Below the pieces are notes generated by a model. That model ran no database searches. It saw nothing but the letters and a program-made list of their open reading frames with translations, and had not been told where the DNA came from. The position numbers were made by a program, and so were the translations under genes. A stretch of DNA of 64,000 nucleotides from Bacteroidota bacterium. GTDB lineage: Bacteria > Bacteroidota > Ignavibacteria > Ignavibacteriales > Ignavibacteriaceae. Positions within the stretch are counted from its first letter, which is position 1. Each line of letters begins with the position of its first letter. Below, piece by piece: positions 1 through 64,000 of the stretch. The DNA lies in the NCBI GenBank assembly GCA_020161395.1, contig JAIUOE010000001.1, forward strand, positions 1-64,000, written 5' to 3'.

Positions 1-5
1 ATTTT

Positions 6-87
6 GGGCATCCTTTTGACTGTTTGTGTTGGTTGTTTAATGATACACAAATTACTGAATTTTAGTAATATGCAGCGAGGATGCCCC
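6..87. repeat. Inverted repeat enclosing a small hairpin, function unknown
   Basis: The 8-base arm GGGCATCC near position 6 is matched by its exact complement GGATGCCC ending near 86. Between them ATTACT and AGTAAT form a second 6-bp stem. A T-rich stretch follows the right arm. This could be a small folded RNA, a terminator-like structure or the remnant of a small mobile element. The window edge hides its context, and no known RNA family was recognised. Confidence 0.3.
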
Positions 88-137
88 TTATTATTTTAAA
101 TTAACTTTTTAAACATACCTTCTCATAGCTTTTTCAC

Positions 138-241
138 ATGTCGCCACAAGGGCTCAAAATCCAATCCGTGGAATCTGTGCTCAATCCGTGACATCCGTGG
201 AACTATTCAAACCTCTGACATCAAACCTCAAACTTCAAATA
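138..241. repeat. Intergenic repeat: 17-bp ATGTCGCC element plus 'atccgtgg' phrases
   Basis: ATGTCGCCACAAGGGCT at 138-154 recurs exactly at 16636 and in a variant form at 16685 and 16729. It is followed by several copies of the phrase ATCCGTG (about 161-200) and by CAAACCTC-type repeats. The same two phrases sit next to each other around 16.6-16.8 kb. No gene was found from 1 to 241. Confidence 0.55.
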
Positions 242-1126
242 TTATCCCTTGCTCACAAACCAGATACCCGAAATGATCAGGATCAGTCCCCCGATGTGCA
301 TTACCGAGATCGTCTCACCATCCAGCAAGCCCCAACCTACAGCAACAATCGGTATCAGGTAAGTCACGGTGGATGCAAATACCGCTGAAGTTGATTGTAT
401 CAGTTTGTTGAACAGGATGAGCGACATGGCGGTTCCAACAATGGCAAGAATAACGACATATCCCAGTGATTGAAGAGCGAGTGGATGTGTCGTTACAGTA
501 CCCGCAAATCCCGACAAAACAAGAATAATGAAAGCTACAGGAAGCACGGTCATAAAGGATACTGCGGTAAGTGCTACAGGAGGAATTCCCATGAAATATT
601 TTCTAAGGAAGTTGTTGCCGAGTCCGTAGAACATCGTAGCGAGCACGACAAAAAATGCATAGTAATTAATATCGCCGAGTCCCCCGCCACTGAAAAGAAT
701 CAACATCACTGAACCTGCTATTCCCATTATAAGTCCGGCTGCCTGATTTACTTTGAATGGTGCGGCGAAAAAAATTATTCCGATTCCGAATGTAAATATG
801 GGTGACATGCTGTTGAGAATTCCTGCGAGAGAACTTGATATCTGTGATTGTGCCTGTGCGAAAAGAATTGCAGGCAGCAGATTGGTCACACATGCGAAAA
901 AGAGGAAGTGTTTCCAATACTTTTTAAGATACAAATGATAATGTTTCCAGGCTACAGGCAGTAAGACCAAAGCGGAAAGAACAACCCTGAGGGCACCAAC
1001 CTGGATTGGCGAATACGCCTCAAGTCCCCTTTTCATTAAAATAAATGAACTGCCCCAAATGACTGCCAGAACAATAAGGGAGAGAAAAGGGAAAACTTTA
1101 CTGTCGGTACTGAGATGTTTTTTCAT
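242..1126 (-). CDS. EamA/DMT-family membrane exporter
   Basis: A 294-residue, very hydrophobic protein with about ten predicted membrane helices arranged as two EamA halves, the usual size for drug/metabolite transporter superfamily members. The N-terminal half carries the typical WGSSFILMKRGLE stretch near residue 25, where the family has its conserved W-G-s-s-F motif. The family moves amino acids, purines or other small metabolites across the inner membrane, usually outward; the substrate cannot be read from sequence. It is divergent from the alpha-amylase gene, sharing an AT-rich 100-bp gap that must hold both promoters. No partner genes are next to it. Confidence 0.88.
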   Translation of the reverse strand: MKKHLSTDSKVFPFLSLIVLAVIWGSSFILMKRGLEAYSPIQVGALRVVLSALVLLPVAWKHYHLYLKKYWKHFLFFACVTNLLPAILFAQAQSQISSSLAGILNSMSPIFTFGIGIIFFAAPFKVNQAAGLIMGIAGSVMLILFSGGGLGDINYYAFFVVLATMFYGLGNNFLRKYFMGIPPVALTAVSFMTVLPVAFIILVLSGFAGTVTTHPLALQSLGYVVILAIVGTAMSLILFNKLIQSTSAVFASTVTYLIPIVAVGWGLLDGETISVMHIGGLILIISGIWFVSKG

Positions 1127-1230
1127 TACACTTCTAAAATTTCAAAATGCAAAACTAACCATTTCGCCTTTTATATAGTGTAGAAATTTAGTATTTATAC
1201 AGTCAATATTTTTTGAACCTTGGCGCCAAA

Positions 1231-3135
1231 ATGAAATCCTTAAAATCCCTTAAAATTATCTTCCTGCTCTCACTTCTTTTTTTACCTGCATCACTTCGCT
1301 CACAAACACCCGGAAACTGGTGGAACGATGCTGTCTTCTATGAAATATTTGTAAGAAGTTTCTATGATGCAAACGGAGATGGTAAAGGTGATTTCCGTGG
1401 ACTGATTCAAAAGCTCGACTACCTGAACGATGGCGACCCGAATACAAAAACCGATCTTGGGATCACCGGTATATGGCTGATGCCAATAAATCCTTCCCCA
1501 AGTTACCACGGCTACGATGTGAATGACTACAGGGGAATTGCCTCAGATTATGGAACAATGAACGATTTCAAGGAATTTCTTGTAAAGGCACACCAGCGGG
1601 GAATAAAAGTAATTATCGATCTGGTTATGAACCACACTTCGCGGCAAAATCCCTGGTTCGCAGCTTCAACCGATCCTTCCTCACCATACAGAAACTATTA
1701 CATCTGGCGAAACACAAACCCGGGCTATACAGGTACCTGGGGACAGACTGTCTGGCACCCCTTCAACAGCTACTACTATTTTGGTATGTTCTCAAGCGGA
1801 ATGCCCGACCTCGACTACAGCCATGCCCCCGTTAAAAATGATATGTTTAACATCGTCCGTTACTGGCTGGATACCCTGAATGTTGATGGATTCAGACTTG
1901 ATGCCATTAAACACCTTTTTGAAAACGGACAGATTATGGAGCATGTGCCGGCAACATTTTCTTTTCTTCAGGAGTTCAGGACTTACTATAAAAGTGTAAA
2001 CCCGAATGCTTTTGTGGTGGGTGAAGTGTGGTCTTCAACTGCCCAAATTGTCCCTTACTCAAACGGTACACGACTTGATGCGTGCTTCGAATTTGATCTT
2101 GCCACAGCAATCATCAATGCCGTAAAAAATTCCGCCCCTGCCGGACTCGCTAACAAGGTCTCTTCTGTTGTTTCATCGTATCAGCCATTGCAGTATGCTA
2201 CATTTCTTAGCAATCACGATCAGGACAGGGTCTTTGGTATCCTCAATCAGAATGAGAAATGGATGAAACTTGCCGCATCGGTGTACCTTACACTTCCGGG
2301 AATTCCTTTTATTTATTACGGTGAAGAAATCGGTATGAATGGATACGGTCAGGATCAGAACAAAAGACGACCCATGCCGTGGACACCGGGTACAAACGGC
2401 GGATTCACAACAGGCACTCCCTGGTACGCCCTTGGGACACCCTACACAACAAACAATATTCAGACGATGTCTGGCGATCCGGGATCACTCCTTAGCCGCT
2501 ACAGAAATTTGATCCATCTGCGAAACAAGGAGGAAGCTCTTCGCAGAGGTGGATACCGTGCCGGTACATCATCAAATGCAAATATTTACTCGTTCGGAAG
2601 AGACCTTGAAAACGAGGTTGTTTATGTAATCCACAATTTCAGCGATTTTCCTGTCTCAGGCTTTACTGTTTCGATGAATCAGTCAAACCTGGATCAGGGA
2701 AGTTTCTTTGTTTACGATCTCGAGTCAGGCGCAAGTCTTGGTCAGATAACCGTTAATTACCAGGGCGGTTTTGCAGGTCTTGCAATTCCTGGTGAGCTGG
2801 CAGGAAAGGGATCGATGATCATTAAACTTCAGACGAATCCTTCAGGCATCGAAGATGAATCGAAAAATCCCGGTTCCTTCAATTTATATCAGAATTTTCC
2901 GAATCCATTTAATCCTTCTACAACGATTAACTACACAATAGCCAGGCAGGCTTCAGTGGATGTGTCGGTTTACGATATCAGAGGAAATTTTGTTAAGCGA
3001 CTCTTTGCTGATACTCAGGAGGCGGGAAACCATACAATTGAATTTACATCAAAAGATATGGCTTCCGGCATATATTTTGTAAGAGTAACTGCAGGTTCCG
3101 AGACAAAGACGATAAAAGCCACTCTTTTGAAATAA
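1231..3135 (+). CDS. Secreted GH13 alpha-amylase with T9SS sorting domain
   Basis: A 634-residue secreted glycoside hydrolase that should cleave alpha-1,4-glucans outside the cell or at its surface. The order is signal peptide (to about residue 25), GH13 barrel (about 28-440), beta-sandwich, then a C-terminal type IX sorting domain with NFPNPFNPSTT (about 555-634). Catalytic residues are visible: nucleophile Asp224 in GFRLDAIKH, acid/base Glu265 in GEVW, and Asp330 in SNHDQD. The ATG at 1231 was chosen because it is followed directly by a basic, hydrophobic signal peptide; an upstream TTG at 1213 would add six residues. It is monocistronic and convergent with the small membrane protein after it. 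Exact specificity among alpha-amylase, neopullulanase and maltogenic types is not resolved. Confidence 0.93.
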   Translation: MKSLKSLKIIFLLSLLFLPASLRSQTPGNWWNDAVFYEIFVRSFYDANGDGKGDFRGLIQKLDYLNDGDPNTKTDLGITGIWLMPINPSPSYHGYDVNDYRGIASDYGTMNDFKEFLVKAHQRGIKVIIDLVMNHTSRQNPWFAASTDPSSPYRNYYIWRNTNPGYTGTWGQTVWHPFNSYYYFGMFSSGMPDLDYSHAPVKNDMFNIVRYWLDTLNVDGFRLDAIKHLFENGQIMEHVPATFSFLQEFRTYYKSVNPNAFVVGEVWSSTAQIVPYSNGTRLDACFEFDLATAIINAVKNSAPAGLANKVSSVVSSYQPLQYATFLSNHDQDRVFGILNQNEKWMKLAASVYLTLPGIPFIYYGEEIGMNGYGQDQNKRRPMPWTPGTNGGFTTGTPWYALGTPYTTNNIQTMSGDPGSLLSRYRNLIHLRNKEEALRRGGYRAGTSSNANIYSFGRDLENEVVYVIHNFSDFPVSGFTVSMNQSNLDQGSFFVYDLESGASLGQITVNYQGGFAGLAIPGELAGKGSMIIKLQTNPSGIEDESKNPGSFNLYQNFPNPFNPSTTINYTIARQASVDVSVYDIRGNFVKRLFADTQEAGNHTIEFTSKDMASGIYFVRVTAGSETKTIKATLLK

Positions 3136-3142
3136 AAGAGAG

Positions 3143-3577
3143 TCAGGCGTCCTTATCTCTCATAAAGGCTTTTAACTGTCTTTCTTTGTTTTCCTGATTG
3201 CTCTCTGTGAATCTGATGATTACATAAGCCACGAGTCCAAAAAGAAATACGAAGAGAAGCATCCACGCATTTGCCTCGAGAGTACCCATTATCGCTCTGT
3301 AGATCTCGAGTGCCCACCTCTCATCGGTCAACAAATATGTGTATGCACCTGTTTTTTCGTTTGTGTTCAGATATTTTTCCAGATCCCAGATGCGAACTCC
3401 ACCCGAGATACCAACCACAAAGATCGTAAAAAGAATGTACCTGCTCCATGCTATGTAGATGTCTTCTTTCACCAGCCGGTTGAAAATGGTATCCAATGGT
3501 TTCCTGAATGCATATGCAATGATCGCGCAGGTTAGAAAGCTGACGAGAAAATTGAAGATTAAAAGTGTGATGAACAT
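3143..3577 (-). CDS. Small membrane protein, unknown function
   Basis: A protein of about 144 residues with three predicted membrane helices: one at the N-terminus after the start, one around residues 45-65 and one around 105-125. A charged cytoplasmic tail rich in Lys, Glu and Asp follows. I recognise no family. The ATG at 3577 was preferred to a TTG at 3589 because the hydrophobic helix begins right after it. It is convergent with the amylase gene, the stop codons being only a few bases apart, and it is divergent from the nos cluster, so a link to nitrous oxide respiration is possible but unsupported. Confidence 0.7.
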   Translation of the reverse strand: MFITLLIFNFLVSFLTCAIIAYAFRKPLDTIFNRLVKEDIYIAWSRYILFTIFVVGISGGVRIWDLEKYLNTNEKTGAYTYLLTDERWALEIYRAIMGTLEANAWMLLFVFLFGLVAYVIIRFTESNQENKERQLKAFMRDKDA

Positions 3578-3649
3578 TTTGTTTCTCAAAGGTTATTGAA
3601 TTGTCTGTCGTATTTTACGGAAAACTATTGAATAATGTTCCATGTTTTA

Positions 3650-3689
3650 ATCTAATAATGCAATAATTCAGTAATTCAATAATCCAAAA
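3650..3689. repeat. Octanucleotide tandem repeat, consensus ATNCARTA
   Basis: Five contiguous 8-base units: ATCTAATA, ATGCAATA, ATTCAGTA, ATTCAATA, ATCCAAAA. The same unit occurs in tandem at 10658 and 12834, always at gene boundaries of the nos region. Here the copies are more divergent from one another than at the other two sites. Confidence 0.75.
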
Positions 3690-3722
3690 ATCCCCCGCCT
3701 AAAAAAATATTTTAAATAATCC

Positions 3723-3753
3723 TTGACATTGGTAAACAAAAACCCTATATTTG
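3723..3753 (+). promoter_or_regulatory. Probable Bacteroidetes-type promoter of the nos operon
   Basis: TTG at 3723-3725 and TATATTTG at 3746-3753 are 20 bp apart. This matches the -33 TTG / -7 TAnnTTTG promoter used by the Bacteroidetes housekeeping sigma factor. It points at the cytochrome c and nosZ genes and leaves a leader of about 160 bases. Confidence 0.55.
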
Positions 3754-3775
3754 AATCAGACTTTTTTATCTGATT
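3754..3775. promoter_or_regulatory. Inverted repeat AATCAGA-N8-TCTGATT just after the nos promoter
   Basis: Perfect 7-bp arms begin directly after the -7 element. The left 17 bases (AATCAGACTTTTTTATC) recur exactly at 3885-3901, just upstream of the cytochrome c ribosome binding site. Position and symmetry suggest an operator or an RNA hairpin. The regulator is not known; the Rrf2 protein at 10208 is one candidate by location only. Confidence 0.45.
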
Positions 3776-3796
3776 ATAAATTCAACAGGAGATTCT

Positions 3797-3868
3797 TTGA
3801 AAACAGCTCAAAAGATGAGAAATCAATTTCTGATTTTGTCGATTTCCTTCTTTACCCGATCTGTTTGA
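3797..3868 (+). CDS. Possible 23-residue leader peptide
   Basis: A TTG at 3797 lies 7 bases after a good AGGAG ribosome binding site (about 3787-3791) and opens a 23-codon frame ending TGA at 3868. The encoded peptide starts with Lys, Gln and Arg residues and continues with a hydrophobic stretch (FLILSISFF), so it could be a small membrane peptide or a regulatory leader in the nos transcript. It may equally be chance: nothing but the binding site and position supports it. Confidence 0.25.
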   Translation: MKTAQKMRNQFLILSISFFTRSV

Positions 3869-3884
3869 AAAAATTTTGAAGTAT

Positions 3885-3901
3885 AATCAGACTTTTTTAT
3901 C
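3885..3901 (+). repeat. Second copy of the 17-bp nos leader element
   Basis: AATCAGACTTTTTTATC repeats the element at 3754 exactly, 131 bp downstream. The right palindromic arm is broken here (TCCGTTT instead of TCTGATT). It ends 14 bases before the AAGGAG binding site of the cytochrome c gene. Confidence 0.5.
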
Positions 3902-3922
3902 CGTTTTCATAAAGGAGACAAC

Positions 3923-4429
3923 ATGTCCACTAAATCAATTTACTCAGTATTCTTTTTCGTAATGTTTTTGGTAATAGTTTCAGGAATCACCGGCTGTGGT
4001 GGCGGAGATTCACAGGCTAAAAAGAAATCAAATGCTTCAGGAAGTGACGGAGCGGCTGCAACAAACACTTCGGGTCTTTCCGAATTTGAAATGGAGAATG
4101 GAATTGGGCCCATAAAGGAAAAACTCACCCTTGGAGAGTTGGACCTCGCAAAAGCCTCAAAAGGCGAAAAGATATTCAACGAAAAGTGTGCTGCATGCCA
4201 CAAACTTGATGAAAAATATACAGGACCTGCCCAGCGGGATGTAACAAACCGCCGGACACCTGAATACATCGTAAACATGATGTTAAATCCCGAAGAGATG
4301 TTGAAGAAACATCCTGAAGCTCAGAAGATGCTCGCGGAATACATGACACAAATGCCTTCACAAAATCTTACAAAGGATGATGCCCTGGCAGTGCTGGAAT
4401 ACTTCAGATCAGTAAACAAACCCAAATAA
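3923..4429 (+). CDS. Lipoprotein c-type cytochrome of the nos cluster
   Basis: A 168-residue monoheme cytochrome c, probably the electron donor to NosZ. A lipoprotein signal peptide ends at Cys25 (SGITGC), a linker rich in Ser, Ala and Asn follows, then the heme motif CAACH at residues 89-93 and a likely axial Met144 in QMPSQ. It is the first gene after the nos promoter, has a clear AAGGAG binding site and lies 20 bp before nosZ. Clade II nos clusters commonly carry such small cytochromes in the role that NosR plays in other denitrifiers. Membrane anchoring at the periplasmic face is predicted. Confidence 0.88.
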   Translation: MSTKSIYSVFFFVMFLVIVSGITGCGGGDSQAKKKSNASGSDGAAATNTSGLSEFEMENGIGPIKEKLTLGELDLAKASKGEKIFNEKCAACHKLDEKYTGPAQRDVTNRRTPEYIVNMMLNPEEMLKKHPEAQKMLAEYMTQMPSQNLTKDDALAVLEYFRSVNKPK

Positions 4430-4449
4430 CTTTAACCGAAGGCAATATC

Positions 4450-6402
4450 ATGAAAAAGATGATCCAATTTTTGCTGCTTGCAGCTTTTATCCTCCCGGTA
4501 ATACTGATTACAGGTTGCGGGAAATCCTCATCAGCACTCGACACAGGCGATGCTCCTCAGCGTGTTTATGTAAAACCCGGTGAGTATGATGAGTTTTATA
4601 CCTTCATGTCGGGCGGGTTTAGTGGCCAGGTTTCGGTGTACGGAATACCTTCAGGAAGACTGTTCAAAATCATTCCCGTTTTTTCCCAGAATCCTGAAAC
4701 GGGATACGGTTATTCCGAAGAAACCAAAGCAATGTTGAATACCTCACATGGATTTATTCCCTGGGATGATGCCCACCACCCTTCACTCTCACAGAAAGAG
4801 GGAATGGCTGACGGCAAGTGGCTCTTCATCAATGCAAACAACACCCCGAGAATAGCCAGACTCGACCTGAAAGATTTCGAAACTGCTGAAATTATTGAAA
4901 TTCCGAACTCAGCGGGCAACCATGGTTCACCTTTCACCACTGAAAACTCAGAGTATGTGGTCGCTTCAACAAGATTTTCACTTCCCATCCCTAATGAAGA
5001 TGTGGATATAAAGTCCTACAAAGAAAACTTTAAAGGCACCATCTCATTCATTAAAGTGGCTCCCGAAAATGGAAGAATGAACCTTGAATTTCAAATTCTT
5101 GCTCCGGGATTCAACTATGATCTCGCCCGTGCAGGAAAAGGTCCTTCACACGGCTGGGCATTTTTCACTTCCTACAATTCTGAACAGGCAAACACACTGC
5201 TCGAAATCAATGCTTCCAAAAACGACAAGGATTTTATCGCAGCAGTAAACTGGAAAAAAGCGGAAGAATATCTGAAAGCCGGAAAAGCCAAAGATATGCC
5301 GGCTGACTACTACCACAACTTCGTTGATGAAAAAACAAGGGTTGCGAAGTCGGAAAACATAAAAACGGTAAAAATTCTCGACCCGAAAGACTGTCCGGGT
5401 ATGATCTATTTTCTGCCGACTCCTAAATCACCTCATGGCGTTGATGTGGATCCGACAGGTGAATATATAGTAGCCGGTGGTAAACTCGCAACCGTTCTAC
5501 CGGTTCATTCCTTCACAAAAATGATGGATGCAATCAATAACAAAAAGTTCGATGGCGACATCAACGGTATCCCTGTTCTGAAATATGCAGACATCAATGC
5601 AGGTGAAGTAAAAAATCCGGGTCTGGGACCTCTCCATACCGAGTTCGATGACAAAGGATTTGCCTACACTTCCGCATTTATCTCCTCTGAAGTGGTGAAA
5701 TGGAAACTTGGCACATGGGAAGTGGTTGATCGTATACCCGTTTACTACTCGATCGGTCACCTTCTTGTTATGGGTGGCGATACAAAAAAACCATTCGGAA
5801 AATATCTGATTGCCCTGAATAAAATCACAAAAGACAGATATCTCCCCACAGGACCTTCGCTTACACAGTCGGCTCAACTGATCGATATAAGCGGTGACAA
5901 AATGAAATTGCTGCTCGACTTCCCCACCACAGGTGAACCTCACTATGCTCAAGGGATTGAAGCCTCGATACTGAGAAAAGACTTCATGAAAATTTACAAA
6001 AACGAGGACAACGGCAACCCTCACGCAACAAAGTCGGAAAAGGATGCCAAAGTCGTCAGGGAAGGAAACACGGTCAGAGTTTACATGACAGCTTCCCGAA
6101 GCCACTTTAATCCCGACAATCTCGAGGGAATAAAGGTTGGCGACAAGGTTTACTTCCATGTCACAAACCTCGAACAGGACTGGGATGTTCCTCACGGCTT
6201 CGCAATTAAAGGGATGACAAATTCCGAACTCCTTATCATGCCGGGAGAAACAAGAACGATACTGTGGGAACCAAAACAACCCGGAATCTACCCGTTCTAC
6301 TGCTCTGATTTCTGTTCGGCTCTTCATCAGGAAATGTCGGGATATGCAAGGGTTTCGCCGCAGGGTTCGAATGTACCTTTGTCATTTGGAACAGGAAAAT
6401 AA
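4450..6402 (+). CDS. nosZ: Nitrous oxide reductase NosZ, clade II, predicted lipoprotein
   Basis: This 650-residue enzyme reduces N2O to N2 in the periplasm. The N-terminal part is the seven-bladed propeller holding the CuZ site; His-rich stretches include DAHHP (109-110), GNHGSPF, SPHGVD and GPLHTE. The C-terminal cupredoxin domain carries CuA ligands: VPHGF, then Cys618, Cys622, His626 and Met629 in YCSDFCSALHQEM. Export is by a Sec signal, not the twin-arginine signal of clade I, and it contains a lipobox (LITGC, Cys23), so the enzyme may be lipid-anchored. It lies directly after its cytochrome donor and is followed by a hairpin. Length and motifs are intact, so it should be functional. 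Confidence 0.97.
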   Translation: MKKMIQFLLLAAFILPVILITGCGKSSSALDTGDAPQRVYVKPGEYDEFYTFMSGGFSGQVSVYGIPSGRLFKIIPVFSQNPETGYGYSEETKAMLNTSHGFIPWDDAHHPSLSQKEGMADGKWLFINANNTPRIARLDLKDFETAEIIEIPNSAGNHGSPFTTENSEYVVASTRFSLPIPNEDVDIKSYKENFKGTISFIKVAPENGRMNLEFQILAPGFNYDLARAGKGPSHGWAFFTSYNSEQANTLLEINASKNDKDFIAAVNWKKAEEYLKAGKAKDMPADYYHNFVDEKTRVAKSENIKTVKILDPKDCPGMIYFLPTPKSPHGVDVDPTGEYIVAGGKLATVLPVHSFTKMMDAINNKKFDGDINGIPVLKYADINAGEVKNPGLGPLHTEFDDKGFAYTSAFISSEVVKWKLGTWEVVDRIPVYYSIGHLLVMGGDTKKPFGKYLIALNKITKDRYLPTGPSLTQSAQLIDISGDKMKLLLDFPTTGEPHYAQGIEASILRKDFMKIYKNEDNGNPHATKSEKDAKVVREGNTVRVYMTASRSHFNPDNLEGIKVGDKVYFHVTNLEQDWDVPHGFAIKGMTNSELLIMPGETRTILWEPKQPGIYPFYCSDFCSALHQEMSGYARVSPQGSNVPLSFGTGK

Positions 6403-6410
6403 ACTTCTCC

Positions 6411-6447
6411 GGGAGGAGTCAACTGACTTGTTAAGTTGTCTCCTCCC
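6411..6447 (+). terminator. Strong hairpin after nosZ without a T-tract
   Basis: GGGAGGAG (6411-6418) pairs with CTCCTCCC (6440-6447), and AACT/AGTT pair inside it. No run of T follows, so it is more likely a partial terminator or mRNA-stabilising element that sets a higher level of nosZ than of the downstream maturation genes. Confidence 0.6.
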
Positions 6448-6467
6448 AAACTATTTAAGACATTACA

Positions 6468-7046
6468 ATGAAAACTAAATCAAAATATTTATCAGCTTTC
6501 GCCTCACTGCTTCTTCTCGGGACTTTCCTTTTTCCGATCTGGAAGATTGACATTCAGGCTCCGCAGTATCCCGAGGGAATGGGGCTGTATATCTGGATAA
6601 ATAAAATAACGGGTGAGGGACCCAACGATCTGAACACACTGAACGGACTGAATCACTACATCGGGATGAAAACCATAGATGAAGAGTCGATCCCTGAACT
6701 CCATATAATGCCTTACATAATCGTGATACTCACAATTTCAGGATTGCTCGTTGCATGGAAAGGCGGTTCAAAAACTCTCCTTTTTCTCTCGATAGCCATA
6801 ATTCTGCTGGGTTTGGCAGGCATGTATGACTTTTACATGTGGGAATACGATTACGGACATGATTTGAATCCCAACGCACCGATTAAAGTGCCCGGAATGA
6901 GCTACCAGCCGCCATTAATCGGCAGCAAACAGCTCCTTAATATCAACGCCACTTCTCTCCCTTGGACAGGGTCACTTTTTATAGCAATTCCTTTGATTAT
7001 GTTTGCATTTGTTATTTATTCAGAAAGAAAAGGCAAACTAAAATGA
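6468..7046 (+). CDS. Membrane protein of the nos cluster (NosB-like position)
   Basis: A 192-residue protein with about four predicted membrane helices: residues 7-25, about 83-97, about 103-122, and 165-185 before a basic tail. Loops between helices 1-2 and 3-4 should face the periplasm and contain His, Met and Tyr residues (NHYIGM, ELHIMPY). Clade II nos clusters such as that of Wolinella carry a membrane protein, NosB, immediately after nosZ. This gene has the same position and topology, but I cannot confirm homology from sequence alone. Its stop overlaps the nosL start by four bases (ATGA), implying translational coupling. Role in copper delivery or quinol oxidation is only inference. Confidence 0.75.
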   Translation: MKTKSKYLSAFASLLLLGTFLFPIWKIDIQAPQYPEGMGLYIWINKITGEGPNDLNTLNGLNHYIGMKTIDEESIPELHIMPYIIVILTISGLLVAWKGGSKTLLFLSIAIILLGLAGMYDFYMWEYDYGHDLNPNAPIKVPGMSYQPPLIGSKQLLNINATSLPWTGSLFIAIPLIMFAFVIYSERKGKLK

Positions 7047-7483
7047 AATATGCAACACTCCTCCTGGCTCTCCTTTCCCTCGTTGTTTCGGGCTGCTCTG
7101 GAAAAGACCCTGAACCAATTAGTTATGGCAAAGACAACTGTACATTCTGCCAGATGTTGATTACCGACCACAGATTCGGAAGTGAACTTATCACCCCTAA
7201 GGGGAAGGTATTCAAATTTGACTCAATCGAGTGTCTCGTCGGATATTGTCAAATGCCGGGTAATTATGATGAAAAAGAAAGTGCTGTTTTTGTCACATCA
7301 ATGATCGAGCCCGAAAAACTCTTTGATGCAAAAACCGGGATGTTCGTGGTAAGCAATGAAATAAACAGCCCGATGGGTGCACATCTCGCAGTCTTCAGAT
7401 CACACGAAAAAGCCATTGCCACGGTCAAAGATAAAAACGCTGTTCACTACAACTGGGCAAAACTTTTGAAAGAGTTGAAATAA
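7043..7483 (+). CDS. nosL: NosL copper-binding lipoprotein
   Basis: A 146-residue periplasmic copper chaperone for NosZ assembly. The lipobox LVVSGC places the lipidated Cys at residue 18. The metal motif CTFCQM (Cys33, Cys36, Met38) is the NosL signature, followed by the conserved region with FDSIECL and SPMGA. The ATG at 7043 was chosen because it overlaps the preceding stop as ATGA and begins the lipoprotein signal; an in-frame upstream start at 6962 would lie inside the previous gene. It sits one base before nosD. Confidence 0.92.
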   Translation: MKYATLLLALLSLVVSGCSGKDPEPISYGKDNCTFCQMLITDHRFGSELITPKGKVFKFDSIECLVGYCQMPGNYDEKESAVFVTSMIEPEKLFDAKTGMFVVSNEINSPMGAHLAVFRSHEKAIATVKDKNAVHYNWAKLLKELK

Positions 7484-7484
7484 A

Positions 7485-8702
7485 ATGATCAGACTATTCC
7501 TTTTTTTGGTTGTTTCTGTTGTCATCAACGCCTCTTCGATAGTTGTTTCGAAAGAGAATGGTATGAGTCTTGAAACAGCTCTCACCAAAACAAAAGCTGA
7601 TACAATCGTGATAAAAAAAGGTGTTTATCATTGGCGAAATATAATTATATCCCGTAAAGTTGTCATAGTAGGCGAGGATCTGCCTGTCATTGATGCAGGT
7701 GGGAAGGGCTCCATTTTCTTCATCAGAGCCGGAAATGTCACCATAAAAGGTCTGAAACTGATCAATTCCGAAGTCAACTACAAATTCGAAAACGCTGCAA
7801 TCCGTCTGGAAGAAGTAGCTGACTGCTCAATTGTCTCAAACGACCTTTACAACAACTTTTTTGGCATCTATCTGCAAAAAACAAACAGGATTACTCTCTC
7901 CGGAAACAAAATTCTCTCATTTGCGAAGCAGGAGACCAACTCAGGGAACGGAATCCATTTGTGGAATTGTAACTTTACCACCATTTCCGGCAACACTATC
8001 TCGGGTCACAGGGACGGGATCTACCTCGAATTCAGCAAAAACAACCAAATAGAAGGCAACTCTGCAAAGAAAAACCTCCGCTACGGGCTTCACTTTATGT
8101 TCTCTGACAGCAGCAGATACTATAAAAACAGGTTCTCTGAAAATGGTGCCGGTGTGGCAGTCATGTATTCCTCCCGAATCGAAATGACAGAAAACATCTT
8201 TTTCGACAACAAGGGACCTGCCTCCTTCGGATTGTTACTCAAAGACATTAACTCTTCAACCATTCGTAAAAACACTTTTTCCGGAAATACCAAAGGTATC
8301 TACCTGGAGGCGTCAGGCAGATCAATAATCGAAAACAACATTTTCGTAAACAACGGATGGGCTATTGAACTGCTGGCAAATTCGATGGACAACGAATTTA
8401 CAGGAAACAATTTCTATACCAATAATTTTGATGTCGCCACCAATTCCCGACAAAATTTCAACAAATTTGCAGGTAACTACTGGGACAACTACAGTGGATA
8501 TGACCTAAACAAGGATGGGTACGGCGATGTCCCGTATCCTCCCGTTTCTCTTTTTTCGGTGATTGTGACAGAGTATAAACCTGCACTTATTCTGATGAGG
8601 GGTCTCTTTACACGATTGCTCGATTTCGCGGAAAGAGTGTTCCCATCACTTACACCAAAGCAGCTTATTGATGAAAAACCGCGGATGAGGAGTTTGACAT
8701 GA
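7485..8702 (+). CDS. nosD: NosD periplasmic copper-maturation protein
   Basis: A 405-residue protein with a short signal peptide (residues 1-18) and a right-handed parallel beta-helix made of repeated CASH-type turns such as NSGNGIHLWNC, GHRDGIYLEFSKNN and NGWAIELLANS. NosD works with the NosFY ABC transporter to mature the copper centres of nitrous oxide reductase in the periplasm. It has typical length for NosD. Its last four bases overlap the nosF start (ATGA), so NosD, F and Y are expected to be made together. Confidence 0.93.
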   Translation: MIRLFLFLVVSVVINASSIVVSKENGMSLETALTKTKADTIVIKKGVYHWRNIIISRKVVIVGEDLPVIDAGGKGSIFFIRAGNVTIKGLKLINSEVNYKFENAAIRLEEVADCSIVSNDLYNNFFGIYLQKTNRITLSGNKILSFAKQETNSGNGIHLWNCNFTTISGNTISGHRDGIYLEFSKNNQIEGNSAKKNLRYGLHFMFSDSSRYYKNRFSENGAGVAVMYSSRIEMTENIFFDNKGPASFGLLLKDINSSTIRKNTFSGNTKGIYLEASGRSIIENNIFVNNGWAIELLANSMDNEFTGNNFYTNNFDVATNSRQNFNKFAGNYWDNYSGYDLNKDGYGDVPYPPVSLFSVIVTEYKPALILMRGLFTRLLDFAERVFPSLTPKQLIDEKPRMRSLT

Positions 8703-9421
8703 TAAAAACCATTGGGCTTTCAAAGTTTTACAAAAAGCAGACCGCTCTTTCCGATGTCACACTCGAGATCGAAAAAAGAAGTGTAACTGCCATTGTTGGT
8801 CCAAACGGTTCGGGGAAAACCACCCTTCTGAAATCGATTCTTGGACTTGTCATCCCGAATGATGGTTCCATTCTTTTTGAGGGCACCTCTGTTAAGAACA
8901 ACACAGACTACAGAAAAAAGATCGGGTATCTTCCGCAGAATCACGGTTTCCCTGCAAATCTTATGGTAAAAGAGTCAATCAGACTGTTGAAAGATCTTAG
9001 AAGCGATATTGAAGATTACGACCTTGAACTCTACGAAAAGTTCGGACTGGAAGAGCATCAAAACAAACAGATAAAGCAGCTTTCAGGTGGTACGCTTCAG
9101 AAACTTTCCGCAGCCATTGCATTCATGTTCAAACCGGAACTGTTGATTCTCGACGAACCTACTTCATCACTCGATCCGGTAGCATCAGGTATACTGAAAG
9201 ATAAAATCCTGCAGGTTCACAAGGCAGGGACAACGGTCATCCTCACTTCACACATTATGCCCGAGGTGGATGAACTGGCAGATCAGGTAATTTTTCTTCT
9301 CGAGGGGAAAGTCAGGTACAGTGGCAGCATCGACAATCTGAAAATTTTGAACGACACACCCAGCCTTGAGAGAGCCGTGGCAAGTATCATGACAAAGGGA
9401 TTTGTACCATGCACGATATGA
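8699..9421 (+). CDS. nosF: NosF ABC transporter ATPase
   Basis: A 240-residue cytoplasmic ABC ATPase. Walker A GPNGSGKTT (about 34-42), the Q-loop (YLPQN), the ABC signature LSGGTLQK (about 133-140), Walker B LLILDEP and the switch His in LTSH are all present, so ATP hydrolysis should be intact. It pairs with NosY, whose start lies 13 bases inside its end, and powers NosD-dependent copper-site assembly. The short variant C-terminus agrees with NosF family length. Confidence 0.93.
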   Translation: MIKTIGLSKFYKKQTALSDVTLEIEKRSVTAIVGPNGSGKTTLLKSILGLVIPNDGSILFEGTSVKNNTDYRKKIGYLPQNHGFPANLMVKESIRLLKDLRSDIEDYDLELYEKFGLEEHQNKQIKQLSGGTLQKLSAAIAFMFKPELLILDEPTSSLDPVASGILKDKILQVHKAGTTVILTSHIMPEVDELADQVIFLLEGKVRYSGSIDNLKILNDTPSLERAVASIMTKGFVPCTI

Positions 9422-10200
9422 TTAAGATCTTTAAATATCAGATAAGAGATGTACTGAGATCGAGACTGGTAATTTTCTATTTCCTCTTTTTCCTCCTTTT
9501 CACTTCTTTGATTTTTCACTTTACGAGTGAACCATCAGGAGTAATAGCCAATATCCTGAGCATTAATGTTTCGTTTGTGCCCTTGCTTACACTCCTGCAT
9601 GGCACCACTTTCTACTACAACAGCAAGGGATATATTCTCTTTATGCTTACACAACCCGTTCGCAGGATCAACCTCGTTACCGGAATATGGTTCGGTGTTT
9701 CCATTCCACTTGTACTTGCTCAGTTTCTCGGAATACTGATTCCATTTCTCCTGTTTTCTGATATTACGATGGCATTGGCGGCACCTCTCGGTTCACTTCT
9801 TGCTACGGGAGCATTTATCACATTCATTTTTCTTGCGATAGCTTTCTTAATCGCAATTTTTCAGGACGACAAGGCAAAGGGTTTTGGACTCTCTCTTTCC
9901 CTCTGGTTTTTGCTTGCATTGCTCTATGACGGAATCATTCTGGCAATTTCGGTTTACTTTGCCGACTGGCCTCTCGAACTTCCCCTGTTGATGATCAGTT
10001 CTTTCAATCCGATTGATCTCGCAAGAATTTTCTGCCTGATCCACCTCGATTCCGCCGCACTCATGGGTTATACAGGTGCGATATTTCAGGAATATTTCCA
10101 GTCGGCAACAGGAACAGTAATCTCTGCCTTTGCCCTCTGTTTGTGGATGGTGCTCCCTCTTGGTGCGGCACTTCTGAAATTTAACAGGAAAGATTTTTAG
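9409..10200 (+). CDS. nosY: NosY ABC transporter permease
   Basis: A 263-residue inner-membrane permease with about six helices, of the ABC-2 class, partner of NosF. The first helix is at about residues 17-38. It belongs to NosDFY, the complex that transfers mechanical work to NosD during NosZ maturation. The start at 9409 overlaps nosF by 13 bases. It is the last clear nos gene; the Rrf2 regulator begins 7 bases after its stop and is probably co-transcribed. Confidence 0.9.
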   Translation: MHDMIKIFKYQIRDVLRSRLVIFYFLFFLLFTSLIFHFTSEPSGVIANILSINVSFVPLLTLLHGTTFYYNSKGYILFMLTQPVRRINLVTGIWFGVSIPLVLAQFLGILIPFLLFSDITMALAAPLGSLLATGAFITFIFLAIAFLIAIFQDDKAKGFGLSLSLWFLLALLYDGIILAISVYFADWPLELPLLMISSFNPIDLARIFCLIHLDSAALMGYTGAIFQEYFQSATGTVISAFALCLWMVLPLGAALLKFNRKDF

Positions 10201-10207
10201 GTTAATT

Positions 10208-10690
10208 ATGATTTTCTCAAAGAAATGCGAATACGGATTGCAGACTGTTCTGCTCCTCTCTACCCTTCCATCGGGAACGACAATATCCGCCGGAGAGATA
10301 TCGGGCACCCTCAATATTCCAAAAGATTTCACGGGAAAAATCTTACAACAGCTTACCACATCGGAGCTGATTGATTCAAAAAGGGGAAATGGAGGTGGCT
10401 TCAGTCTTGCCCTTCCCGCTTCACAGATCAAAATGATCGATATCATCAATGCCCTCGACGGACTCGAGGTTTTCAACATGTGTGTCCTCGGATTCAACAG
10501 GTGCAATCCTGACGACCCCTGTCCTGTTCATCACCAGTGGAGCAACCTTCGGGCGACAGCTTATGAACTTTTCTCGAACACCAACCTTGAGGAGGTGAAG
10601 GAAAAATCGATCACAAAAATCAAAAATATATTCGACGATCAAATCAAACTCGCAATAATCCAAAAATCCAATAATGCAGTAATCCAATAA
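10208..10690 (+). CDS. Rrf2-family regulator with three cluster cysteines (NsrR/IscR-like)
   Basis: A 160-residue DNA-binding protein. The N-terminal winged helix (about 1-75) includes the wing KRGNGGGFSLA, and Cys92, Cys99 and Cys105 (spacing CX6CX5C) match iron-sulfur-binding Rrf2 proteins such as the NO sensor NsrR. With the nos genes immediately upstream it is a good candidate for an NO- or redox-responsive regulator of this locus. The last ten codons and the stop are built from the 8-bp ATNCARTA repeat, so the C-terminal tail (SNNAVIQ) is repeat-derived and could change with repeat number. Confidence 0.88.
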   Translation: MIFSKKCEYGLQTVLLLSTLPSGTTISAGEISGTLNIPKDFTGKILQQLTTSELIDSKRGNGGGFSLALPASQIKMIDIINALDGLEVFNMCVLGFNRCNPDDPCPVHHQWSNLRATAYELFSNTNLEEVKEKSITKIKNIFDDQIKLAIIQKSNNAVIQ

Positions 10691-10691
10691 T
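10658..10691. repeat. Octanucleotide repeat forming the 3' end of the Rrf2 gene
   Basis: Units ATCCAAAA, ATCCAATA, ATGCAGTA and ATCCAATA run in tandem from 10658 to 10689. They encode the C-terminal residues and stop codon of the Rrf2 protein. The array abuts the leader TTTTGAGGCAT of the next gene, and a near-identical leader follows the array at 12834. Confidence 0.8.
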
Positions 10692-10704
10692 TTTGAGGCA
10701 TAGA

Positions 10705-11253
10705 GTGTTAAACAATGAAATAAACGGGAATATCGTGGAATTTATAGCAAATTCCCCAAAACTTAAACTTGATGTAAGAGAGACTCTCGCAGGAGGTGTT
10801 GATCCTTTTCATCTGATTATGGACCACATTTCCATTCTGAAAGAGGGAGAAGTGTTTCACCTCCTCAACTCTTTTGAACCGATGCCTCTCTATACAGTAC
10901 TTGCTAAAAGGGGCTTCGACCACTATACAGAGGTCCTCGATTCCGTCTTCCACATCTATTTTTTCAAGCCGGTTGATAAAGGGAACGCATCTGTGGATGA
11001 CAACAAAACACCATCAGCACAAACAGAGCGCCCCGATGTGATCGAGATGGATGTGAGAGACCTTGAACCGCCTGAACCGATGATTAAAATACTCGGCAAG
11101 GTGAGAGAACTTGACGAAAAAACCATCCTCCTCGTTCACCACCACAGAGAACCAATGATGCTCTATGAGAAACTGGAGGAAATCGGTTTTCAGGCTGTCA
11201 CGACAAAGATAAATGACAACTATTACAAAGTAGTTATCTCAAAGAAAGATTAG
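10705..11253 (+). CDS. Protein with two DUF2249 domains
   Basis: A 182-residue cytoplasmic protein with two copies of the DUF2249 (TusA-like) fold. The first is at about residues 15-80, containing DPFHLIMDH and FEPMPLYTVL; the second is at about 110-180, containing DLEPPEPM and HHREPMMLYEKL. DUF2249 proteins are frequent in anaerobic and nitrogen-oxide gene clusters, but their chemistry is not known; the conserved EP(M) loop suggests ligand binding. The GTG at 10705 was chosen: GAGG lies just before it, and the cupin gene at 12896 has the same leader followed by ATG. An in-frame TTG at 10693 falls inside that binding site. Confidence 0.8.
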   Translation: MLNNEINGNIVEFIANSPKLKLDVRETLAGGVDPFHLIMDHISILKEGEVFHLLNSFEPMPLYTVLAKRGFDHYTEVLDSVFHIYFFKPVDKGNASVDDNKTPSAQTERPDVIEMDVRDLEPPEPMIKILGKVRELDEKTILLVHHHREPMMLYEKLEEIGFQAVTTKINDNYYKVVISKKD

Positions 11254-11254
11254 A

Positions 11255-12520
11255 ATGGTTCCGGGTTTCGCAACAAAACTTTCGCCCTCTTTCAGACTTG
11301 TCTCGACCTATTTTATTACGGCAATTGTCTCTCTCATTGCAGTATGTATTATGCTGTTGTTGAGTTATGATGAAATCACAGGCCACCACTTCTCTCCAAA
11401 ATTGCTTGCGATCACTCACATGACCATTCTTGGCTGGATTGCATTGACTATTTTTGGAGCCATTTTCCAGTTGATTTCGATCATTCTGAAGGTGAAACTC
11501 TTTTCGGAAAAACTTGCTTTTGCACAGTATGCTTTCCATATGTCGGGAATGATACTGCTCGTCTATTCATTTTGGGTATTTTCATTCGGTGCCCTAATGA
11601 TAACTGGAGGATCACTGGTCGTGATATCGGTGGTTCTTTTTCTTATTAACATGGCAGTTACCCTGAGCAAACGAAAGAAAAACAACCTCACAGGGCTCTT
11701 TCTGATGGCTTCAAACATCCATCTGTTCCTTGTGGTGGCGCTTGGACTCCTTCTCGCTATAAATCTCGGTTTCCCCTTCATTCCGGGCGACCATCTTAGT
11801 CTCCTGACTGTTCATGCACATATCGGCATAGCAGGGTGGATCGGGATGGTAATTGCCGGTGTTTCATTGAAACTGATTCCGATGTTCACACTTTCCCATG
11901 GTTTTTCAGTAAAACCGGCATGGGTGGTGTTTATCCTTGTTAATTCAGGGGTTCTTGGTTTTTCACTTTTTAGGGTTGCAGGTTTCGGAAGTGCGGGTGA
12001 CTATGTGTTTGTCCCCTTCCTTGCAGCAGGATTCATCCTTTTCTTTGTCCAGATCATTTTAATAATTAAAAAGAGGATGAAGAAAAATCTCGACCTCGGA
12101 ATAAAATTTTCGATGTTTGCCTATTCTGCCCTCCTTATTGCTGTTTTGCTCAGTGCCACATTCTTTTTCGGACATTATGAAAGTGTCCGGAAGTTGAATT
12201 TTCCCGTTCTCTACGGTTTTATTTTGATCTTCGGGTTTATCACCCAACTGATTCTTGGGCAGATGTACAAAATTATCCCGTTTCTGATCTGGTTCCACTA
12301 TTACAGCTCTCAGGTTGGTCTGAAGGATGTTCCCCTGCTGAAAGACCTTTACAACAGGAATCTCTCGAAAATGCAGTACTACATCACAAATTTTTCGATT
12401 CTTCTGATTGTTCCTGCTATTCTGATCAATTTACCATCATTGATTTTAGCGGGATTTTCCTTCTATTTCGTCGGGATAATCCTTTTTTCATACAATATTC
12501 TTTCAATCTACAAAAGGTGA
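11255..12520 (+). CDS. Polytopic membrane protein with conserved His, heme-copper-oxidase-like
   Basis: A 421-residue integral membrane protein with about twelve helices. Histidines sit in or at helices in patterns suggesting heme or metal ligation: ITHMTILGW, VHAHIGIAGW, and a late QMYKIIPFLIWFHYY. The layout resembles distant single-subunit relatives of heme-copper oxidase subunit I or NnrS-type proteins seen in nitrogen-oxide clusters. No full catalytic ligand set of NorB or CcoN could be traced, so activity is unproven. The start lies one base after the DUF2249 gene stop, and TTG of the next gene follows 4 bases after its stop: a tight operon. Confidence 0.7.
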   Translation: MVPGFATKLSPSFRLVSTYFITAIVSLIAVCIMLLLSYDEITGHHFSPKLLAITHMTILGWIALTIFGAIFQLISIILKVKLFSEKLAFAQYAFHMSGMILLVYSFWVFSFGALMITGGSLVVISVVLFLINMAVTLSKRKKNNLTGLFLMASNIHLFLVVALGLLLAINLGFPFIPGDHLSLLTVHAHIGIAGWIGMVIAGVSLKLIPMFTLSHGFSVKPAWVVFILVNSGVLGFSLFRVAGFGSAGDYVFVPFLAAGFILFFVQIILIIKKRMKKNLDLGIKFSMFAYSALLIAVLLSATFFFGHYESVRKLNFPVLYGFILIFGFITQLILGQMYKIIPFLIWFHYYSSQVGLKDVPLLKDLYNRNLSKMQYYITNFSILLIVPAILINLPSLILAGFSFYFVGIILFSYNILSIYKR

Positions 12521-12524
12521 TGAC

Positions 12525-12833
12525 TTGATACCATCCAATGAAGCCGTTCTAAAATCTTTGGAGAATGTAATTGACCCCGAACTCAATCTGAACATAGTTG
12601 AACTGGGGCTGATCTATGATGTGATCATTAGGGAAGATGTTATCCTCGTCAGAATGACCCTTACCACTCCCGGTTGCCCCATGCACGACAGTATTCTTCA
12701 ATGGGTTGAAAGACAACTCCAGACAAGTTTCCCTAAATACAGAATATTCATAGACCTCGTTTGGGAGCCACAGTGGACCCCGAAGAGAATGTCTCCCGAG
12801 GCAAAAAACAAGCTCGACATGATGTTTGAGTGA
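12525..12833 (+). CDS. DUF59/MIP18 (SufT-PaaD-like) iron-sulfur assembly factor
   Basis: A 102-residue protein of the DUF59 family, which assists Fe-S cluster assembly (SufT, PaaD, MIP18 relatives). Visible signatures are VIDPELNLNIVELGLIYDV (about 16-34) and the Cys motif TTPGCPMHD. It starts with TTG at 12525 behind AGGTGAT, overlapping the preceding stop region. In this setting it may serve an Fe-S protein of the nos module, perhaps the Rrf2 regulator, but this is inference. The 8-bp repeat array starts right after its stop. Confidence 0.88.
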   Translation: MIPSNEAVLKSLENVIDPELNLNIVELGLIYDVIIREDVILVRMTLTTPGCPMHDSILQWVERQLQTSFPKYRIFIDLVWEPQWTPKRMSPEAKNKLDMMFE

Positions 12834-12883
12834 ATCCAATAATCCAATAATGCAGTAATGCAGTAATCCAATAATCCAGTAAT
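12834..12883. repeat. Octanucleotide tandem repeat (six units) between DUF59 and cupin genes
   Basis: Six perfect-length units run from 12834 to 12881: ATCCAATA twice, ATGCAGTA twice, ATCCAATA, ATCCAGTA. This is the cleanest of the three arrays. It starts one base after the DUF59 stop codon and ends just before the GAGG ribosome binding site of the cupin gene. Confidence 0.85.
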
Positions 12884-12895
12884 TTGAGGCATAAA

Positions 12896-13213
12896 ATGTT
12901 AAATATAGATATAAATGGTAATGTTTCCGGGTTGATTAACTACTCGGAAAAAGCGATTGTCAGCAGACAGTTGTTAAAAAATCCTTCCGGTAATGTCACC
13001 CTTTTCGCTTTCGACAAAGAGGAAAATCTGACTGAACACACCTCTCCTTTTGATGCTCTTGTTAATATAGTTGAAGGGAAAATGGAGATTAAAATTGGTG
13101 GTGAACCTTTCACTGTGGAAACAGGATCGATAATAAAACTTCCTGCGAATGTTCCTCACGGGCTGATTGCTCTCGAAAAAACCAAAATGATGCTCATTAT
13201 GATTAAAGGATAA
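12896..13213 (+). CDS. Small cupin-domain protein
   Basis: A 105-residue single cupin barrel. The hallmarks are the first motif around HTSPFDALVNIVEGKMEIKIGGE (given here only as HTSPFDALVNIVEGKM) and the second motif ending PANVPHGLIA, with a conserved His in each that would bind a metal. It could be a sensor, an isomerase or a small dioxygenase-type fold; function cannot be assigned. The ATG at 12896 was chosen, preceded by TTGAGGCAT as in the DUF2249 gene. It is the last gene of the nos-linked run. Confidence 0.8.
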   Translation: MLNIDINGNVSGLINYSEKAIVSRQLLKNPSGNVTLFAFDKEENLTEHTSPFDALVNIVEGKMEIKIGGEPFTVETGSIIKLPANVPHGLIALEKTKMMLIMIKG

Positions 13214-13282
13214 TATTATTTCTACAAAAAAATATCAGCCAATTCCTTAATATTAGAGAAATAATTTGTCTTTTTATTGAAC

Positions 13283-13314
13283 AACCGGTTGCGTTTTAAT
13301 CATCGCAACCGGTT
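13283..13314. promoter_or_regulatory. 11-bp perfect inverted repeat before the TonB receptor gene
   Basis: AACCGGTTGCG (13283-13293) is mirrored by CGCAACCGGTT (13304-13314) with a 10-base loop. The core CAACCGGTTG is itself palindromic, so the site can be read as two operator half-pairs or as an RNA hairpin. It lies 29 bases before the chosen TTG start. The T-tract after it is weak, so a terminator for the cupin gene is only one option. Confidence 0.5.
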
Positions 13315-13342
13315 TACCGTTTCTCACAGAGGAGTTTTCCGT

Positions 13343-15571
13343 TTGAAATTTTTTCCTGTTCTGTTTCTGTTCTCTTCATTTCTTATTTTTTCACAAGCAA
13401 ATCCCGAACCATACAAAGCCACTTTAAGAGGATTTGTCTCCGATTCCACAAACGGCGAGGCGGTCATCTACGCCAATGTGGTCATCAAGGGCACAACTAC
13501 AGGTGCCACCACCAACACTTCGGGTTATTACATCATAACTTCTGTTCCTGATGGAAAACAGACCATTATATATTCGATGGTCGGCTACAAACCAAAGGAA
13601 ATTACAGTCGATCTGCCTGCCGGTAAGATCACCCAAATAGATGTGAAACTGGTTCCGGCCTCTTATACTACCCAAACCCTTACCATTTACGGTGAAAAAA
13701 CGGTCGAAGCGAATGCCACTGATCTCGGTCTCGAGAAAATTACCGCACAGGAGATAAAACTTCTTCCCAAGGGAGTGGAAGCCGATATTCTTCGTACCTT
13801 GCAATATACTGCCGGTGTCAGCACAACAGGTGATGTCTCTGCACGATACTTTGTCAGAGGCAGTGATAATGAACAGAATGTCGTTCTCCTGAACGGTGCC
13901 ACCATTTACAATCCGTTTCACGCTCTTGGCATTTTTTCTGTCGTCGATCCCGAAATTGCCTCGGCACTCGAGTTTCATAAAGGGGGTTTTTCTGCCGAAC
14001 ATGGAGGAAGACTCTCCTCGGTGCTCGATATAATCACAAAAGACGGCAACAAGAACCACTTCAGTGCCGGTCTGAATGCATCGCTCCTTTCCGGAAAAGG
14101 TTTCCTGGAGGGACCGATACCGGGTGGAAGTTTTATTTTGACCGGAAGAAAGAGCTATTTTACAGAAACACTGAAGAAATTCCTGAACAACAAAACCTCC
14201 CCTTTCGATTTTTACGACTACTCTTTTAAGGTAAACTACAGCAATCCTGAGATTCTGGAGAACTCAAAATTTGTTTTCCACCTTTTTGGAAGTCAGGATG
14301 ATCTGAAAAACAACAATCCTTTCAAAGAAGATTATTCCCTGAAAAACAATGTTCTCGGTCTGAACTGGTATCAGGTTTGGGCTGCTCCAATATTTTCTGA
14401 AATGACTTTTTCACTTTCATCTTTTGATGCTGCAGTCACTCCAAATCTTAGCAATGTGAAAGACAGGAAAAATTCCGTTACAGATTTCTCTTCGAAATGG
14501 AATTTCACTTACATTTTTGATTCAAGAGATGAACTTGGTGTCGGACTTCATACAACCATTTTCAATTCGACTCTCGATCAGGAAAATCTGCGCGGATCAA
14601 GGACCAAACTCGAGTCGAGTGGTGTCTCGATGAACATTTATCTCAAATACAAATTCCTCACCTTCGAAGATTTTGGACTTGATGTCGGTGCACGAATTCT
14701 GATGACTACCCTGACCAAAAACCGTGCAGGATTCATCGAACCCAGAATTAAATCGACTTACAAAGTAGCCGACTGGCTTACTCTAAAAGCCTCTTTTGGC
14801 AAGTATTCACAGGAAGTAACCACTCTTGTTGATGAAAATGACCTCCTTTCCATTTTTGAGCCCTGGATAGTTGTCCCCGATTATCTCACTACTCCAGAGG
14901 CTTATCATTACATCGCCGGAGTGAAAATCGCGCCACTTCCCGGAATTGTTCTCGAACTCGAAGGATACTACAAGGATATCAGGAACCTTACCGATTTTAA
15001 TGACCGTAAATTCACTGCAGGTGACCCGGATCTGATTCAGTTAAATGGTGAATCATACGGTTTTGAAGCCGACCTGCTTATGCAGTCGGATATGTTTTAC
15101 TTCAAAGCCGGTTATTCACTCGGATGGGCTTATAAGTTCAAGGATGGCGCCAGATACTCCCCAAGGTATGATACACGGCACTCACTTAATTCCATTCTTG
15201 GATTTAATCCGGGAGACGGCTGGAATATTTATCTCACCTGGAATTTCTCGACAGGAAGGCCCTACACACCACTCGCCGGATATCTCGACAGGTTTAGAAT
15301 AGATGATTTTTGGACACAGTGGCTCGCTCTCGGGCAGTATGATCCCAAATCGCTCTATGGACTTCAGAATTCCGAGAGATTCCCTGTTTATCACAGGATG
15401 GATATCGGAGTCTCAAAAACACACTTTATCTATTATATGGCTTGCACACTCGATTTCAGCATAATTAATGTTTACGACAGAAGAAATATCTTCTATTTCG
15501 ACGATAAAACGGGTGAACGGGTTGACATGCTCCCCTTCCTTCCATCCCTTTCCCTGAAGGTGCAAATATGA
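13343..15571 (+). CDS. TonB-dependent outer-membrane receptor
   Basis: A 742-residue outer-membrane receptor: signal peptide (to about residue 20), a CarboxypepD-regulatory-like N-terminal domain (about 28-110, LRGFVSDSTNGEAVIYANV), plug domain with the LLNGATIYNPFH region, then a beta-barrel. It lacks a T9SS domain. The TTG at 13343 was chosen because AGAGGAG lies 8 bases before it and a signal peptide follows; the frame is open further upstream to 13277 through the inverted repeat. The DUF4249 lipoprotein follows with a 4-base overlap, a pairing common in Bacteroidota. The substrate is unknown; copper is conceivable next to nos genes but not shown. Confidence 0.88.
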   Translation: MKFFPVLFLFSSFLIFSQANPEPYKATLRGFVSDSTNGEAVIYANVVIKGTTTGATTNTSGYYIITSVPDGKQTIIYSMVGYKPKEITVDLPAGKITQIDVKLVPASYTTQTLTIYGEKTVEANATDLGLEKITAQEIKLLPKGVEADILRTLQYTAGVSTTGDVSARYFVRGSDNEQNVVLLNGATIYNPFHALGIFSVVDPEIASALEFHKGGFSAEHGGRLSSVLDIITKDGNKNHFSAGLNASLLSGKGFLEGPIPGGSFILTGRKSYFTETLKKFLNNKTSPFDFYDYSFKVNYSNPEILENSKFVFHLFGSQDDLKNNNPFKEDYSLKNNVLGLNWYQVWAAPIFSEMTFSLSSFDAAVTPNLSNVKDRKNSVTDFSSKWNFTYIFDSRDELGVGLHTTIFNSTLDQENLRGSRTKLESSGVSMNIYLKYKFLTFEDFGLDVGARILMTTLTKNRAGFIEPRIKSTYKVADWLTLKASFGKYSQEVTTLVDENDLLSIFEPWIVVPDYLTTPEAYHYIAGVKIAPLPGIVLELEGYYKDIRNLTDFNDRKFTAGDPDLIQLNGESYGFEADLLMQSDMFYFKAGYSLGWAYKFKDGARYSPRYDTRHSLNSILGFNPGDGWNIYLTWNFSTGRPYTPLAGYLDRFRIDDFWTQWLALGQYDPKSLYGLQNSERFPVYHRMDIGVSKTHFIYYMACTLDFSIINVYDRRNIFYFDDKTGERVDMLPFLPSLSLKVQI

Positions 15572-16536
15572 AAAATCTCTTTTTTAGTTTTACTGTGCTT
15601 GCTGTATTTCTTTTGTTCACTGGATGTGATTCTTCTTTCGATCCTAAAAAGAATTATGAGGAAAAGTACATTCTCAACCTGGTTATAAAAGGTGACTCTG
15701 TCAAACAGATTGCCATTGCCGCTAAAACCTATAATGTACCGGGATTTAACCCAAACGAAAATTCCGTCTCCCCGTTTATTTCCGGAGCTGCCATCTCCAT
15801 CTACTCAAAATTTTACGATAATACATACACTTTTAAAGATTCTACAACCACAGCAATTGGACAAAAGTTTGGGGCACCGGCTCCTATCTATGTCCTGAAT
15901 CAGATGAAAGCCCGTGTCAATGACACACTCACATTGACTGCTGTCATGCCCGATGGCAAGATTCTTAAATCGAAATGTGCTGTTCCTCGCGATCTGGATT
16001 TTAAGCTGTCAAAGAATTTTATCTCAACAATTACTCAAAATCCATCGGAAAAGGCTCTAACCATTCAATGGTCCGGTTCACCCGATAATATTTATGTTCC
16101 CAAGCTTGTCCTCTACTACGCTACCGATAAAAACGGTGTAGTTAAAGGTTATAAAAAGGAAATTCCGCTCAAGTTTGCTGATGTGTCGGGTACACAAAAG
16201 CCTTTGTACCCCGGGGTAACGAGAGATAAGATTTTAATTTATGAGTATGCGGCAATCAACAGGATAATGTCGGAGATTTCAGCCGGAGATCAGGACAAAT
16301 ATTCTTATGTTATTCAGGATGCCATACTCGAAGTGATGGTTATGGATAAAAACCTCGGTAACTATTACGGCTCGACCGAGGGATATCTCGATGACTTTTC
16401 AGTAAGGCTCGATGAGGTTATTTTCTCCAATATCGAAGGAGGCCTCGGAGTTTTTGGAGCTTACCTTGTGTCATCCCGAAAAATCAATGTGGAAGAAAAT
16501 TTTGTGCAGTCGTTTGGCTACAGAAGCAGATTGTAA
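15568..16536 (+). CDS. DUF4249-like lipoprotein, partner of TonB receptor
   Basis: A 322-residue lipoprotein with lipobox LLFTGC (Cys at about residue 20). The body matches the pattern of DUF4249 proteins: an N-terminal beta-rich part with VNDTLTLTAVMPDGK, and a C-terminal part ending with a barrel-like FGAYLVSS. These proteins regularly follow TonB-dependent receptors and may act as surface accessory lipoproteins, although their function is unknown. Its ATG overlaps the receptor stop (ATGA). A long AT-rich hairpin begins at its stop codon. Confidence 0.78.
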   Translation: MKNLFFSFTVLAVFLLFTGCDSSFDPKKNYEEKYILNLVIKGDSVKQIAIAAKTYNVPGFNPNENSVSPFISGAAISIYSKFYDNTYTFKDSTTTAIGQKFGAPAPIYVLNQMKARVNDTLTLTAVMPDGKILKSKCAVPRDLDFKLSKNFISTITQNPSEKALTIQWSGSPDNIYVPKLVLYYATDKNGVVKGYKKEIPLKFADVSGTQKPLYPGVTRDKILIYEYAAINRIMSEISAGDQDKYSYVIQDAILEVMVMDKNLGNYYGSTEGYLDDFSVRLDEVIFSNIEGGLGVFGAYLVSSRKINVEENFVQSFGYRSRL

Positions 16537-16568
16537 ATTTTTTATATTATAATATACAAAATTTACAA
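16531..16568 (+). terminator. AT-rich 11-bp inverted repeat at the end of the receptor operon
   Basis: TTGTAAATTTT (16531-16541) pairs exactly with AAAATTTACAA (16558-16568) and includes the TAA stop codon. There is no G/C core and no T-run after it, so it may be an mRNA 3' structure rather than an efficient terminator. Confidence 0.45.
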
Positions 16569-16848
16569 AGTGGTCGTAACTTGTTTATTTTAAAAAAGTT
16601 ATGAGTGTGATATAAGCGAGATTTCGTTAAAACAGATGTCGCCACAAGGGCTTTTTTGGTGATGGTTGCCATTCTTCTATCCATATGTCGCCCGGAGGGC
16701 TTTCTTGAGGTTGAGTATTTCTCCCCATATGTCGCCCGGAGGGCTCTAACAAAAAATCCATTTAATCCGTGGAAAATCCATGCCCTCTGTAACCATTTTC
16801 CCATCTGCGTTAATCCGCCAAATCAGCGTGCATCTGCGTCCTCTAAAT
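16569..16848. other. Gene-free repeat-rich region
   Basis: No gene was found between the DUF4249 lipoprotein and the HEAT-like gene. The stretch holds three copies of the 17-bp ATGTCGCC...AGGGCT element and phrases of the type ATCCGTGG and ATCTGCGT, also seen in part at 138-205. It looks like a landing or expansion zone for short dispersed repeats. Confidence 0.6.
16636..16745. repeat. Three copies of the 17-bp ATGTCGCC..AGGGCT element
   Basis: Copies lie at 16636-16652 (ATGTCGCCACAAGGGCT), 16685-16701 and 16729-16745 (both ATGTCGCCCGGAGGGCT). In the latter two, GCCC-GGA-GGGC can fold into a tiny hairpin. A fourth copy is at 138-154. Confidence 0.75.
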
Positions 16849-16878
16849 AAAAAAACCGCCCTTGTTTAAGGGGCGGCA
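16849..16878 (-). terminator. Rho-independent terminator of the HEAT-like gene
   Basis: Read on the minus strand, CCGCCCCTT, loop AAAC, AAGGGCGG, then a run of seven T. The stem has a single bulge. It follows the stop of the minus-strand gene ending at 16940. Confidence 0.75.
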
Positions 16879-16939
16879 CCGGGCTTGGCATTATTGAGGT
16901 AATGCGAAGGGGTAATGATTTATGCGAAATATCTTCTTT

Positions 16940-17344
16940 TTACTCTGCAGGTACTGAGTTTGTTCTGTCCATTTTGATTTGCTCGGTGATGGCATACATC
17001 ATTCTGCGAGCCTGGTCGTCTTTTTCAATTTTTGCCATGGTCTCGATGACTCCCAGGAAATTTTCATCACCTGTTTTGAAGAGTGCAAGGGCTATCAGGA
17101 TTTTGGTCGAAGGATCAAGTTCCTTTTTCATCTCTTCCGCAAGAAGTGGAGCGACTTCCTTTACTTCGTAGAGACCGGCCATATATATCGAGCTTTTCCT
17201 CAAGCCTGTGTTGTTCGAGGTGATACCGTTCTTTAACGATGTAATCGAATTCAAATTGAATCGATTTGTGCTCTGAGATTTAATCTCAGGTGTTGCTGCA
17301 ATGAGCATTAAAACTACAACGATGGTGCTGGTTAAAGTTTTCAT
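16940..17344 (-). CDS. Small secreted protein with HEAT-like helices
   Basis: A 134-residue protein with a signal peptide (cleavage after about residue 22, IKSQS). It has a helical body resembling one or two HEAT repeats: LRKSSIYMAGLYEVKEVAPLLAEEM, quoted here only as SSIYMAGLYEVKEVAP, then STKILIALALFKTGDENFL. Such exported HEAT-like proteins are common in Ignavibacteria-type genomes and probably mediate protein contacts in the periplasm. No catalytic motif is seen. It is monocistronic with its own terminator. Confidence 0.75.
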   Translation of the reverse strand: MKTLTSTIVVVLMLIAATPEIKSQSTNRFNLNSITSLKNGITSNNTGLRKSSIYMAGLYEVKEVAPLLAEEMKKELDPSTKILIALALFKTGDENFLGVIETMAKIEKDDQARRMMYAITEQIKMDRTNSVPAE

Positions 17345-17506
17345 TGCTGTCTCCCGGTCGTTTGTGATTGAAAGTATTGTTAAATTCTGAGGTCAAGTTA
17401 CTCCGCAAAATTGTAACATGTGCCACCGTCAGGTAAACCTTTGTAAAAGAATGTAACCGTTTTCGTTTTTTTGTTTTATTCCACGGGAACTCTTATAAAA
17501 AATTAC

Positions 17507-17518
17507 ATGTTATAACAT
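17507..17518. promoter_or_regulatory. Palindrome ATGTTATAACAT upstream of doxX
   Basis: A perfect 12-bp palindrome 35 bases before the DoxX start, in an AT-rich stretch. It may be an operator; the binding protein is unknown and an AT-rich palindrome of this size can arise by chance. Confidence 0.3.
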
Positions 17519-17552
17519 ATAATTCACACAACTTAAATACAGGAATAAAAAA

Positions 17553-17972
17553 ATGAATGACTTAGGATTACTTCTCCTTAGAATTTTTGCGGGCGGTTTC
17601 ATGGCATTTGGTCATGGTTACGGTAAATTTGTTAAGTTCTTTTCCGGGGAGGAAATAAAATTTCTCGATTTCCTTGGAATTGGTATGAAAGCGAGCTTTT
17701 TTCTCGCAATGTCAGCAGAGTTTTTTCTTGCAATATTCGTAATTCTGGGACTTTTCACCAGAACTGTAACAATTCCCTTGATTATTACAATGGTGGTTGC
17801 AGCATTTATTGCACACGGTGATGATCCGTTTCAGAAAAAAGAGATGGCTCTCCTCTACCTGACTGTCTTTGGAACTCTCTTCTTTACGGGTGGAGGGAAA
17901 TATTCAATATCTGCACTTCTTGCAAATAAAATTCCTTCAGCTAATAAAGCAGTATCTTTTCTTGTAAAATAA
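17553..17972 (+). CDS. DoxX-family membrane protein
   Basis: A 139-residue inner-membrane protein with four helices, matching DoxX/MauD-type size. Typical features are the N-terminal LLLRIFAGGFMAFGHGYGKF, with the conserved G-x-x-K-F stretch, and the middle ELxLAIFVILGLFTR segment (AEFFLAIFVILGLFTR). DoxX proteins are linked to redox or thiol stress but their reaction is not settled. The gene stands alone, with a terminator after it and a palindrome before it. Confidence 0.88.
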   Translation: MNDLGLLLLRIFAGGFMAFGHGYGKFVKFFSGEEIKFLDFLGIGMKASFFLAMSAEFFLAIFVILGLFTRTVTIPLIITMVVAAFIAHGDDPFQKKEMALLYLTVFGTLFFTGGGKYSISALLANKIPSANKAVSFLVK

Positions 17973-18011
17973 CAACCTGATACAGGTTATAAAACAAGAT
18001 ATCCCATGGTG

Positions 18012-18053
18012 GCGGAGAGTTGGATAGATAATTCAACCTCCGCTTTCTTTATT
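18012..18053 (+). terminator. Terminator after doxX
   Basis: GCGGAG (18012-18017) pairs with CTCCGC (18038-18043); TTG/CAA extend the stem after a small bulge. A T-rich run (TTTCTTTATT) follows. Confidence 0.7.
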
Positions 18054-18173
18054 ACACCTCCCTCTCGACATCTTCTTTCAATCAATGGTTAAATGTTTTG
18101 TAGTCTCCTCTCTAATGATTAATTTTAGATGCTGTTTATCTAATCATTGGATACAAACAAAAATGGAGAAACC

Positions 18174-20264
18174 ATGAAAAATATCATCACAAAATTATCG
18201 TTATTCCTGTTTTTCCTCGGGCTTGGTGCATTAAACGCACAGGCACTCTCAGGAACATACTACATCCCGCAGGGAGCTAACCCTCAGGGTTATGCGACCC
18301 TTTCTGCTGCATGTGCAGCTATTTCAACAAATGGTGCAAACGGGGTTGTCACATTTATCATCGACGGTAACCTTACCGAAACCGCTCACTGCTTCATAAA
18401 CAACAACACCTTTACTGCGACCAACAGACTGGTAATCAAACCTGCTGCAACAAAACAGCCTGTGGTCACCCTGACCGGTGTTAATGCCACGAATGAATTT
18501 TTTACTATACTCAACTCAAGCTATGTAACCATCGACGGTTCGAATGGCAACAACGCTGACGGCACAAGAGACCTTACATTCGAGGCAAACCTCGCAACCG
18601 GAAGATGGGCTCTCGAAGTACAGGATAATTCAGACTTTGTAACAATCCAGAATGTCAAAGTTCTTAATGTAAACAGCTCAAGAACCTTAAACACTGCGGG
18701 TATCGCAGTTGACGGATCAATTGGCACAGTAGGTCAGTGTCCTGACAATATCCTCATCTCCAACTGCCAGATCGGAAGTGATGCTTCTTCTTTTGAATCA
18801 GGTATTGGAATGTGGGGAAATGACCCTACATCACCCGTAACCGGAACGATTCAGGGATGCGACATCTACGCAGGCAGAAGAGCCATAACAACCTTCTACA
18901 TTGCAAAGAATTACTATGTTGGTAACACCATCATAATTTCTGATCCAAGAGACCGTACATTCTACGCTGGTGTTTACCTTACAGGAAGTGTTACAAATGA
19001 TACTACAGTAGTCGCAAACAACAAATTCCCCAAAATTGCCGTGAATACCGCTGCAAACAGATTCGCCGGTGCAATTGTGGTTTATGGAAATACCGGTGTT
19101 ATCAATGTTGCAAACAACTTTATTGCTCCAAACTTCACAAATTCAGGCGTTTCCACAGCCAACAGATACTACGGTATCGTTTTCGGTTCGGCAACATGGA
19201 ACGGAATCATCAATATTGGCCACAACTCTTTCAGAATTGATGCCCCTGCAACCACAGGTGTCAATGCATGCATCGGTTACGAATTAAACTCCGATGCTAC
19301 AATGAATGTCGGTAACAACATTTTCCACCAGGGAAACAGCACTCCGAGCTCTTATCTTATCCATTTCCCGATGACAGCAAGTGCTACCAACATCATTAAT
19401 TTCAACTGGAATGCCTACTATCTTGCCGGTATTGGTTCAAATTTCGGTTATTACGGGACCGGTGCTGTTGCAACTTTGAACGACTGGAAAACCGCAACTT
19501 CACAGGATCCACAGTCGATCTACAAAATGGTCAATTTTGTATCCAACACCGACCTCCACCTTACAGGTGCTTCAAACGGTGACTGGGATTTAAGAGGAAT
19601 GCCGATGCCATCAGTAAAATTTGACATCGATGGCAATCCAAGAAACGCAATGTTCCCTTACAAGGGTGCTCACGAAGCTTCCATTTCACTTCCTGTGGAG
19701 CTGACATCATTTACCGCTATGCAGACAGGTGAAGCTGTGGTCCTTGACTGGACAACAGCCACCGAAACCAACAACCTCGGTTTCGAAGTTGAAAGATCAA
19801 CAGACGGACTCGCATTCAACAAGATCGGTTTCGTAAAAGGTGCCGGTTCAACAACTGACAAACAGGCTTACAAATTTGTTGACAATTCGGCTCCAACAGG
19901 AACAATCTGTTACAGACTTCGTCAGATTGACCTCAACGGTGAATTTGCTTATTCAAACATTGTCGAAGTGGATGTCGCCGGTGTGAATTCTTTTGCATTG
20001 CAGCAGAACTATCCAAACCCGTTCAACCCTTCAACGACAATCAAATTCTCTCTTCCTGCAGCTTCCAGAGTTAACATCACTGTTTATGACATGATGGGTT
20101 CTGAAGTTACAAAGATTGCTGACAAAGATTTCGCAGCCGGTTCACACCAGTTGAATTTCAATGCATCAAACCTTTCCAGCGGAAGCTATATCTATACAAT
20201 CACTGCCACCTCTGTTGACGGCAAATTGTATAAAGAAACAAGAAAAATGCAGCTTTTGAAGTAG
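18174..20264 (+). CDS. Secreted beta-helix protein with T9SS sorting domain
   Basis: A 696-residue exported protein. After the signal peptide (to about residue 24) comes a long repetitive Asn/Thr-rich region with right-handed beta-helix turns (about 100-480; NGNNADGTRDLTF and similar), then a fibronectin-like beta-sandwich beginning LPVELTSFTA (about 510-605) and the C-terminal sorting domain with QNYPNPFNPSTTIKF (about 615-696). It is probably a surface or extracellular adhesin or polysaccharide-binding protein; no catalytic residues were recognised. The ATG at 18174 has GGAGAAACC before it. A strong terminator follows. Confidence 0.88.
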   Translation: MKNIITKLSLFLFFLGLGALNAQALSGTYYIPQGANPQGYATLSAACAAISTNGANGVVTFIIDGNLTETAHCFINNNTFTATNRLVIKPAATKQPVVTLTGVNATNEFFTILNSSYVTIDGSNGNNADGTRDLTFEANLATGRWALEVQDNSDFVTIQNVKVLNVNSSRTLNTAGIAVDGSIGTVGQCPDNILISNCQIGSDASSFESGIGMWGNDPTSPVTGTIQGCDIYAGRRAITTFYIAKNYYVGNTIIISDPRDRTFYAGVYLTGSVTNDTTVVANNKFPKIAVNTAANRFAGAIVVYGNTGVINVANNFIAPNFTNSGVSTANRYYGIVFGSATWNGIINIGHNSFRIDAPATTGVNACIGYELNSDATMNVGNNIFHQGNSTPSSYLIHFPMTASATNIINFNWNAYYLAGIGSNFGYYGTGAVATLNDWKTATSQDPQSIYKMVNFVSNTDLHLTGASNGDWDLRGMPMPSVKFDIDGNPRNAMFPYKGAHEASISLPVELTSFTAMQTGEAVVLDWTTATETNNLGFEVERSTDGLAFNKIGFVKGAGSTTDKQAYKFVDNSAPTGTICYRLRQIDLNGEFAYSNIVEVDVAGVNSFALQQNYPNPFNPSTTIKFSLPAASRVNITVYDMMGSEVTKIADKDFAAGSHQLNFNASNLSSGSYIYTITATSVDGKLYKETRKMQLLK

Positions 20265-20279
20265 CAATATTTCTCTAAC

Positions 20280-20327
20280 GGGACGCGGACGCACTAAGAT
20301 GTATCCGCGTCCCTTCTTTTTTTAAAT
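20280..20327 (+). terminator. Strong rho-independent terminator
   Basis: GGGACGCGGA (20280-20289) pairs perfectly with TCCGCGTCCC (20304-20313), followed by TTCTTTTTTT. It ends only about 15 bases before the next start codon at 20342. Confidence 0.9.
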
Positions 20328-20341
20328 TTATACACGACCCC

Positions 20342-20911
20342 ATGACAGCAATTATTGATTACGGCGAGAGACCCGAATATCTTCTCTGGCAACTGGAGAA
20401 GCTTGGAGTAAACCTCAAATTTACATCTGTTGAAAGTGAAATACTGTCGGCAGAAAAAATCATCCTCCCCGATTGTCAAGACTTGAAAAAAGCCATCAAA
20501 CGGCTCCACCTACTCAATCTTTTTTCGATGCTGCGCATGATCAAAAAACCGGTTTTGGGTATCGGGAACGGATTCTCGATAATGTGTGAAAACACTCATG
20601 AGGCTGGCAAAGCCGGGCTTGGGTTTTTCCCGCTGTCACTCACTGTTCCATCGGTGGCTCCACCACTTCCCGCAAAACTTAGTGCCGATATATGTGATAC
20701 CGTGGTCTTTATGGATGCTGTAACTCTTGACGGGCTTTATTTCGAGAAGCTGTTTCTCCCCTCATCGAATGAATTTAACGCAGCAGTTCTCACTGATCAC
20801 AATGAGATTCCTGCTGCATTCAAAAAGGGGAATTATATGGGCGTGGTTTTCAATCCTGCTTTTTCAGGGCAGGCGGGGAACCTGTTTCTCAATAAATTTA
20901 TTGAGATCTGA
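20342..20911 (+). CDS. HisH-like amidotransferase fold with catalytic triad lost
   Basis: A 189-residue protein aligning over its whole length with HisH, the glutaminase of imidazole glycerol phosphate synthase. It begins AIIDYG, has a KPVLGI strand before the nucleophile elbow, GKAGLGFFPL, and the C-terminal KKGNYMGVVFNPAFS. All three catalytic residues are replaced: the elbow Cys (GxCxG) is Gly75 in GIGNG, and in the HPE motif His is Asn171 and Glu is Ala173. It therefore cannot act as a glutaminase and may be a regulatory or scaffolding pseudoenzyme. No other his gene is in the window. It begins just after a terminator without a clear ribosome binding site. Confidence 0.75.
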   Translation: MTAIIDYGERPEYLLWQLEKLGVNLKFTSVESEILSAEKIILPDCQDLKKAIKRLHLLNLFSMLRMIKKPVLGIGNGFSIMCENTHEAGKAGLGFFPLSLTVPSVAPPLPAKLSADICDTVVFMDAVTLDGLYFEKLFLPSSNEFNAAVLTDHNEIPAAFKKGNYMGVVFNPAFSGQAGNLFLNKFIEI

Positions 20912-20919
20912 CCGTAAAA

Positions 20920-21648
20920 TCAAAGTTTGCTGACAAAGTATGGAAGCATTTTTCTCCATGTAGGCCAGTCGTGCGGCATGTCGTGTCCCCAAATCTCAAG
21001 TTCATGGGGTATCCCTTTGCTCCGAAGAATATTGGAAAGATTGATTGACCCCTGTGGAGCCTCATATTCTCCCTGACCTGTAGCAATTATTATCCTCTTG
21101 TTGTGACGCATCTGATTTAACAGATTCTCGTCATTCAGGTTTGAGAGATAATCGACAGGTGAATTGAAATAAACATTCTCATCATAATACCCCTTTGTGT
21201 ACGATTTGAGGTCATAATAACCACTCATCGGTATCGTACCGGCAAACAGGTCGGGTCTTCTGAAAAAGATGTTCGCTGCATGAAGTGCTCCAAGTGAAGC
21301 ACCCGTAAGCATTATGGGTTGCAGTCCACCGCAGTTGTTGTGGATAAATGGCACCACTTCATCCGTAACATAGTAGTTGTATGTCATGTGTCGGAGTGCT
21401 TTATGGTGTGGCATCATCGAATTGTTCAACCAGCTCTCGTTGTTAATGCTGTTTATCGAGAAAACCTTGATCTTTCCCGATTCGATGTAAGGTGAAATGG
21501 CATTTATGAGTTGAAATCTTTCATACTCAAGGAAATCCGCACCGGCAGTGGGAAACATAAGCAACGGAATGCCCCAGTGCCCGTAAACAACTATTTCCAT
21601 GTTCTTCTCCAGTCGCGGGCTCCACCATCCGTGTATTTCTCTTTTCAT
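20920..21648 (-). CDS. Esterase-family alpha/beta hydrolase
   Basis: A 242-residue cytoplasmic alpha/beta hydrolase of the putative-esterase class (COG4947-like). The nucleophile elbow GASLGALHA carries the catalytic Ser, preceded by an NCGG loop; later regions GTIPMSGYYDL and WGHDMPHDWPTW supply the usual Gly/Pro loop and a likely catalytic His. There is no signal peptide. The natural ester is unknown. It follows the LytTR regulator by 17 bases on the same strand and is probably co-transcribed with it; it is convergent with the HisH-like gene. Confidence 0.83.
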   Translation of the reverse strand: MKREIHGWWSPRLEKNMEIVVYGHWGIPLLMFPTAGADFLEYERFQLINAISPYIESGKIKVFSINSINNESWLNNSMMPHHKALRHMTYNYYVTDEVVPFIHNNCGGLQPIMLTGASLGALHAANIFFRRPDLFAGTIPMSGYYDLKSYTKGYYDENVYFNSPVDYLSNLNDENLLNQMRHNKRIIIATGQGEYEAPQGSINLSNILRSKGIPHELEIWGHDMPHDWPTWRKMLPYFVSKL

Positions 21649-21665
21649 CTCTCTCTTTTTCCTTT

Positions 21666-22349
21666 TTATAATATGTTAAGTTTCTTTAAAAGATCATTTT
21701 TATACATCGCTCCAATGGGGATGATGTTTTTATCAACCATGAGATTGTTTTCCGTGATGTCGGCAATTCTGTCGATCCTGACAATAAATGATCTGTGAAC
21801 TCTTACGAATTCCTTCTTGGGAAGTTTAGCCTCAATGTGCTTCATCGTCGAATAAATAAGATGCTTTCCTGTTTGTGTGTGCAACTGTATATAGTCACCT
21901 TTTGCTTCAATAAAATTTATGTCAGCAAGATTGAGTCGCAAAAGTCTTGAATCAACTTTTACAAAAATGTAGCCGGGTGCAGTCCCCTCCGCATATTTGT
22001 TGTATATCTCAATCGCTTTATCGACCGATTTTAGAAACCTTGCATAACTTATAGGTTTAAGAAGATAGTCAGTTACATTGTGCTCAAAAGCTTCAACAGC
22101 ATAATTCTCTTTTGCGGTTACAAATATTATCTGGGGACTCTCTTTCAGGGTTTCTATCATCTCAATGCCGGTCATCTCGGGCATTTCAATGTCAAGAAAA
22201 ACCAGATCAATCTCCTGATCTTTTAATATTTTTACAGCTTCTATGGCATTGGAGAAGGAACCTGCGAGTTCGAGATTCTCTGTCTGGGCAACGAACCTCT
22301 CAAGAATCTTCCGCGAAATTTCCTCATCATCTACTATTAAACAATTCAT
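21666..22349 (-). CDS. LytTR-family response regulator
   Basis: A 227-residue regulator with an N-terminal receiver domain (phospho-acceptor Asp53 in VFLDIEMPE; acidic pair VDDEE near residue 7; Thr and Lys in FVTAKE and LLKPIS) and a C-terminal LytTR DNA-binding domain (about 125-225; FVRVHRSFIVRID). Members usually pair with a 5TM- or 7TM-type sensor kinase, but none is adjacent, so it is an orphan here. The esterase gene downstream is its only probable operon partner. Confidence 0.93.
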   Translation of the reverse strand: MNCLIVDDEEISRKILERFVAQTENLELAGSFSNAIEAVKILKDQEIDLVFLDIEMPEMTGIEMIETLKESPQIIFVTAKENYAVEAFEHNVTDYLLKPISYARFLKSVDKAIEIYNKYAEGTAPGYIFVKVDSRLLRLNLADINFIEAKGDYIQLHTQTGKHLIYSTMKHIEAKLPKKEFVRVHRSFIVRIDRIADITENNLMVDKNIIPIGAMYKNDLLKKLNIL

Positions 22350-22603
22350 TTCTCTACCGGGTTTTACATGCCTGCGCGATTGGTCAATTTTCTGAATAAA
22401 TAATCAGGGTTAAAGGGCGAATTTAGCTATTTTTTCAAAAATATTTAACAATTTTTTATTAATGTTTCGGCTTTCCCGGTCTCACATCAGGTTATTTTTC
22501 GTTTTTTTTGATATTTGCCCGATTCAGGTGTTCCAAAAGTTGTTTTTCGCCTCCCGTTTTAATATATATCAGATGTATTTTTGATTTATTTGGTGAAACA
22601 AGG

Positions 22604-24901
22604 ATGAAAATAATCGTTCCGGTTCTGTTGCTGACTCTTTCAGTATTTGCTCAGAATGTAAAAATAACAGGAAAAATAACAGACGAAAAAACATTGACTC
22701 CCCTGGATAATGTCCTCGTTTATTCTGTCAGTTTCCAAAAAAGCACTTATTCCGACAAGACAGGTTATTTTGAATTAACTCATCCGCGAACTGAAAGGGC
22801 GACGCTACGCTTCCTTCTTGCCGGTTATTCACCCTTGAATATGGAAGTGTCGGTCAACAACGCCGGTTCGGTCTCTGCCGATATTTTGATGACACCGGTT
22901 GCAATCCATCTCGGTGAGGTGACAGTAACAAGCCCGCGGTATGTTTCTTCCCTGCAGGAGTCACCATATCCACTCGGCATTATCGGGAAAATCGACATCG
23001 ACAACCACAGTAAATTGAGCCTTGCGGAGTTCCTGAAGGAGGAGCCCGGTGTTGCTCTAACCCGTGATGGAATCTGGGCTACCGATATCTCCGTCAGAGG
23101 TATCAGAGGGACAGGCATTGTACTGATGGTTGACGGAAACCGGCTTGAAACGGCTACGGAATTGAGTGCACGAATGTCGATGATTGACCAGTTCGACATC
23201 GAGAGAGTGGAGATAATAAAAGGCGCTGCTTCTTCGATGTATGGTACAGGAGCCTTGGGCGGAATTGTAAATGTAATCACCCAGAACCGGAAATTCAGGG
23301 ACAATTTTTATTATACCGGTACAATCGGTGGTTTCTACAACAGCGTAAATACAGGTTTCGGTACAAGCGTTTCACTGAACACTGGTGGAAATCAATGGTT
23401 TGCAAAAGTCAGAGGCTCTTTCAGAGGAGCTTCAGCCACGGAAACGCCCGATGGTGATATTGCCAACAGTCACTACCACGACAACAGTCTGAGTGCAGCA
23501 GTAGGGTTCAGACCTGTATTAAACCACGAATTTGAATTGAGTTATCAGAGATATGGCGGTGACGACATTGGGCTCCCAGGAGGGTCTGCTTTCGCTGCCG
23601 CTGCCATTGCCCGATATCCCACTGCAAAAAGGGAGTCGTACTCAGCCGAATACAAATTCTCTGAAATTTCATCCACCCTCTCGAATATAGGTATCAAATA
23701 CTGGCATCAACTGATAGTAAGAGATGCTGAAGTGGTGCTGCCAACTGCACGGTTGCTCCCCTATGCCGATCACACCAGCGATGGCATTCAACTGGTTTCA
23801 AACTGGCTCTTCAACAGCAACTACAGGTTTGTTCTTGGTGTCGATGCATGGCAAAGAGAAATGGACAGCAGAAGACAACGCATCACCCAAAACAGAACTA
23901 AGGATACCACAACCATTATTGGTGAGAGACCTGTTCCCATCTCCAAATTCAGAAGTGGTGGAATCTTCTTTCAGAATGAAATCGACAATATCGCACAAAA
24001 CCTGAATATTGCCATCGGCGGCAGATTTGACCTGATCAATATCAAAAGTGAAAGCTCGTACAATCCCGAGTATATTTCTGTGAATGGTGCGGTAAACAAC
24101 AACCCACCTTCAAAAAAGATTTTGTGGGAAGCAAAAGATGAGAACAATTTTTCCTGGAGTTTGAATATCGCCTCTCTCTACAAAATAACGAAAGAGCAAC
24201 AGGTGAGTTTTAATTTTGGGAAGTCTTTCCGCTCCCCTTCACTCGAGGAGAGATTCCAATTCCTCGATCTTGGCGGTCTTGTGAAACTCGGCAATCCTGC
24301 TCTTGATCCTGAAGAAGGCTGGTTTTACGATCTCGGATACCGGTTTTATTCCTCCGGAGCCATGTTTAAGGCAAACCTTTATCTGAATACTCTTACCAAT
24401 CTCGTGGTTGAGACCCCCGGATATACTTTTCAGGGAAGACCAGCCACACAGATGGTAAATTTCGGTGCTGCTAAAATCTTTGGTTTCGACCTTGCTTTCG
24501 AACTGAAACTGTTAAAGGAAGTGATTCTCTACGGAAATGCCTCCGCAGTAAGAGGTGAGGATTCAAAGAAGACGGAAGACCTTCCGTTTATGCCGGCAGA
24601 CAATGCCACGATCGGTCTTAGAATAAAAGCAGTGGAATTTGCGGATGCATCAGTCGAAGTGACAGGTGTGGCAGACCAAAATAAAATTGCGGCTGCCGAA
24701 AAGCGGACACCCGGCTATGGTCTGGTCAATCTGAACATTTCTTCCAAACCGTTCAAACTCCCCTATGGCGAGATCAGACTGACCGTTGGTGTGGATAATC
24801 TCCTCAATCGCTCATACTTCAATCACCTCGCCACCAATCGTGGACTGATAAAAGGAGAACCGGGGAGAAACATCTTTATTAAAGCGAATATAACCTTTTA
24901 G
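22604..24901 (+). CDS. TonB-dependent outer-membrane receptor
   Basis: A 765-residue receptor with signal peptide (to about residue 17), CarboxypepD-regulatory-like domain (about 19-105), plug domain (about 125-235; RGIRGTGIVLMVDGNRLE) and a beta-barrel ending NIFIKANITF with terminal Phe. The plug and barrel look like siderophore or cobalamin receptors (BtuB/FepA-like), but substrate is not resolved. The ATG at 22604 has AAGGA before it; the frame is open up to 22508 without a signal peptide. A TATTTTTG element at 22576 could be part of a promoter. It is monocistronic and convergent with nuoI. Confidence 0.9.
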   Translation: MKIIVPVLLLTLSVFAQNVKITGKITDEKTLTPLDNVLVYSVSFQKSTYSDKTGYFELTHPRTERATLRFLLAGYSPLNMEVSVNNAGSVSADILMTPVAIHLGEVTVTSPRYVSSLQESPYPLGIIGKIDIDNHSKLSLAEFLKEEPGVALTRDGIWATDISVRGIRGTGIVLMVDGNRLETATELSARMSMIDQFDIERVEIIKGAASSMYGTGALGGIVNVITQNRKFRDNFYYTGTIGGFYNSVNTGFGTSVSLNTGGNQWFAKVRGSFRGASATETPDGDIANSHYHDNSLSAAVGFRPVLNHEFELSYQRYGGDDIGLPGGSAFAAAAIARYPTAKRESYSAEYKFSEISSTLSNIGIKYWHQLIVRDAEVVLPTARLLPYADHTSDGIQLVSNWLFNSNYRFVLGVDAWQREMDSRRQRITQNRTKDTTTIIGERPVPISKFRSGGIFFQNEIDNIAQNLNIAIGGRFDLINIKSESSYNPEYISVNGAVNNNPPSKKILWEAKDENNFSWSLNIASLYKITKEQQVSFNFGKSFRSPSLEERFQFLDLGGLVKLGNPALDPEEGWFYDLGYRFYSSGAMFKANLYLNTLTNLVVETPGYTFQGRPATQMVNFGAAKIFGFDLAFELKLLKEVILYGNASAVRGEDSKKTEDLPFMPADNATIGLRIKAVEFADASVEVTGVADQNKIAAAEKRTPGYGLVNLNISSKPFKLPYGEIRLTVGVDNLLNRSYFNHLATNRGLIKGEPGRNIFIKANITF

Positions 24902-24906
24902 TTCTT

Positions 24907-25008
24907 ACTTATGAGTTATGAGTTATTAATTCTGCCCTTAGAAATCCGATTTTGGCATTAAAAAATCAATCTCTTGCAAGAAAATAATAACTTATAACTC
25001 ATAATTCA
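24907..25008. repeat. Large inverted repeat between convergent genes, built of TTATGAG units
   Basis: TTATGAGTTATGAGTTATTA (from about 24909) matches the complement of the stretch ending about 25005 at 20 of 21 positions. The left arm starts with two tandem TTATGAG units. It may serve as a bidirectional terminator between the receptor gene and nuoI. Confidence 0.6.
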
Positions 25009-25018
25009 AACCTAATAC

Positions 25019-25513
25019 TTACTTGTTTCCTCTCAGAAACTCAATTCTGTCCTGAAGAACAGAGATTGGGGTGAGGAGTTTGTCTTTACCGTAGATGGCA
25101 TCTTCACGGCTGGTAAAGGCTATTTCGTATTCCTTGCTCATGACGATTGCTTCCTCGGGACAAACCTCTTCGCACAGACCGCAGAAGATACAGCGGAGCA
25201 TGTTGATTTCAAATTTTTCGGGGTATCTTTCTTTTTCTCTGTCAGTTTCGGCTGCCTGCACTTCAATGGCAAGTGCGGGACAGACTCGTGAACAGAGCCC
25301 GCAGGCTACACATCTTTCCGTTTTATCCTCTTCTTCCACCAGAACGGGGCGTCCTCTGTAGTGACCGGAAGGGATAAACTTGACCTCGGGATACTCCATT
25401 GTATATTTTGGTTTGAACATGTTTTTAAGTGTGATTGCCAAACCTTCCGCAATTGATGGAAGATATATTTTCTCCATCAATGTAAAATCTTTCATTCGTT
25501 TCTTGACTGCCAT
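25019..25513 (-). CDS. nuoI: NADH-quinone oxidoreductase subunit I
   Basis: A 164-residue peripheral complex I subunit with two 4Fe-4S ferredoxin motifs, [12 protein letters not shown] and [12 protein letters not shown] (about residues 68-120), corresponding to clusters N6a and N6b. They pass electrons from NuoG through NuoI to NuoB. It is the last gene of the nuoG-H-I run and lies 9 bases after nuoH. No nuoJ follows, so this complex I operon is split. Confidence 0.95.
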
Positions 25514-25522
25514 ATCGATATC

Positions 25523-26554
25523 CTAATTGAGAATCATTGCTAAAACTGCTGCCCAAAGCACATTCAGAAGTGAAAGCGGGAACATAACTTTCCAACCGAT
25601 ATTCATTAGTTGATCATAACGGAAACGGGGCAGACTCCATCTGACCCAGATGAAAAAGAAGAGAAGCGCTCCCATTTTTATGAAGAATGCACCAACCTGT
25701 AACAATGCCTGAACTCCTGACGACAAACCGAGTTTTTCAATATACGGTACCTGCCATCCACCCAAATAGAGGGTGACGATAAGGGCTGAGGCAATTATCA
25801 TGTTTGCATACTCTGCAAGGAAAAATGCAGCAAATTTCATACTGGAATACTCAGTATGGAAACCACCAACCAGCTCAGGTTCTGCTTCGGGAAGATCAAA
25901 GGGAAGTCTGTTTGTCTCTGCAAAAGCCGCTGTAACGAATGTGATGAAACCAATCGGTTGAATAAAAGCGTTCCACATCAATCCCGCCTGTGATTCCACG
26001 ATCTTCTGTGGTAACAACGATTCCGAGAAGATTAAAACACCGGCAATGGAGAATCCCATCGATATCTCATAAGATATCATCTGTGCCGAGGATCTGATTC
26101 CGCCAATAAGCGAATATTTTGATCCTGAAGACCAGCCCGACATCGTGATTGCATACACACCTATTGATGTGAGTGCCATTACATAAAGAATCCCGGCGTT
26201 GATGTTCGAGACTACCGAAAGGTTTATTGTCCTTCCGAACATTTCCACATCGGGTCCTATCGGAATGACCGCATATGTGGCAAAAGCTACAAACAGTGCG
26301 AGAAATGGTGCCAAAGTATGAATTGGTTTATTTGCCTTGTCGGGAACAATATCCTCTTTCAGAAGGAGTTTGAACACATCGGCAAACGGCTGGAGAAGCC
26401 CTGCGGGTCCTACCCTGTTTGGTCCGACCCTGCTCTGTGCCCAGGCAGATATTTTCCGTTCAAAATAAACCAAATAAGAAACCGTTAGCAGCATGATATT
26501 TGCTATTATAAGCACTTTTACCAATGCAATGCCGGCAATTATCCAAGATTCCAT
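25523..26554 (-). CDS. nuoH: NADH-quinone oxidoreductase subunit H
   Basis: A 343-residue membrane subunit with eight predicted helices, forming the quinone-binding chamber of complex I with NuoB and NuoD. Characteristic stretches are YFERKISAWAQSRVGPNRVGPAG (quoted as YFERKISAWAQ) near residue 30, the acidic loop AETNRLPFDLPEAEPELV, and FIWVRWSLPRFRYDQLM near the C-terminus. It is 16 bases downstream of nuoG. Length is standard. Confidence 0.96.
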   Translation of the reverse strand: MESWIIAGIALVKVLIIANIMLLTVSYLVYFERKISAWAQSRVGPNRVGPAGLLQPFADVFKLLLKEDIVPDKANKPIHTLAPFLALFVAFATYAVIPIGPDVEMFGRTINLSVVSNINAGILYVMALTSIGVYAITMSGWSSGSKYSLIGGIRSSAQMISYEISMGFSIAGVLIFSESLLPQKIVESQAGLMWNAFIQPIGFITFVTAAFAETNRLPFDLPEAEPELVGGFHTEYSSMKFAAFFLAEYANMIIASALIVTLYLGGWQVPYIEKLGLSSGVQALLQVGAFFIKMGALLFFFIWVRWSLPRFRYDQLMNIGWKVMFPLSLLNVLWAAVLAMILN

Positions 26555-26570
26555 TTAATCTGTCTCTTCT

Positions 26571-28241
26571 TTAAACTTTAAGTAATTCTTTTTCAACTGT
26601 AATTCCCGACTCTCCAAGTTCATCATAAGTGATACCATGGAAACCGGGGTGGTGCTTTGTAAATTCTTCCCAGACATCCTCTGCCATATCGAATTTGCCT
26701 TTTAATCCGAACAGGTGACCAAGATCGAGAAGTATCTTCCATGACGGTTTGGCATCATATTTTTTGTAGTTGCCCCAACGGTCATATTTCGTTCCAAACT
26801 TGTCGAGTCTGCTCATCGCAAGACCGTCAAGACTGCGATCCATCTGCTCAGTTGTAACCGCAGGACGAATTCGCTGTGCTCTGTTTTGGAAATTGATGAA
26901 TACACCATTTTTTTCTGTCCAGGTGGCTGCCGGGAAGACAACATCTGCAAACTGAGTTGTTGCGTTGAAATTGGAAGCAAGAACTACTAAAAAGTCGAGC
27001 TTTTTCAATGCTTCAGCCCATGCCGGATCGAATGCTGCCAGATCCTCTTCCACCACAACCAGAGCTTTTATTTTTTTCTCATTGATGGCAACAAGAATAC
27101 CTGCCAGGTTCAATCCATCTTTAACAGGTTTTACGCCTGCCTTGAGGGCACCATTATCATTCGGTGATTTTTCATCGCGTATCAGGATGTCATCACCGCT
27201 GCCGGGAATTGTGTGTCTCGGGAAATCAAGATTATTGCAGTGAAGGTGATTTGCAACTTTCGAGAGAATAAAATTATCCTCAACCGTAATTCTTCCTGAA
27301 CCGATAAGGGCGATTTCACCCGGTTTGTAACTGTGCAGGTCGGAAGCAGCTTTTGAAAGTGCCTCATCCCATGTTGCTTTGCTCAATCCGGCTTCCCTTT
27401 TGATGTGACAACCGTCGACTCTGTCTTCAGCGTTTACATTTTTCCAGGTATTCAAACGACCGTTGTCGCACATCCAATAGCTGTTTACATCATCGTTTTG
27501 ACGCGGAGTAAGTCTTAATATTTCATTGCTTCTTACCCAAACATCAACATTACATCCTCTGGAACATCCCGGACAAACCGAGGAAGTATTCGACATGTCC
27601 CAGACTCTCGATTTGAATCTGAAGTCCCTGTTGGTTAAAGCACCTACAGGACAGATATCTGTAACATTTAGTGAATATGGATTATCAAGTTCTTTTCCGG
27701 GGTAGGTTTGAATTGTAACCCTGTCACCCCTGTTTACAAAGGTGAGCTGGGTTTCCCCGGCAATTTCATCACAGAATCTGATGCAACGCGAGCATGAGAT
27801 ACAACGGTCACCATCAAACATCACATGAGGTCCCAAAGGAACCCTTTTTTCTTTGTGCTGTTTTTCTTCCGTGAACCGGCTTTCACCGATGCTGTGACTG
27901 TAGGTGTAGTCCTGCAACTTACACTCACCGGCTTCGTCACAAATAGGACAATCAAGCGGGTGATTTATAAGCAGGAACTCCATAACAGCCTGACGGGCGG
28001 AGAGGGCTTTCGTGGATTCTGTATGTACAACCATACCTTCAGCAGCTTGTGTTGCACATGCAATCGCGAGCTTTGGCATTCTTTCAACTTCGACTAAACA
28101 AACACGACAGTTGCCGGATACGGTAAGTGAAGGGTGCCAGCAAAAGTGGGGTATATCCACTCCGACTTCCTTGGCCGCCTCAATTATCGTTTGCCCCGGC
28201 TTAAAATCTATCTCCTGTCCGTCCAAAATAAACTTTCCCAT
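26571..28241 (-). CDS. nuoG: NADH-quinone oxidoreductase subunit G (short form)
   Basis: A 556-residue complex I subunit. Domain order: 2Fe-2S ferredoxin (about 1-80, with GNCRVC), the His-Cys cluster (HPLDCPICDEAGEC), 4Fe-4S motifs CISCSRC and CPVGAL, the extra CPGCSRGC site (N7-type) near 220, then a shortened molybdopterin-oxidoreductase-like domain (to about 556). It is much shorter than the roughly 900-residue enterobacterial form because the C-terminal domain is reduced. It lies 12 bases after the M16 peptidase gene on the same strand. Confidence 0.93.
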   Translation of the reverse strand: MGKFILDGQEIDFKPGQTIIEAAKEVGVDIPHFCWHPSLTVSGNCRVCLVEVERMPKLAIACATQAAEGMVVHTESTKALSARQAVMEFLLINHPLDCPICDEAGECKLQDYTYSHSIGESRFTEEKQHKEKRVPLGPHVMFDGDRCISCSRCIRFCDEIAGETQLTFVNRGDRVTIQTYPGKELDNPYSLNVTDICPVGALTNRDFRFKSRVWDMSNTSSVCPGCSRGCNVDVWVRSNEILRLTPRQNDDVNSYWMCDNGRLNTWKNVNAEDRVDGCHIKREAGLSKATWDEALSKAASDLHSYKPGEIALIGSGRITVEDNFILSKVANHLHCNNLDFPRHTIPGSGDDILIRDEKSPNDNGALKAGVKPVKDGLNLAGILVAINEKKIKALVVVEEDLAAFDPAWAEALKKLDFLVVLASNFNATTQFADVVFPAATWTEKNGVFINFQNRAQRIRPAVTTEQMDRSLDGLAMSRLDKFGTKYDRWGNYKKYDAKPSWKILLDLGHLFGLKGKFDMAEDVWEEFTKHHPGFHGITYDELGESGITVEKELLKV

Positions 28242-28253
28242 TCAGGTCTTCTC

Positions 28254-29504
28254 CTATGCTGCGGTAGTTATCAGTTTGGTTTGCGGTTTAATAAACACTT
28301 TTGTAAAATTTTCGAACCTAAGCAGATCGTCGGCGAGAACTTTTATCTCTTCCGCAGTTACTGCATCTATTTTTTGTATCACTTCTTCAACAGGGATTAT
28401 TCTTCCATGATTCAGTAACAGATTTGCCATTCTGATCATTCTGTTGGAAGTGCTTTCGAGTGTAAGAAGGATGCTTCCTTTCAAATACTCTTTTGCTCTT
28501 TTCAGTTCACGGTGATCGATTTCTCTCTCTCTGAACTTGTTGAGCTCTTTTTCTATATTCTTCATAGCCTTGTCAAAATTACCTGTATTTGTCGAGAAAT
28601 AGATCCCAAACGAAGAGGCATCTTTGTAAAAATTGATAAAGCTGTTAATCTGATATGTAATTCCGAGTTTTTCTCTAATGTTCTGATAGAGCCGGCTGCT
28701 CGTTCCTTCCCCGAGAATCAGGGAAAGAATGTTTAGAGGCAACCTCTGTCCACTGTTGTAGCCGACACTTTTTGCCCCCATAATGGAATAAACCTGCTCG
28801 GTCTCTCTCAGCATCACATGCTCGATACCCGGATGAGTTCCTGCGTAATCCCTCTTTATTTCAGCACGAATCGTCGATTTGTGCAGATGCTTCTGAGCCA
28901 GCTTCACAAGCTGATCATGAGTAATGTTACCCGAAGCGGAAATCAGCAGATTCCCCGGTGTGTAATGATTAGCGTGATGTGCAGTCACCATTTCATGATT
29001 AAACGACGAAATGGTCTGCTCGGAACCCAGTATTGAGTATCCGAGTGGCAGACCCGGGAAAACCAGCTCTTCGAATTTGTCGAAGATCAGTTCATCAGGA
29101 TTGTCGTTTAAATCGTTTAACTCGTCAAGAATAACACCAATCTCGTTTCTGATATCCTTCTCACGCATGAGTGGATACTGTACCATGTCAGCTATTACAT
29201 CAAATGTCTTCCCGAGATTGGAAGCCATCCCTCTGGCATAGTAGCATGTATGCTCTTTGGCAGTAAAAGCATTGATGTAACCGCCGAGGGATTCGATATC
29301 GTCGGAAATCTTCTTTGCAGTACGCCGCTTTGTGCCTTTAAATAGCATATGCTCCAGGAAATGTGAGATACCACTCGTTTCAATGGTCTCATCACATGAA
29401 CCCGTATTGTACCAGAAGCCCAGCGAAAATGACTGTACATAAGGTACATGCTCGGTGACAACTGTTGTGCCACCGGGTAGTGTTGTTATGTTAATGTTAT
29501 CCAA
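28254..29504 (-). CDS. M16-family zinc peptidase
   Basis: A 416-residue pitrilysin-family peptidase resembling mitochondrial processing peptidase beta-type proteins. The inverted zinc motif HFLEH sits at residues 48-52, with the downstream Glu in NAFTAKEHTCYYA. N-terminal M16 (about 15-160) and C-terminal M16_C (about 165-345) domains are both present. There is no clear signal peptide. It precedes nuoG by 12 bases and so may share the nuo transcript, although a functional link to complex I is not established. Confidence 0.92.
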   Translation of the reverse strand: MDNINITTLPGGTTVVTEHVPYVQSFSLGFWYNTGSCDETIETSGISHFLEHMLFKGTKRRTAKKISDDIESLGGYINAFTAKEHTCYYARGMASNLGKTFDVIADMVQYPLMREKDIRNEIGVILDELNDLNDNPDELIFDKFEELVFPGLPLGYSILGSEQTISSFNHEMVTAHHANHYTPGNLLISASGNITHDQLVKLAQKHLHKSTIRAEIKRDYAGTHPGIEHVMLRETEQVYSIMGAKSVGYNSGQRLPLNILSLILGEGTSSRLYQNIREKLGITYQINSFINFYKDASSFGIYFSTNTGNFDKAMKNIEKELNKFREREIDHRELKRAKEYLKGSILLTLESTSNRMIRMANLLLNHGRIIPVEEVIQKIDAVTAEEIKVLADDLLRFENFTKVFIKPQTKLITTAA

Positions 29505-29559
29505 ACTTGTCCGTGAAAGTACGATAAATCAAACTTTAAATATAGATATATTAAAGACT

Positions 29560-30756
29560 TTAAGCAAACTTGCCGTAGAATTCGCCAATCTTTTTATATG
29601 CTCTTCTTAATATATCATCCTCAGGTAAAAACACCACTCTGAAGTGTCTTGTTCCCGGAACCTGACCAAATCCGCTGCCGTGTACCACAACCACACCCGT
29701 CTCTTTTATCAATCCCGTCACAAATTCGAAATCTGTTTTGTCCGTTTCTATCTTTGGGAAAGCATAAAAAGCACCTTCAGGTTTAACGCAACTGACTCCT
29801 TCGATCTGATTCAACATTTCGAAAGTAATGTCCCTTCTCACCTGAAGCTTTTTCATTGCGTCCACGAGGTGTGACTGGTCACCTTCAAGAGCGATCTTGA
29901 TTCCGTATTGTTCAGGGTGGTTTGCCGATAGTCTGGATCTTAAAATCCTGTTTATGGCTCCAAGATAATCTTTCAGTTTGGCTTCATTTCCGCTTACAAT
30001 TCCCCAGCCTATTCTGAAACCGGGGACCATGTAATTCTTGGAAAGTCCACCGAATGTAATCATTGGAACTTCCGAATTGAGCGAAGCGATGGAGATGTGC
30101 TTCTGACCATCGAAAAGGAGTTTATCGTAGATTTCGTCGGCAAAAATCACGAGATTGTTCTCTTCAGCAAGTTTTATGATTTCTTCCAGAATCTCCTTTT
30201 TGTAAAGTGAGCCTGTCGGATTGTTTGGATTAATGAGGACAATCGCTTTTGTTTTACTGTTTATTTTTTTCTTTATGTCATCAATGTCGGGTTGCCAACC
30301 GTTTGATTCATCGAGATAATAAGGATTTTCGTAGGCGGAAAGTTTCGCAGAAATAGCTGTATAAAGGGGGTAACCGGGTGTCGGTGTGAGGACATTCTCG
30401 CCATCATTTACAAGTGCTGTCAGACAAATGTCAATAGCTTCACTCGCTCCGTGCGTAACGAAGACATCACGGATGTTTTTGATTCCTTTTTTTGCACCTT
30501 CATCCCTGATTGCCTGAACGGCTTCCTTTATCCCCGAAGAAGGAGCATAACCGTTTTTATTCATCAACATTGCCCGGTAAGAGGCTTCAACGAGGTGACG
30601 GGGGGGTTCGAAATCGTAAATATTGGGGTCACCGATATTTAAATAAAGCATCTCTTTACCTGTTTTTGCCACTTCATCTGCCACAAGTAAAATATCTCTG
30701 ATCGCATAGGTGATATTGTCGGTTCTTACGGCGGGTTTTATTGCATCTGATATCAT
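29560..30756 (-). CDS. Class I/II pyridoxal-phosphate aminotransferase (AlaA-like)
   Basis: A 398-residue fold-type I aminotransferase. The PLP-binding Lys lies in FGGLSKNYMVPGFRIGW, with NPNNPTG and the FADEIYDKL stretch upstream (cofactor Asn and Asp). The pattern GDPNIYDFEPP and KNGYAPSSG near the N-terminus resembles alanine transaminases of the AlaA type, so a pyruvate/alanine role is likely. The ATG at 30756 was chosen because CAGGAACAG lies just before it; a TTG at 30792 adds 12 residues. It leads the minus-strand run with M16 and nuoGHI. Confidence 0.88.
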   Translation of the reverse strand: MISDAIKPAVRTDNITYAIRDILLVADEVAKTGKEMLYLNIGDPNIYDFEPPRHLVEASYRAMLMNKNGYAPSSGIKEAVQAIRDEGAKKGIKNIRDVFVTHGASEAIDICLTALVNDGENVLTPTPGYPLYTAISAKLSAYENPYYLDESNGWQPDIDDIKKKINSKTKAIVLINPNNPTGSLYKKEILEEIIKLAEENNLVIFADEIYDKLLFDGQKHISIASLNSEVPMITFGGLSKNYMVPGFRIGWGIVSGNEAKLKDYLGAINRILRSRLSANHPEQYGIKIALEGDQSHLVDAMKKLQVRRDITFEMLNQIEGVSCVKPEGAFYAFPKIETDKTDFEFVTGLIKETGVVVVHGSGFGQVPGTRHFRVVFLPEDDILRRAYKKIGEFYGKFA

Positions 30757-30957
30757 AATACTGTTCCTGATTTCAAAAAATTGTATCTCCAAACTTACGG
30801 AAATTTTACGAGAGAATGCACTTCGGACACGACAGTCAGAGTTTTATGAACAGGTTGTTTTTGCGAAAAATTTTTTCCGGTTTTAAGTCTGTTCAGATTC
30901 GTTTTTAATGGATTGATGCTTAAATTAGAGAGGTGATTTTTAAGGAATGAGGACAGA

Positions 30958-31968
30958 ATGAGAAAACTTGCAACAATACAGATTATTTCAGATGTGCAGC
31001 CGATAGAGGGTGCAGACAGAATCCAGGTAGCCTCGGTTCTCGGCTGGAAAGTCGTCATCAAAAAAGATGAATTCAAACCGGGAGATCCGGCAATCTATTG
31101 CGAAGTTGATTCCTTCCTCCCCGTACAGCCTGAATTCGAGTTTCTCCGCAAGTCATCATATAAAAAGATGTCCGATGGTACCGAAGGATTCAGACTGAAA
31201 ACCATAAAATTGCGAGGTGTAATAAGCCAGGGATTGCTTCTGCCCGTGTCATCACTCCCCGGTTATCCCGAAGTGCCGCCTCCCGGAACTGATGTCACTG
31301 AAATTCTCGGCGTAGTGAAGTATGAGCCCCCAATTCCGGCACAACTCGCCGGCGAGGTTAAGGGTCCATTCCCCGGTTTCATAAGCAAAACAGACGAAGA
31401 AAGAATCCAAAATCTCATCGATTCACTCCCAAACTATAAAGATTCACTCTTTTATGTAACCGAAAAAGTGGATGGTACCTCTATCACGATATATCTGAAA
31501 GACGGTCAGTTTGGCATCTGTTCAAGGAATCTCGAACTGGTCGAAAATCCCGAAAACACCTACTGGCGTGTCGTAAAAGAGTTGGACATCGAGAACAAAC
31601 TGCGTAATCTCGGAAAAAATATTGCTCTGCAGGGCGAACTGATCGGTGAAGGAATTCAAAAAAACATTTACAGGCTTCGCGGACAAACCATAAAATTCTT
31701 CGATGTGTTTGATATCGATAAATATGAATACTTCGATTACCCGTCGTTCAAATCGATCATCGATGAATTTGGTCTGGCAACCGTCCCTGTAATCGAGGAG
31801 GCACTTCAACTCCCTCAATCTGTCGATGAAATACTGACGATGGCAAACGGGAAATCTGCCCTGAATCCTGATGCAAACCGTGAAGGTCTGGTTTTCAGAA
31901 CCACTTCAGGTAAAAGATTCTCATTTAAGGCGATAAGCAACAACTTTTTGCTTAGTGACGAAGAGTAA
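30958..31968 (+). CDS. RNA ligase (DRB0094/Rnl5-like)
   Basis: A 336-residue nucleotidyltransferase. The N-terminal part (about 1-110) is a domain like that of the Deinococcus RNA ligase. The ligase core carries motif I EKVDGT with the adenylated Lys170, motif III-like FDVFDID, and motif IV/V EGLVFRTTSGKRFSFKAIS. It should seal or repair nicked RNA using ATP. It is followed after 20 bases by the DsrE-like gene, on the same strand and possibly co-transcribed. The start has AGGAATGAGGACAGA before it. Confidence 0.88.
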   Translation: MRKLATIQIISDVQPIEGADRIQVASVLGWKVVIKKDEFKPGDPAIYCEVDSFLPVQPEFEFLRKSSYKKMSDGTEGFRLKTIKLRGVISQGLLLPVSSLPGYPEVPPPGTDVTEILGVVKYEPPIPAQLAGEVKGPFPGFISKTDEERIQNLIDSLPNYKDSLFYVTEKVDGTSITIYLKDGQFGICSRNLELVENPENTYWRVVKELDIENKLRNLGKNIALQGELIGEGIQKNIYRLRGQTIKFFDVFDIDKYEYFDYPSFKSIIDEFGLATVPVIEEALQLPQSVDEILTMANGKSALNPDANREGLVFRTTSGKRFSFKAISNNFLLSDEE

Positions 31969-31988
31969 CATTTTAGATTGGAAAAGAA

Positions 31989-32309
31989 ATGAAAATCGGC
32001 GTAATAATCGAAACAAAAGAATTTGAAAAAGCGTGGAATGCTTTCCGTTTTGCAGTTACCTCATTGAAGCAAGGACATGAAACAAAAGTTTTTCTGATGG
32101 GTGAGGCGGTCGAGTGCGAGGGACTCACCCACGAAAAATACAATGTGGATGAACAGCTTAAACTCTTTGTCTCTATCGGGGGTGAACTTCTCGCATGTGG
32201 CACCTGCCTGAAATCACGACACCTTGAGAATACAACTTCATGCCCGATCTCCACAATGGTGGATTGTCTTAATATGGTGATTTGGGCGGATAAAACGGTG
32301 AGTTTTTAA
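31989..32309 (+). CDS. DsrE/DsrF-like small protein
   Basis: A 106-residue protein with the DsrE fold: beta-strand KIGVIIETKEFEKAWNAF at the start, GHETKVFLMGEAVE, then a central GGELLACGTCLKSR with two Cys (C-G-T-C) where sulfur-relay members carry the active Cys. It could act in persulfide transfer, but many DsrE homologues have no known task. It may be co-transcribed with the RNA ligase. Confidence 0.8.
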   Translation: MKIGVIIETKEFEKAWNAFRFAVTSLKQGHETKVFLMGEAVECEGLTHEKYNVDEQLKLFVSIGGELLACGTCLKSRHLENTTSCPISTMVDCLNMVIWADKTVSF

Positions 32310-32429
32310 GGGAAACCGCAAAGAACGCAAAGAGGGTTTGATTCATGATTTAGCGAATCCTGCTAATCTCCCGCAGGGATGCCTTCGGTACTTTAATCCC
32401 TCCCGATTCATTGGGATGAGTCAGACAGA
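32310..32429. other. Noncoding gap with dispersed repeat phrase
   Basis: The gap contains CCGCAAAGAACGCAAAGAGG (32314-32333), a tandem CGCAAAGA-type phrase, then GATTTAGCGAATCCTGCTAATC-like text (quoted in part). I recognise these as the kind of short phrase repeated in intergenic DNA of many genomes. No gene was found. Confidence 0.4.
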
Positions 32430-34346
32430 CTATTTTGTTCTCGCCAAACGGAATCCGATAAAGGTGCCCCCATACATAGGCGCGCTGAAAAAACGGCAGG
32501 CAACGCGACAATATTCCGGCTCGTAGCACCAACTGCCACCACGACTCACACGACCGGACCCCGAATTAGCTCCCTTGGGGTTCGTCTGACTTGAGGATGT
32601 GTATTTTGAGTACCAGTCCCAACACCATTCCCCTACATTTCCACTCATGTCATTTATCCCCAGTTCGTTAGGTTGCTTCCCGCCAACGGTATGGGTCTCT
32701 CTTCCTGTGTTATCTCTATACCAAGCCACTTCGTCTGCGTTGTTGCTCCCGATGTATGTATATCCTTTGCTCTTGTTTCCTCCTCTTGCTGCATATTCCC
32801 ACTCTGCTTCTGTTGGTAGTCTGTATCCGTTTGCATTGAAGTCGCAGATTATATTTTCTCCGCTTCCCGCGTATGCCTTCTGTAATCCCTCCGTCTCACT
32901 CAATTTGTTGCAGAACTGAACTGCATCGTACCAGGAAGCCTGTTCAACCGGTTTTCTCTTCCCCTTGAAATTTGAGGGATTACTCCCCATCACACTCTCC
33001 CATAATTCCTGTGTAACTTCATATTTCCCAATCTGAAAGCTTCCTACCGTAACAAAATGTACCGGCTTCTCATCCGATTGTCCGTCATTACTTCCCATCT
33101 GAAAAACGCCACCTTCAACGACAATCATTTCATTTAAATGTTTTACAGATATTGCAGTGTCAGTGGTTGCGGCTTTAGTGGCTGGTGCAGATATCTCAAC
33201 TGCGACAGAATCTGCGACTGCGGGTAGTGTTGGCACTTTTCTCACGAGCAATGACGGCAAAATATATAATGCTACTGCAGTAACCGCCATAACGACAAAC
33301 CATATCCAATAATATCGGTTTTCGTTCGAAGTTAAACTTTGTTTTGAATTTGCAGCGGATGTTTCCCTGGATTTTGAATGTACTGATTCTGTTTTTGGTT
33401 TTGTTTCAGGTTCAGATTCAGGTTTTTTAGGTTCGGGTTTAGGCTGTCTTTGATATTCCACTTCACTCACCTTCGGCGGAACAAATTTCGGTATTTCCTG
33501 ATAAACTGTCTCACCACTTCTTTCAAGTCTCTCGAGTTCTTTGAGCATTTCATTTGCACTTGGGAAACGGTATTCTCTCTCCTTATCGATCGCATTCATT
33601 ACAAAATCTGACAGGGCATCTGAGATGCCGGGGTAAAAATGTGTCGGAGGAGGTACTTTCCCTGTCATTATTGTTGCGTAAACAGAGGTGGGTGTCGTAT
33701 CTTTACTTGATTCAAACGGGGTGTGACCGCACAGCATCTCATAGAAGGTCATTCCAAGTGAATATACATCTGTACGGATATCTATTGTGGAGGGGGATAT
33801 TATCTGTTCGGGACTCATATACACAGGGGTTCCCTTCACCACAGTGCTGGCATGCCCTCCGCCTCCTTCCAAAGCCTTCGCTATTCCAAAATCGGTTATC
33901 TTTACCGTATCATCAGCTGTCACCAAAACATTCAAGGGCTTTATATCGCGGTGGATTATCGGTTCATGCCGGCTGTGGATGTAGGATATGCCCTCAAGCA
34001 TCTGCTTAAATAACTTGATGGCTCTCTCACGGTATATCGGACCGGTTTCCCGCTTTATGATTTCACTCAAGGTTCTTCCCTGAATGTATTCCATGACTAT
34101 GTAGTAGTCTTCACTCACGCTGAACAAGTCGTAAACTCTGACGATGTTCTTGTGGGACAGACCCCTCAATGTCACACCTTCATTCAGGAACAGCTTTAAT
34201 GCTGCAGGGTCTTTACTGTACTGCTCCCAAAGTCTCTTTAACGCATAAATCTCGTTGAAATGGATGTGTCTGGCTTTGTAAACCACACCCATTCCACCCT
34301 GCCCCAACTGCTCCAATAACTCGTATGTGTGAACGATTTTTCCCAT
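32430..34346 (-). CDS. Ser/Thr kinase fused to periplasmic SUMF1 domain
   Basis: A 638-residue transmembrane kinase. The N-terminal kinase domain (about 1-270) has GQGGMGVVYK, HRDIKPLNVL and DFGIAK, so it should be active. A Pro/Glu/Lys linker follows, then a membrane helix (about 345-366), then a formylglycine-generating-enzyme-type (SUMF1) domain (about 410-638) in the periplasm, with GGVFQMGSNDGQSDEKPVH, YRLPTEAEWEYAARGG and GFRLART. The Cys pair in SWCYEPEYC is spaced differently from the usual catalytic pair, so it may bind ligand rather than oxidise Cys. The layout recalls Pkn1-type kinases. It ends the phosphosignalling island. Confidence 0.92.
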   Translation of the reverse strand: MGKIVHTYELLEQLGQGGMGVVYKARHIHFNEIYALKRLWEQYSKDPAALKLFLNEGVTLRGLSHKNIVRVYDLFSVSEDYYIVMEYIQGRTLSEIIKRETGPIYRERAIKLFKQMLEGISYIHSRHEPIIHRDIKPLNVLVTADDTVKITDFGIAKALEGGGGHASTVVKGTPVYMSPEQIISPSTIDIRTDVYSLGMTFYEMLCGHTPFESSKDTTPTSVYATIMTGKVPPPTHFYPGISDALSDFVMNAIDKEREYRFPSANEMLKELERLERSGETVYQEIPKFVPPKVSEVEYQRQPKPEPKKPESEPETKPKTESVHSKSRETSAANSKQSLTSNENRYYWIWFVVMAVTAVALYILPSLLVRKVPTLPAVADSVAVEISAPATKAATTDTAISVKHLNEMIVVEGGVFQMGSNDGQSDEKPVHFVTVGSFQIGKYEVTQELWESVMGSNPSNFKGKRKPVEQASWYDAVQFCNKLSETEGLQKAYAGSGENIICDFNANGYRLPTEAEWEYAARGGNKSKGYTYIGSNNADEVAWYRDNTGRETHTVGGKQPNELGINDMSGNVGEWCWDWYSKYTSSSQTNPKGANSGSGRVSRGGSWCYEPEYCRVACRFFSAPMYGGTFIGFRLARTK

Positions 34347-34514
34347 CTTCTGCCTGAAAAGTGATGTATCAGTATATAGGGAGAATATGCGGAGGTTCGG
34401 AAAATTTTTGTGAATATTAATTACATCAAGTCCGAAACCTCTTTTAATATTGAGGGAGGGATTCAGCGTAATTGTTGACTATCTGTAATGAAGTTTTGCC
34501 GGTGAGCTTTGGAC

Positions 34515-35411
34515 TTACTTCCCGAGTTCTATTAGTGAAATACTTCTTCGCCTGTTTCTCTCCATGTCGAGTACTTTGACCACAAGATTTCCGGTGATTT
34601 CAAATGACTTTGAGTGTTTGTTCTCATTGGACTTATCTTTTGATTTATCTTTGTCTTTTGTCGGCTTTTCTGTTTTGTGAGGGAACACGAATTTTATTTC
34701 TGCAGAATCCATAGGGTGAATTTCGACCGGAAGCGGTTTTTCGGTCACATTGATTGCGGTACCGGAACCTGTATTTAGAATAATTTTCTCATCAAAAGAA
34801 ATTTTAACGGAATAGGAGAAAGGATTTTTTACTGAGACTGTTGCCTTCAAATTCCCACCCTCTTCTTTGTACTTCCCTTTAATGTGCTCGTTATTATCGG
34901 TGAAAGCCCTGATTGTCTCACTCATTATCCGGTCAAGGACTGAATCAGGTGAAATTTTGCCGGAGTAATTGATATCCCAGTTTCTGTAAAAAATCCCGGT
35001 TTCCAGAGAGATTGTGAGTTCAACTGGTTTATGGAGCAAGTCTTTCTCCTCCAAATCGAATACCAGGGGCAGCGAAATGGTATCCGATTCTCCGGCACCG
35101 ACTGAGAAATCGGCGTTTCTTGGTTTTATATTTTTCCCGCCAAACCTGACTTCGAATTTACCGGGGGTAATAGCCAATGCAAGATGGTTTTTTATAATCA
35201 GAGGAATGGTGATTTTCAGAGTGGAATCATCAAACTCCTCGACACTAAGATCAGAGGTAACTATCGCTGCCTCCACACCCTTTTCTTTCGAGGAAAATGC
35301 AAGGTAATCGACAAGGAGAAAAAGCACCACAACCGTTGCAAAAACAATTGCTCCCAGTCTGATATTATTATAATATTTTCTGTCAACAGTTTCGAACATT
35401 GTCCACCTCAA
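34515..35411 (-). CDS. Membrane-anchored LEA14/WHy-like protein
   Basis: A 298-residue protein with one N-terminal membrane helix (about residues 15-37). The external part has two beta-rich segments resembling the LEA14/WHy fold (VEEFDDSTLKITIPLIIKNHLALAI and AGESDTISLPLVF, quoted in parts; then GGNLKATVSVKNPFSYSVKI). A Lys/Asp/Ser-rich insertion lies near residue 255. Its start overlaps the kinase stop by four bases (ATGA), so it is translated together with the kinase at 35408 and is a likely partner or substrate. No enzymatic motif was seen. Confidence 0.65.
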   Translation of the reverse strand: MRWTMFETVDRKYYNNIRLGAIVFATVVVLFLLVDYLAFSSKEKGVEAAIVTSDLSVEEFDDSTLKITIPLIIKNHLALAITPGKFEVRFGGKNIKPRNADFSVGAGESDTISLPLVFDLEEKDLLHKPVELTISLETGIFYRNWDINYSGKISPDSVLDRIMSETIRAFTDNNEHIKGKYKEEGGNLKATVSVKNPFSYSVKISFDEKIILNTGSGTAINVTEKPLPVEIHPMDSAEIKFVFPHKTEKPTKDKDKSKDKSNENKHSKSFEITGNLVVKVLDMERNRRRSISLIELGK

Positions 35412-36580
35412 TTTTGGGTTGAGTCGGGGGGAATTGTCTCCTCATCGACTGCCGGTTTTTTCTTCTTCACGGTATCAGCCTTTGCGGCATCTATGGAATC
35501 TTTTTTGGCTTTCGCTTCCTTGTCTCTTCTCATTTTCTCTTTTTCCCGTTGCAGTTTGTCAAACTCAACCTTGTCAATTGAGTCCTTGTTTACCGTAACG
35601 GTATCCTTCACTATCTTACCTCCTTTGATCATTTTGGTAAGATCGTTACCAAAAATAAAGAGGAGAACCACAACCGCTGTCAGGGCAAGCAAAAGGAGGA
35701 ATGAAGCGGAGCCACTGGATACCTTCTGTGACGGAGTTTGCTTTTCTTCATTTGCATTTCGAAGATGGAAATCGATATACTCCTCACAATGTCCGTATCT
35801 TGTTGACTTGTCCTTTGCGGTCATGTGATAAATCATTTTTACCACACCGGGGGAGATATGCGGATAGTAGTCGAGAGGATTTTTTATAGGTGTATTAACG
35901 ATCTCGTTCATCAGATCATACTCTGAATCAAGCCCCGTGTTATAGGGGAGGTTCCCCGTTAACATTTCATAGAGAGTCACACCAAGCGAATAGACATCAG
36001 TTCTTTGATCGACCGCCTTCGGGTTCTTTATCTGTTCGGGAGACATGTAATAAACAGTTCCGAGTTTCGTCCCTGTTTGCGTCATCCCTTTGTCACCAAG
36101 AATCTTCGCTATTCCAAAATCGGTAATCTTCGGGTTACCGCTTTTACCATCAATGATGATATTTCCGGGTTTTATGTCACGGTGGATTATCCCCTGCGAG
36201 TGGGCATAAGCAAGACCGCGAAGGATTTTATGAAATATCGGCAGTGCCCTGTCTTCCGGAAGCAGCCCCGTTTTCCGGAGCATCTCTTTAAGAGTCATGC
36301 CGTCAACATATTCCATTACAATGAAATAGTCATCGCCATACTGAACCAGCCGGGTAAGTTTGACGATATACGGATGTGTCAGCTTATACTGTGCCTTGGC
36401 TTCGGTTTTAAACCTCTCGACGATTTCCGGATCAGTGGTAAGTGCCGGATGCAGCAGTTTAATTGCCACTTCCTGCTGCATGTGGATATCCTCGGCAAGA
36501 TATACTGTACCCATTCCGCCTTCACCGATTTTACGGATTATTCTGTATTCGTCTTTTATAATCTGGTTTTCTGTGAACAT
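35408..36580 (-). CDS. Transmembrane Ser/Thr protein kinase (PknB-like)
   Basis: A 390-residue kinase. The kinase domain (about 12-275) has GEGGMGTVYLAED, the Lys in VAIKLL, HRDIKPGNIII, DFGIAK and the MSPEQI activation segment, so it should be active. A membrane helix follows (about 288-311), then a short extracellular tail rich in Lys and Asp without PASTA repeats. It is next to a PP2C phosphatase and FHA proteins, the standard writer, eraser and reader set. The start follows the phosphatase stop by 18 bases. Confidence 0.93.
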   Translation of the reverse strand: MFTENQIIKDEYRIIRKIGEGGMGTVYLAEDIHMQQEVAIKLLHPALTTDPEIVERFKTEAKAQYKLTHPYIVKLTRLVQYGDDYFIVMEYVDGMTLKEMLRKTGLLPEDRALPIFHKILRGLAYAHSQGIIHRDIKPGNIIIDGKSGNPKITDFGIAKILGDKGMTQTGTKLGTVYYMSPEQIKNPKAVDQRTDVYSLGVTLYEMLTGNLPYNTGLDSEYDLMNEIVNTPIKNPLDYYPHISPGVVKMIYHMTAKDKSTRYGHCEEYIDFHLRNANEEKQTPSQKVSSGSASFLLLLALTAVVVLLFIFGNDLTKMIKGGKIVKDTVTVNKDSIDKVEFDKLQREKEKMRRDKEAKAKKDSIDAAKADTVKKKKPAVDEETIPPDSTQN

Positions 36581-36598
36581 AAAATCTTTGTCGTTGGG

Positions 36599-37609
36599 TT
36601 AGTTTCCATTGCCTTGCTTAGTATCGGTATTTCCAGTCTTATCCGCGTCCTGCTTCTTTTTTGACTGATTTGAAGTGTCGTCGGTTTTTTTCACCTGAGT
36701 GGTGTCTTTTGCCGTGTTTACGACTTCATTTGATTCGGGAATCACAACTTTCTGATTAAAGTTGCTTAAGACATACCACAGAATCAGAACCAGAAGTGCA
36801 ACACCTGCAATTATACCTGCCTGCGTCAGTTTTGCTTTGTCCTTCAGACTTGCAGCTTTCCTTTTCCCTTCGGCGACTTTGATAACCTGGACGGTTATGT
36901 TGTCCTTGCCACCCCGGTCGTTGGCAAGATTCACGAGTTTGTTACATGCTTCGATGGGAGGATTCTTAAGAACAATGTCCCTGATCTCCCTGTCTTCCAC
37001 ATGACCTGTCAGTCCATCCGAACAGAGGACAATAATATCATCCTTGAATAAAACCTCATCTCTGGGGTCGACCTGTGGTTCAGAGTTGCCATTGGGACCA
37101 AGAGAGCGAAGAATCACATTTTTTTGCGGGTGATGTTCAGCCTGCTCCTCGGTGATAATGTTGCTGTCAACCATCTCCTGAACGAGGGAGTGATCCCGTG
37201 TCAGTCTCTCTATCTCATCTTCACGGATACGGTAAATTCTGCTGTCTCCGATGTGGGCAAAGTAGAGGTGATTGTTGTTAATAAGCACAACCACAGCAGT
37301 CGAGCCCATTCTTCCGAGTTCGGGATCTTCTTCCGCCTTAATGGTTATCTCTTTGTCAGCAAGCTTTAAGGAATTGAAGAGCTCCATTCTCAGGTCGGCT
37401 CCCGGTTTCACTCCCTCGAAGTGTTTCTTGATGGCTTCAACTGCGGTAGTGGAAGCCACTTTGCCTCCTTTATACCCGCCCATTCCATCACAAACAATGA
37501 AGAGTTCGCCAAACACACCGCTGTAGTAGCCGAAATAGTCCTCATTCGCCTTCCTTACCTGACCAACATCAGATCTGTTCCCAAACTCGAGTTTAATTTT
37601 ATCTGCCAT
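36599..37609 (-). CDS. PP2C-family protein phosphatase
   Basis: A 336-residue phosphatase of the Stp1/PrpC type. The PP2C domain (about 5-240) contains the metal-binding motifs RKANEDYFGYY, VCDGMGGYKGG, GDSRIYRI, CSDGLTGHV and GGKDNITVQVI. A membrane helix (about 268-286) and a periplasmic Lys/Asp/Thr-rich tail follow, which is an addition to the soluble form of the family. It should dephosphorylate targets of the neighbouring kinases. It is encoded between the VWA-FHA gene and the kinase. Confidence 0.94.
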   Translation of the reverse strand: MADKIKLEFGNRSDVGQVRKANEDYFGYYSGVFGELFIVCDGMGGYKGGKVASTTAVEAIKKHFEGVKPGADLRMELFNSLKLADKEITIKAEEDPELGRMGSTAVVVLINNNHLYFAHIGDSRIYRIREDEIERLTRDHSLVQEMVDSNIITEEQAEHHPQKNVILRSLGPNGNSEPQVDPRDEVLFKDDIIVLCSDGLTGHVEDREIRDIVLKNPPIEACNKLVNLANDRGGKDNITVQVIKVAEGKRKAASLKDKAKLTQAGIIAGVALLVLILWYVLSNFNQKVVIPESNEVVNTAKDTTQVKKTDDTSNQSKKKQDADKTGNTDTKQGNGN

Positions 37610-37622
37610 TTCCTTTTCCCGG

Positions 37623-39230
37623 CTATTTTATTCTGAAGTGACCTTCGCAGCCACCAATCTTAAATGAATTTCCATCCGATATCAGCACTGGTCCTGTTAT
37701 CCTGTTCATATTTACAAATACACCGTTGGATGAATTAAGGTCTTCTATTACGAAGCCGGCATTGTTCCAGGAAATTTTTGCATGTCTTTTTGACACGGTT
37801 GATACGGGCAGCACCAGTGTGGCATCCGCCTGAGATCTGCCGATAATGGCTCCCGATTTTGTGACTGTGAACTGTTGTCCGGCGAGTTCCCCGACCTTCA
37901 CATCCAGAAAGAGGGTGGAAACACTTCCCGATCCCTGACCGGGTCTTACTATCACAGTTCTGCCGGCATCACCCTGTTCGGTTACAGTCGGTGCAAACGG
38001 TTCATCCACCACGGTTTTCCCCGATGTTGAAACGGGACGGGCAGGAGTCTCGACGGGTGATTTAGCCTTTTCGAACTCTTCCTTTTCCCTTTGTAAAGCG
38101 AGTCTGGCAGCTTCGGCTTCCTCTTCCTGACGGCGGCGTCTTTCAACTTCCTGCCTTTTTTTCTTGTTCGAACTTGTTACAATGAGCACAATTCCACCAA
38201 CAAGGAGGAGCACCCCGGCACCAATCAGCACATACAGGAGCGGGAATTCTGTGGTATCCTCCGGTTTTGCGGCAGCTTTGGAAGGAGGGAGATTCACCTT
38301 TCCGCTTACTTCACTTTTCAACTGATCTTTTTTTGCAGTAAAAACTCCATTCACATCCTGACCTTTTCCTTCAAGATCAAAGACCGAGTAGGAAAGGATG
38401 TAGATGTTCATGATGTTGTCACGCATCTTTCTGAAATTCTCGTCGAGCTGTTCCTTCCCGGGCGATTCATAATATCTGCCACCGGTCTCATTTCCAATTT
38501 TCTCAAGGTTCTGAAGGGAAATTCTGTCAGCGGAAGTGTACCCAAATGTGAAAACGGGGACACCAATTTCCTTGGCTTTTGCGATCACATCATCAATCGA
38601 GTAGGCGCCGTTGGGACTGTCGTTGTTGCCGTCACCGATGACTATAAGGTTTACCGGTTCATCGGCTTTTGCTTTGTCACGAAGTTTCTCAAGTCCTTTG
38701 TTGGCTCCATAGAAAAGCGAGGTATGGGGGTCTTTCGCAGAAAGTTTTTTCACCTGTTCGGTGAGATAACCCTTGTCGTTGCTGAAGTCTGCTACAAGAT
38801 TTGCATCTTCTCCGTAACTGTAGATGGCAAGGTAATCCTTGTCGCCAAGTTCATTAATAAACCGGAGAACCGCAGCCTTCGAATCTTCGATCGGCTTCCC
38901 CTTCATCGAACCTGAAATATCGAAACAGAGGACTGTGTATATCCCTTTTCCGGTGGCTGCAAGAGTGGAAACCGAGTTGATTTTTCCTTCTTTCCCGTCG
39001 AGGAAGGCTGTAAAGTTACCCTTGTCGAGCCCCTTTACTGCTACTCCATAATTGTCGTACACGAGCAGGGAAGTGAGGGTATTCCTCGGAAATTCCTTTG
39101 TGTTACTCTTGATGTATCTTGCATTCAATCCCTGTCCATCTGCCTGAAATGGTGCCGAAAGAAGAAGAATGGCAAACAGCAGATTTGAAAACAATGCCCT
39201 TGTAAACGCAGAATGAATTACTTTTTTCAT
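37623..39230 (-). CDS. Secreted/membrane VWA-FHA protein
   Basis: A 535-residue protein. Signal peptide (to about 33), a von Willebrand A domain (about 90-290) with intact MIDAS DISGS, a membrane helix (about 335-357), a Glu/Arg-rich coiled coil (about 360-395), and a C-terminal cytoplasmic FHA domain (about 455-535, GRSQADATLVL, SKRHAKI, SSNGVFVN). It could sense a metal-dependent ligand outside and bind phosphothreonine inside, coupling to the kinases encoded downstream. The phosphatase gene follows after 13 bases. Confidence 0.88.
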   Translation of the reverse strand: MKKVIHSAFTRALFSNLLFAILLLSAPFQADGQGLNARYIKSNTKEFPRNTLTSLLVYDNYGVAVKGLDKGNFTAFLDGKEGKINSVSTLAATGKGIYTVLCFDISGSMKGKPIEDSKAAVLRFINELGDKDYLAIYSYGEDANLVADFSNDKGYLTEQVKKLSAKDPHTSLFYGANKGLEKLRDKAKADEPVNLIVIGDGNNDSPNGAYSIDDVIAKAKEIGVPVFTFGYTSADRISLQNLEKIGNETGGRYYESPGKEQLDENFRKMRDNIMNIYILSYSVFDLEGKGQDVNGVFTAKKDQLKSEVSGKVNLPPSKAAAKPEDTTEFPLLYVLIGAGVLLLVGGIVLIVTSSNKKKRQEVERRRRQEEEAEAARLALQREKEEFEKAKSPVETPARPVSTSGKTVVDEPFAPTVTEQGDAGRTVIVRPGQGSGSVSTLFLDVKVGELAGQQFTVTKSGAIIGRSQADATLVLPVSTVSKRHAKISWNNAGFVIEDLNSSNGVFVNMNRITGPVLISDGNSFKIGGCEGHFRIK

Positions 39231-39281
39231 CTTAAGTTCTTTCTCAATTTATCGATAAAAAGTTTGAACTGCCTGTTCAGA

Positions 39282-39950
39282 CTAAATAATGATGAATCTT
39301 GTTTTTATTTCTCCAAATTTCACCTCGTCACGGTCAGCGAGCTTCACTTTTTCCTCGATCATTTCACCATTTACAAAAGTTCCGTTAGTCGATAGCTCAT
39401 CAGCAAGATAAAATTTTTCGTCTCTGTAGAGTATCAGGGCGTGTTTGTCGCTCACACTCGAGTTTGGAATGAGAACTGATGCCGGATGAATTCTGCCTAT
39501 GAGATTTCTTCCTTCATAAAGATTGTAAACCATTCCGAGAGGGTCGATATCGTAACTGACGAGAAAACCGACTATTTTTCTTCCTGCCGGATTCACCTTC
39601 TCGCTGCCGAGTGGTGCGAGCATCGGCTGACCGGGTAATGGTTGCTTCGCGGGGGTTACGATTTCGGTTCTGTCTCCTGGTGAAGGGTATGACGCAGGTG
39701 ACTGGTAGGCTGAAACAGAAGGGCCGCCTTTCTCGATAACAGTTCTGTCTTCTGACAATGGTGCCGGTCTCTCTTCCACTACCGTGGGGACTCCGCTTAA
39801 CCGGTCTTCTGCCGGACAATAAGGACAGTAGTCACCTGAATATTGATGACCGTTTGCGCATGTTCTGAATTCTGTTTTCAATTTTGCTCCACATTCCTGA
39901 CAGTGACTTTTATTTGACGGGGTTTCTTTTCCGCATTCGGGACATTTCAT
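39282..39950 (-). CDS. Zinc-ribbon FHA-domain protein
   Basis: A 222-residue cytoplasmic protein. The N-terminus has a C4 zinc ribbon (CPECGKE and CQECGAKL), then another likely ribbon (CANGH, CPYCP). A Pro/Ser-rich linker follows, and the C-terminal FHA domain (about 140-222) includes GRIHPASV, SVSDKHALI and STNGTFVN. It is the first gene of the phosphosignalling island. The ATG at 39950 was chosen, since a GTG at 39956 only adds two residues. Its role as a phosphothreonine reader for the kinases is inferred from the neighbours. Confidence 0.85.
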   Translation of the reverse strand: MKCPECGKETPSNKSHCQECGAKLKTEFRTCANGHQYSGDYCPYCPAEDRLSGVPTVVEERPAPLSEDRTVIEKGGPSVSAYQSPASYPSPGDRTEIVTPAKQPLPGQPMLAPLGSEKVNPAGRKIVGFLVSYDIDPLGMVYNLYEGRNLIGRIHPASVLIPNSSVSDKHALILYRDEKFYLADELSTNGTFVNGEMIEEKVKLADRDEVKFGEIKTRFIII

Positions 39951-40067
39951 TTTCACATCTCAAATTTGTTAATTGATAAATGCAAGATTAACTGACATTT
40001 TTTTACGGGAAAATGTATAAACTCAACCTTAAATATAATATAATAATAAGTGCCCTCGGAAAATTAA

Positions 40068-40508
40068 TCAATATTTCCCGAAAAGCCTGACTATACCTCT
40101 GTGAAATTTGTGTAATCCACCAACGGGTTCAGTGTACATGAGGATGCACTTTCCGGCGACAACCTCGAGACCGGCTTTTTCTGCTGCAGCCTTCACTTCC
40201 ACTGTTCCGCAACCCTGCTGCAACCAGACCGATCTGAATCCTGCAGCCGCAGCTTCCTTTACTACAAAGACAGCATTATCGGGTTTTACACACACTATCA
40301 AAGACTGTGTGAATTCGACCACGAGATCGAGACTTCTGTAACACTTCACCCCTTCAACACTGTCAAGTGATGGATGAACAGGATAAACCGTAAAGCCTCT
40401 GCCTGCTAGTTCTTTAAGTATGGCATTTCCGAATTTCCGGGAATCTTTCGACACTCCTGCAAGGGCAAATGATCTTTTTGAAATAAATTTTTCTATCGTC
40501 TGATTCAT
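40068..40508 (-). CDS. CoA-binding protein (YccU-like)
   Basis: A 146-residue single Rossmann-fold CoA-binding protein. The N-terminal FALAGVSKDSRKFGNAI carries the phosphate-binding loop, with FTVYPVHP and the later SVWLQQGCGT and AGKCILMYTEP segments of the YccU/CoA_binding_2 family. It has no ligase domains and its task is not known. It is divergent from the Mpv17-like gene. Confidence 0.87.
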   Translation of the reverse strand: MNQTIEKFISKRSFALAGVSKDSRKFGNAILKELAGRGFTVYPVHPSLDSVEGVKCYRSLDLVVEFTQSLIVCVKPDNAVFVVKEAAAAGFRSVWLQQGCGTVEVKAAAEKAGLEVVAGKCILMYTEPVGGLHKFHRGIVRLFGKY

Positions 40509-40628
40509 ATCTTTTTTCTCTTATTTTTAAATCAATCGAGTCGTAAACTTAATATAAGTTTATCATTTTTCATTAATTTTAACAATCAGTATACAATTTT
40601 TTTTACACAGTCCGGAATCTCCTGTTTG

Positions 40629-41156
40629 ATGCAATGGTACATTGACATAGTAACACTTCACCCGATTATTTCAGCGATGATCCAGTTTGCCATTCTTGGT
40701 ACCCTGGGTGACATGATTGCTTCATGGATTATCAATAAAAGACCATTCATGCCGTACAAGGCTCATGAACTTCTGCTGAAGTTTGTTGAATGGGCATTCC
40801 TGGCGGTATTGATTAAATATGCGTTTACCGGCTACAAGTCATTTGTGGAAGGCCTTGTTACTGCGGGACTGCTTCCTGAACTGAACAATTTCACGCACGC
40901 ATTTGCAGTTTCATTTGCAATGAATGTGCAGTTTGGTGTACTGCTCGTCCTTTTACACCGGTTTCTTGATAATCTCATCGCAGGAAAAAGCAACTGGGCG
41001 AATATCGATAAAGGATTTTATTCTCTCATCTGGTTCTGGCTTCCGGCTCATACTGTCACTTTTATGCTGCCAAAACCGTATCAAATAGGGCTCGCAGCCC
41101 TGTGGTCTGTGTGCCTCGGAGCAATTCTCGGATTTTTTAACAAAAGAAAGAAGTAA
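40629..41156 (+). CDS. Mpv17/PMP22-like membrane protein
   Basis: A 175-residue protein with four or five membrane helices. The C-terminal segment FWLPAHTVTFMLPKPYQIGLA followed by LWSVCLGAILGFFNK resembles the signature of the Mpv17/PMP22 family (W-P, then N/T-F, then P, then a W-n-x-x-L-S stretch), and the first part has a GDMIASWI motif close to the family's G-D. Mpv17 proteins are otherwise mainly eukaryotic organelle membrane proteins, possibly channels. The assignment is by motif only. The next gene follows after 4 bases, so the two may share a transcript. Confidence 0.6.
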   Translation: MQWYIDIVTLHPIISAMIQFAILGTLGDMIASWIINKRPFMPYKAHELLLKFVEWAFLAVLIKYAFTGYKSFVEGLVTAGLLPELNNFTHAFAVSFAMNVQFGVLLVLLHRFLDNLIAGKSNWANIDKGFYSLIWFWLPAHTVTFMLPKPYQIGLAALWSVCLGAILGFFNKRKK

Positions 41157-41160
41157 CATT

Positions 41161-41661
41161 ATGATCTTTAAGACTACAATGAAGAGCCCTGTCGGGGAAC
41201 TTCTTCTCGGTGCAAATGAGGAAGGCATCACTTTTGTGGAATTTGCCTCGGAAAAAGGAACAGTCCAACTCGAGAAGTTGAGGAAAAAACTGAAGGACGA
41301 TATGATCGAAGGTGAAAATGAGCATCTCACCCGGTTGAAGGTCCAGCTTGACGAATATTTTAAAGGAAAGAGGACTGCATTCGATCTGAATCTGGTTCTG
41401 ACAGGCACCCCATTTCAGAAACAGGTATGGAGAGCCCTGATGGAGATCCCCTTCGGTAAAACCCGTTCATACAAGGAACAGGCAACTGCAATCGGGAAAC
41501 CTTCGGCAGTAAGAGCTGTTGCAAACGCAAACGGTGACAACCTGATAAGTATCGTAATCCCCTGCCACAGGGTTATTGGCTCCAACGGATCGCTCACCGG
41601 TTATGGCGGCGGTCTTGACAGAAAAAAATGGCTGCTTGATTTGGAAAACAGGACAGACTGA
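41161..41661 (+). CDS. ogt: Methylated-DNA--protein-cysteine methyltransferase
   Basis: A 166-residue DNA repair protein that moves the alkyl group from O6-methylguanine to its own Cys. The acceptor Cys135 lies in IPCHRVIGSNGSLTGYGGG, the exact signature, and FGKTRSYKEQA with SAVRAVANANGDN precedes it. The N-terminal half lacks the zinc and regulatory domains of Ada, so it is the Ogt/MGMT type. It lies 4 bases after the Mpv17-like gene. Confidence 0.96.
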   Translation: MIFKTTMKSPVGELLLGANEEGITFVEFASEKGTVQLEKLRKKLKDDMIEGENEHLTRLKVQLDEYFKGKRTAFDLNLVLTGTPFQKQVWRALMEIPFGKTRSYKEQATAIGKPSAVRAVANANGDNLISIVIPCHRVIGSNGSLTGYGGGLDRKKWLLDLENRTD

Positions 41662-41755
41662 TCTGCAACGGTCTTTCCCGGGGTAAATTCCGGAAGTTAT
41701 ATACAAACGAAGATTTTATTTATCTCAATAGTTTCAACTAACAAAGGTTCAAAGA

Positions 41756-43876
41756 ATGTTCAAAAGATCTCTTGCACTGTTATTCACACTGGCATTTCTG
41801 TTTCAAAGCATAAATGCGCAATATTCATTCAATCCTGATACCGTAAAAGCCGGGAAATATGACACCGGCAAAATGTGGACATTTGAGTTCCCGCCGTATC
41901 AGTACCTGAAAGAAAAATATGGTTTCGAAGCGGCGAAGGAATGGTTTGATGATGTCCGTCTCTCCGCTCTCAGAATTCCGGGATGTACCGCATCCTTTGT
42001 CTCCGAAGATGGTCTTGTAATGACCAACAACCACTGTGCAAGGGGAGTACAAAGACAGGTACAAAAGGAGGGAGAAGACCTCGCAAAAACCGGATTCTAT
42101 GCCGCAACTCTCGAGGAAGAAAGAAAAATCCCAAACTATGTGGCTGAGCAACTGGTCTTCCTTCAGGATGTAACCGAACAGATTACCGCCGAAATCAACA
42201 AAGGAAAGGATCTGAAAGAGAAAATTTCGATCCGTGAAAAAATGATGAAAGAGACCAAAGCAAAATACGAGAAGGAAACAGGACTTAAATGCGATGTTAC
42301 CACCTACTATAACGGCAGTCTCTTTTTCGTTCAGGGCTTTAAAGTATTTAAAGATGTGCGGCTTGTCTTCCAGCCGGAGGAAGGGATTGGCTACTTTGGC
42401 GGAGATCCTGACAATTTCACCTTTCCAAGATACAACCTCGACTGCACTTTCTACAGAGTCTATGATGAAAACGGTAAACCCGTAAAAAGCAAAAACTTCT
42501 TCAAATGGAGCGAAAACGGCGCTGCCGAAGGTGAACTGGTTTTTACAGTCGGTAATCCCGGTTCAACCAACCGTCTCAGAACTGTTGCCCAGCTCGAATA
42601 TCTGAGAGATATCCAGTACAGAAACAGTTCCTTCCTGATGAATACTCTCTATTTCAAACTGGATGAGCTGAAGAAAACCAACCCTTCAAAAGCTGAAGAG
42701 TATGAGAATCTCAGACTTGCTTTCTCCAACGGCTGGAAAAGTATAACCCATACTTACAAGGCTTTGTGCGACCCTTACCTGATTGCAAGAAAAAAGGATT
42801 TTGAGAAAAAAGCCCTTGAGTTTGTAAATTCCGACCCCGCTCTCAAAGCAACCTACGGTGATGTGTGGAAGAGTATTGCGACAACCCGTGCTGAAATGAA
42901 GGAAATTGATACAAAGCTGGCTGCTTTCTCCGTGAACAACACCTATTCAGCCCGTCACTGGGTTATTGCGTATGAACTTGTGAGATTCGCCCGCGAGATG
43001 CAGCTCCCCGAAGAAAAAAGGGATACAAACCTGCAATCGAAACGGTATAAGGATATGATTGGCAATATCTTCCCGAAAAACTTCGATCCTGTGCTCGAGG
43101 CAGCAAAACTCGTAATAAACCTCGACTTTATGGACCTGAATCTCGGTAAAAGCAATAATCTTGTTGCTAAAATATTCAACGGGAAAAATTCCGAAGAAGC
43201 CGCAAAAGCTCTTCTTGCAAAGACTCTCTTTAAGGATAAAGAAACTGTAAAGTCATTTTTCGCCATGAAACCGGAAGAAATTCTGGCTCTTGACGACCCA
43301 TTTATAAAACATTTTGCCGAAAACTACGACCTGATTAAACAATTACGCGAAATACAGAAAGAAGTGAACGATACCGAAAACATCACTTTTGGTCTCGTTG
43401 GTCAGATTCTTTATAAAATGTACGGAACCTCCATCTCCCCTGATGCCAACAGAACACTCAGAATTAGCGATGGATTAATGGAAGGATACAACTACAACGG
43501 AACTGTTGCTCCCGTGAAAACAACATTTTTCGGACTTTATGACAGATTCTTCAGCTTCAACAAACAGTATCCGTTTTCACTCCCTGAAAGATGGGCTGAT
43601 ATTCCAAAAGACCTCGACCTCTCCACACAATTCAACTTTGTCTCAACCAATGACATAGTTGGCGGCAACTCGGGAAGTGCGATTATCAACAAAAATGCCG
43701 AAGTAATCGGGCTCGCCTTCGATGGAAACATTGAAAGTCTTGTTGGTAATTTCATTTATCTCCCCGAAGAAAACAGAACTGTCGGAGTCGATTCAAAAGG
43801 AATGTATGAAGCAATCCGTAAAGTTTACAAAGCCAACAAACTGGCAGATGAACTCAAAAACGGAAAACTTGATTAA
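41756..43876 (+). CDS. S46-family dipeptidyl-peptidase (DPP7/DPP11-like)
   Basis: A 706-residue periplasmic serine exopeptidase that removes dipeptides from peptide N-termini. The signal peptide ends at about residue 21. The catalytic His93 lies in MTNNHCARG and Ser639 in GGNSGSA, matching the chymotrypsin-like core split by the helical domain (about 280-590) that is typical of S46; the catalytic Asp was not pinned down. Full length. In the Bacteroidota such enzymes digest peptides as a food source. Monocistronic; followed by a repeat-rich gap. Confidence 0.93.
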   Translation: MFKRSLALLFTLAFLFQSINAQYSFNPDTVKAGKYDTGKMWTFEFPPYQYLKEKYGFEAAKEWFDDVRLSALRIPGCTASFVSEDGLVMTNNHCARGVQRQVQKEGEDLAKTGFYAATLEEERKIPNYVAEQLVFLQDVTEQITAEINKGKDLKEKISIREKMMKETKAKYEKETGLKCDVTTYYNGSLFFVQGFKVFKDVRLVFQPEEGIGYFGGDPDNFTFPRYNLDCTFYRVYDENGKPVKSKNFFKWSENGAAEGELVFTVGNPGSTNRLRTVAQLEYLRDIQYRNSSFLMNTLYFKLDELKKTNPSKAEEYENLRLAFSNGWKSITHTYKALCDPYLIARKKDFEKKALEFVNSDPALKATYGDVWKSIATTRAEMKEIDTKLAAFSVNNTYSARHWVIAYELVRFAREMQLPEEKRDTNLQSKRYKDMIGNIFPKNFDPVLEAAKLVINLDFMDLNLGKSNNLVAKIFNGKNSEEAAKALLAKTLFKDKETVKSFFAMKPEEILALDDPFIKHFAENYDLIKQLREIQKEVNDTENITFGLVGQILYKMYGTSISPDANRTLRISDGLMEGYNYNGTVAPVKTTFFGLYDRFFSFNKQYPFSLPERWADIPKDLDLSTQFNFVSTNDIVGGNSGSAIINKNAEVIGLAFDGNIESLVGNFIYLPEENRTVGVDSKGMYEAIRKVYKANKLADELKNGKLD

Positions 43877-43880
43877 ATTT

Positions 43881-43999
43881 GAGGGCTGAGGGCTGAAAAA
43901 AGAAGGCTGAATTGCGAGGGCTGAAAAAAGATCCGTTCGCGATTCATCCTTCAGCCTTCGCGATTCACTCTTCAGCCTTCACAATTCATCCTTCAGCCT
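43881..43999. repeat. Inverted and tandem repeats of GGCTGAA/TTCAGCC
   Basis: The left half has GAGGGCTGA, GGGCTGAA, AAGGCTGAATTGCGAGGGCTGAA (quoted here only as blocks) on the plus strand. The right half has three 21-bp tandem units of the form CGCGATTCATCCTTCAGCCTT. The two halves are complementary and can form a large hairpin between two convergent genes. Confidence 0.7.
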
Positions 44000-44006
44000 T
44001 GAATAA

Positions 44007-45395
44007 TCATTTTCTATATTTCGAAATAAACTCCTCGACCTCGGGGATTCCACCCTGCAGGATAAGATACCCGTTGCTCGGTTCCCGCTCTGTGATTTCA
44101 CCGTTTACGGGGGTGAGCATTATCTTTTTCACCACCTCGAGGTCCTCAGTCTGACCGAGTGCCCAACCGAGTTTCATGTACGCCACTTCAGGCAGCATGT
44201 TCGCACAAGGCACCACTCCGAGTTCCATCATATCCCTGCCTGTGTCATAAACATACATCTGCACATAGCCCCAAAGGGTCTGAACTGTCATGTAAACAGC
44301 CACATTTTTTTCTTTCGCTCTTTTTAACGCAGGGTAAAGAGGTTTGTTAACATGTCCAAGTCCCGTTCCCGCAATTACTATTCCACGGTACCCGTTGTCG
44401 ATCAGAGAATCAATAATGTCGGGTTTCATGTTGGGATAGTAATAAACGATTCCCACTTTCTCTTCGAACGCAGTATTAATAATCACATTTTTATCGTGCC
44501 TTCGTCTTTTATAATCCTGCCGAAGAGGTGTGATCGTTTCCCGGCTCACCATTGCAATGGGAATGTCACCGATTGTCCGGAATGTGGATCTGTAGCTTGA
44601 GTGCATTTTCCTGACTCTGGTACCGCGGTGAAGCAGACCGTAATCATCGGAAGTGGGTCCGAACATGCAGACAAGCACTTCTGCTATATCACTTTCGGCA
44701 GCAGTCTTCACGCTGTGCATAAGGTTTAAAGCTGCATCGGAAGATGGTCTGTCACTCGATCTCTGAGAACCCACCATGACGATTGGGACAGGAGAATTCT
44801 GAACCATGAATGAAAGGATGGCTGCCGTGTGGTGCATGGTATCTGTACCGTGGCCGATTACGATACCCTGAACACCCTTTTCGATTTCACGCCCGATGGC
44901 TTCGGCAGTTCCGATCCATTGTTCAGGTCCCATGTTTTCACTGAAAACACCGTAAAGCTTTTCCGTTTCGAGATTGCATATATCTGCAAGCTCAGGGACG
45001 GATCCGTAGAGTTCCCCCGGAGAAAATGCCGGAATCACGGCACCCGTTCTGTAGTCGAGGCGACTTGCGATGGTACCTCCCGTTCCGAGCAGTTTTACTC
45101 TCGGCTTCCGGGGGTCATAGGGAAATTCTTTTTCGGGAATTTTGTAATGAGCTTCCTTCCTGCCGGTTACTTTTATATCAAGCACCCTTGAAGCAGCAAT
45201 TCCGATGTTGTAACCAGAAACAAGCTTTATCACAATGTGTTTGTCATCTGCTGTTTCGGAACGGGGAAGTACTCTTCCGTAATATGTTCCATCTGATGTG
45301 AGCACTTCTATATCACTCCATATCATCGCAGAAAACTTCTGAAGTGTTGCAAGCGCTTCGCCTCTGTAACCTTTATAATCATTATCAGTTGCCAT
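44007..45395 (-). CDS. gatD: Glu-tRNA(Gln) amidotransferase subunit D (archaeal type)
   Basis: A 462-residue L-asparaginase-like subunit that releases ammonia from a donor amide for GatE. After a GatD-specific N-terminal beta domain (about 1-90), the asparaginase core has KLLGTGGTIASRLDYRTGAV with the first Thr nucleophile and IGHGTDTMHHTAA with the second Thr-Asp pair, plus VGSQRSSDRPSSDAA. Family length for GatD is about 420-450. It starts one base after gatE. Nearly all known GatDE come from archaea, so its place here suggests ancient gene transfer. Confidence 0.93.
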   Translation of the reverse strand: MATDNDYKGYRGEALATLQKFSAMIWSDIEVLTSDGTYYGRVLPRSETADDKHIVIKLVSGYNIGIAASRVLDIKVTGRKEAHYKIPEKEFPYDPRKPRVKLLGTGGTIASRLDYRTGAVIPAFSPGELYGSVPELADICNLETEKLYGVFSENMGPEQWIGTAEAIGREIEKGVQGIVIGHGTDTMHHTAAILSFMVQNSPVPIVMVGSQRSSDRPSSDAALNLMHSVKTAAESDIAEVLVCMFGPTSDDYGLLHRGTRVRKMHSSYRSTFRTIGDIPIAMVSRETITPLRQDYKRRRHDKNVIINTAFEEKVGIVYYYPNMKPDIIDSLIDNGYRGIVIAGTGLGHVNKPLYPALKRAKEKNVAVYMTVQTLWGYVQMYVYDTGRDMMELGVVPCANMLPEVAYMKLGWALGQTEDLEVVKKIMLTPVNGEITEREPSNGYLILQGGIPEVEEFISKYRK

Positions 45396-45396
45396 G

Positions 45397-47316
45397 CTAC
45401 ACCTCCCTCACAATTTCATTCATTATTTTTTCAACTTCACTTCCGCTTGCTTTAAGTCTTAGTTCCTCCATTATCATCCCCATCAGGATGGTTTTTGCTT
45501 TTTCGGACCTTCTGATTTTCATCGATTTCATTTTTTCGGCATGAATAAGGACAATGGCTCTGATCTCTTCAGAATTTGAAAGAGGCTGGATGACTGATTC
45601 AATATCCCTGCCTGATGCGAGAGATTCTCTCAAAATAAAATAGAGACTGTCTTTCACTATTTTCCCTTCGTTTATCAGCCGGAAAAGGGAATCATAGTTC
45701 TCACCGGTGAGCCTTTCCAAGGGAAGGTGCTCTTTCTTCAGTCTTCTTGGGTATTCGAGCAGCACTCTTGCAGCAAAACGGGGGTTGATATTTGATTCGT
45801 TTACGGCATCTTCGAAAATCCCGGCTAATGGTGACATCGCAAGTTTTTCGATGTGTTCGGCAGGGACACCCAGACTGCGGTATCTCGCTTCCCTTTCCCA
45901 TACAGGTTCGGGAAGTCCTGCCCTGATTCTTGCAATTCTTTCCTGAGTAATTTTCTTTGGTGGAAGGTCGGTATCAGGATACATTCTGTCGGCTCCCGGA
46001 AGAATTCTTTCGAAGCCGTTTGTTCCGTCTCTGAGCGCCTGCCGGGTCTCTGACGGAATTCCGATTGTTGCTTCCTTCGCTCTTATTGCAATTTCTGCAG
46101 CTCCCGATTTTGCATCCTGTTCATCTCCCCAAACAAGAACTATTGTGTCGTCCTCTGAAGCATTCACTGCTTTTTTAAGTGTGTTCCATTCCGATGTTGC
46201 AATCGTTTCACTCGGACTGTCGGAATGAATGATGTTTGGAAGTGTAGTCAGGCACGAAATTACCCTTACCCTGTCGGAAATTTCTCTTGAAAAGTAGGTA
46301 TCAGTTTGAGTCTCCCATCTGAGCAGTCCCTTAAACCCTTTGAGTGAAACACACAGAACTTTCATCCCGGCAAATATTGCACTTGTTATCGGTTGATAGC
46401 GGGTTTTTTTGAGCAGGCGGGTAACATCTGTCGTCACACTTTCGAAAGTGTCTTTTGTGATTCCCCTTCTGTTCAGCTCGTCCCTTAGACGGAGCAGGTT
46501 CCACTGTCTCATTGCCTCGTTATAAGTAAGAAGTGGTATCAAAGGAATCCTCGGAACCCCCTTTATTTCAATTCTTGTACCACCCGTAACGCTTACATTT
46601 ACATCCTGACGGGCGGCACCTATACCGGAACGAACCTTGCCTGTGCTCCTTGCAAGTCTTCTCAGAATTTCCGCCACTTCTGCGACTTCCTGAGGGGTTC
46701 TCATGTCGGGACCGGTAACCGTCTCGACCAGTGGCATACCGAGCCTGTCGGTAAGATAAGTCCGGCGATGCCCGATGTCACTTACCTCGCGGCATGAATC
46801 TTCCTCAATCGAGAGTTGAATTACCTGAATGTGCCTGTCTTTAAAGGGTACCCTGCCGTCGAGACACACAATTGCAGTTCTCTGAAATCCGGTGGGAATA
46901 CTTCCGTCAAGATACTGCTTTCTGGCGATATGTACCTCATCCACCATCGAGGAACCGTAGAGCATTCCAAGCCCGAACGCAATATCCAAAGCTTCATCGT
47001 TGATCTCGAAAGGAGGGGTGTCATCCATCTCGTAAGTGCAGACTGTTTCACGGCTGATCCGGTAGATAATCTCCTTCCTCGTCTTGAACTCCATTAGTGC
47101 AGTCCCGTCATACTCACCAAGTTCGGAGAGTGTGGGACGCATGTGCCTGAGAATCTCAGCGTTATACTGATCGCTGTACATCCCTGCAGGGCATCTGCAA
47201 AAGAGCTTTCTTTCTGTTAAAAGCTGTTGATGAACTTCAAGTCCCGACTTGAATCCGACTGTGCGGTAGTCTTCTTCCCGCATCTCGTTAAATGGTTTAA
47301 ATTTAAATTCCGGCAT
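45397..47316 (-). CDS. gatE: Glu-tRNA(Gln) amidotransferase subunit E (archaeal type)
   Basis: A 639-residue subunit that binds Glu-tRNA(Gln) and carries out the kinase and amidation steps making Gln-tRNA(Gln). It has the GatB/GatE core (about 10-250: GLEVHQQLLTERKLFCRCPA, VHIARKQYLDG, SIEEDSC, GMPLVETVTGPDM), a GatE-specific AspRS-like insertion (about 280-430) and a C-terminal YqeY-like helical tail. The insertion is what separates it from bacterial GatB. It is first in a two-gene operon with gatD. Confidence 0.93.
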   Translation of the reverse strand: MPEFKFKPFNEMREEDYRTVGFKSGLEVHQQLLTERKLFCRCPAGMYSDQYNAEILRHMRPTLSELGEYDGTALMEFKTRKEIIYRISRETVCTYEMDDTPPFEINDEALDIAFGLGMLYGSSMVDEVHIARKQYLDGSIPTGFQRTAIVCLDGRVPFKDRHIQVIQLSIEEDSCREVSDIGHRRTYLTDRLGMPLVETVTGPDMRTPQEVAEVAEILRRLARSTGKVRSGIGAARQDVNVSVTGGTRIEIKGVPRIPLIPLLTYNEAMRQWNLLRLRDELNRRGITKDTFESVTTDVTRLLKKTRYQPITSAIFAGMKVLCVSLKGFKGLLRWETQTDTYFSREISDRVRVISCLTTLPNIIHSDSPSETIATSEWNTLKKAVNASEDDTIVLVWGDEQDAKSGAAEIAIRAKEATIGIPSETRQALRDGTNGFERILPGADRMYPDTDLPPKKITQERIARIRAGLPEPVWEREARYRSLGVPAEHIEKLAMSPLAGIFEDAVNESNINPRFAARVLLEYPRRLKKEHLPLERLTGENYDSLFRLINEGKIVKDSLYFILRESLASGRDIESVIQPLSNSEEIRAIVLIHAEKMKSMKIRRSEKAKTILMGMIMEELRLKASGSEVEKIMNEIVREV

Positions 47317-47427
47317 TATCTTTCTGTCTCCCGAGTTGTAATCCGTTCTGCATGTAACGACTATTTAGAATAATCGTGACTTTAAAATTACTCTTTTAAA
47401 GAAAAATAACAGAAATTTTACTTCTTT

Positions 47428-50400
47428 TTGCACAATATTTGTTACTTTGGTTCAAGTTGTTTTCAAACATTTATTTTTTGTCTGATTAAAATCAAAAATA
47501 TTAATCCTCTCATCCGTCTTTTCCTTCTCCTGTTGATTTCATCACTCCCCGTCCTTGGGGGTTATCACGGTGACTTCAATATTACCAACTATAATATTGG
47601 CAGCGGGCTCTCCACGAGTAAAATTCACGATTCGGCACAGGATACGCTCGGCAGAGTCTGGTTTGCGACAGCACTCGGTGCTTCCGTTTATGACGGATAT
47701 AAATGGACGAATTATGACCTTTTGGATGAGACTAATAAATCCGGATTTAAGAACATCAGAATAGATCAAAAAGGTGTGGTATGGCTCTCTCCCATGGTAG
47801 CACCATGGAATATCCTCTTCTTTAAGGGCAATAAATGGGAAGTATTCTCCAAAGCACCTGAACTCTCCAATAAACTTCCATATACAACAGGATTTGATGT
47901 GATCTACATAGATGACAAACCTGTTGTGGTTATAGCGGCTTCAAATGAACTATTCATATGTTATGACGGCAAATGGCAAAAATTTGATAAATCAAATTCC
48001 CCCATCACATCTGAAATAAGGGGTCTGACTGCCTTTGAAACGATGTTTTATATCGCAACCGGCTCCGGGTTGTTCTCACTTGAGTTTGACAGGAACATAA
48101 AAGCAAAAATCAGTGGCGGTTTGTTCGATATCAAAGATCCGTTGTCCGCCGTGACTGTACATCGCCATCCGGGCTCATCTCCCCACTTCTACATTTTATC
48201 GACGAACTGGCTGGGCATAATTGAAAAGGATAAACTGACAAAAGTGGCTTTACCCTCCAAAATTGATGTAATGAAACAATTCCCGTATCATTTCATAGTA
48301 TCTGACAAAGATGAAAAAATATATTACGGAAACAAGGTCAGCAAATACCTCTACGACCCGAACGGAAACAGTTTTTATGCCCTCGATAAAAATTCGGAGC
48401 TGACCTCGGATGGGGCTACTTCCACCCTGGTTGATGCAGAAAACAATGTCTGGTTTACTGATTTCAGAGGCGTTGATAAAATTACTTTTCATCCCTTTAC
48501 AAATTATACTAAAAAATCGGGCTTGCTTGAAGATGAAGTAACTGCCGTTTTGGAGTATCAGCCCGGAAATTTTATTTTTGGTCATAACTCGGGATTTACC
48601 ATATATAAAGATGGAATTTTTACTCCCGTCTATTTCACAGGTGCTCAAGGAACTAAAACAATTGTATCCCGCCTGCTCGATCTAACAATCGATGATAAAG
48701 GGAAAATCTGGGGGGCTGCCGGATACTACGGGCTGGTTTCTATCAATCCTGACGGCTCTCATATCCGGGAGATAACCACCCTTTCTTCGGTTACTTCAGT
48801 AATCTTCGACAAAAAATCAGGTTTAATCGTCGCTACTGACAGCGGTCTGTTTAAAGTGGAAAACTCGAAACTGGTGAAGATTGAGACAGGATTCAAAGAT
48901 TTCAATTTTCGTAAATTTTTTAGATTTGGCGAGGAAATATTTATTGTCGGAACAAATGGAATTTACAAACTTGAGAATGGGAAAACAGTTAACCTTATAT
49001 CTGAAGAGCCGGTCTTTAGTGCGAATGTCTTCTCTTTTTTCAAAGATGATGACGGGTCTTTCTTCGCCGGCACAGAGTCTGGTTTATATTCAGTTGAGAA
49101 CAAAAGACTGAAAAAATTCAAAAAAAATGGTTTCTCTATCTCCAAAAGTGTCTATTTCATTGTGAAGAGTAATGACGGGAACTACTGGTTTGGCACAATC
49201 GATGGTTTAACAAGATGGGACGGTAAAAATACCGTCTATAACTACTCAACCGAGGACGGGCTTGCCGGTTATGAGATGAACCGCTCGGCTGCCGTGATTG
49301 ACTCAAAAAATATTTTCTGGATCGGTACAAATACAGGTCTGTCTGCATACAGAATCGGAAGCAAAACAAACAAAGTATCTCCGCCGGGTGTTTTTCTCCT
49401 GAATGTTGAAACCAGTTCCGGAGAACAGTTCAGCCTTTATAAGGATGTGGTAATTCCCCATACTGACAACTCACTTGTCTTTTCGTTTCGGGGCATCAGC
49501 TATATCAGCGAATCAAGCATAGAATATAAAATCAAACTCGAGGGATTCGACAAAGATTTTTACACCATCAACCAGTCGCAATTGTTCAATATCCGCTATT
49601 CAAATCTCCCCTCAGGGTCCTACCGGCTTATTGTAATGGCGAAGAACCGGTTCAGCGAGTGGAGTGAACCGGTGTATTCTGCGACTATTGTGGTTGAACG
49701 GCCATTTTACTTAAAATTTTGGTTCATTCTTCTTTCCCTTTTTGTCGTTACCGGCTCAGCGGTTCTGATTTACAAGTATTTCATTGTGAGCAGGGAGCAG
49801 GCTGTTCTGGAAGCCATGGTATCAGAGCGGACAAAGGCACTACAGGATTCGGAGGAGAAACTGAAGATACTGCTAGAAAATCTGGAAGTAGAAGTCCAGG
49901 AGCGTACAAAAGAACTTGACAGACTCAACAAAACCAAGGACAGAATTTTTTCCATTATTTCACACGATTTGCGAAGTCCCTTTATGTCGATCCTTGGGTT
50001 TTCGGAAATACTCGATGAAGAAGTCGATGAGATGGATAAAGCGGTAATTAAGTCATATACCGAAAAGATACTTGCGGCTTCCCGAAATACGGTCTCTCTG
50101 GTTGACGGCTTACTCGAATGGTCAAGACTGCAAATCGGGGGTGTGGAGCCTGCTCATGAAGATGTTAATATGAACGCAGTTATCGAGGAAGTTCATCACC
50201 TCTTTAATCCACAACTTACAAAAAAAGGACTGGTACTGAATGTTGTGTTTGAGGAAGTGGTCCATTTAACGACTGATGCAAACATAATAAGATCAATCCT
50301 GAGAAACCTTGTCAGTAATGCCATCAAATTCACCCGAAAAGGAGGAAAAATTACCGTTTTTCTTGTGAAAAACAGTGATTCAATATCTCTTTCGGTCGAA

Positions 50401-50616
50401 GATACCGGTATCGGAATTCCAAAGGATATGCTTCCCGGACTCTTCTCACCCGAAAATATCCATAGCCGAAAAGGGACCTCAAATGAGAGAGGAACGGGTC
50501 TCGGTCTGAATATTACACATGACTTTGTTTCAAAACTTGGTGGTGAGATCACAGTCGAAAGTCAGGAGCTTAAAGGTTCGAAATTTACAGTAACATTGCC
50601 TTTGGAAATACCGTAA
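47428..50616 (+). CDS. Sensor kinase with beta-propeller and Y_Y_Y domain
   Basis: A protein of about 1062 residues. After an N-terminal hydrophobic segment there is a periplasmic region of two-component-regulator propeller repeats (about 50-690, motifs such as VWFATALG, WFGTIDGLTRWDG, WIGTNTGLSAYR), a Y_Y_Y domain (about 700-775), a membrane helix (about 785-805), a coiled coil, and HisKA (His846 in ISHDLRSP) with an HATPase domain ending about 1060. It lacks receiver and AraC domains, so it is not the hybrid type. The true start is uncertain: the TTG at 47428 has no binding site, and the signal segment begins 20-30 codons later. No response regulator is adjacent. Confidence 0.85.
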   Translation: MHNICYFGSSCFQTFIFCLIKIKNINPLIRLFLLLLISSLPVLGGYHGDFNITNYNIGSGLSTSKIHDSAQDTLGRVWFATALGASVYDGYKWTNYDLLDETNKSGFKNIRIDQKGVVWLSPMVAPWNILFFKGNKWEVFSKAPELSNKLPYTTGFDVIYIDDKPVVVIAASNELFICYDGKWQKFDKSNSPITSEIRGLTAFETMFYIATGSGLFSLEFDRNIKAKISGGLFDIKDPLSAVTVHRHPGSSPHFYILSTNWLGIIEKDKLTKVALPSKIDVMKQFPYHFIVSDKDEKIYYGNKVSKYLYDPNGNSFYALDKNSELTSDGATSTLVDAENNVWFTDFRGVDKITFHPFTNYTKKSGLLEDEVTAVLEYQPGNFIFGHNSGFTIYKDGIFTPVYFTGAQGTKTIVSRLLDLTIDDKGKIWGAAGYYGLVSINPDGSHIREITTLSSVTSVIFDKKSGLIVATDSGLFKVENSKLVKIETGFKDFNFRKFFRFGEEIFIVGTNGIYKLENGKTVNLISEEPVFSANVFSFFKDDDGSFFAGTESGLYSVENKRLKKFKKNGFSISKSVYFIVKSNDGNYWFGTIDGLTRWDGKNTVYNYSTEDGLAGYEMNRSAAVIDSKNIFWIGTNTGLSAYRIGSKTNKVSPPGVFLLNVETSSGEQFSLYKDVVIPHTDNSLVFSFRGISYISESSIEYKIKLEGFDKDFYTINQSQLFNIRYSNLPSGSYRLIVMAKNRFSEWSEPVYSATIVVERPFYLKFWFILLSLFVVTGSAVLIYKYFIVSREQAVLEAMVSERTKALQDSEEKLKILLENLEVEVQERTKELDRLNKTKDRIFSIISHDLRSPFMSILGFSEILDEEVDEMDKAVIKSYTEKILAASRNTVSLVDGLLEWSRLQIGGVEPAHEDVNMNAVIEEVHHLFNPQLTKKGLVLNVVFEEVVHLTTDANIIRSILRNLVSNAIKFTRKGGKITVFLVKNSDSISLSVEDTGIGIPKDMLPGLFSPENIHSRKGTSNERGTGLGLNITHDFVSKLGGEITVESQELKGSKFTVTLPLEIP

Positions 50617-50621
50617 CCTGC

Positions 50622-51404
50622 TCAATAAGAACAACTTTTTTTCAATTCCCTGACCAGTCCGAGAGTCGCATCCGGTCCAGCCAATCCTAACGAACGAATA
50701 ATTGCACTTCCAACGATTACTCCGTCACAATAAGGAATAACCTGTTTCACATTCTCTGGTGACGAGATGCCGAATCCTGTCAGCATTTTATTGTTGTGGA
50801 TCAGCTCCCTTGTTCGTTTTAGTGATGCCAGCTCCTCAGCAGAAAATCCGTTTCTGACACCCGTTGTTCCCGACACACTGACACAGTAAACAAAACCTGC
50901 ACTTCTCCGGTCTATTTCCCCGATTCTTCCGGAAGCAGTCTCCGGAGTTGTGAGAAGTATAGTATCAAGAGGAACTTCCCTCTCCCCAAAGAATGAATCA
51001 TATTCATCGAGAGGAACATCAGGGATAATCAAGCCGTCAGCACCTGCATCTTTCGCATCCCTTAAAAACGAATTCACGCCATAAAAATAAACAGGATTTG
51101 CGTAGCCCATCAGTATCAGGGGTTTATCAGTTCTCGCACGGATCTCCTTCGTAAATCCCAAAACTCTGTCAAGCGTCATCCCATGTTCCAAAACCGCCTG
51201 TGACGACTGTTGAATTACTGATCCGTCAGCAAGCGGGTCGCTGAAGGGAATCCCGATCTCGAGCATATCGGCACCGGCATCAAGTACCCTCAAGGCAAGC
51301 TCAACAAAATCCAACCCGACAGGAAAGCCCGCCGTTAAAAAAACCGAAAGGACTTTCCCGTTCCTGCCGTTTACTTCTTCAATTTTATTTCTAATCTTCG
51401 ACAT
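50622..51404 (-). CDS. trpA: Tryptophan synthase alpha chain
   Basis: A 260-residue (beta/alpha)8 enzyme that cleaves indole-3-glycerol phosphate to indole. Catalytic Glu lies in DMLEIGIPFSDPLADG with Asp in GLIIPDVPLDEY; the VSGTTGVR and GFGISSPENV loops bind phosphate. It is the last gene of the trp operon and is separated from trpB by a 109-bp gap holding the CTCAAGT repeat array. Confidence 0.97.
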   Translation of the reverse strand: MSKIRNKIEEVNGRNGKVLSVFLTAGFPVGLDFVELALRVLDAGADMLEIGIPFSDPLADGSVIQQSSQAVLEHGMTLDRVLGFTKEIRARTDKPLILMGYANPVYFYGVNSFLRDAKDAGADGLIIPDVPLDEYDSFFGEREVPLDTILLTTPETASGRIGEIDRRSAGFVYCVSVSGTTGVRNGFSAEELASLKRTRELIHNNKMLTGFGISSPENVKQVIPYCDGVIVGSAIIRSLGLAGPDATLGLVRELKKSCSY

Positions 51405-51434
51405 CTCATTCCAAATTTAAATAATCAAATATTT

Positions 51435-51513
51435 CTCAGGTCTCTCAAGTACTCAAGTCTCTCAAGTACTCAAGTCTCTCAAGTCTCTCAAGTCTCTCAA
51501 GTACTCAAGTCTC
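51435..51513. repeat. Tandem array of CTCAAGTCT and CTCAAGTA units between trpB and trpA
   Basis: About nine units alternate 9-bp CTCAAGTCT (first degenerate, CTCAGGTCT) and 8-bp CTCAAGTA, with three CTCAAGTCT in a row in the middle. The array runs directly into the trpB stop codon, whose TGA is part of the last TTGAGAGAC unit read on the minus strand. It lies inside the trp transcript. Confidence 0.85.
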
Positions 51514-52704
51514 TCAACCCCTCATAATCGTCTCAAGGTCCTTGTCCCCTCTGCCCGAGACATTCACGACAACAATTTCCCCCTTGTTTGTTTTTGGCAT
51601 CAAATAATCAAGAGATGCAATTGCATGTGCCGATTCCAGAGCGGGTATAATTCCTTCGAGCTTTGCCAGCAACCCGGTGGCAGAGAGTGCTTCGTTATCG
51701 GTAACCGAATAGTATTCTACCCGTTCCATGTCCTTCAGGAAACTGTGTTCGGGTCCTACACCCGGGTAGTCGAGTCCTGCTGAAATGGAGTGTACTTCCG
51801 CCACCTGTCCGTTTTTGTCCTGCAACAAATATGTAAGCATCCCCTGAAACACACCTGCCTGTCCGAGAGTAAGGGATGCACAATGTTTATCTGTGTCAAT
51901 TCCGTATCCGGCAGCCTCCACACCAATCAGGTTCACCCCCTTGTTATTGATGAAAGGATGAAACATACCGATGGCATTGCTCCCTCCGCCAACACAGGCG
52001 ACAATGTAGTCAGGCAGTTTTCGTTCGATACCATATATTTGTTCTTTCGTTTCCTTCCCTATGACCGATTGAAAATCGCGAACAATCATCGGATAAGGGT
52101 GGGGACCCACAACTGAACCGATTATATAATGAGTATCCTTCACATTGGTTACCCAGTCACGGATTGCTTCGTTGGTCGCATCCTTAAGTGTCCGGCTTCC
52201 AGATGTTACTGGCACCACTTCAGCACCGAGAAGTTTCATTCTGAAAACATTTGGTTTTTGCCGGGCAACATCAACTTCACCCATGTAAACCACACATTTA
52301 AGCCCGAATTTAGCACAGACAGTTGCAACTGCCACCCCGTGCTGACCCGCACCAGTCTCAGCAATTATCCTCTTTTTCCCGAGTTTTTGTGCAAGCAACA
52401 CCTGACCGAGTGCGTTGTTTATTTTGTGGGCTCCTGTGTGGTTCAGGTCTTCCCTTTTCAGATAAATTTTTGCTTTCCCGTAGTGATCTGTCAGCCTCTC
52501 CGCGTATGTAAGTGGAGTGGGTCTCGAATTGTATGTCCTTTCAAGATCGATGAACTCTGCAATAAAAGTGGTGTCGTCCTTCAACCTGTTATAAACATCC
52601 TCAAGCTCAAGCAGTGCGGAAGTAAGAGTTTCAGGCACAAATTTTCCGCCGTACTTGCCAAATTTTCCTTTAATATCGGGATAATCATAAATCATATTTG
52701 TCAT
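51514..52704 (-). CDS. trpB: Tryptophan synthase beta chain
   Basis: A 396-residue PLP enzyme that joins indole to serine. The PLP Lys lies in [13 protein letters not shown], with ETGAGQHG following, the phosphate loop [10 protein letters not shown], and GRGDKD at the C-terminus. It is of the ordinary TrpB1 length. Its ATG shares one base with the trpF stop (TAATG), indicating translational coupling. The C-terminal codons abut the repeat array. Confidence 0.97.
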
Positions 52705-53318
52705 TATCGTAAATTCTTTCTGTATAACAGTTCAAAAAAATCGTTTACTTGTCGCGGATCCTTTTTACCCGGAGAAAGCTCAAGCGAAGAAGAGAGATCA
52801 ACTGCAAACGGTTCCAGTTCATTCACAGCTTCTTCGATGTTGTCAATTGAAATCCCGCCCGAGAGAAAATACTTCCCGCTAAATTCCCGCGGGATTATTC
52901 CCCAGTTGAATTTCCTGCCGGTACCGCCGTACTCCCTTTCTGAAAATGAATCAAAAAGTGGGATTGCAGGTTCATAATCGCGGACCATGTCAAAATCGAA
53001 CCCTTCTCTCACCCGGAATGCTTTTATCTTATTTACCTTTATTCGCTCCAGTAATGAGGGTTGCTCGTCTCCGTGAAGCTGTACTGTGTCAATCCCGGCA
53101 ATCGAAGCTGTTTCGTTGATTATCTCCGCATTGCAGTTCACAAAAACCCCTGCTTTTCTTGTTGTTGCAGGCAATCGTTTAACTATTTCTGCTGCCTTCT
53201 CCGGAGAAATATATCTTTTACTTTTTTCGTAAAATATAAACCCCAGAATGTCAGCTCCTGCATCTGCACAAAGCAAGGCATCTTCGGGATTTGTTATTCC
53301 ACAGACTTTAACAATCAT
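52704..53318 (-). CDS. trpF: Phosphoribosylanthranilate isomerase
   Basis: A 204-residue TIM-barrel enzyme carrying out the Amadori rearrangement. Catalytic Cys lies in KVCGIT near residue 5 and the catalytic Asp in LHGDEQ-type and VDLSSSLE regions near the C-terminus; FVNCNAEII and LSGGIS are also typical. The ATG at 53318 was chosen because it forms ATGA with the trpC stop; an ATG at 53330 would add MVQK. It is fused to neither TrpC nor TrpB. Confidence 0.94.
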
Positions 53319-54103
53319 CTTCTGCACCATGATTTCATCTCATTAAGGCTTTCTGCAATCGAATTGCTCCTCATAAAGTGTTCTCCCGCGAGGATCGCAT
53401 CACAGCCTGAATTCCTGATCATTTTAATATCATCTGCGCTGTTAATTCCGCTCTCGGAGACAAGCAGGATATCATCAGGAATCAGTTTTCTGATTTTTTC
53501 TGTCACTTTCAGATCTACCTTAAACGATTCAAGGTCTCTGTTGTTTACTCCAACGAGCGGGTGAATGGCAGGGTCAATTTTGTCGAGTTGTTTCGCAGAA
53601 TGAAGTTCGAGCAGCACTTCCAGCCCCATGGATTGAGCGGTCAGAGTCAGTTTTCTGACTTCCGTTTTACTCAGGGCTTCACAGATTAACAGAATTGCAT
53701 CGGCACCGTTCTCCTTTGCCTGAAGAATTTGAATCTCATCAATAATAAAATCTTTGCGGAGAAGTGGTTTTGTTTTTATCCGGGCAATATCAGCAAGATA
53801 TTTTATGCTGCCCTGGAAAAACTTCTCATCTGTGAGTATGGAAATGGCATCTGCCCCGTTCGCAAGATAGGCTTTCCCGATCGCAAGATGATCAAAATCT
53901 TCATTAATCACTCCTTTTGAAGGACTTGCCTTTTTTATTTCTGCAATTATTGAGATATCGTTTGTGTTTTTTATCGTTTCAATCAAACTAATTGATGGTT
54001 TGTAGAAGAGATCGAGTTCATCATATTCTCTTACTCTTACCTCCTTTTTCAGGAGTGCAATTTCATCTCTTTTTACGGCTATTATTTTCTCGAGAATGTT
54101 CAT
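53315..54103 (-). CDS. trpC: Indole-3-glycerol phosphate synthase
   Basis: A 262-residue TIM-barrel enzyme that closes the indole ring. IAEIKKASPSKGVI carries the catalytic Lys, LRKDFIID the second Lys, and GVNNRDLESFKV and VSESGINSADD the phosphate-binding region. It overlaps trpF by 4 bases and starts at the base where trpD ends. Stand-alone, not fused to TrpF as in enterobacteria. Confidence 0.96.
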   Translation of the reverse strand: MNILEKIIAVKRDEIALLKKEVRVREYDELDLFYKPSISLIETIKNTNDISIIAEIKKASPSKGVINEDFDHLAIGKAYLANGADAISILTDEKFFQGSIKYLADIARIKTKPLLRKDFIIDEIQILQAKENGADAILLICEALSKTEVRKLTLTAQSMGLEVLLELHSAKQLDKIDPAIHPLVGVNNRDLESFKVDLKVTEKIRKLIPDDILLVSESGINSADDIKMIRNSGCDAILAGEHFMRSNSIAESLNEMKSWCRR

Positions 54104-55119
54104 CAGAGTGACTCCCCGAATTTCCGCAACTCTTCCATTTTTTGAAAGGCTTTTCCGGTCAGAATCGAATCTTCCGCAATTTCAAGACAGGTTTTTATCT
54201 CATCCGATACACCGGCACAGTAAAGCGCAAGAGCCGAGTTTGCAGCAACAACAAAAAACTTACCGTCCCTCTCGGGCTTCCTGAGGAGATTAAATATCAG
54301 TTTTGCGTTGTGTTCGGGTGAATCACCGAGCAGTTCCTCAATTCTCACAGCAGGATAACCCAACCCCTCGGCTGTTAGTTCATATTCTTTGACACCCGAA
54401 TCTTTCCTGTATTCGTAAACCAAAGTTGGCTCATCAAGAGTGATTTCATCCCGCCTGTCACCGGTACAAATAAAGCAAACTCTTTCCATTTCGAGGTAAC
54501 CAGCAGCTTCAGCCATGAGAGCCGCAGACTTGTTATTGTAAACACCGATCAACTGTTTTTTCGTACCTGCAGGATTGGTAAGTGGTCCCAGCAGATTGAA
54601 AGCCGTTTTCATTCCGAGTTCCTTGCGAACCAGTGCTGCATATTTCATGGCCGGATGATAGTGCGGGGCAAAAAGAAACCCGATACCGATTTCATTCAAA
54701 GCCTGTTTTGTTTGTTCCGGTGTCAGGTCAATCTTTATACCGAGTTCGCTAAGGACATCTGCACTTCCTGATCTGCTCGAAATTGATTTGTTACCATGCT
54801 TTGCCACACCGATTCCGGCGCCCGCAACAACAAATGCAGCAGCAGTGGAAATATTGAATGTCCCCGAGTCGTCTCCTCCCGTGCCGCAGACATCTATCAA
54901 ATCTGTTCTACCTGTTTCAACCTTTACGCTCTTGCCCCGCATTGCCTTTGCGAATCCCGCGATTTCAGAGGCAGTTTCGCCCTTGCCTTTAAGAGCAATC
55001 AGAAGTGCTGCGAGTTGTGAGTTGTTCACTTCGCCCGACATAATGGTATCCATCACGAAGAAGGCTTCGTCAAATGAGAGGTGTTCCCTCTCAAGCATTT
55101 TTTCAATATATGTTTTCAT
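54103..55119 (-). CDS. trpD: Anthranilate phosphoribosyltransferase
   Basis: A 338-residue enzyme that transfers phosphoribosyl to anthranilate. The GTGGDDSGTFNIST phosphate loop and KHGNKSISSRSGSADVLSELG are the family signatures, and GPLTNPA is intact. Its start overlaps the trpG stop by 4 bases. It is not fused to TrpG. Confidence 0.97.
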   Translation of the reverse strand: MKTYIEKMLEREHLSFDEAFFVMDTIMSGEVNNSQLAALLIALKGKGETASEIAGFAKAMRGKSVKVETGRTDLIDVCGTGGDDSGTFNISTAAAFVVAGAGIGVAKHGNKSISSRSGSADVLSELGIKIDLTPEQTKQALNEIGIGFLFAPHYHPAMKYAALVRKELGMKTAFNLLGPLTNPAGTKKQLIGVYNNKSAALMAEAAGYLEMERVCFICTGDRRDEITLDEPTLVYEYRKDSGVKEYELTAEGLGYPAVRIEELLGDSPEHNAKLIFNLLRKPERDGKFFVVAANSALALYCAGVSDEIKTCLEIAEDSILTGKAFQKMEELRKFGESL

Positions 55120-55685
55120 CTTGCATCTATCCAGTTTTTAAGCAGTTTTTCGCCGGCAAGTGTAAGTATCGATTCAGGGTGGAATTGAATCCCCTCGATC
55201 GGATATTCCCTGTGCCGTACACCCATGATAATGCCATCTTCTGAAGTGGCGGTCACTTCCAGATCGGCACCGAGCGATTTTCTGTCAACAATCAACGAAT
55301 GATATCTTGTGGCTGTGAACCCCTGCTCAACTCCGGCGAATATCCCTTTCCCGTCGTGTGCTATCTGTGAAGTTTTTCCATGCATAAGAGCGGGGGCGTG
55401 CACCACTTCACTACCAAAGGAAATTCCGATTGCCTGATGTCCAAGACAGACACCGAGAACGGGGATCGTTTTCCCAAGTTCCGATATTACCACCGGAGAA
55501 ACCCCCGAATCTTCAGGTCTGCCCGGTCCCGGGGAAATCAAAATCCTGTCGGGATTCATCCCGCGAATCTCTTCAACTGTGGTCTCATCATTTCTTTTTA
55601 TCACAATGTTATCTGTAAACCTGCCGACAAGCTGAACCAGATTATATGTGAACGAATCGTAATTGTCAATCACCAATATTTTCAT
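55116..55685 (-). CDS. trpG: Anthranilate synthase glutaminase subunit
   Basis: A 189-residue class I glutamine amidotransferase. IDNYDSFTYNLVQ begins the fold; the nucleophile is in GVCLGHQAIG and the His/Glu pair in GIQFHPESIL. It supplies ammonia to TrpE and may also serve PabB if one exists elsewhere. It overlaps trpE by 20 bases. Its active-site motifs contrast with the HisH-like pseudoenzyme at 20342. Confidence 0.96.
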   Translation of the reverse strand: MKILVIDNYDSFTYNLVQLVGRFTDNIVIKRNDETTVEEIRGMNPDRILISPGPGRPEDSGVSPVVISELGKTIPVLGVCLGHQAIGISFGSEVVHAPALMHGKTSQIAHDGKGIFAGVEQGFTATRYHSLIVDRKSLGADLEVTATSEDGIIMGVRHREYPIEGIQFHPESILTLAGEKLLKNWIDAR

Positions 55686-57141
55686 CTATCACCTCTGCAT
55701 GTTCCAATGCGTTGCGTAAAACTGCCGATTTGTTTTTTATTTCTTTTGCCTCCAGCCTCGGTTGACTGTCAGCTACTATTCCTGCACCCGCCTGCCAGTG
55801 AATTTTTTGATCCTTCGCAAAGAGCGTCCTGATTGCGATGCAAACATCAAGATTCCCCGAGAAGTCGATGTATCCTACGGCTCCGGCATAAATATTTCTC
55901 CGAAGCTTTTCATATCCTGAAATCAGTTCCATTGCCCTGATCTTCGGTGCACCCGTTACTGTTCCCGCAGGAAAACATGATTTCAGGGCGTCGATGCAAT
56001 CCTTGTCGCTTCTCAACTTTCCCTGAACCTTCGAAACTATGTGCATAACATGCGAAAAACGGTGTATTTTCATTTTTTCCGTGACTTCCACGGAACCATA
56101 TTCGGCAACCCGCCCTACATCATTTCGTCCGAGATCAACCAGCATTACATGTTCGGCTATCTCCTTTGGGTCGTTCATCAGGTCTTCTTCGAGTTTTTTA
56201 TCGGCTTCCGGAGTTGCACCCCGCTTCCTTGTTCCGGCTATCGGCATCACTTCCACAAATCCGTCTTTCACTTTTACAAGATTTTCAGGTGAAGTACCGA
56301 TGATAGTGAGTCCATTTTCAAATTCGAGAAAATACATGTAGGGTGAAGGATTGATTATCCTTAACGCCCTGTAAACATTGAACAAATCACCTTCATACCC
56401 GGCAGTGAATCTCTTTGAAAGGACTATCTGGAAGACATCCCCGTTTATAATATTCTGTTTGCTCGCCTCAACCAGTTCACAAAATACTTCATCACTCAGG
56501 CTCTCTTCCACATTCCGGTCAAATGTAAAATCCGACTCAAATGAAAGAGGCACAGAAAGGGTTTTCCTCAATTCCCGGATTTTCTTCTTTGCGTCTGCAT
56601 ACAGAACTTCAAAGGCATCCCCTTTTTTGATTTCCACATTTGTGATTATAATAAGCTGGTGTTTATAATGATCAAATGCCAGAACTGTATCATAAACCCC
56701 GAGGATCGAGTCGCAGATGTCATCCTCAACCGTTTCAAATTTCAACCTGTTCTCGATCAATGCGATATTTTCATAAGCGAGATAACCCACCGTCCCTCCA
56801 GTAAAAGAAGGAAGCTCCTCAAGAGCAGGGTGATTCCTTGTGTGGAGTTCGTCCTTCAGGTAATCGAAAATGTTTTGATTCCTGGTTTCATCGAGACCTC
56901 CCTTCGATATCGTAAGCGACATCCCTTTGTTTGAGATTGTCTTCAGCGGGTCAATCCCGATAAAAGAATACCTTCCCAGACTCTCTTTTCCCTCAACAGT
57001 CTCGAGAAGAAAACTCTGTTTCCCTGCTTTTCGTAATTTCAGATAAGCCATCACAGGCGTAAACAAATCCGCTGTTATTTTCTCATAAACAGGAATGTAG
57101 TTGTAGTTTTCCGACAGACTTGCAAATAGTTCAAAATTCAT
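55666..57141 (-). CDS. trpE: Anthranilate synthase component I
   Basis: A 491-residue chorismate-utilising enzyme making anthranilate. The N-terminal domain has the LLET feedback motif near residue 45 (LLES in E. coli), suggesting Trp inhibition is kept. The catalytic domain has VMPIAGTRKRG, DLGRNDVGRV and CFPAGTVTGAPKIRAMELI. It is the first structural gene of the operon, 115 bases after the leader peptide stop, with the terminator between. Confidence 0.97.
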   Translation of the reverse strand: MNFELFASLSENYNYIPVYEKITADLFTPVMAYLKLRKAGKQSFLLETVEGKESLGRYSFIGIDPLKTISNKGMSLTISKGGLDETRNQNIFDYLKDELHTRNHPALEELPSFTGGTVGYLAYENIALIENRLKFETVEDDICDSILGVYDTVLAFDHYKHQLIIITNVEIKKGDAFEVLYADAKKKIRELRKTLSVPLSFESDFTFDRNVEESLSDEVFCELVEASKQNIINGDVFQIVLSKRFTAGYEGDLFNVYRALRIINPSPYMYFLEFENGLTIIGTSPENLVKVKDGFVEVMPIAGTRKRGATPEADKKLEEDLMNDPKEIAEHVMLVDLGRNDVGRVAEYGSVEVTEKMKIHRFSHVMHIVSKVQGKLRSDKDCIDALKSCFPAGTVTGAPKIRAMELISGYEKLRRNIYAGAVGYIDFSGNLDVCIAIRTLFAKDQKIHWQAGAGIVADSQPRLEAKEIKNKSAVLRNALEHAEVIDENIGD

Positions 57142-57171
57142 TTATTACTCATTGATTGATGGTTTGGACAT

Positions 57172-57206
57172 AAAAAAAGCCCTTCTCGGTGAAAGAAGGG
57201 CTTTTT
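57172..57206 (-). terminator. trp attenuator terminator
   Basis: Read on the minus strand: AAAAAGCCCTTCT, loop TTCACCG, AGAAGGGCTTTTTTT. Perfect 10-bp stem with a T-run, ending about 30 bases before the trpE start. It fits the attenuator downstream of the Trp-rich leader peptide. Confidence 0.92.
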
Positions 57207-57300
57207 AATTGTTTATCCCTTTACGCAGGGATCAAAAAAGACATATCACCGGGTACTCATTGGAAGAGGTGCCACCACCACCAATTTGCCCGGACGGCTT
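57207..57300 (-). promoter_or_regulatory. trpL: trp attenuator control structures
   Basis: CCGGG (57289-57293) and ATTGG (57281-57285), around the start of the Trp codons, are complementary to CCCGG (57249-57253) and CCAAT (57259-57263) after them, giving a 1:2 hairpin that brackets the Trp codons. A stalled ribosome would break it. CGGTGA (57246-57251) matches TCACCG in the terminator loop, and AAGGG (about 57217-57221) matches CCCTT of its 5' arm. Which of these two acts as the antiterminator is not clear from sequence alone. Confidence 0.6.
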
Positions 57301-57343
57301 TTGCAACTGTTGATACGCTTTTTTCTGTATTTTTTAAATTCAT
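57257..57343 (-). CDS. trpL: trp operon leader peptide with four Trp codons
   Basis: A 28-codon frame, ATG at 57343 to TGA at 57257, on the same strand as and upstream of trpE. It contains four consecutive TGG codons (57272-57283) in NWWWWHLFQ, five codons before the stop. Followed by complementary segments and a rho-independent terminator, it has all parts of ribosome-mediated attenuation: Trp shortage stalls the ribosome on the TGG run and lets RNA polymerase through. No strong ribosome binding site is visible, as is usual in this phylum. Confidence 0.9.
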   Translation of the reverse strand: MNLKNTEKSVSTVAKAVRANWWWWHLFQ

Positions 57344-57440
57344 GGAACCAAGATAATCTATTTTGACTATTTGATGCAAGTTCATTTTATTTTGACCTCA
57401 CAAAATTGCAGACTGTAATTACACGCTGTTATTCATTAAA

Positions 57441-57472
57441 TTGTTATTTTTCATATCGGTTTATAAATTTTG
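57441..57472 (+). promoter_or_regulatory. Possible promoter of the M3 peptidase gene
   Basis: TTG at 57441-57443 and TAAATTTTG at 57464-57472 are 20 bp apart, close to the Bacteroidetes promoter pattern (one extra T in the -7 element). It supports the start at 57519. Confidence 0.35.
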
Positions 57473-57518
57473 TTATAAAAACCACAACCCTAACAACAAC
57501 ACACGCGGAGAAATATAT

Positions 57519-59429
57519 ATGAAATTAAGAAATATTTTAATTTCAACTCTTCTTGTCGGTTCGTTCTCTTTTGTTGCTTCCGCTCAGGAAGGTACAATTC
57601 CGGACTACTCGACAACGCCCCGGGATCAGGTGCCCAATGAATTTAAATGGAAAGTATCTGATATCTATGCTAATTACGACCTTTGGAACGCCGATAAGGC
57701 AGAAGTAACCAAACTTCTTGCAAAGATAAAATCCAATGCCCCGACATGGACTTCTTCAGCATCAAAAATGCTCGAAATGTTCAAAATTGCAGATCAGCTC
57801 AAGTTGAAACTTTATCACCTCTACAGCTACGCCCGCAGACAGTATGACATGGAAATGTCAAACAGCACCTTCAATCAGATGAAGGGTGAAATTCAGTCGA
57901 TTTATGTCGATGCTTCCATGCAATTGAATTTCATGAACGATGATCTGCTGAAAATGGATGACAAAAAACTGATGGGTTACTTCAAGGAGGAAACGAAGCT
58001 TGCTCCATGGAAATTTGGAGTGGAAGAACTCTTGAGATCGAAGAAACACATGCTCCCACTGGCTGAAGAGCAACTCCTCTCTCTGACAGGCATCTACTCT
58101 TCGAATATCTCTGAAGCTGCTACAATTCTTAATGATGTAGACATTCCGGCTCCCGAGGTTACATTCTCCGATGGTAAAAAAGTTGAACTGAACTACGCCA
58201 ACTATTACAAGTACCGCACAGCAAAAAATCCCGAAGACAGATCACTTGCTTTCAGGAGCTACTGGAAAAATCATAAAAAATATGAGAATACCCTTGCCAC
58301 ACTGTTTGACGGCGGAATGAAAATCGACCTTTTTAACACCAGAGCAAGAAAATTCAATTCCTGCCTCCAGGCACGCCTTTTCCAGGATAACATTGATACA
58401 ACTGTTTATTACCAGTTGATAAAAGAAGTGAATGCTAATCTGCCGTCACTTCACAAATATCTGCAGTTGAAACAAAAAATGCTCGGACTGAAAACCCTGA
58501 AATATGAAGATTTGTGGGCTTCCTCAGTTAAAAGCGTAGATAAACTCTACACTTACGACGAGGCTAAAAAAATCGCTCTCAACTCCCTTGGTGTACTCGG
58601 TTCAGAATACAAGGATGGACTTACCCAGGCTTTCAACAATGGCTGGATAGATGTGTATCCAAACAAGGACAAGGAAAGCGGCGCCTACTCTGATGCCATT
58701 TATGACATTCACCCCTACATCAAAATGAATTATGACGGTGAATACAGCAATCTTTCGACACTTGCACATGAGCTTGGACATGCAATGCACTCATGGCTTA
58801 CAAATAAAAATCAGCCATACTCAAATTCGAATTACACAACCTTCCTCGCAGAGATAGCCTCGACTTTCAACGAGAATCTCCTGATGGACTTCCTCCTTAA
58901 AAATGAAACTGACGACAACCTGAAACTTTTCATCATCGATCAGTTCCTCGAGAGAGCAAGACAAACCATCTATCGCCAGGCTTTGTTCGCTGAATTTGAA
59001 CTTGCCATGCACCAGAGAGTTGAAGAGGGTAAAACCCTTACCGCCGACTGGCTGAATAAAAAATACCTCGACCTTACAAGAACCTACTATGGACACGACA
59101 AAGGTGTAACTCTCGTCGACGATTATATCGAAGTCGAATGGAGTAAAATACCCCACTTCTTCTATAATTTCTATGTCTTCCAGTACAGCACAGGAATTAT
59201 CTCTTCAATGGCTCTCTCACAGAATATTCTGACGGGACAGGCAGGAGCAGTGGATAAATATCTTGGAATGTTGAGATCAGGAAACAGTGACTATTCGATT
59301 AAACTTCTGCAAAAAGCAGGTGTGGATATGACCACTTCCGATCCATATAAAGCAGCATTCAAACGCTTCGATCTTTTGGTAGCTGAAATGGAAAAGATTT
59401 TCGACAGGGTTGAGAAAAAAGGGAAATAA
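57519..59429 (+). CDS. pepF: Secreted M3 oligoendopeptidase F
   Basis: A 636-residue zinc peptidase. Unlike ordinary PepF it begins with a signal peptide (about 1-22, SFVASAQ), so it should act in the periplasm or outside. The HELGHAMHS motif sits at residues 417-425 with the zinc His417 and His421 and Glu418, and the third ligand Glu lies about 25 residues later in FLAEIASTFNE. The ATG at 57519 has GCGGAGAAAT before it. The gene is divergent from the trp leader and followed by a terminator. It may complete the peptide degradation begun by the secreted proteases. Confidence 0.93.
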   Translation: MKLRNILISTLLVGSFSFVASAQEGTIPDYSTTPRDQVPNEFKWKVSDIYANYDLWNADKAEVTKLLAKIKSNAPTWTSSASKMLEMFKIADQLKLKLYHLYSYARRQYDMEMSNSTFNQMKGEIQSIYVDASMQLNFMNDDLLKMDDKKLMGYFKEETKLAPWKFGVEELLRSKKHMLPLAEEQLLSLTGIYSSNISEAATILNDVDIPAPEVTFSDGKKVELNYANYYKYRTAKNPEDRSLAFRSYWKNHKKYENTLATLFDGGMKIDLFNTRARKFNSCLQARLFQDNIDTTVYYQLIKEVNANLPSLHKYLQLKQKMLGLKTLKYEDLWASSVKSVDKLYTYDEAKKIALNSLGVLGSEYKDGLTQAFNNGWIDVYPNKDKESGAYSDAIYDIHPYIKMNYDGEYSNLSTLAHELGHAMHSWLTNKNQPYSNSNYTTFLAEIASTFNENLLMDFLLKNETDDNLKLFIIDQFLERARQTIYRQALFAEFELAMHQRVEEGKTLTADWLNKKYLDLTRTYYGHDKGVTLVDDYIEVEWSKIPHFFYNFYVFQYSTGIISSMALSQNILTGQAGAVDKYLGMLRSGNSDYSIKLLQKAGVDMTTSDPYKAAFKRFDLLVAEMEKIFDRVEKKGK

Positions 59430-59457
59430 CCCTCTAACCCCACCCGTCGGATAAAAT

Positions 59458-59494
59458 TAAAGAGGCTGCCCCTTTTGAGACAGCCTCTTTTTTT
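59458..59494 (+). terminator. Terminator between pepF and the TPR kinase
   Basis: AGAGGCTG (59461-59468) pairs with CAGCCTCT (59481-59488), followed by seven T. It serves pepF; the minus-strand side has only a short T-run. Confidence 0.88.
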
Positions 59495-59522
59495 GCTAAA
59501 AACAGTAAACCCGGTGTGATTT

Positions 59523-61634
59523 TTATTTTTTGATGATTGGCAGTTCGATGAGAAATTCACTGCCCTTTCCCGGTTCACTTAAAATATTCAAGACCCCGTC
59601 ATTCTCTCTCATAAACTCGCGACTTACAGAGAGACCGAGTCCTGTTCCTTTCTCATTTGCAGTACCTGTTGTGGAGATCATGCCGCTTCCGTTTAAAATA
59701 TTGCTGATCATGTCTGGAGACATCCCCACTCCGTTGTCTTTTATCACCAGCCGGTATTTCCCTTCGGAGACAGTCCCCTTCATTATTATTTTTCCTCCCT
59801 TGTAGGAAAATTTCACAGCGTTTGTCAGGAGATTCCTTATAACCGTGGCGATCATCTCCCTGTCGGCGTGCACTGTTGCCGGTTGCTCAAATGAACTTTC
59901 GACCTCTATATTTTTCAAGGCAAGATTCAGCCCGGCTTCCTTGAGTACCTTGTTGCTGACCTCCTCGATATCCAAATCGACAGGTTTCGCCCGAATCATT
60001 TCCTTTTGAACAAGAGCCCAGCCCGCAAGATTGTTTACCAGCTCCACCAGTTTCTGCGACGAGGCAAGAATCTTATCGCTGAAATCGAGGGCGTCCTCGT
60101 TTTTCATGTTCATCGCCTCCTCTTTCAATAACTCAGCAAAACCCAAAATGCTGACGAAGGGCGTCTTCAGGTCGTGGGCAATTATCGAGAAAAGTTTGGT
60201 CTTGGTTTCATTTGCCAGTATCAGTTCGTCATTACTCTTTTGAAGCTTGTTGTTAATCAGCGCCATCTCCTCGTTTTTGACTTCAAGAAGTACACCGAGC
60301 TTCTTTTGTCTGATCAAAAGGAAAGCAACCGAACCGGTTCCGACGAGAGTAAGAACAACCAGAAGGAGAAGAAAGAAATTCACTCTGTTCTGAGCTTCAA
60401 CCTGCTCCCGCAGATAAGTCTGTCTCTCTTCCGATTTTTCAATTTCGTACCTTATTCTCATCTCCCCGATGCTGCTAAGGGATGATTCGTTGAAGAGAGA
60501 ATCTTTCAACGCAAGGTGATCATTCAGGAATGAAAGCGATTCCTTCATGTTTCCCAATTTCTCATAAACTCTTGAGAGCTGCAGGTTGGCATCACGCAGC
60601 ACAACGGAATATTTTCCGTTATGTGCAAGTTTCCGTGATTTTTGGAGTGTTTCCAAGGCATCTTTCTCTTTTCCAAGGGCAAAATCGACTCTTCCAAGAT
60701 TCAGGAGGGCAAATGATTCAATGAATTTGTCCTGAATCGATCTTGCGAGATTGATACTCAGGTTAAAGTAATCGACAGCCTTGACAAGATTTCCGGTATT
60801 TTCTTCAATAATCCCAAGATCGTTGTAGATTTGGGCTAACGCAGCTTTTTCGCCCTTCTTACTGAAGAGGGTTACCACTTCTTCTGCATATTTTTTTGCT
60901 TTGACAAAATCTTTTTGAGCAACGGAAAGACTTCCCAATCGGCGCAGTGAATATGTCTTTCCCTGTTCGAAACCGATGGAATCCGCCAGAGTCAGGGCTC
61001 TGTTAATGTTAGCAGCGGCAAGTTCAAAATATTTAAGCCTCTGATATATAAGTGCTATGTTGTTGAGACTGAGGATATACCCCTGAATATCTCCGCACTT
61101 CTCCCTGATTTCAAGAGCTTTCAGGTAGTTCCTGTACGAGAGTTCTGTTTCGCCTTTTCTCCAGTAAACAAGACCGATATTATTATACGATTTCCCGAGT
61201 GCTGCCGAATCTGTAAGGGTCAGACGGATTTTTAATCCTTCATTCAAAAAAACAAGTGCGGAATCCAAATCACCAAGACGCCAGTAGGAGAGACCTGTAG
61301 TATTGTAAGAGGAGGCTATCAAAGCCTTGTCATTGATTTTCTCACTCAGTGAAAGCGTCAGCTTTCCGGTTTCCACCGCTTTTCTGTATTCAAAGATTCT
61401 GAAATACAACTCTCTAAGTGAGTCGAGTATTTTCCCTGCTTGCAGAAATTCCCTTTTCCTCAAATGTGAGTTTATTTCTGTTTGAAATAATTTCTCTTTG
61501 CCCGCTCCCTGAGTCCCGTTTACAGTGCTGTTGTTGCCGGTTCCTGTCTGTGCGGTAATCCCTGATGACATAAAAAAAGCCATCAGAAAAATTATCGACA
61601 CAAAAAAGAGAATAAGGTGAAATTTCTTTGACAT
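59523..61634 (-). CDS. TPR-containing sensor histidine kinase
   Basis: A 703-residue kinase. Signal segment (about 1-28), a row of TPR repeats in the periplasm (about 60-390, such as GLSYWRLGDLDSALVFLNEGL, quoted as SYWRLGDLDSALVFL), a membrane helix (about 425-445), a coiled coil, HisKA (His in IIAHDLKTPFVSILGFAELL) and HATPase domain ending about 700 with GTGLGLSVSREFM. The catalytic half closely parallels that of the kinase at 47428 (SILGF-E-L-EE). The ATG at 61634 was taken; an upstream ATG adds seven residues. No regulator is adjacent. Confidence 0.9.
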   Translation of the reverse strand: MSKKFHLILFFVSIIFLMAFFMSSGITAQTGTGNNSTVNGTQGAGKEKLFQTEINSHLRKREFLQAGKILDSLRELYFRIFEYRKAVETGKLTLSLSEKINDKALIASSYNTTGLSYWRLGDLDSALVFLNEGLKIRLTLTDSAALGKSYNNIGLVYWRKGETELSYRNYLKALEIREKCGDIQGYILSLNNIALIYQRLKYFELAAANINRALTLADSIGFEQGKTYSLRRLGSLSVAQKDFVKAKKYAEEVVTLFSKKGEKAALAQIYNDLGIIEENTGNLVKAVDYFNLSINLARSIQDKFIESFALLNLGRVDFALGKEKDALETLQKSRKLAHNGKYSVVLRDANLQLSRVYEKLGNMKESLSFLNDHLALKDSLFNESSLSSIGEMRIRYEIEKSEERQTYLREQVEAQNRVNFFLLLLVVLTLVGTGSVAFLLIRQKKLGVLLEVKNEEMALINNKLQKSNDELILANETKTKLFSIIAHDLKTPFVSILGFAELLKEEAMNMKNEDALDFSDKILASSQKLVELVNNLAGWALVQKEMIRAKPVDLDIEEVSNKVLKEAGLNLALKNIEVESSFEQPATVHADREMIATVIRNLLTNAVKFSYKGGKIIMKGTVSEGKYRLVIKDNGVGMSPDMISNILNGSGMISTTGTANEKGTGLGLSVSREFMRENDGVLNILSEPGKGSEFLIELPIIKK

Positions 61635-61861
61635 AATACGGCAGATAATGATCAAAATTTAATATTTCAAATTACACAAACATTTCTTAATTTTAGCACT
61701 GGAAATTGAATATTTTCAAGGTTTTATTTCCATTCCTGAATCGGTTTACTCCCCTTTCAGCGCCCCGGTCACAAAATGACTTAAGCCATTAGACCCCATT
61801 TTTTCTCCGGTCTGAATTTTATACCGGAAATTTGTGCGTCCCAATCATACTGGAATCCTCC

Positions 61862-64000
61862 ATGAAAAAAATTTTTACACTGTTTCTGTTCCTCTCAACT
61901 TTTGGAATTCTCTTTGCATCCGTGCCCGATGGAATTCAACTGGTGAAAACAGGAAACGGATACAAAATCAATTTTACACTCCCTGAGTACACTCAGAAAC
62001 CATTCACTTCAACCGACAAAAACTTTACCCAAATTGAGATACCCGGATACGGTGTCACTTCTGTTGCGGGAAAACCTGCACTTCCCAAAATAAGTTTTAA
62101 TATTGTTATCGGTGAGGCTGAAAATTCACCCGCTGTATTGACTCTTAACAAAAAAATCGAAAATCTGACAGTGAAGGAACATGTCTATCCGTTTCAGGCT
62201 CCCTGGAGAAGAGACTTCCCGCTGAAAGACCGTCCTTTTAACTACGACAATGCATTTTATACATCAGGTGGCAATCCCCGTCAGCCACTGATAGAGATTT
62301 CTGAGCCATTTTTCGTCGCCGGTGTAAAGGGTGTTACAATCACCATTTATCCGTTTAATTATATCCCGTCGGAAAAACGGCTCGATATCACCCGGTCTGC
62401 ATCGTTCTCAATTGAGCTGACTCAGCCCGTGGGGAAAAAGAGCGGATATTCCGATGTCTATTCTTCGTTTTTCGAGAATTTCTTCGCCAACTATGAAAGA
62501 GGTGTCCTCGAACAAATCAAGAATTATCTGATTATCACAGCACCGGAGTATGAAACCGGACTCGCACCTTTCATAGCTCATAAAACTGCCAACGGGTTTA
62601 ATGTAAATCTCTTTACAACCTCAGTCGCTGGAACCACAACAACTGCAATAAAGACATTCATCCAACAGCGTTACGATAACCCTGCCACTAAGCCGGAATT
62701 CATCCTTCTGGTTGGGGATGTTGATAAAATTCCCGCATGGACAGGATCCGGCGAGGGTAATCCAAAAACAGATCTCAACTATGCCCTCCTTCAAGGTACA
62801 GACTGGTATGCAGATGCATTTATAGGGCGGTTCTCGATAACCTCGGCAACCGAACTCGCGAATGTGATCAGCAAAACGCTCTACATGGAGAACAACATCG
62901 CCACTTTTGCCAAGAACAATGTTTTTATGGCATCACAGGATAATTATTCGATTACTGAAGGAACTCACAATTTCGTAATAAGCACCTATTTCGAACCGAA
63001 TGGTTACAACAACCAGAAACTTTACAGTAACAGCGGGGCTACCACAAGCCAGTTGATAGCTGCATTAAACAGCAACAAGGTTTTCGCCATCTACTCGGGC
63101 CACGGATCGGAATCATCATGGGCTGACGGTCCTGTCCTCGGTCAATCTGATGTAAGAAACCTCACCAATTCGATATTCCCGTTCGTTTATTCGTTTGCCT
63201 GCGTCACAGGATCCTACCACCTGGCTGAGTGCTTCGGAGAGACCTGGATAAGGACACAGCGAGGTGGTGCCTCATTTTACGGTTCTTCCGTAAATTCCTA
63301 TTGGGATGAGGACGACATTCTCGAGAGGAAACTGATAAAATCGATGTTTGAAGACAACCTTACCAAGGTTACCCCGATGATGGATATGGGGAAATATCTG
63401 ACAACCCTCCATTTCGGAAATATTGGACCCGGCACCACGATGCTCAGATACCTCGAAATGTATAATCTGATGGGAGACCCCTCTCTCGAGACAAAGAGAA
63501 ACATCCCTCCGGATCCGACTCCTCCGAATCCTGTTACAAATCTTGCAACTGGTGATCCCTGTTCAAATTCTCTCAAATTGAACTGGACAGCCCCTTACGA
63601 TTCAACTTTCGGCGGTGTGCAAAGCTACGATATCCGTTATTCATTGACACCGATTGTAAACGACAACGATTTTAATGCCGCGGCGAGTATCATCTATTCG
63701 GGACATAATGACACACTCGGTACTCCCAAGACCTATACGGTATTGGGACTCACCGCCATCAGCACTTATTATTTTGCCGTAAAGGCAATGGACATGTGGT
63801 CAAATAAATCCACAATGTCAAATGTTACCTCCGGTACCACACTTGCTCCACCACTTGCATCCGTGAACCCCGGAAGCATTCATCACCTCCTGACTCATCA
63901 AACCGAGGTAATTGATACTGTCTACATTTCCAACAACTCTGCGAATCCATCCACACTCGACTACACTGTCGAATTCGCCAACAGCAGCTATCCGTCAAAG
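61862..64000 (+). CDS. C25 (gingipain-family) secreted cysteine protease, 5' part
   Basis: The open frame runs 713 codons to the window edge without a stop. A signal peptide (about 1-20) is followed by a gingipain-type prodomain (about 20-215), then the C25 caspase-like peptidase domain (about 220-545) with catalytic His414 in YSGHGSES and Cys447 in SFACVTG. A fibronectin III-like domain begins near residue 560 (PPNPVTNLATGD). A T9SS sorting domain is expected beyond the edge. It cleaves proteins outside the cell; specificity (Arg or Lys type) is not readable here. The start ATG at 61862 is preceded by GGAATCCTCC. Confidence 0.92.
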   Translation, partial: MKKIFTLFLFLSTFGILFASVPDGIQLVKTGNGYKINFTLPEYTQKPFTSTDKNFTQIEIPGYGVTSVAGKPALPKISFNIVIGEAENSPAVLTLNKKIENLTVKEHVYPFQAPWRRDFPLKDRPFNYDNAFYTSGGNPRQPLIEISEPFFVAGVKGVTITIYPFNYIPSEKRLDITRSASFSIELTQPVGKKSGYSDVYSSFFENFFANYERGVLEQIKNYLIITAPEYETGLAPFIAHKTANGFNVNLFTTSVAGTTTTAIKTFIQQRYDNPATKPEFILLVGDVDKIPAWTGSGEGNPKTDLNYALLQGTDWYADAFIGRFSITSATELANVISKTLYMENNIATFAKNNVFMASQDNYSITEGTHNFVISTYFEPNGYNNQKLYSNSGATTSQLIAALNSNKVFAIYSGHGSESSWADGPVLGQSDVRNLTNSIFPFVYSFACVTGSYHLAECFGETWIRTQRGGASFYGSSVNSYWDEDDILERKLIKSMFEDNLTKVTPMMDMGKYLTTLHFGNIGPGTTMLRYLEMYNLMGDPSLETKRNIPPDPTPPNPVTNLATGDPCSNSLKLNWTAPYDSTFGGVQSYDIRYSLTPIVNDNDFNAAASIIYSGHNDTLGTPKTYTVLGLTAISTYYFAVKAMDMWSNKSTMSNVTSGTTLAPPLASVNPGSIHHLLTHQTEVIDTVYISNNSANPSTLDYTVEFANSSYPSK

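Follow-up and report, generated by a model that had tools for sequence, protein, structure and literature searches.

The trp operon of this Ignavibacteriaceae genome is very probably controlled by a ribosome-mediated transcription attenuator, as judged from sequence comparison and predicted folds. Upstream of trpE the window (the whole stretch of DNA analysed, 64,000 nucleotides) carries a short gene with Trp codons followed by a terminator, an arrangement in which stalled ribosomes would probably switch the operon on. The anatomy of this leader, its conservation among relatives and its co-varying pairings were observed directly. The attenuator is genuine and present throughout the order; its kind is known but the lineage is new, and it differs from the known kind in an unusual way of disarming the terminator. 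Ribosome-mediated trp attenuation had been proposed in an initial annotation of the sequence, and the conservation and co-varying pairings described below argue strongly for it.

The features are collected in Table 1. The leader of 28 codons with four tandem TGG codons was found as initially annotated. Such a run was expected 0.02 times in the shuffled window and observed once, and the whole genome held 6 matches in 4.07 Mb, two of them overlapping. The biosynthetic operon is thus preceded by a short ORF that repeats the codon for its end product, as would be expected of an amino-acid attenuator. Between leader and first gene there is an intrinsic terminator, a 14-bp hairpin with a 5-nt loop whose stem includes most of the T run. 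It had been annotated as perfect; the hairpin is there, but its top pair is G-U rather than Watson-Crick. The region 57343-57165 folded with a minimum free energy (MFE) of -58.9 kcal/mol (z -4.74), and 0/200 shuffles were as good. In the downstream operon trpG was called with only a trpG/pabA subfamily model from NCBIfam.

Table 1. Features of the trp leader region and operon, in window positions
Feature	Position	Strand	Details and basis
trp operon under presumed leader control: trpE, trpG, trpD, trpC, trpF, trpB, trpA	50622-57141	-	NCBIfam cut-offs
trpE, first gene past the leader	57141-55666	-	
Putative promoter	57348-57379	-	TTGCAT (57379-57374), 18-nt spacer, TATCTTGG (57355-57348); sequence
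Leader ORF, 28 sense codons, MNLKNTEKSVSTVAKAVRANWWWWHLFQ	57343-57257	-	ATG 57343-57341, stop TGA 57259-57257; sequence, kept in relatives
Four tandem TGG codons, TGGTGGTGGTGG (presumed stall site)	57283-57272	-	Sequence, shuffle expectation
Segment 1	57281-57293	-	CCGGG 57293-57289, AUUGG 57285-57281; folding, coverage by stalled ribosome assumed
Segment 2	57246-57263	-	CCAAU 57263-57259, CCCGG 57253-57249, CGGUGA 57251-57246; folding
Inner antiterminator	57201-57240	-	CUUUUU 57240-57235 with AAAAAG 57206-57201, around hairpin 57232-57215; MFE of stalled-ribosome prefix
Intrinsic terminator	57172-57206	-	Arms 57206-57193 and 57187-57174, loop 57192-57188, T run to 57172; folding

Conservation of the leader was assessed in 144 trpE-bearing loci, which gave 120 distinct upstream regions. 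A region was scored as positive when it held an ATG-initiated ORF, 18-45 codons long, in which two Trp codons lay no more than 6 residues apart, and a terminator came after this ORF. Trp leader and terminator were found together in 99/120 real upstreams as compared to 0, 1, 0, 1 and 0 of 120 in five dinucleotide-shuffled rounds. All 83 distinct upstream regions of the order type (Ignavibacteriales-like) carried both, which strongly supports a conserved ribosome-mediated attenuator. The initial annotation had pointed to homologous leaders without Trp codons or without the terminator as the evidence against it, and none occurred in this set. Genomes of the same genus, family or order contributed 58 of the 83 regions and 25 were assigned by TrpE similarity; the TrpE-similarity sample held 50 loci, mostly from Ignavibacteriales, Ignavibacteria(e), Ignavibacteriaceae, Melioribacteraceae, Bacteroidetes or Chlorobiota, and several genomes of the order with no close trpE lie outside these counts. 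Of the other 37 upstreams, one was the Actinomycetota outlier L143 and 36 belonged to other families in the class; 16 of the 36 qualified. This outlier and 20 regions from other families of the class made up the 21/120 that failed. Ten of the failing upstreams were viewed by eye, and among them L061, L063, L065 and L067 had Trp leaders with hairpins that the filter rejected. The weakest member of the order was L039, with two Trp codons.

Among the 99 leaders the median length was 29 codons, and the longest Trp run was 4 in 22 leaders, 3 in 49, 2 in 21 and 1 in 7. Four consecutive Trp codons, initially described as an extreme stall signal, are thus shared by 22/99 leaders. In L021, L042, L054, L055, L102, L112, L126, L127, L136 and L144 the leader stop lies 160-282 nt ahead of trpE, with extra sequence after the terminator. 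In L042 (genome G001, contig C16) an open frame of 623 residues matched TrpE as three separate pieces, which suggests insertions in the protein.

It is extremely unlikely that the Trp-rich ORF is incidental, with the hairpin ending another transcript or the trpE promoter lying after the hairpin. The hairpin is nearly symmetric, and a simple terminator scan listed it (57206-57174) on the + strand only and not on the - strand, which speaks for this reading. Set against this, leader and terminator occurred together in every order-type upstream and in 0-1/120 shuffled ones, and a scan of the - strand for sigma-70-type promoters listed no site between the terminator and trpE.

The putative promoter of the window ends 4 nt ahead of the leader ATG, so the leader mRNA would be near-leaderless. 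On visual inspection L003, L042 and L044, which belong to the same genus, showed a similar TTGCAT-N18-TATCTTGG-like layout. The -33 box of the window is weak, and the window fails the promoter scan that was used on the 99 leaders. In that scan TTGACA-like and TAnnTTTG-like boxes were present upstream of 66/99 leaders and 9-18/99 shuffled upstreams, and in 62 of those 66 leaders the second box ended 5-13 nt ahead of the ATG. For Flavobacterium psychrophilum, PMC9723704 locates a TAnnTTTG-like box at -12 to -5, and with the spacing given there transcription would start 1-9 nt before the leader ATG. Shine-Dalgarno matches of at least 4/6 preceded 5/99 leaders as compared to 52/99 trpE starts. A perfect TTGACA-N17-TATAAT lies within trpG (window 55669-55641, - strand); it is probably a coincidence, since the codons for IDNYDSFTYN spell it.

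The initial annotation had also described complementary segments bracketing the Trp codons, and these do pair in the fold, CCGGG with CCCGG and AUUGG with CCAAU. Segment 1 adjoins and enters the first Trp codon, so a ribosome stalled there would cover it. Segment 2 flanks the leader stop codon, and its CGGUGA pairs with UCACCG (57192-57187), which covers the terminator loop and a single base of the 3' arm. In the MFE fold of the stalled-ribosome prefix (-17.7 kcal/mol), CUUUUU paired with AAAAAG, with which the 5' arm of the terminator begins at its base. Taken together, these two helices make the antiterminator of the window loop-centred and place it between two topologies, one directed at the 3' arm and one at the 5' arm. 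The helix that captures the terminator in the window has 6 bp and involves mostly the loop, which counts against the preferred explanation. In the same-genus relatives L042 and L044 the hairpin of segments 1 and 2 (1:2 hairpin) was kept and the outer helix had different letters; an automatic search in L042 did not select the CGGUGA helix.

Taking the order as a whole, the segment at the leader stop codon finds its partner in the loop and descending (3') arm of the terminator. In a first shuffle test of the segment-2 region, pairing with loop+3' arm gave a mean z of 2.42 (p<=0.05 in 48/83 leaders) and pairing with the 5' arm, as the textbook topology has it, 0.23 (8/83). The loop had been counted on one side only, and because of this the test was rerun with the loop on both sides. 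Loop+3' arm then reached a mean z of 2.50, with p<=0.05 in 48/83 leaders and 35/83 missing that limit, as compared to a mean z of 0.48 and p<=0.05 in 5/83 for 5' arm+loop. Loop+3' arm outscored 5' arm+loop in 65/83 leaders and the reverse was seen in 18/83. Examples are CCCGGTGAAT with ATTCACCGGG in L025, CTCAGTGA with TCACTGAG in L031 and TAGTGAA with TTCACTA in L005. For the 16 qualifying leaders outside the order but within the class, the first test gave no clear preference (loop+3' arm z 0.43, 5' arm 0.24); with the loop on both sides they leaned to 5' arm+loop, at 1.84 (6/16) versus 0.38 (3/16) for loop+3' arm. The term classical, which the initial annotation had used, therefore fits only in part, the antiterminator strand of the order being directed at the loop and 3' arm and not at the 5' arm.

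The pairings were also evaluated by swapping segments among the 99 leaders. The segment-2 region scored 17.05 with its own loop and upper 3' arm versus 13.6 when permuted (z 12.7; reversed-sequence control z 6.9), and the codons before the Trp run scored 22.7 with the segment-2 region versus 16.4 (z 17.4; control 4.1). Pairing of the segment-2 region with the 5' arm gave z 3.9. The controls were above zero, indicating that relatedness inflates these z values, and the leader's own terminator was among the top 10% of swaps in only 33/99 leaders, with 60/99 for the 1:2 pairing. In an ungapped best-complement search the window yielded a CUUUUUU-type match and some other leaders off-target helices, which is why we judged the pairings by the swap and shuffle controls; the per-column pair counts, from which a score limit left out 17/99 leaders, come from helices chosen for their complementarity and hence are no independent proof. 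Mutually exclusive pairings were backed across relatives. In 85/99 leaders segment 2 starts inside the footprint assumed for a ribosome that has reached the stop codon, and in 42/99 it overlaps the stop. Across much of the family to which the window belongs, the opening codons of the leader pair with its last ones, for example AAAATCACTGGCACATATT with AATATGACCCAGTGATTTT in L018. Segment 1 lies near the start codon in many relatives, upstream of the stalled ribosome, which again counts against the preferred explanation.

We searched the window with Rfam for known regulatory RNAs. Between 57000 and 57500 there were 29 matches at E <=10, all below gathering. The best by E-value was Thr_leader, which overlaps the terminator and was rejected (28.5 bits against a gathering threshold of 55, E 0.0023). 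T-box, TRAP and TrpR are regulators of trp genes elsewhere, and the idea that one of these senses Trp here is almost certainly wrong: Rfam at gathering found no family in the window, hence no T-box, and the genome had no match to the TRAP or TrpR families, in searches whose controls found TRAP in B. subtilis and Trp_repressor in E. coli and B. subtilis. All three were rejected as explanations, as was the terminator of another transcript.

The Bacteroid-trp family (RF01692) had 0 matches in the window and was not among the 29 matches above. It resembles the leader studied here in having a Trp leader ORF with WWW and a terminator before trpE in Bacteroidota, but the window misses the model and its leader, terminator and segment letters differ. 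At gathering RF01692 matched 0/15 scanned trpE loci of the class and 12/24 scanned from other classes of the phylum (1/4 and 11/20). All of the latter belonged to family f41, in which 12/13 scanned loci matched. The other-class loci L274, L277, L278 and L280-L283 had Trp leaders with no RF01692 match at gathering. A table in PMC2864571 places Bacteroid-trp among the cis-regulators of Bacteroidetes, PMC9723704 reports hints that amino-acid operons of Flavobacterium are attenuated through leader peptides, and PMC7366714 mentions short ORFs in Bacteroides reminiscent of attenuation leaders. Together with RF01692, what these sources contain indicates that attenuation in Bacteroidota is not new. 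A literature search covering few subscription journals returned neither trp attenuation in Ignavibacteria nor the topology seen in the order. Trp attenuation now extends to an order in which the Rfam model matched none of the scanned members, with 99 natural variants of the leader.

Two samples of trpE loci from other classes were scored for topology. The first held 30 loci (the ten best-scoring and 20 picked), and Trp leader and terminator were present in 20/30. With half of the scanned other-class loci matching RF01692 as well, the initial view of an independent example in the Bacteroidota/Chlorobi group is not supported. In this sample 5' arm+loop was favoured in 19/20 leaders (z 3.32, 14/20), with loop+3' arm at -0.14 (2/20). 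Nine of the 20 came from family f43; with f43 and L180 removed, the ten others still favoured 5' arm+loop (2.90 versus 0.23). The second sample held 20 further loci, to which stricter and then looser leader criteria were applied. The stricter criteria gave 17 leaders, or 18 with L180, of which 14 favoured loop+3' arm and L280-L283 the reverse; the means with L180 were 2.13 (11/18) for loop+3' arm and 0.50 (3/18) for 5' arm+loop. Under the looser criteria a leader was found in 20/20 loci. Loop+3' arm was then favoured in 12/12 f41 leaders (2.64, 8/12; 5' arm+loop -0.18, 0/12), for example through GTCGTGA with TCACGAC, a pairing of the same kind as in the order, and 5' arm+loop in 7/8 non-f41 loci (2.87, 7/8). 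The scores of f41 and of the other families show that the topology changes within the phylum and that f41 and the order have the unusual one in common, so that two opposite antiterminator topologies serve one operon in one phylum.

Given these scores, we consider it unlikely that the order uses the textbook antiterminator only, with segment 2 pairing as it does in E. coli, to the ascending (5') terminator arm. The CUUUUU helix of the window does reach the base of the 5' arm in the stalled-prefix fold, and E. coli trpL, 19/20 leaders of the first sample (nine of them f43) and 7/8 non-f41 leaders of the second score in this way. Within the order, though, 5' arm+loop stayed near the shuffles (z 0.48, 5/83) while loop+3' arm did not (2.50, 48/83), and in the swap test the 5' arm did no better than the controls.

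The preferred explanation, in which the loop and 3' arm are captured, was assessed by folding the emerging RNA at the point where the polymerase has just completed the partner of segment 2, on the assumption that the ribosome covers 11 nt beyond its A site. When the ribosome stood on the first Trp codon, the antiterminator was likelier than the terminator in 90/99 leaders and its probability exceeded 0.5 in 82/99. When it stood on the stop codon instead, the antiterminator exceeded 0.5 in 9/99. At full length the terminator exceeded 0.5 in 97/99 leaders (stalled) and 99/99 (stop). Since the terminator is favoured at full length, antitermination would have to be a co-transcriptional (kinetic) trap. 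In the proposed mechanism, scarce Trp-tRNA would stall the ribosome on the four Trp codons, where it would cover segment 1. The freed segment 2 would take the terminator loop as it emerges, and in most relatives the descending arm too, and with the terminator captured the RNA polymerase would read on. If the leader were untranslated, segment 1 would pair with segment 2 and the terminator would form. We infer both the translation of the leader and the kinetic, non-equilibrium antitermination; for leaders with segment 1 close to the start codon, its coverage by a following ribosome must be assumed.

A more general model for Ignavibacteriales and RF01692-type leaders has, in our estimate, an even chance of being correct. 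The antiterminator would mimic the ascending arm of the terminator at the leader stop codon, use the loop as a toehold and steal the descending arm. Such a trap would be purely co-transcriptional and would lose at equilibrium. The leader would be translated from an mRNA that is near-leaderless, and for this reason the first leader codons in many relatives would double as the strand that silences the antiterminator. Whether a kinetically winning antiterminator can regulate a biosynthetic operon is testable in this system.

E. coli trpL resembles the leader in its tandem Trp codons and its terminator before trpE, and also forms a 1:2 hairpin. Under the same scoring its segment 2 paired with the 5' arm, CGGGC with GCCCG (15 versus 9.3). 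The target is thus the 5' arm in E. coli and the loop in the order, with the 3' arm added in most relatives. The window also differs from trpL in that segment 2 abuts the stop codon and in how closely the putative promoter precedes the leader ATG. The actinobacterial trp attenuators, as described in PMC1262725, likewise have leader peptides with repeated UGG, a terminator and an antiterminator, but are built on triples gGCC-rGCy-GGCC common to both hairpins and differ in letters and lineage. For peTrpL of Sinorhizobium action in trans is reported in PMC7298713. By analogy the leader peptide or the terminated short RNA might also act in trans here, which we regard as very unlikely; we infer that cells with ample Trp would produce the terminated leader RNA.

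Leaders were also sought ahead of other amino-acid operons. A His-run leader with a terminator preceded hisG in 15/21 loci from relatives and the genome itself, resembling the Trp leader of the window in having a run of the residue and a terminator ahead of the operon. In the genome itself (L201, contig C1, about 646 kb) the His leader MIFENLTNIHHHHHLAHGMCRR and a terminator lie before hisG near locus position 1196. By raw scores, which carry no shuffle control, 5' arm+loop exceeded loop+3' arm in 12/15 His leaders, L184, L200 and L201 being the others, and by the 5' arm alone in only 7/15. The 30 loci from an ilvB search, 15 of which were acetolactate synthase matches over the cut-off, had no leader under the same criteria. 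Tyr/Phe-rich candidates were found in 2/24 prephenate dehydratase loci. In L221 near position 1360 and L222 near 318 (reverse strand positions) a Tyr/Phe-rich ORF is followed by a terminator, making these candidate Phe/Tyr leaders.
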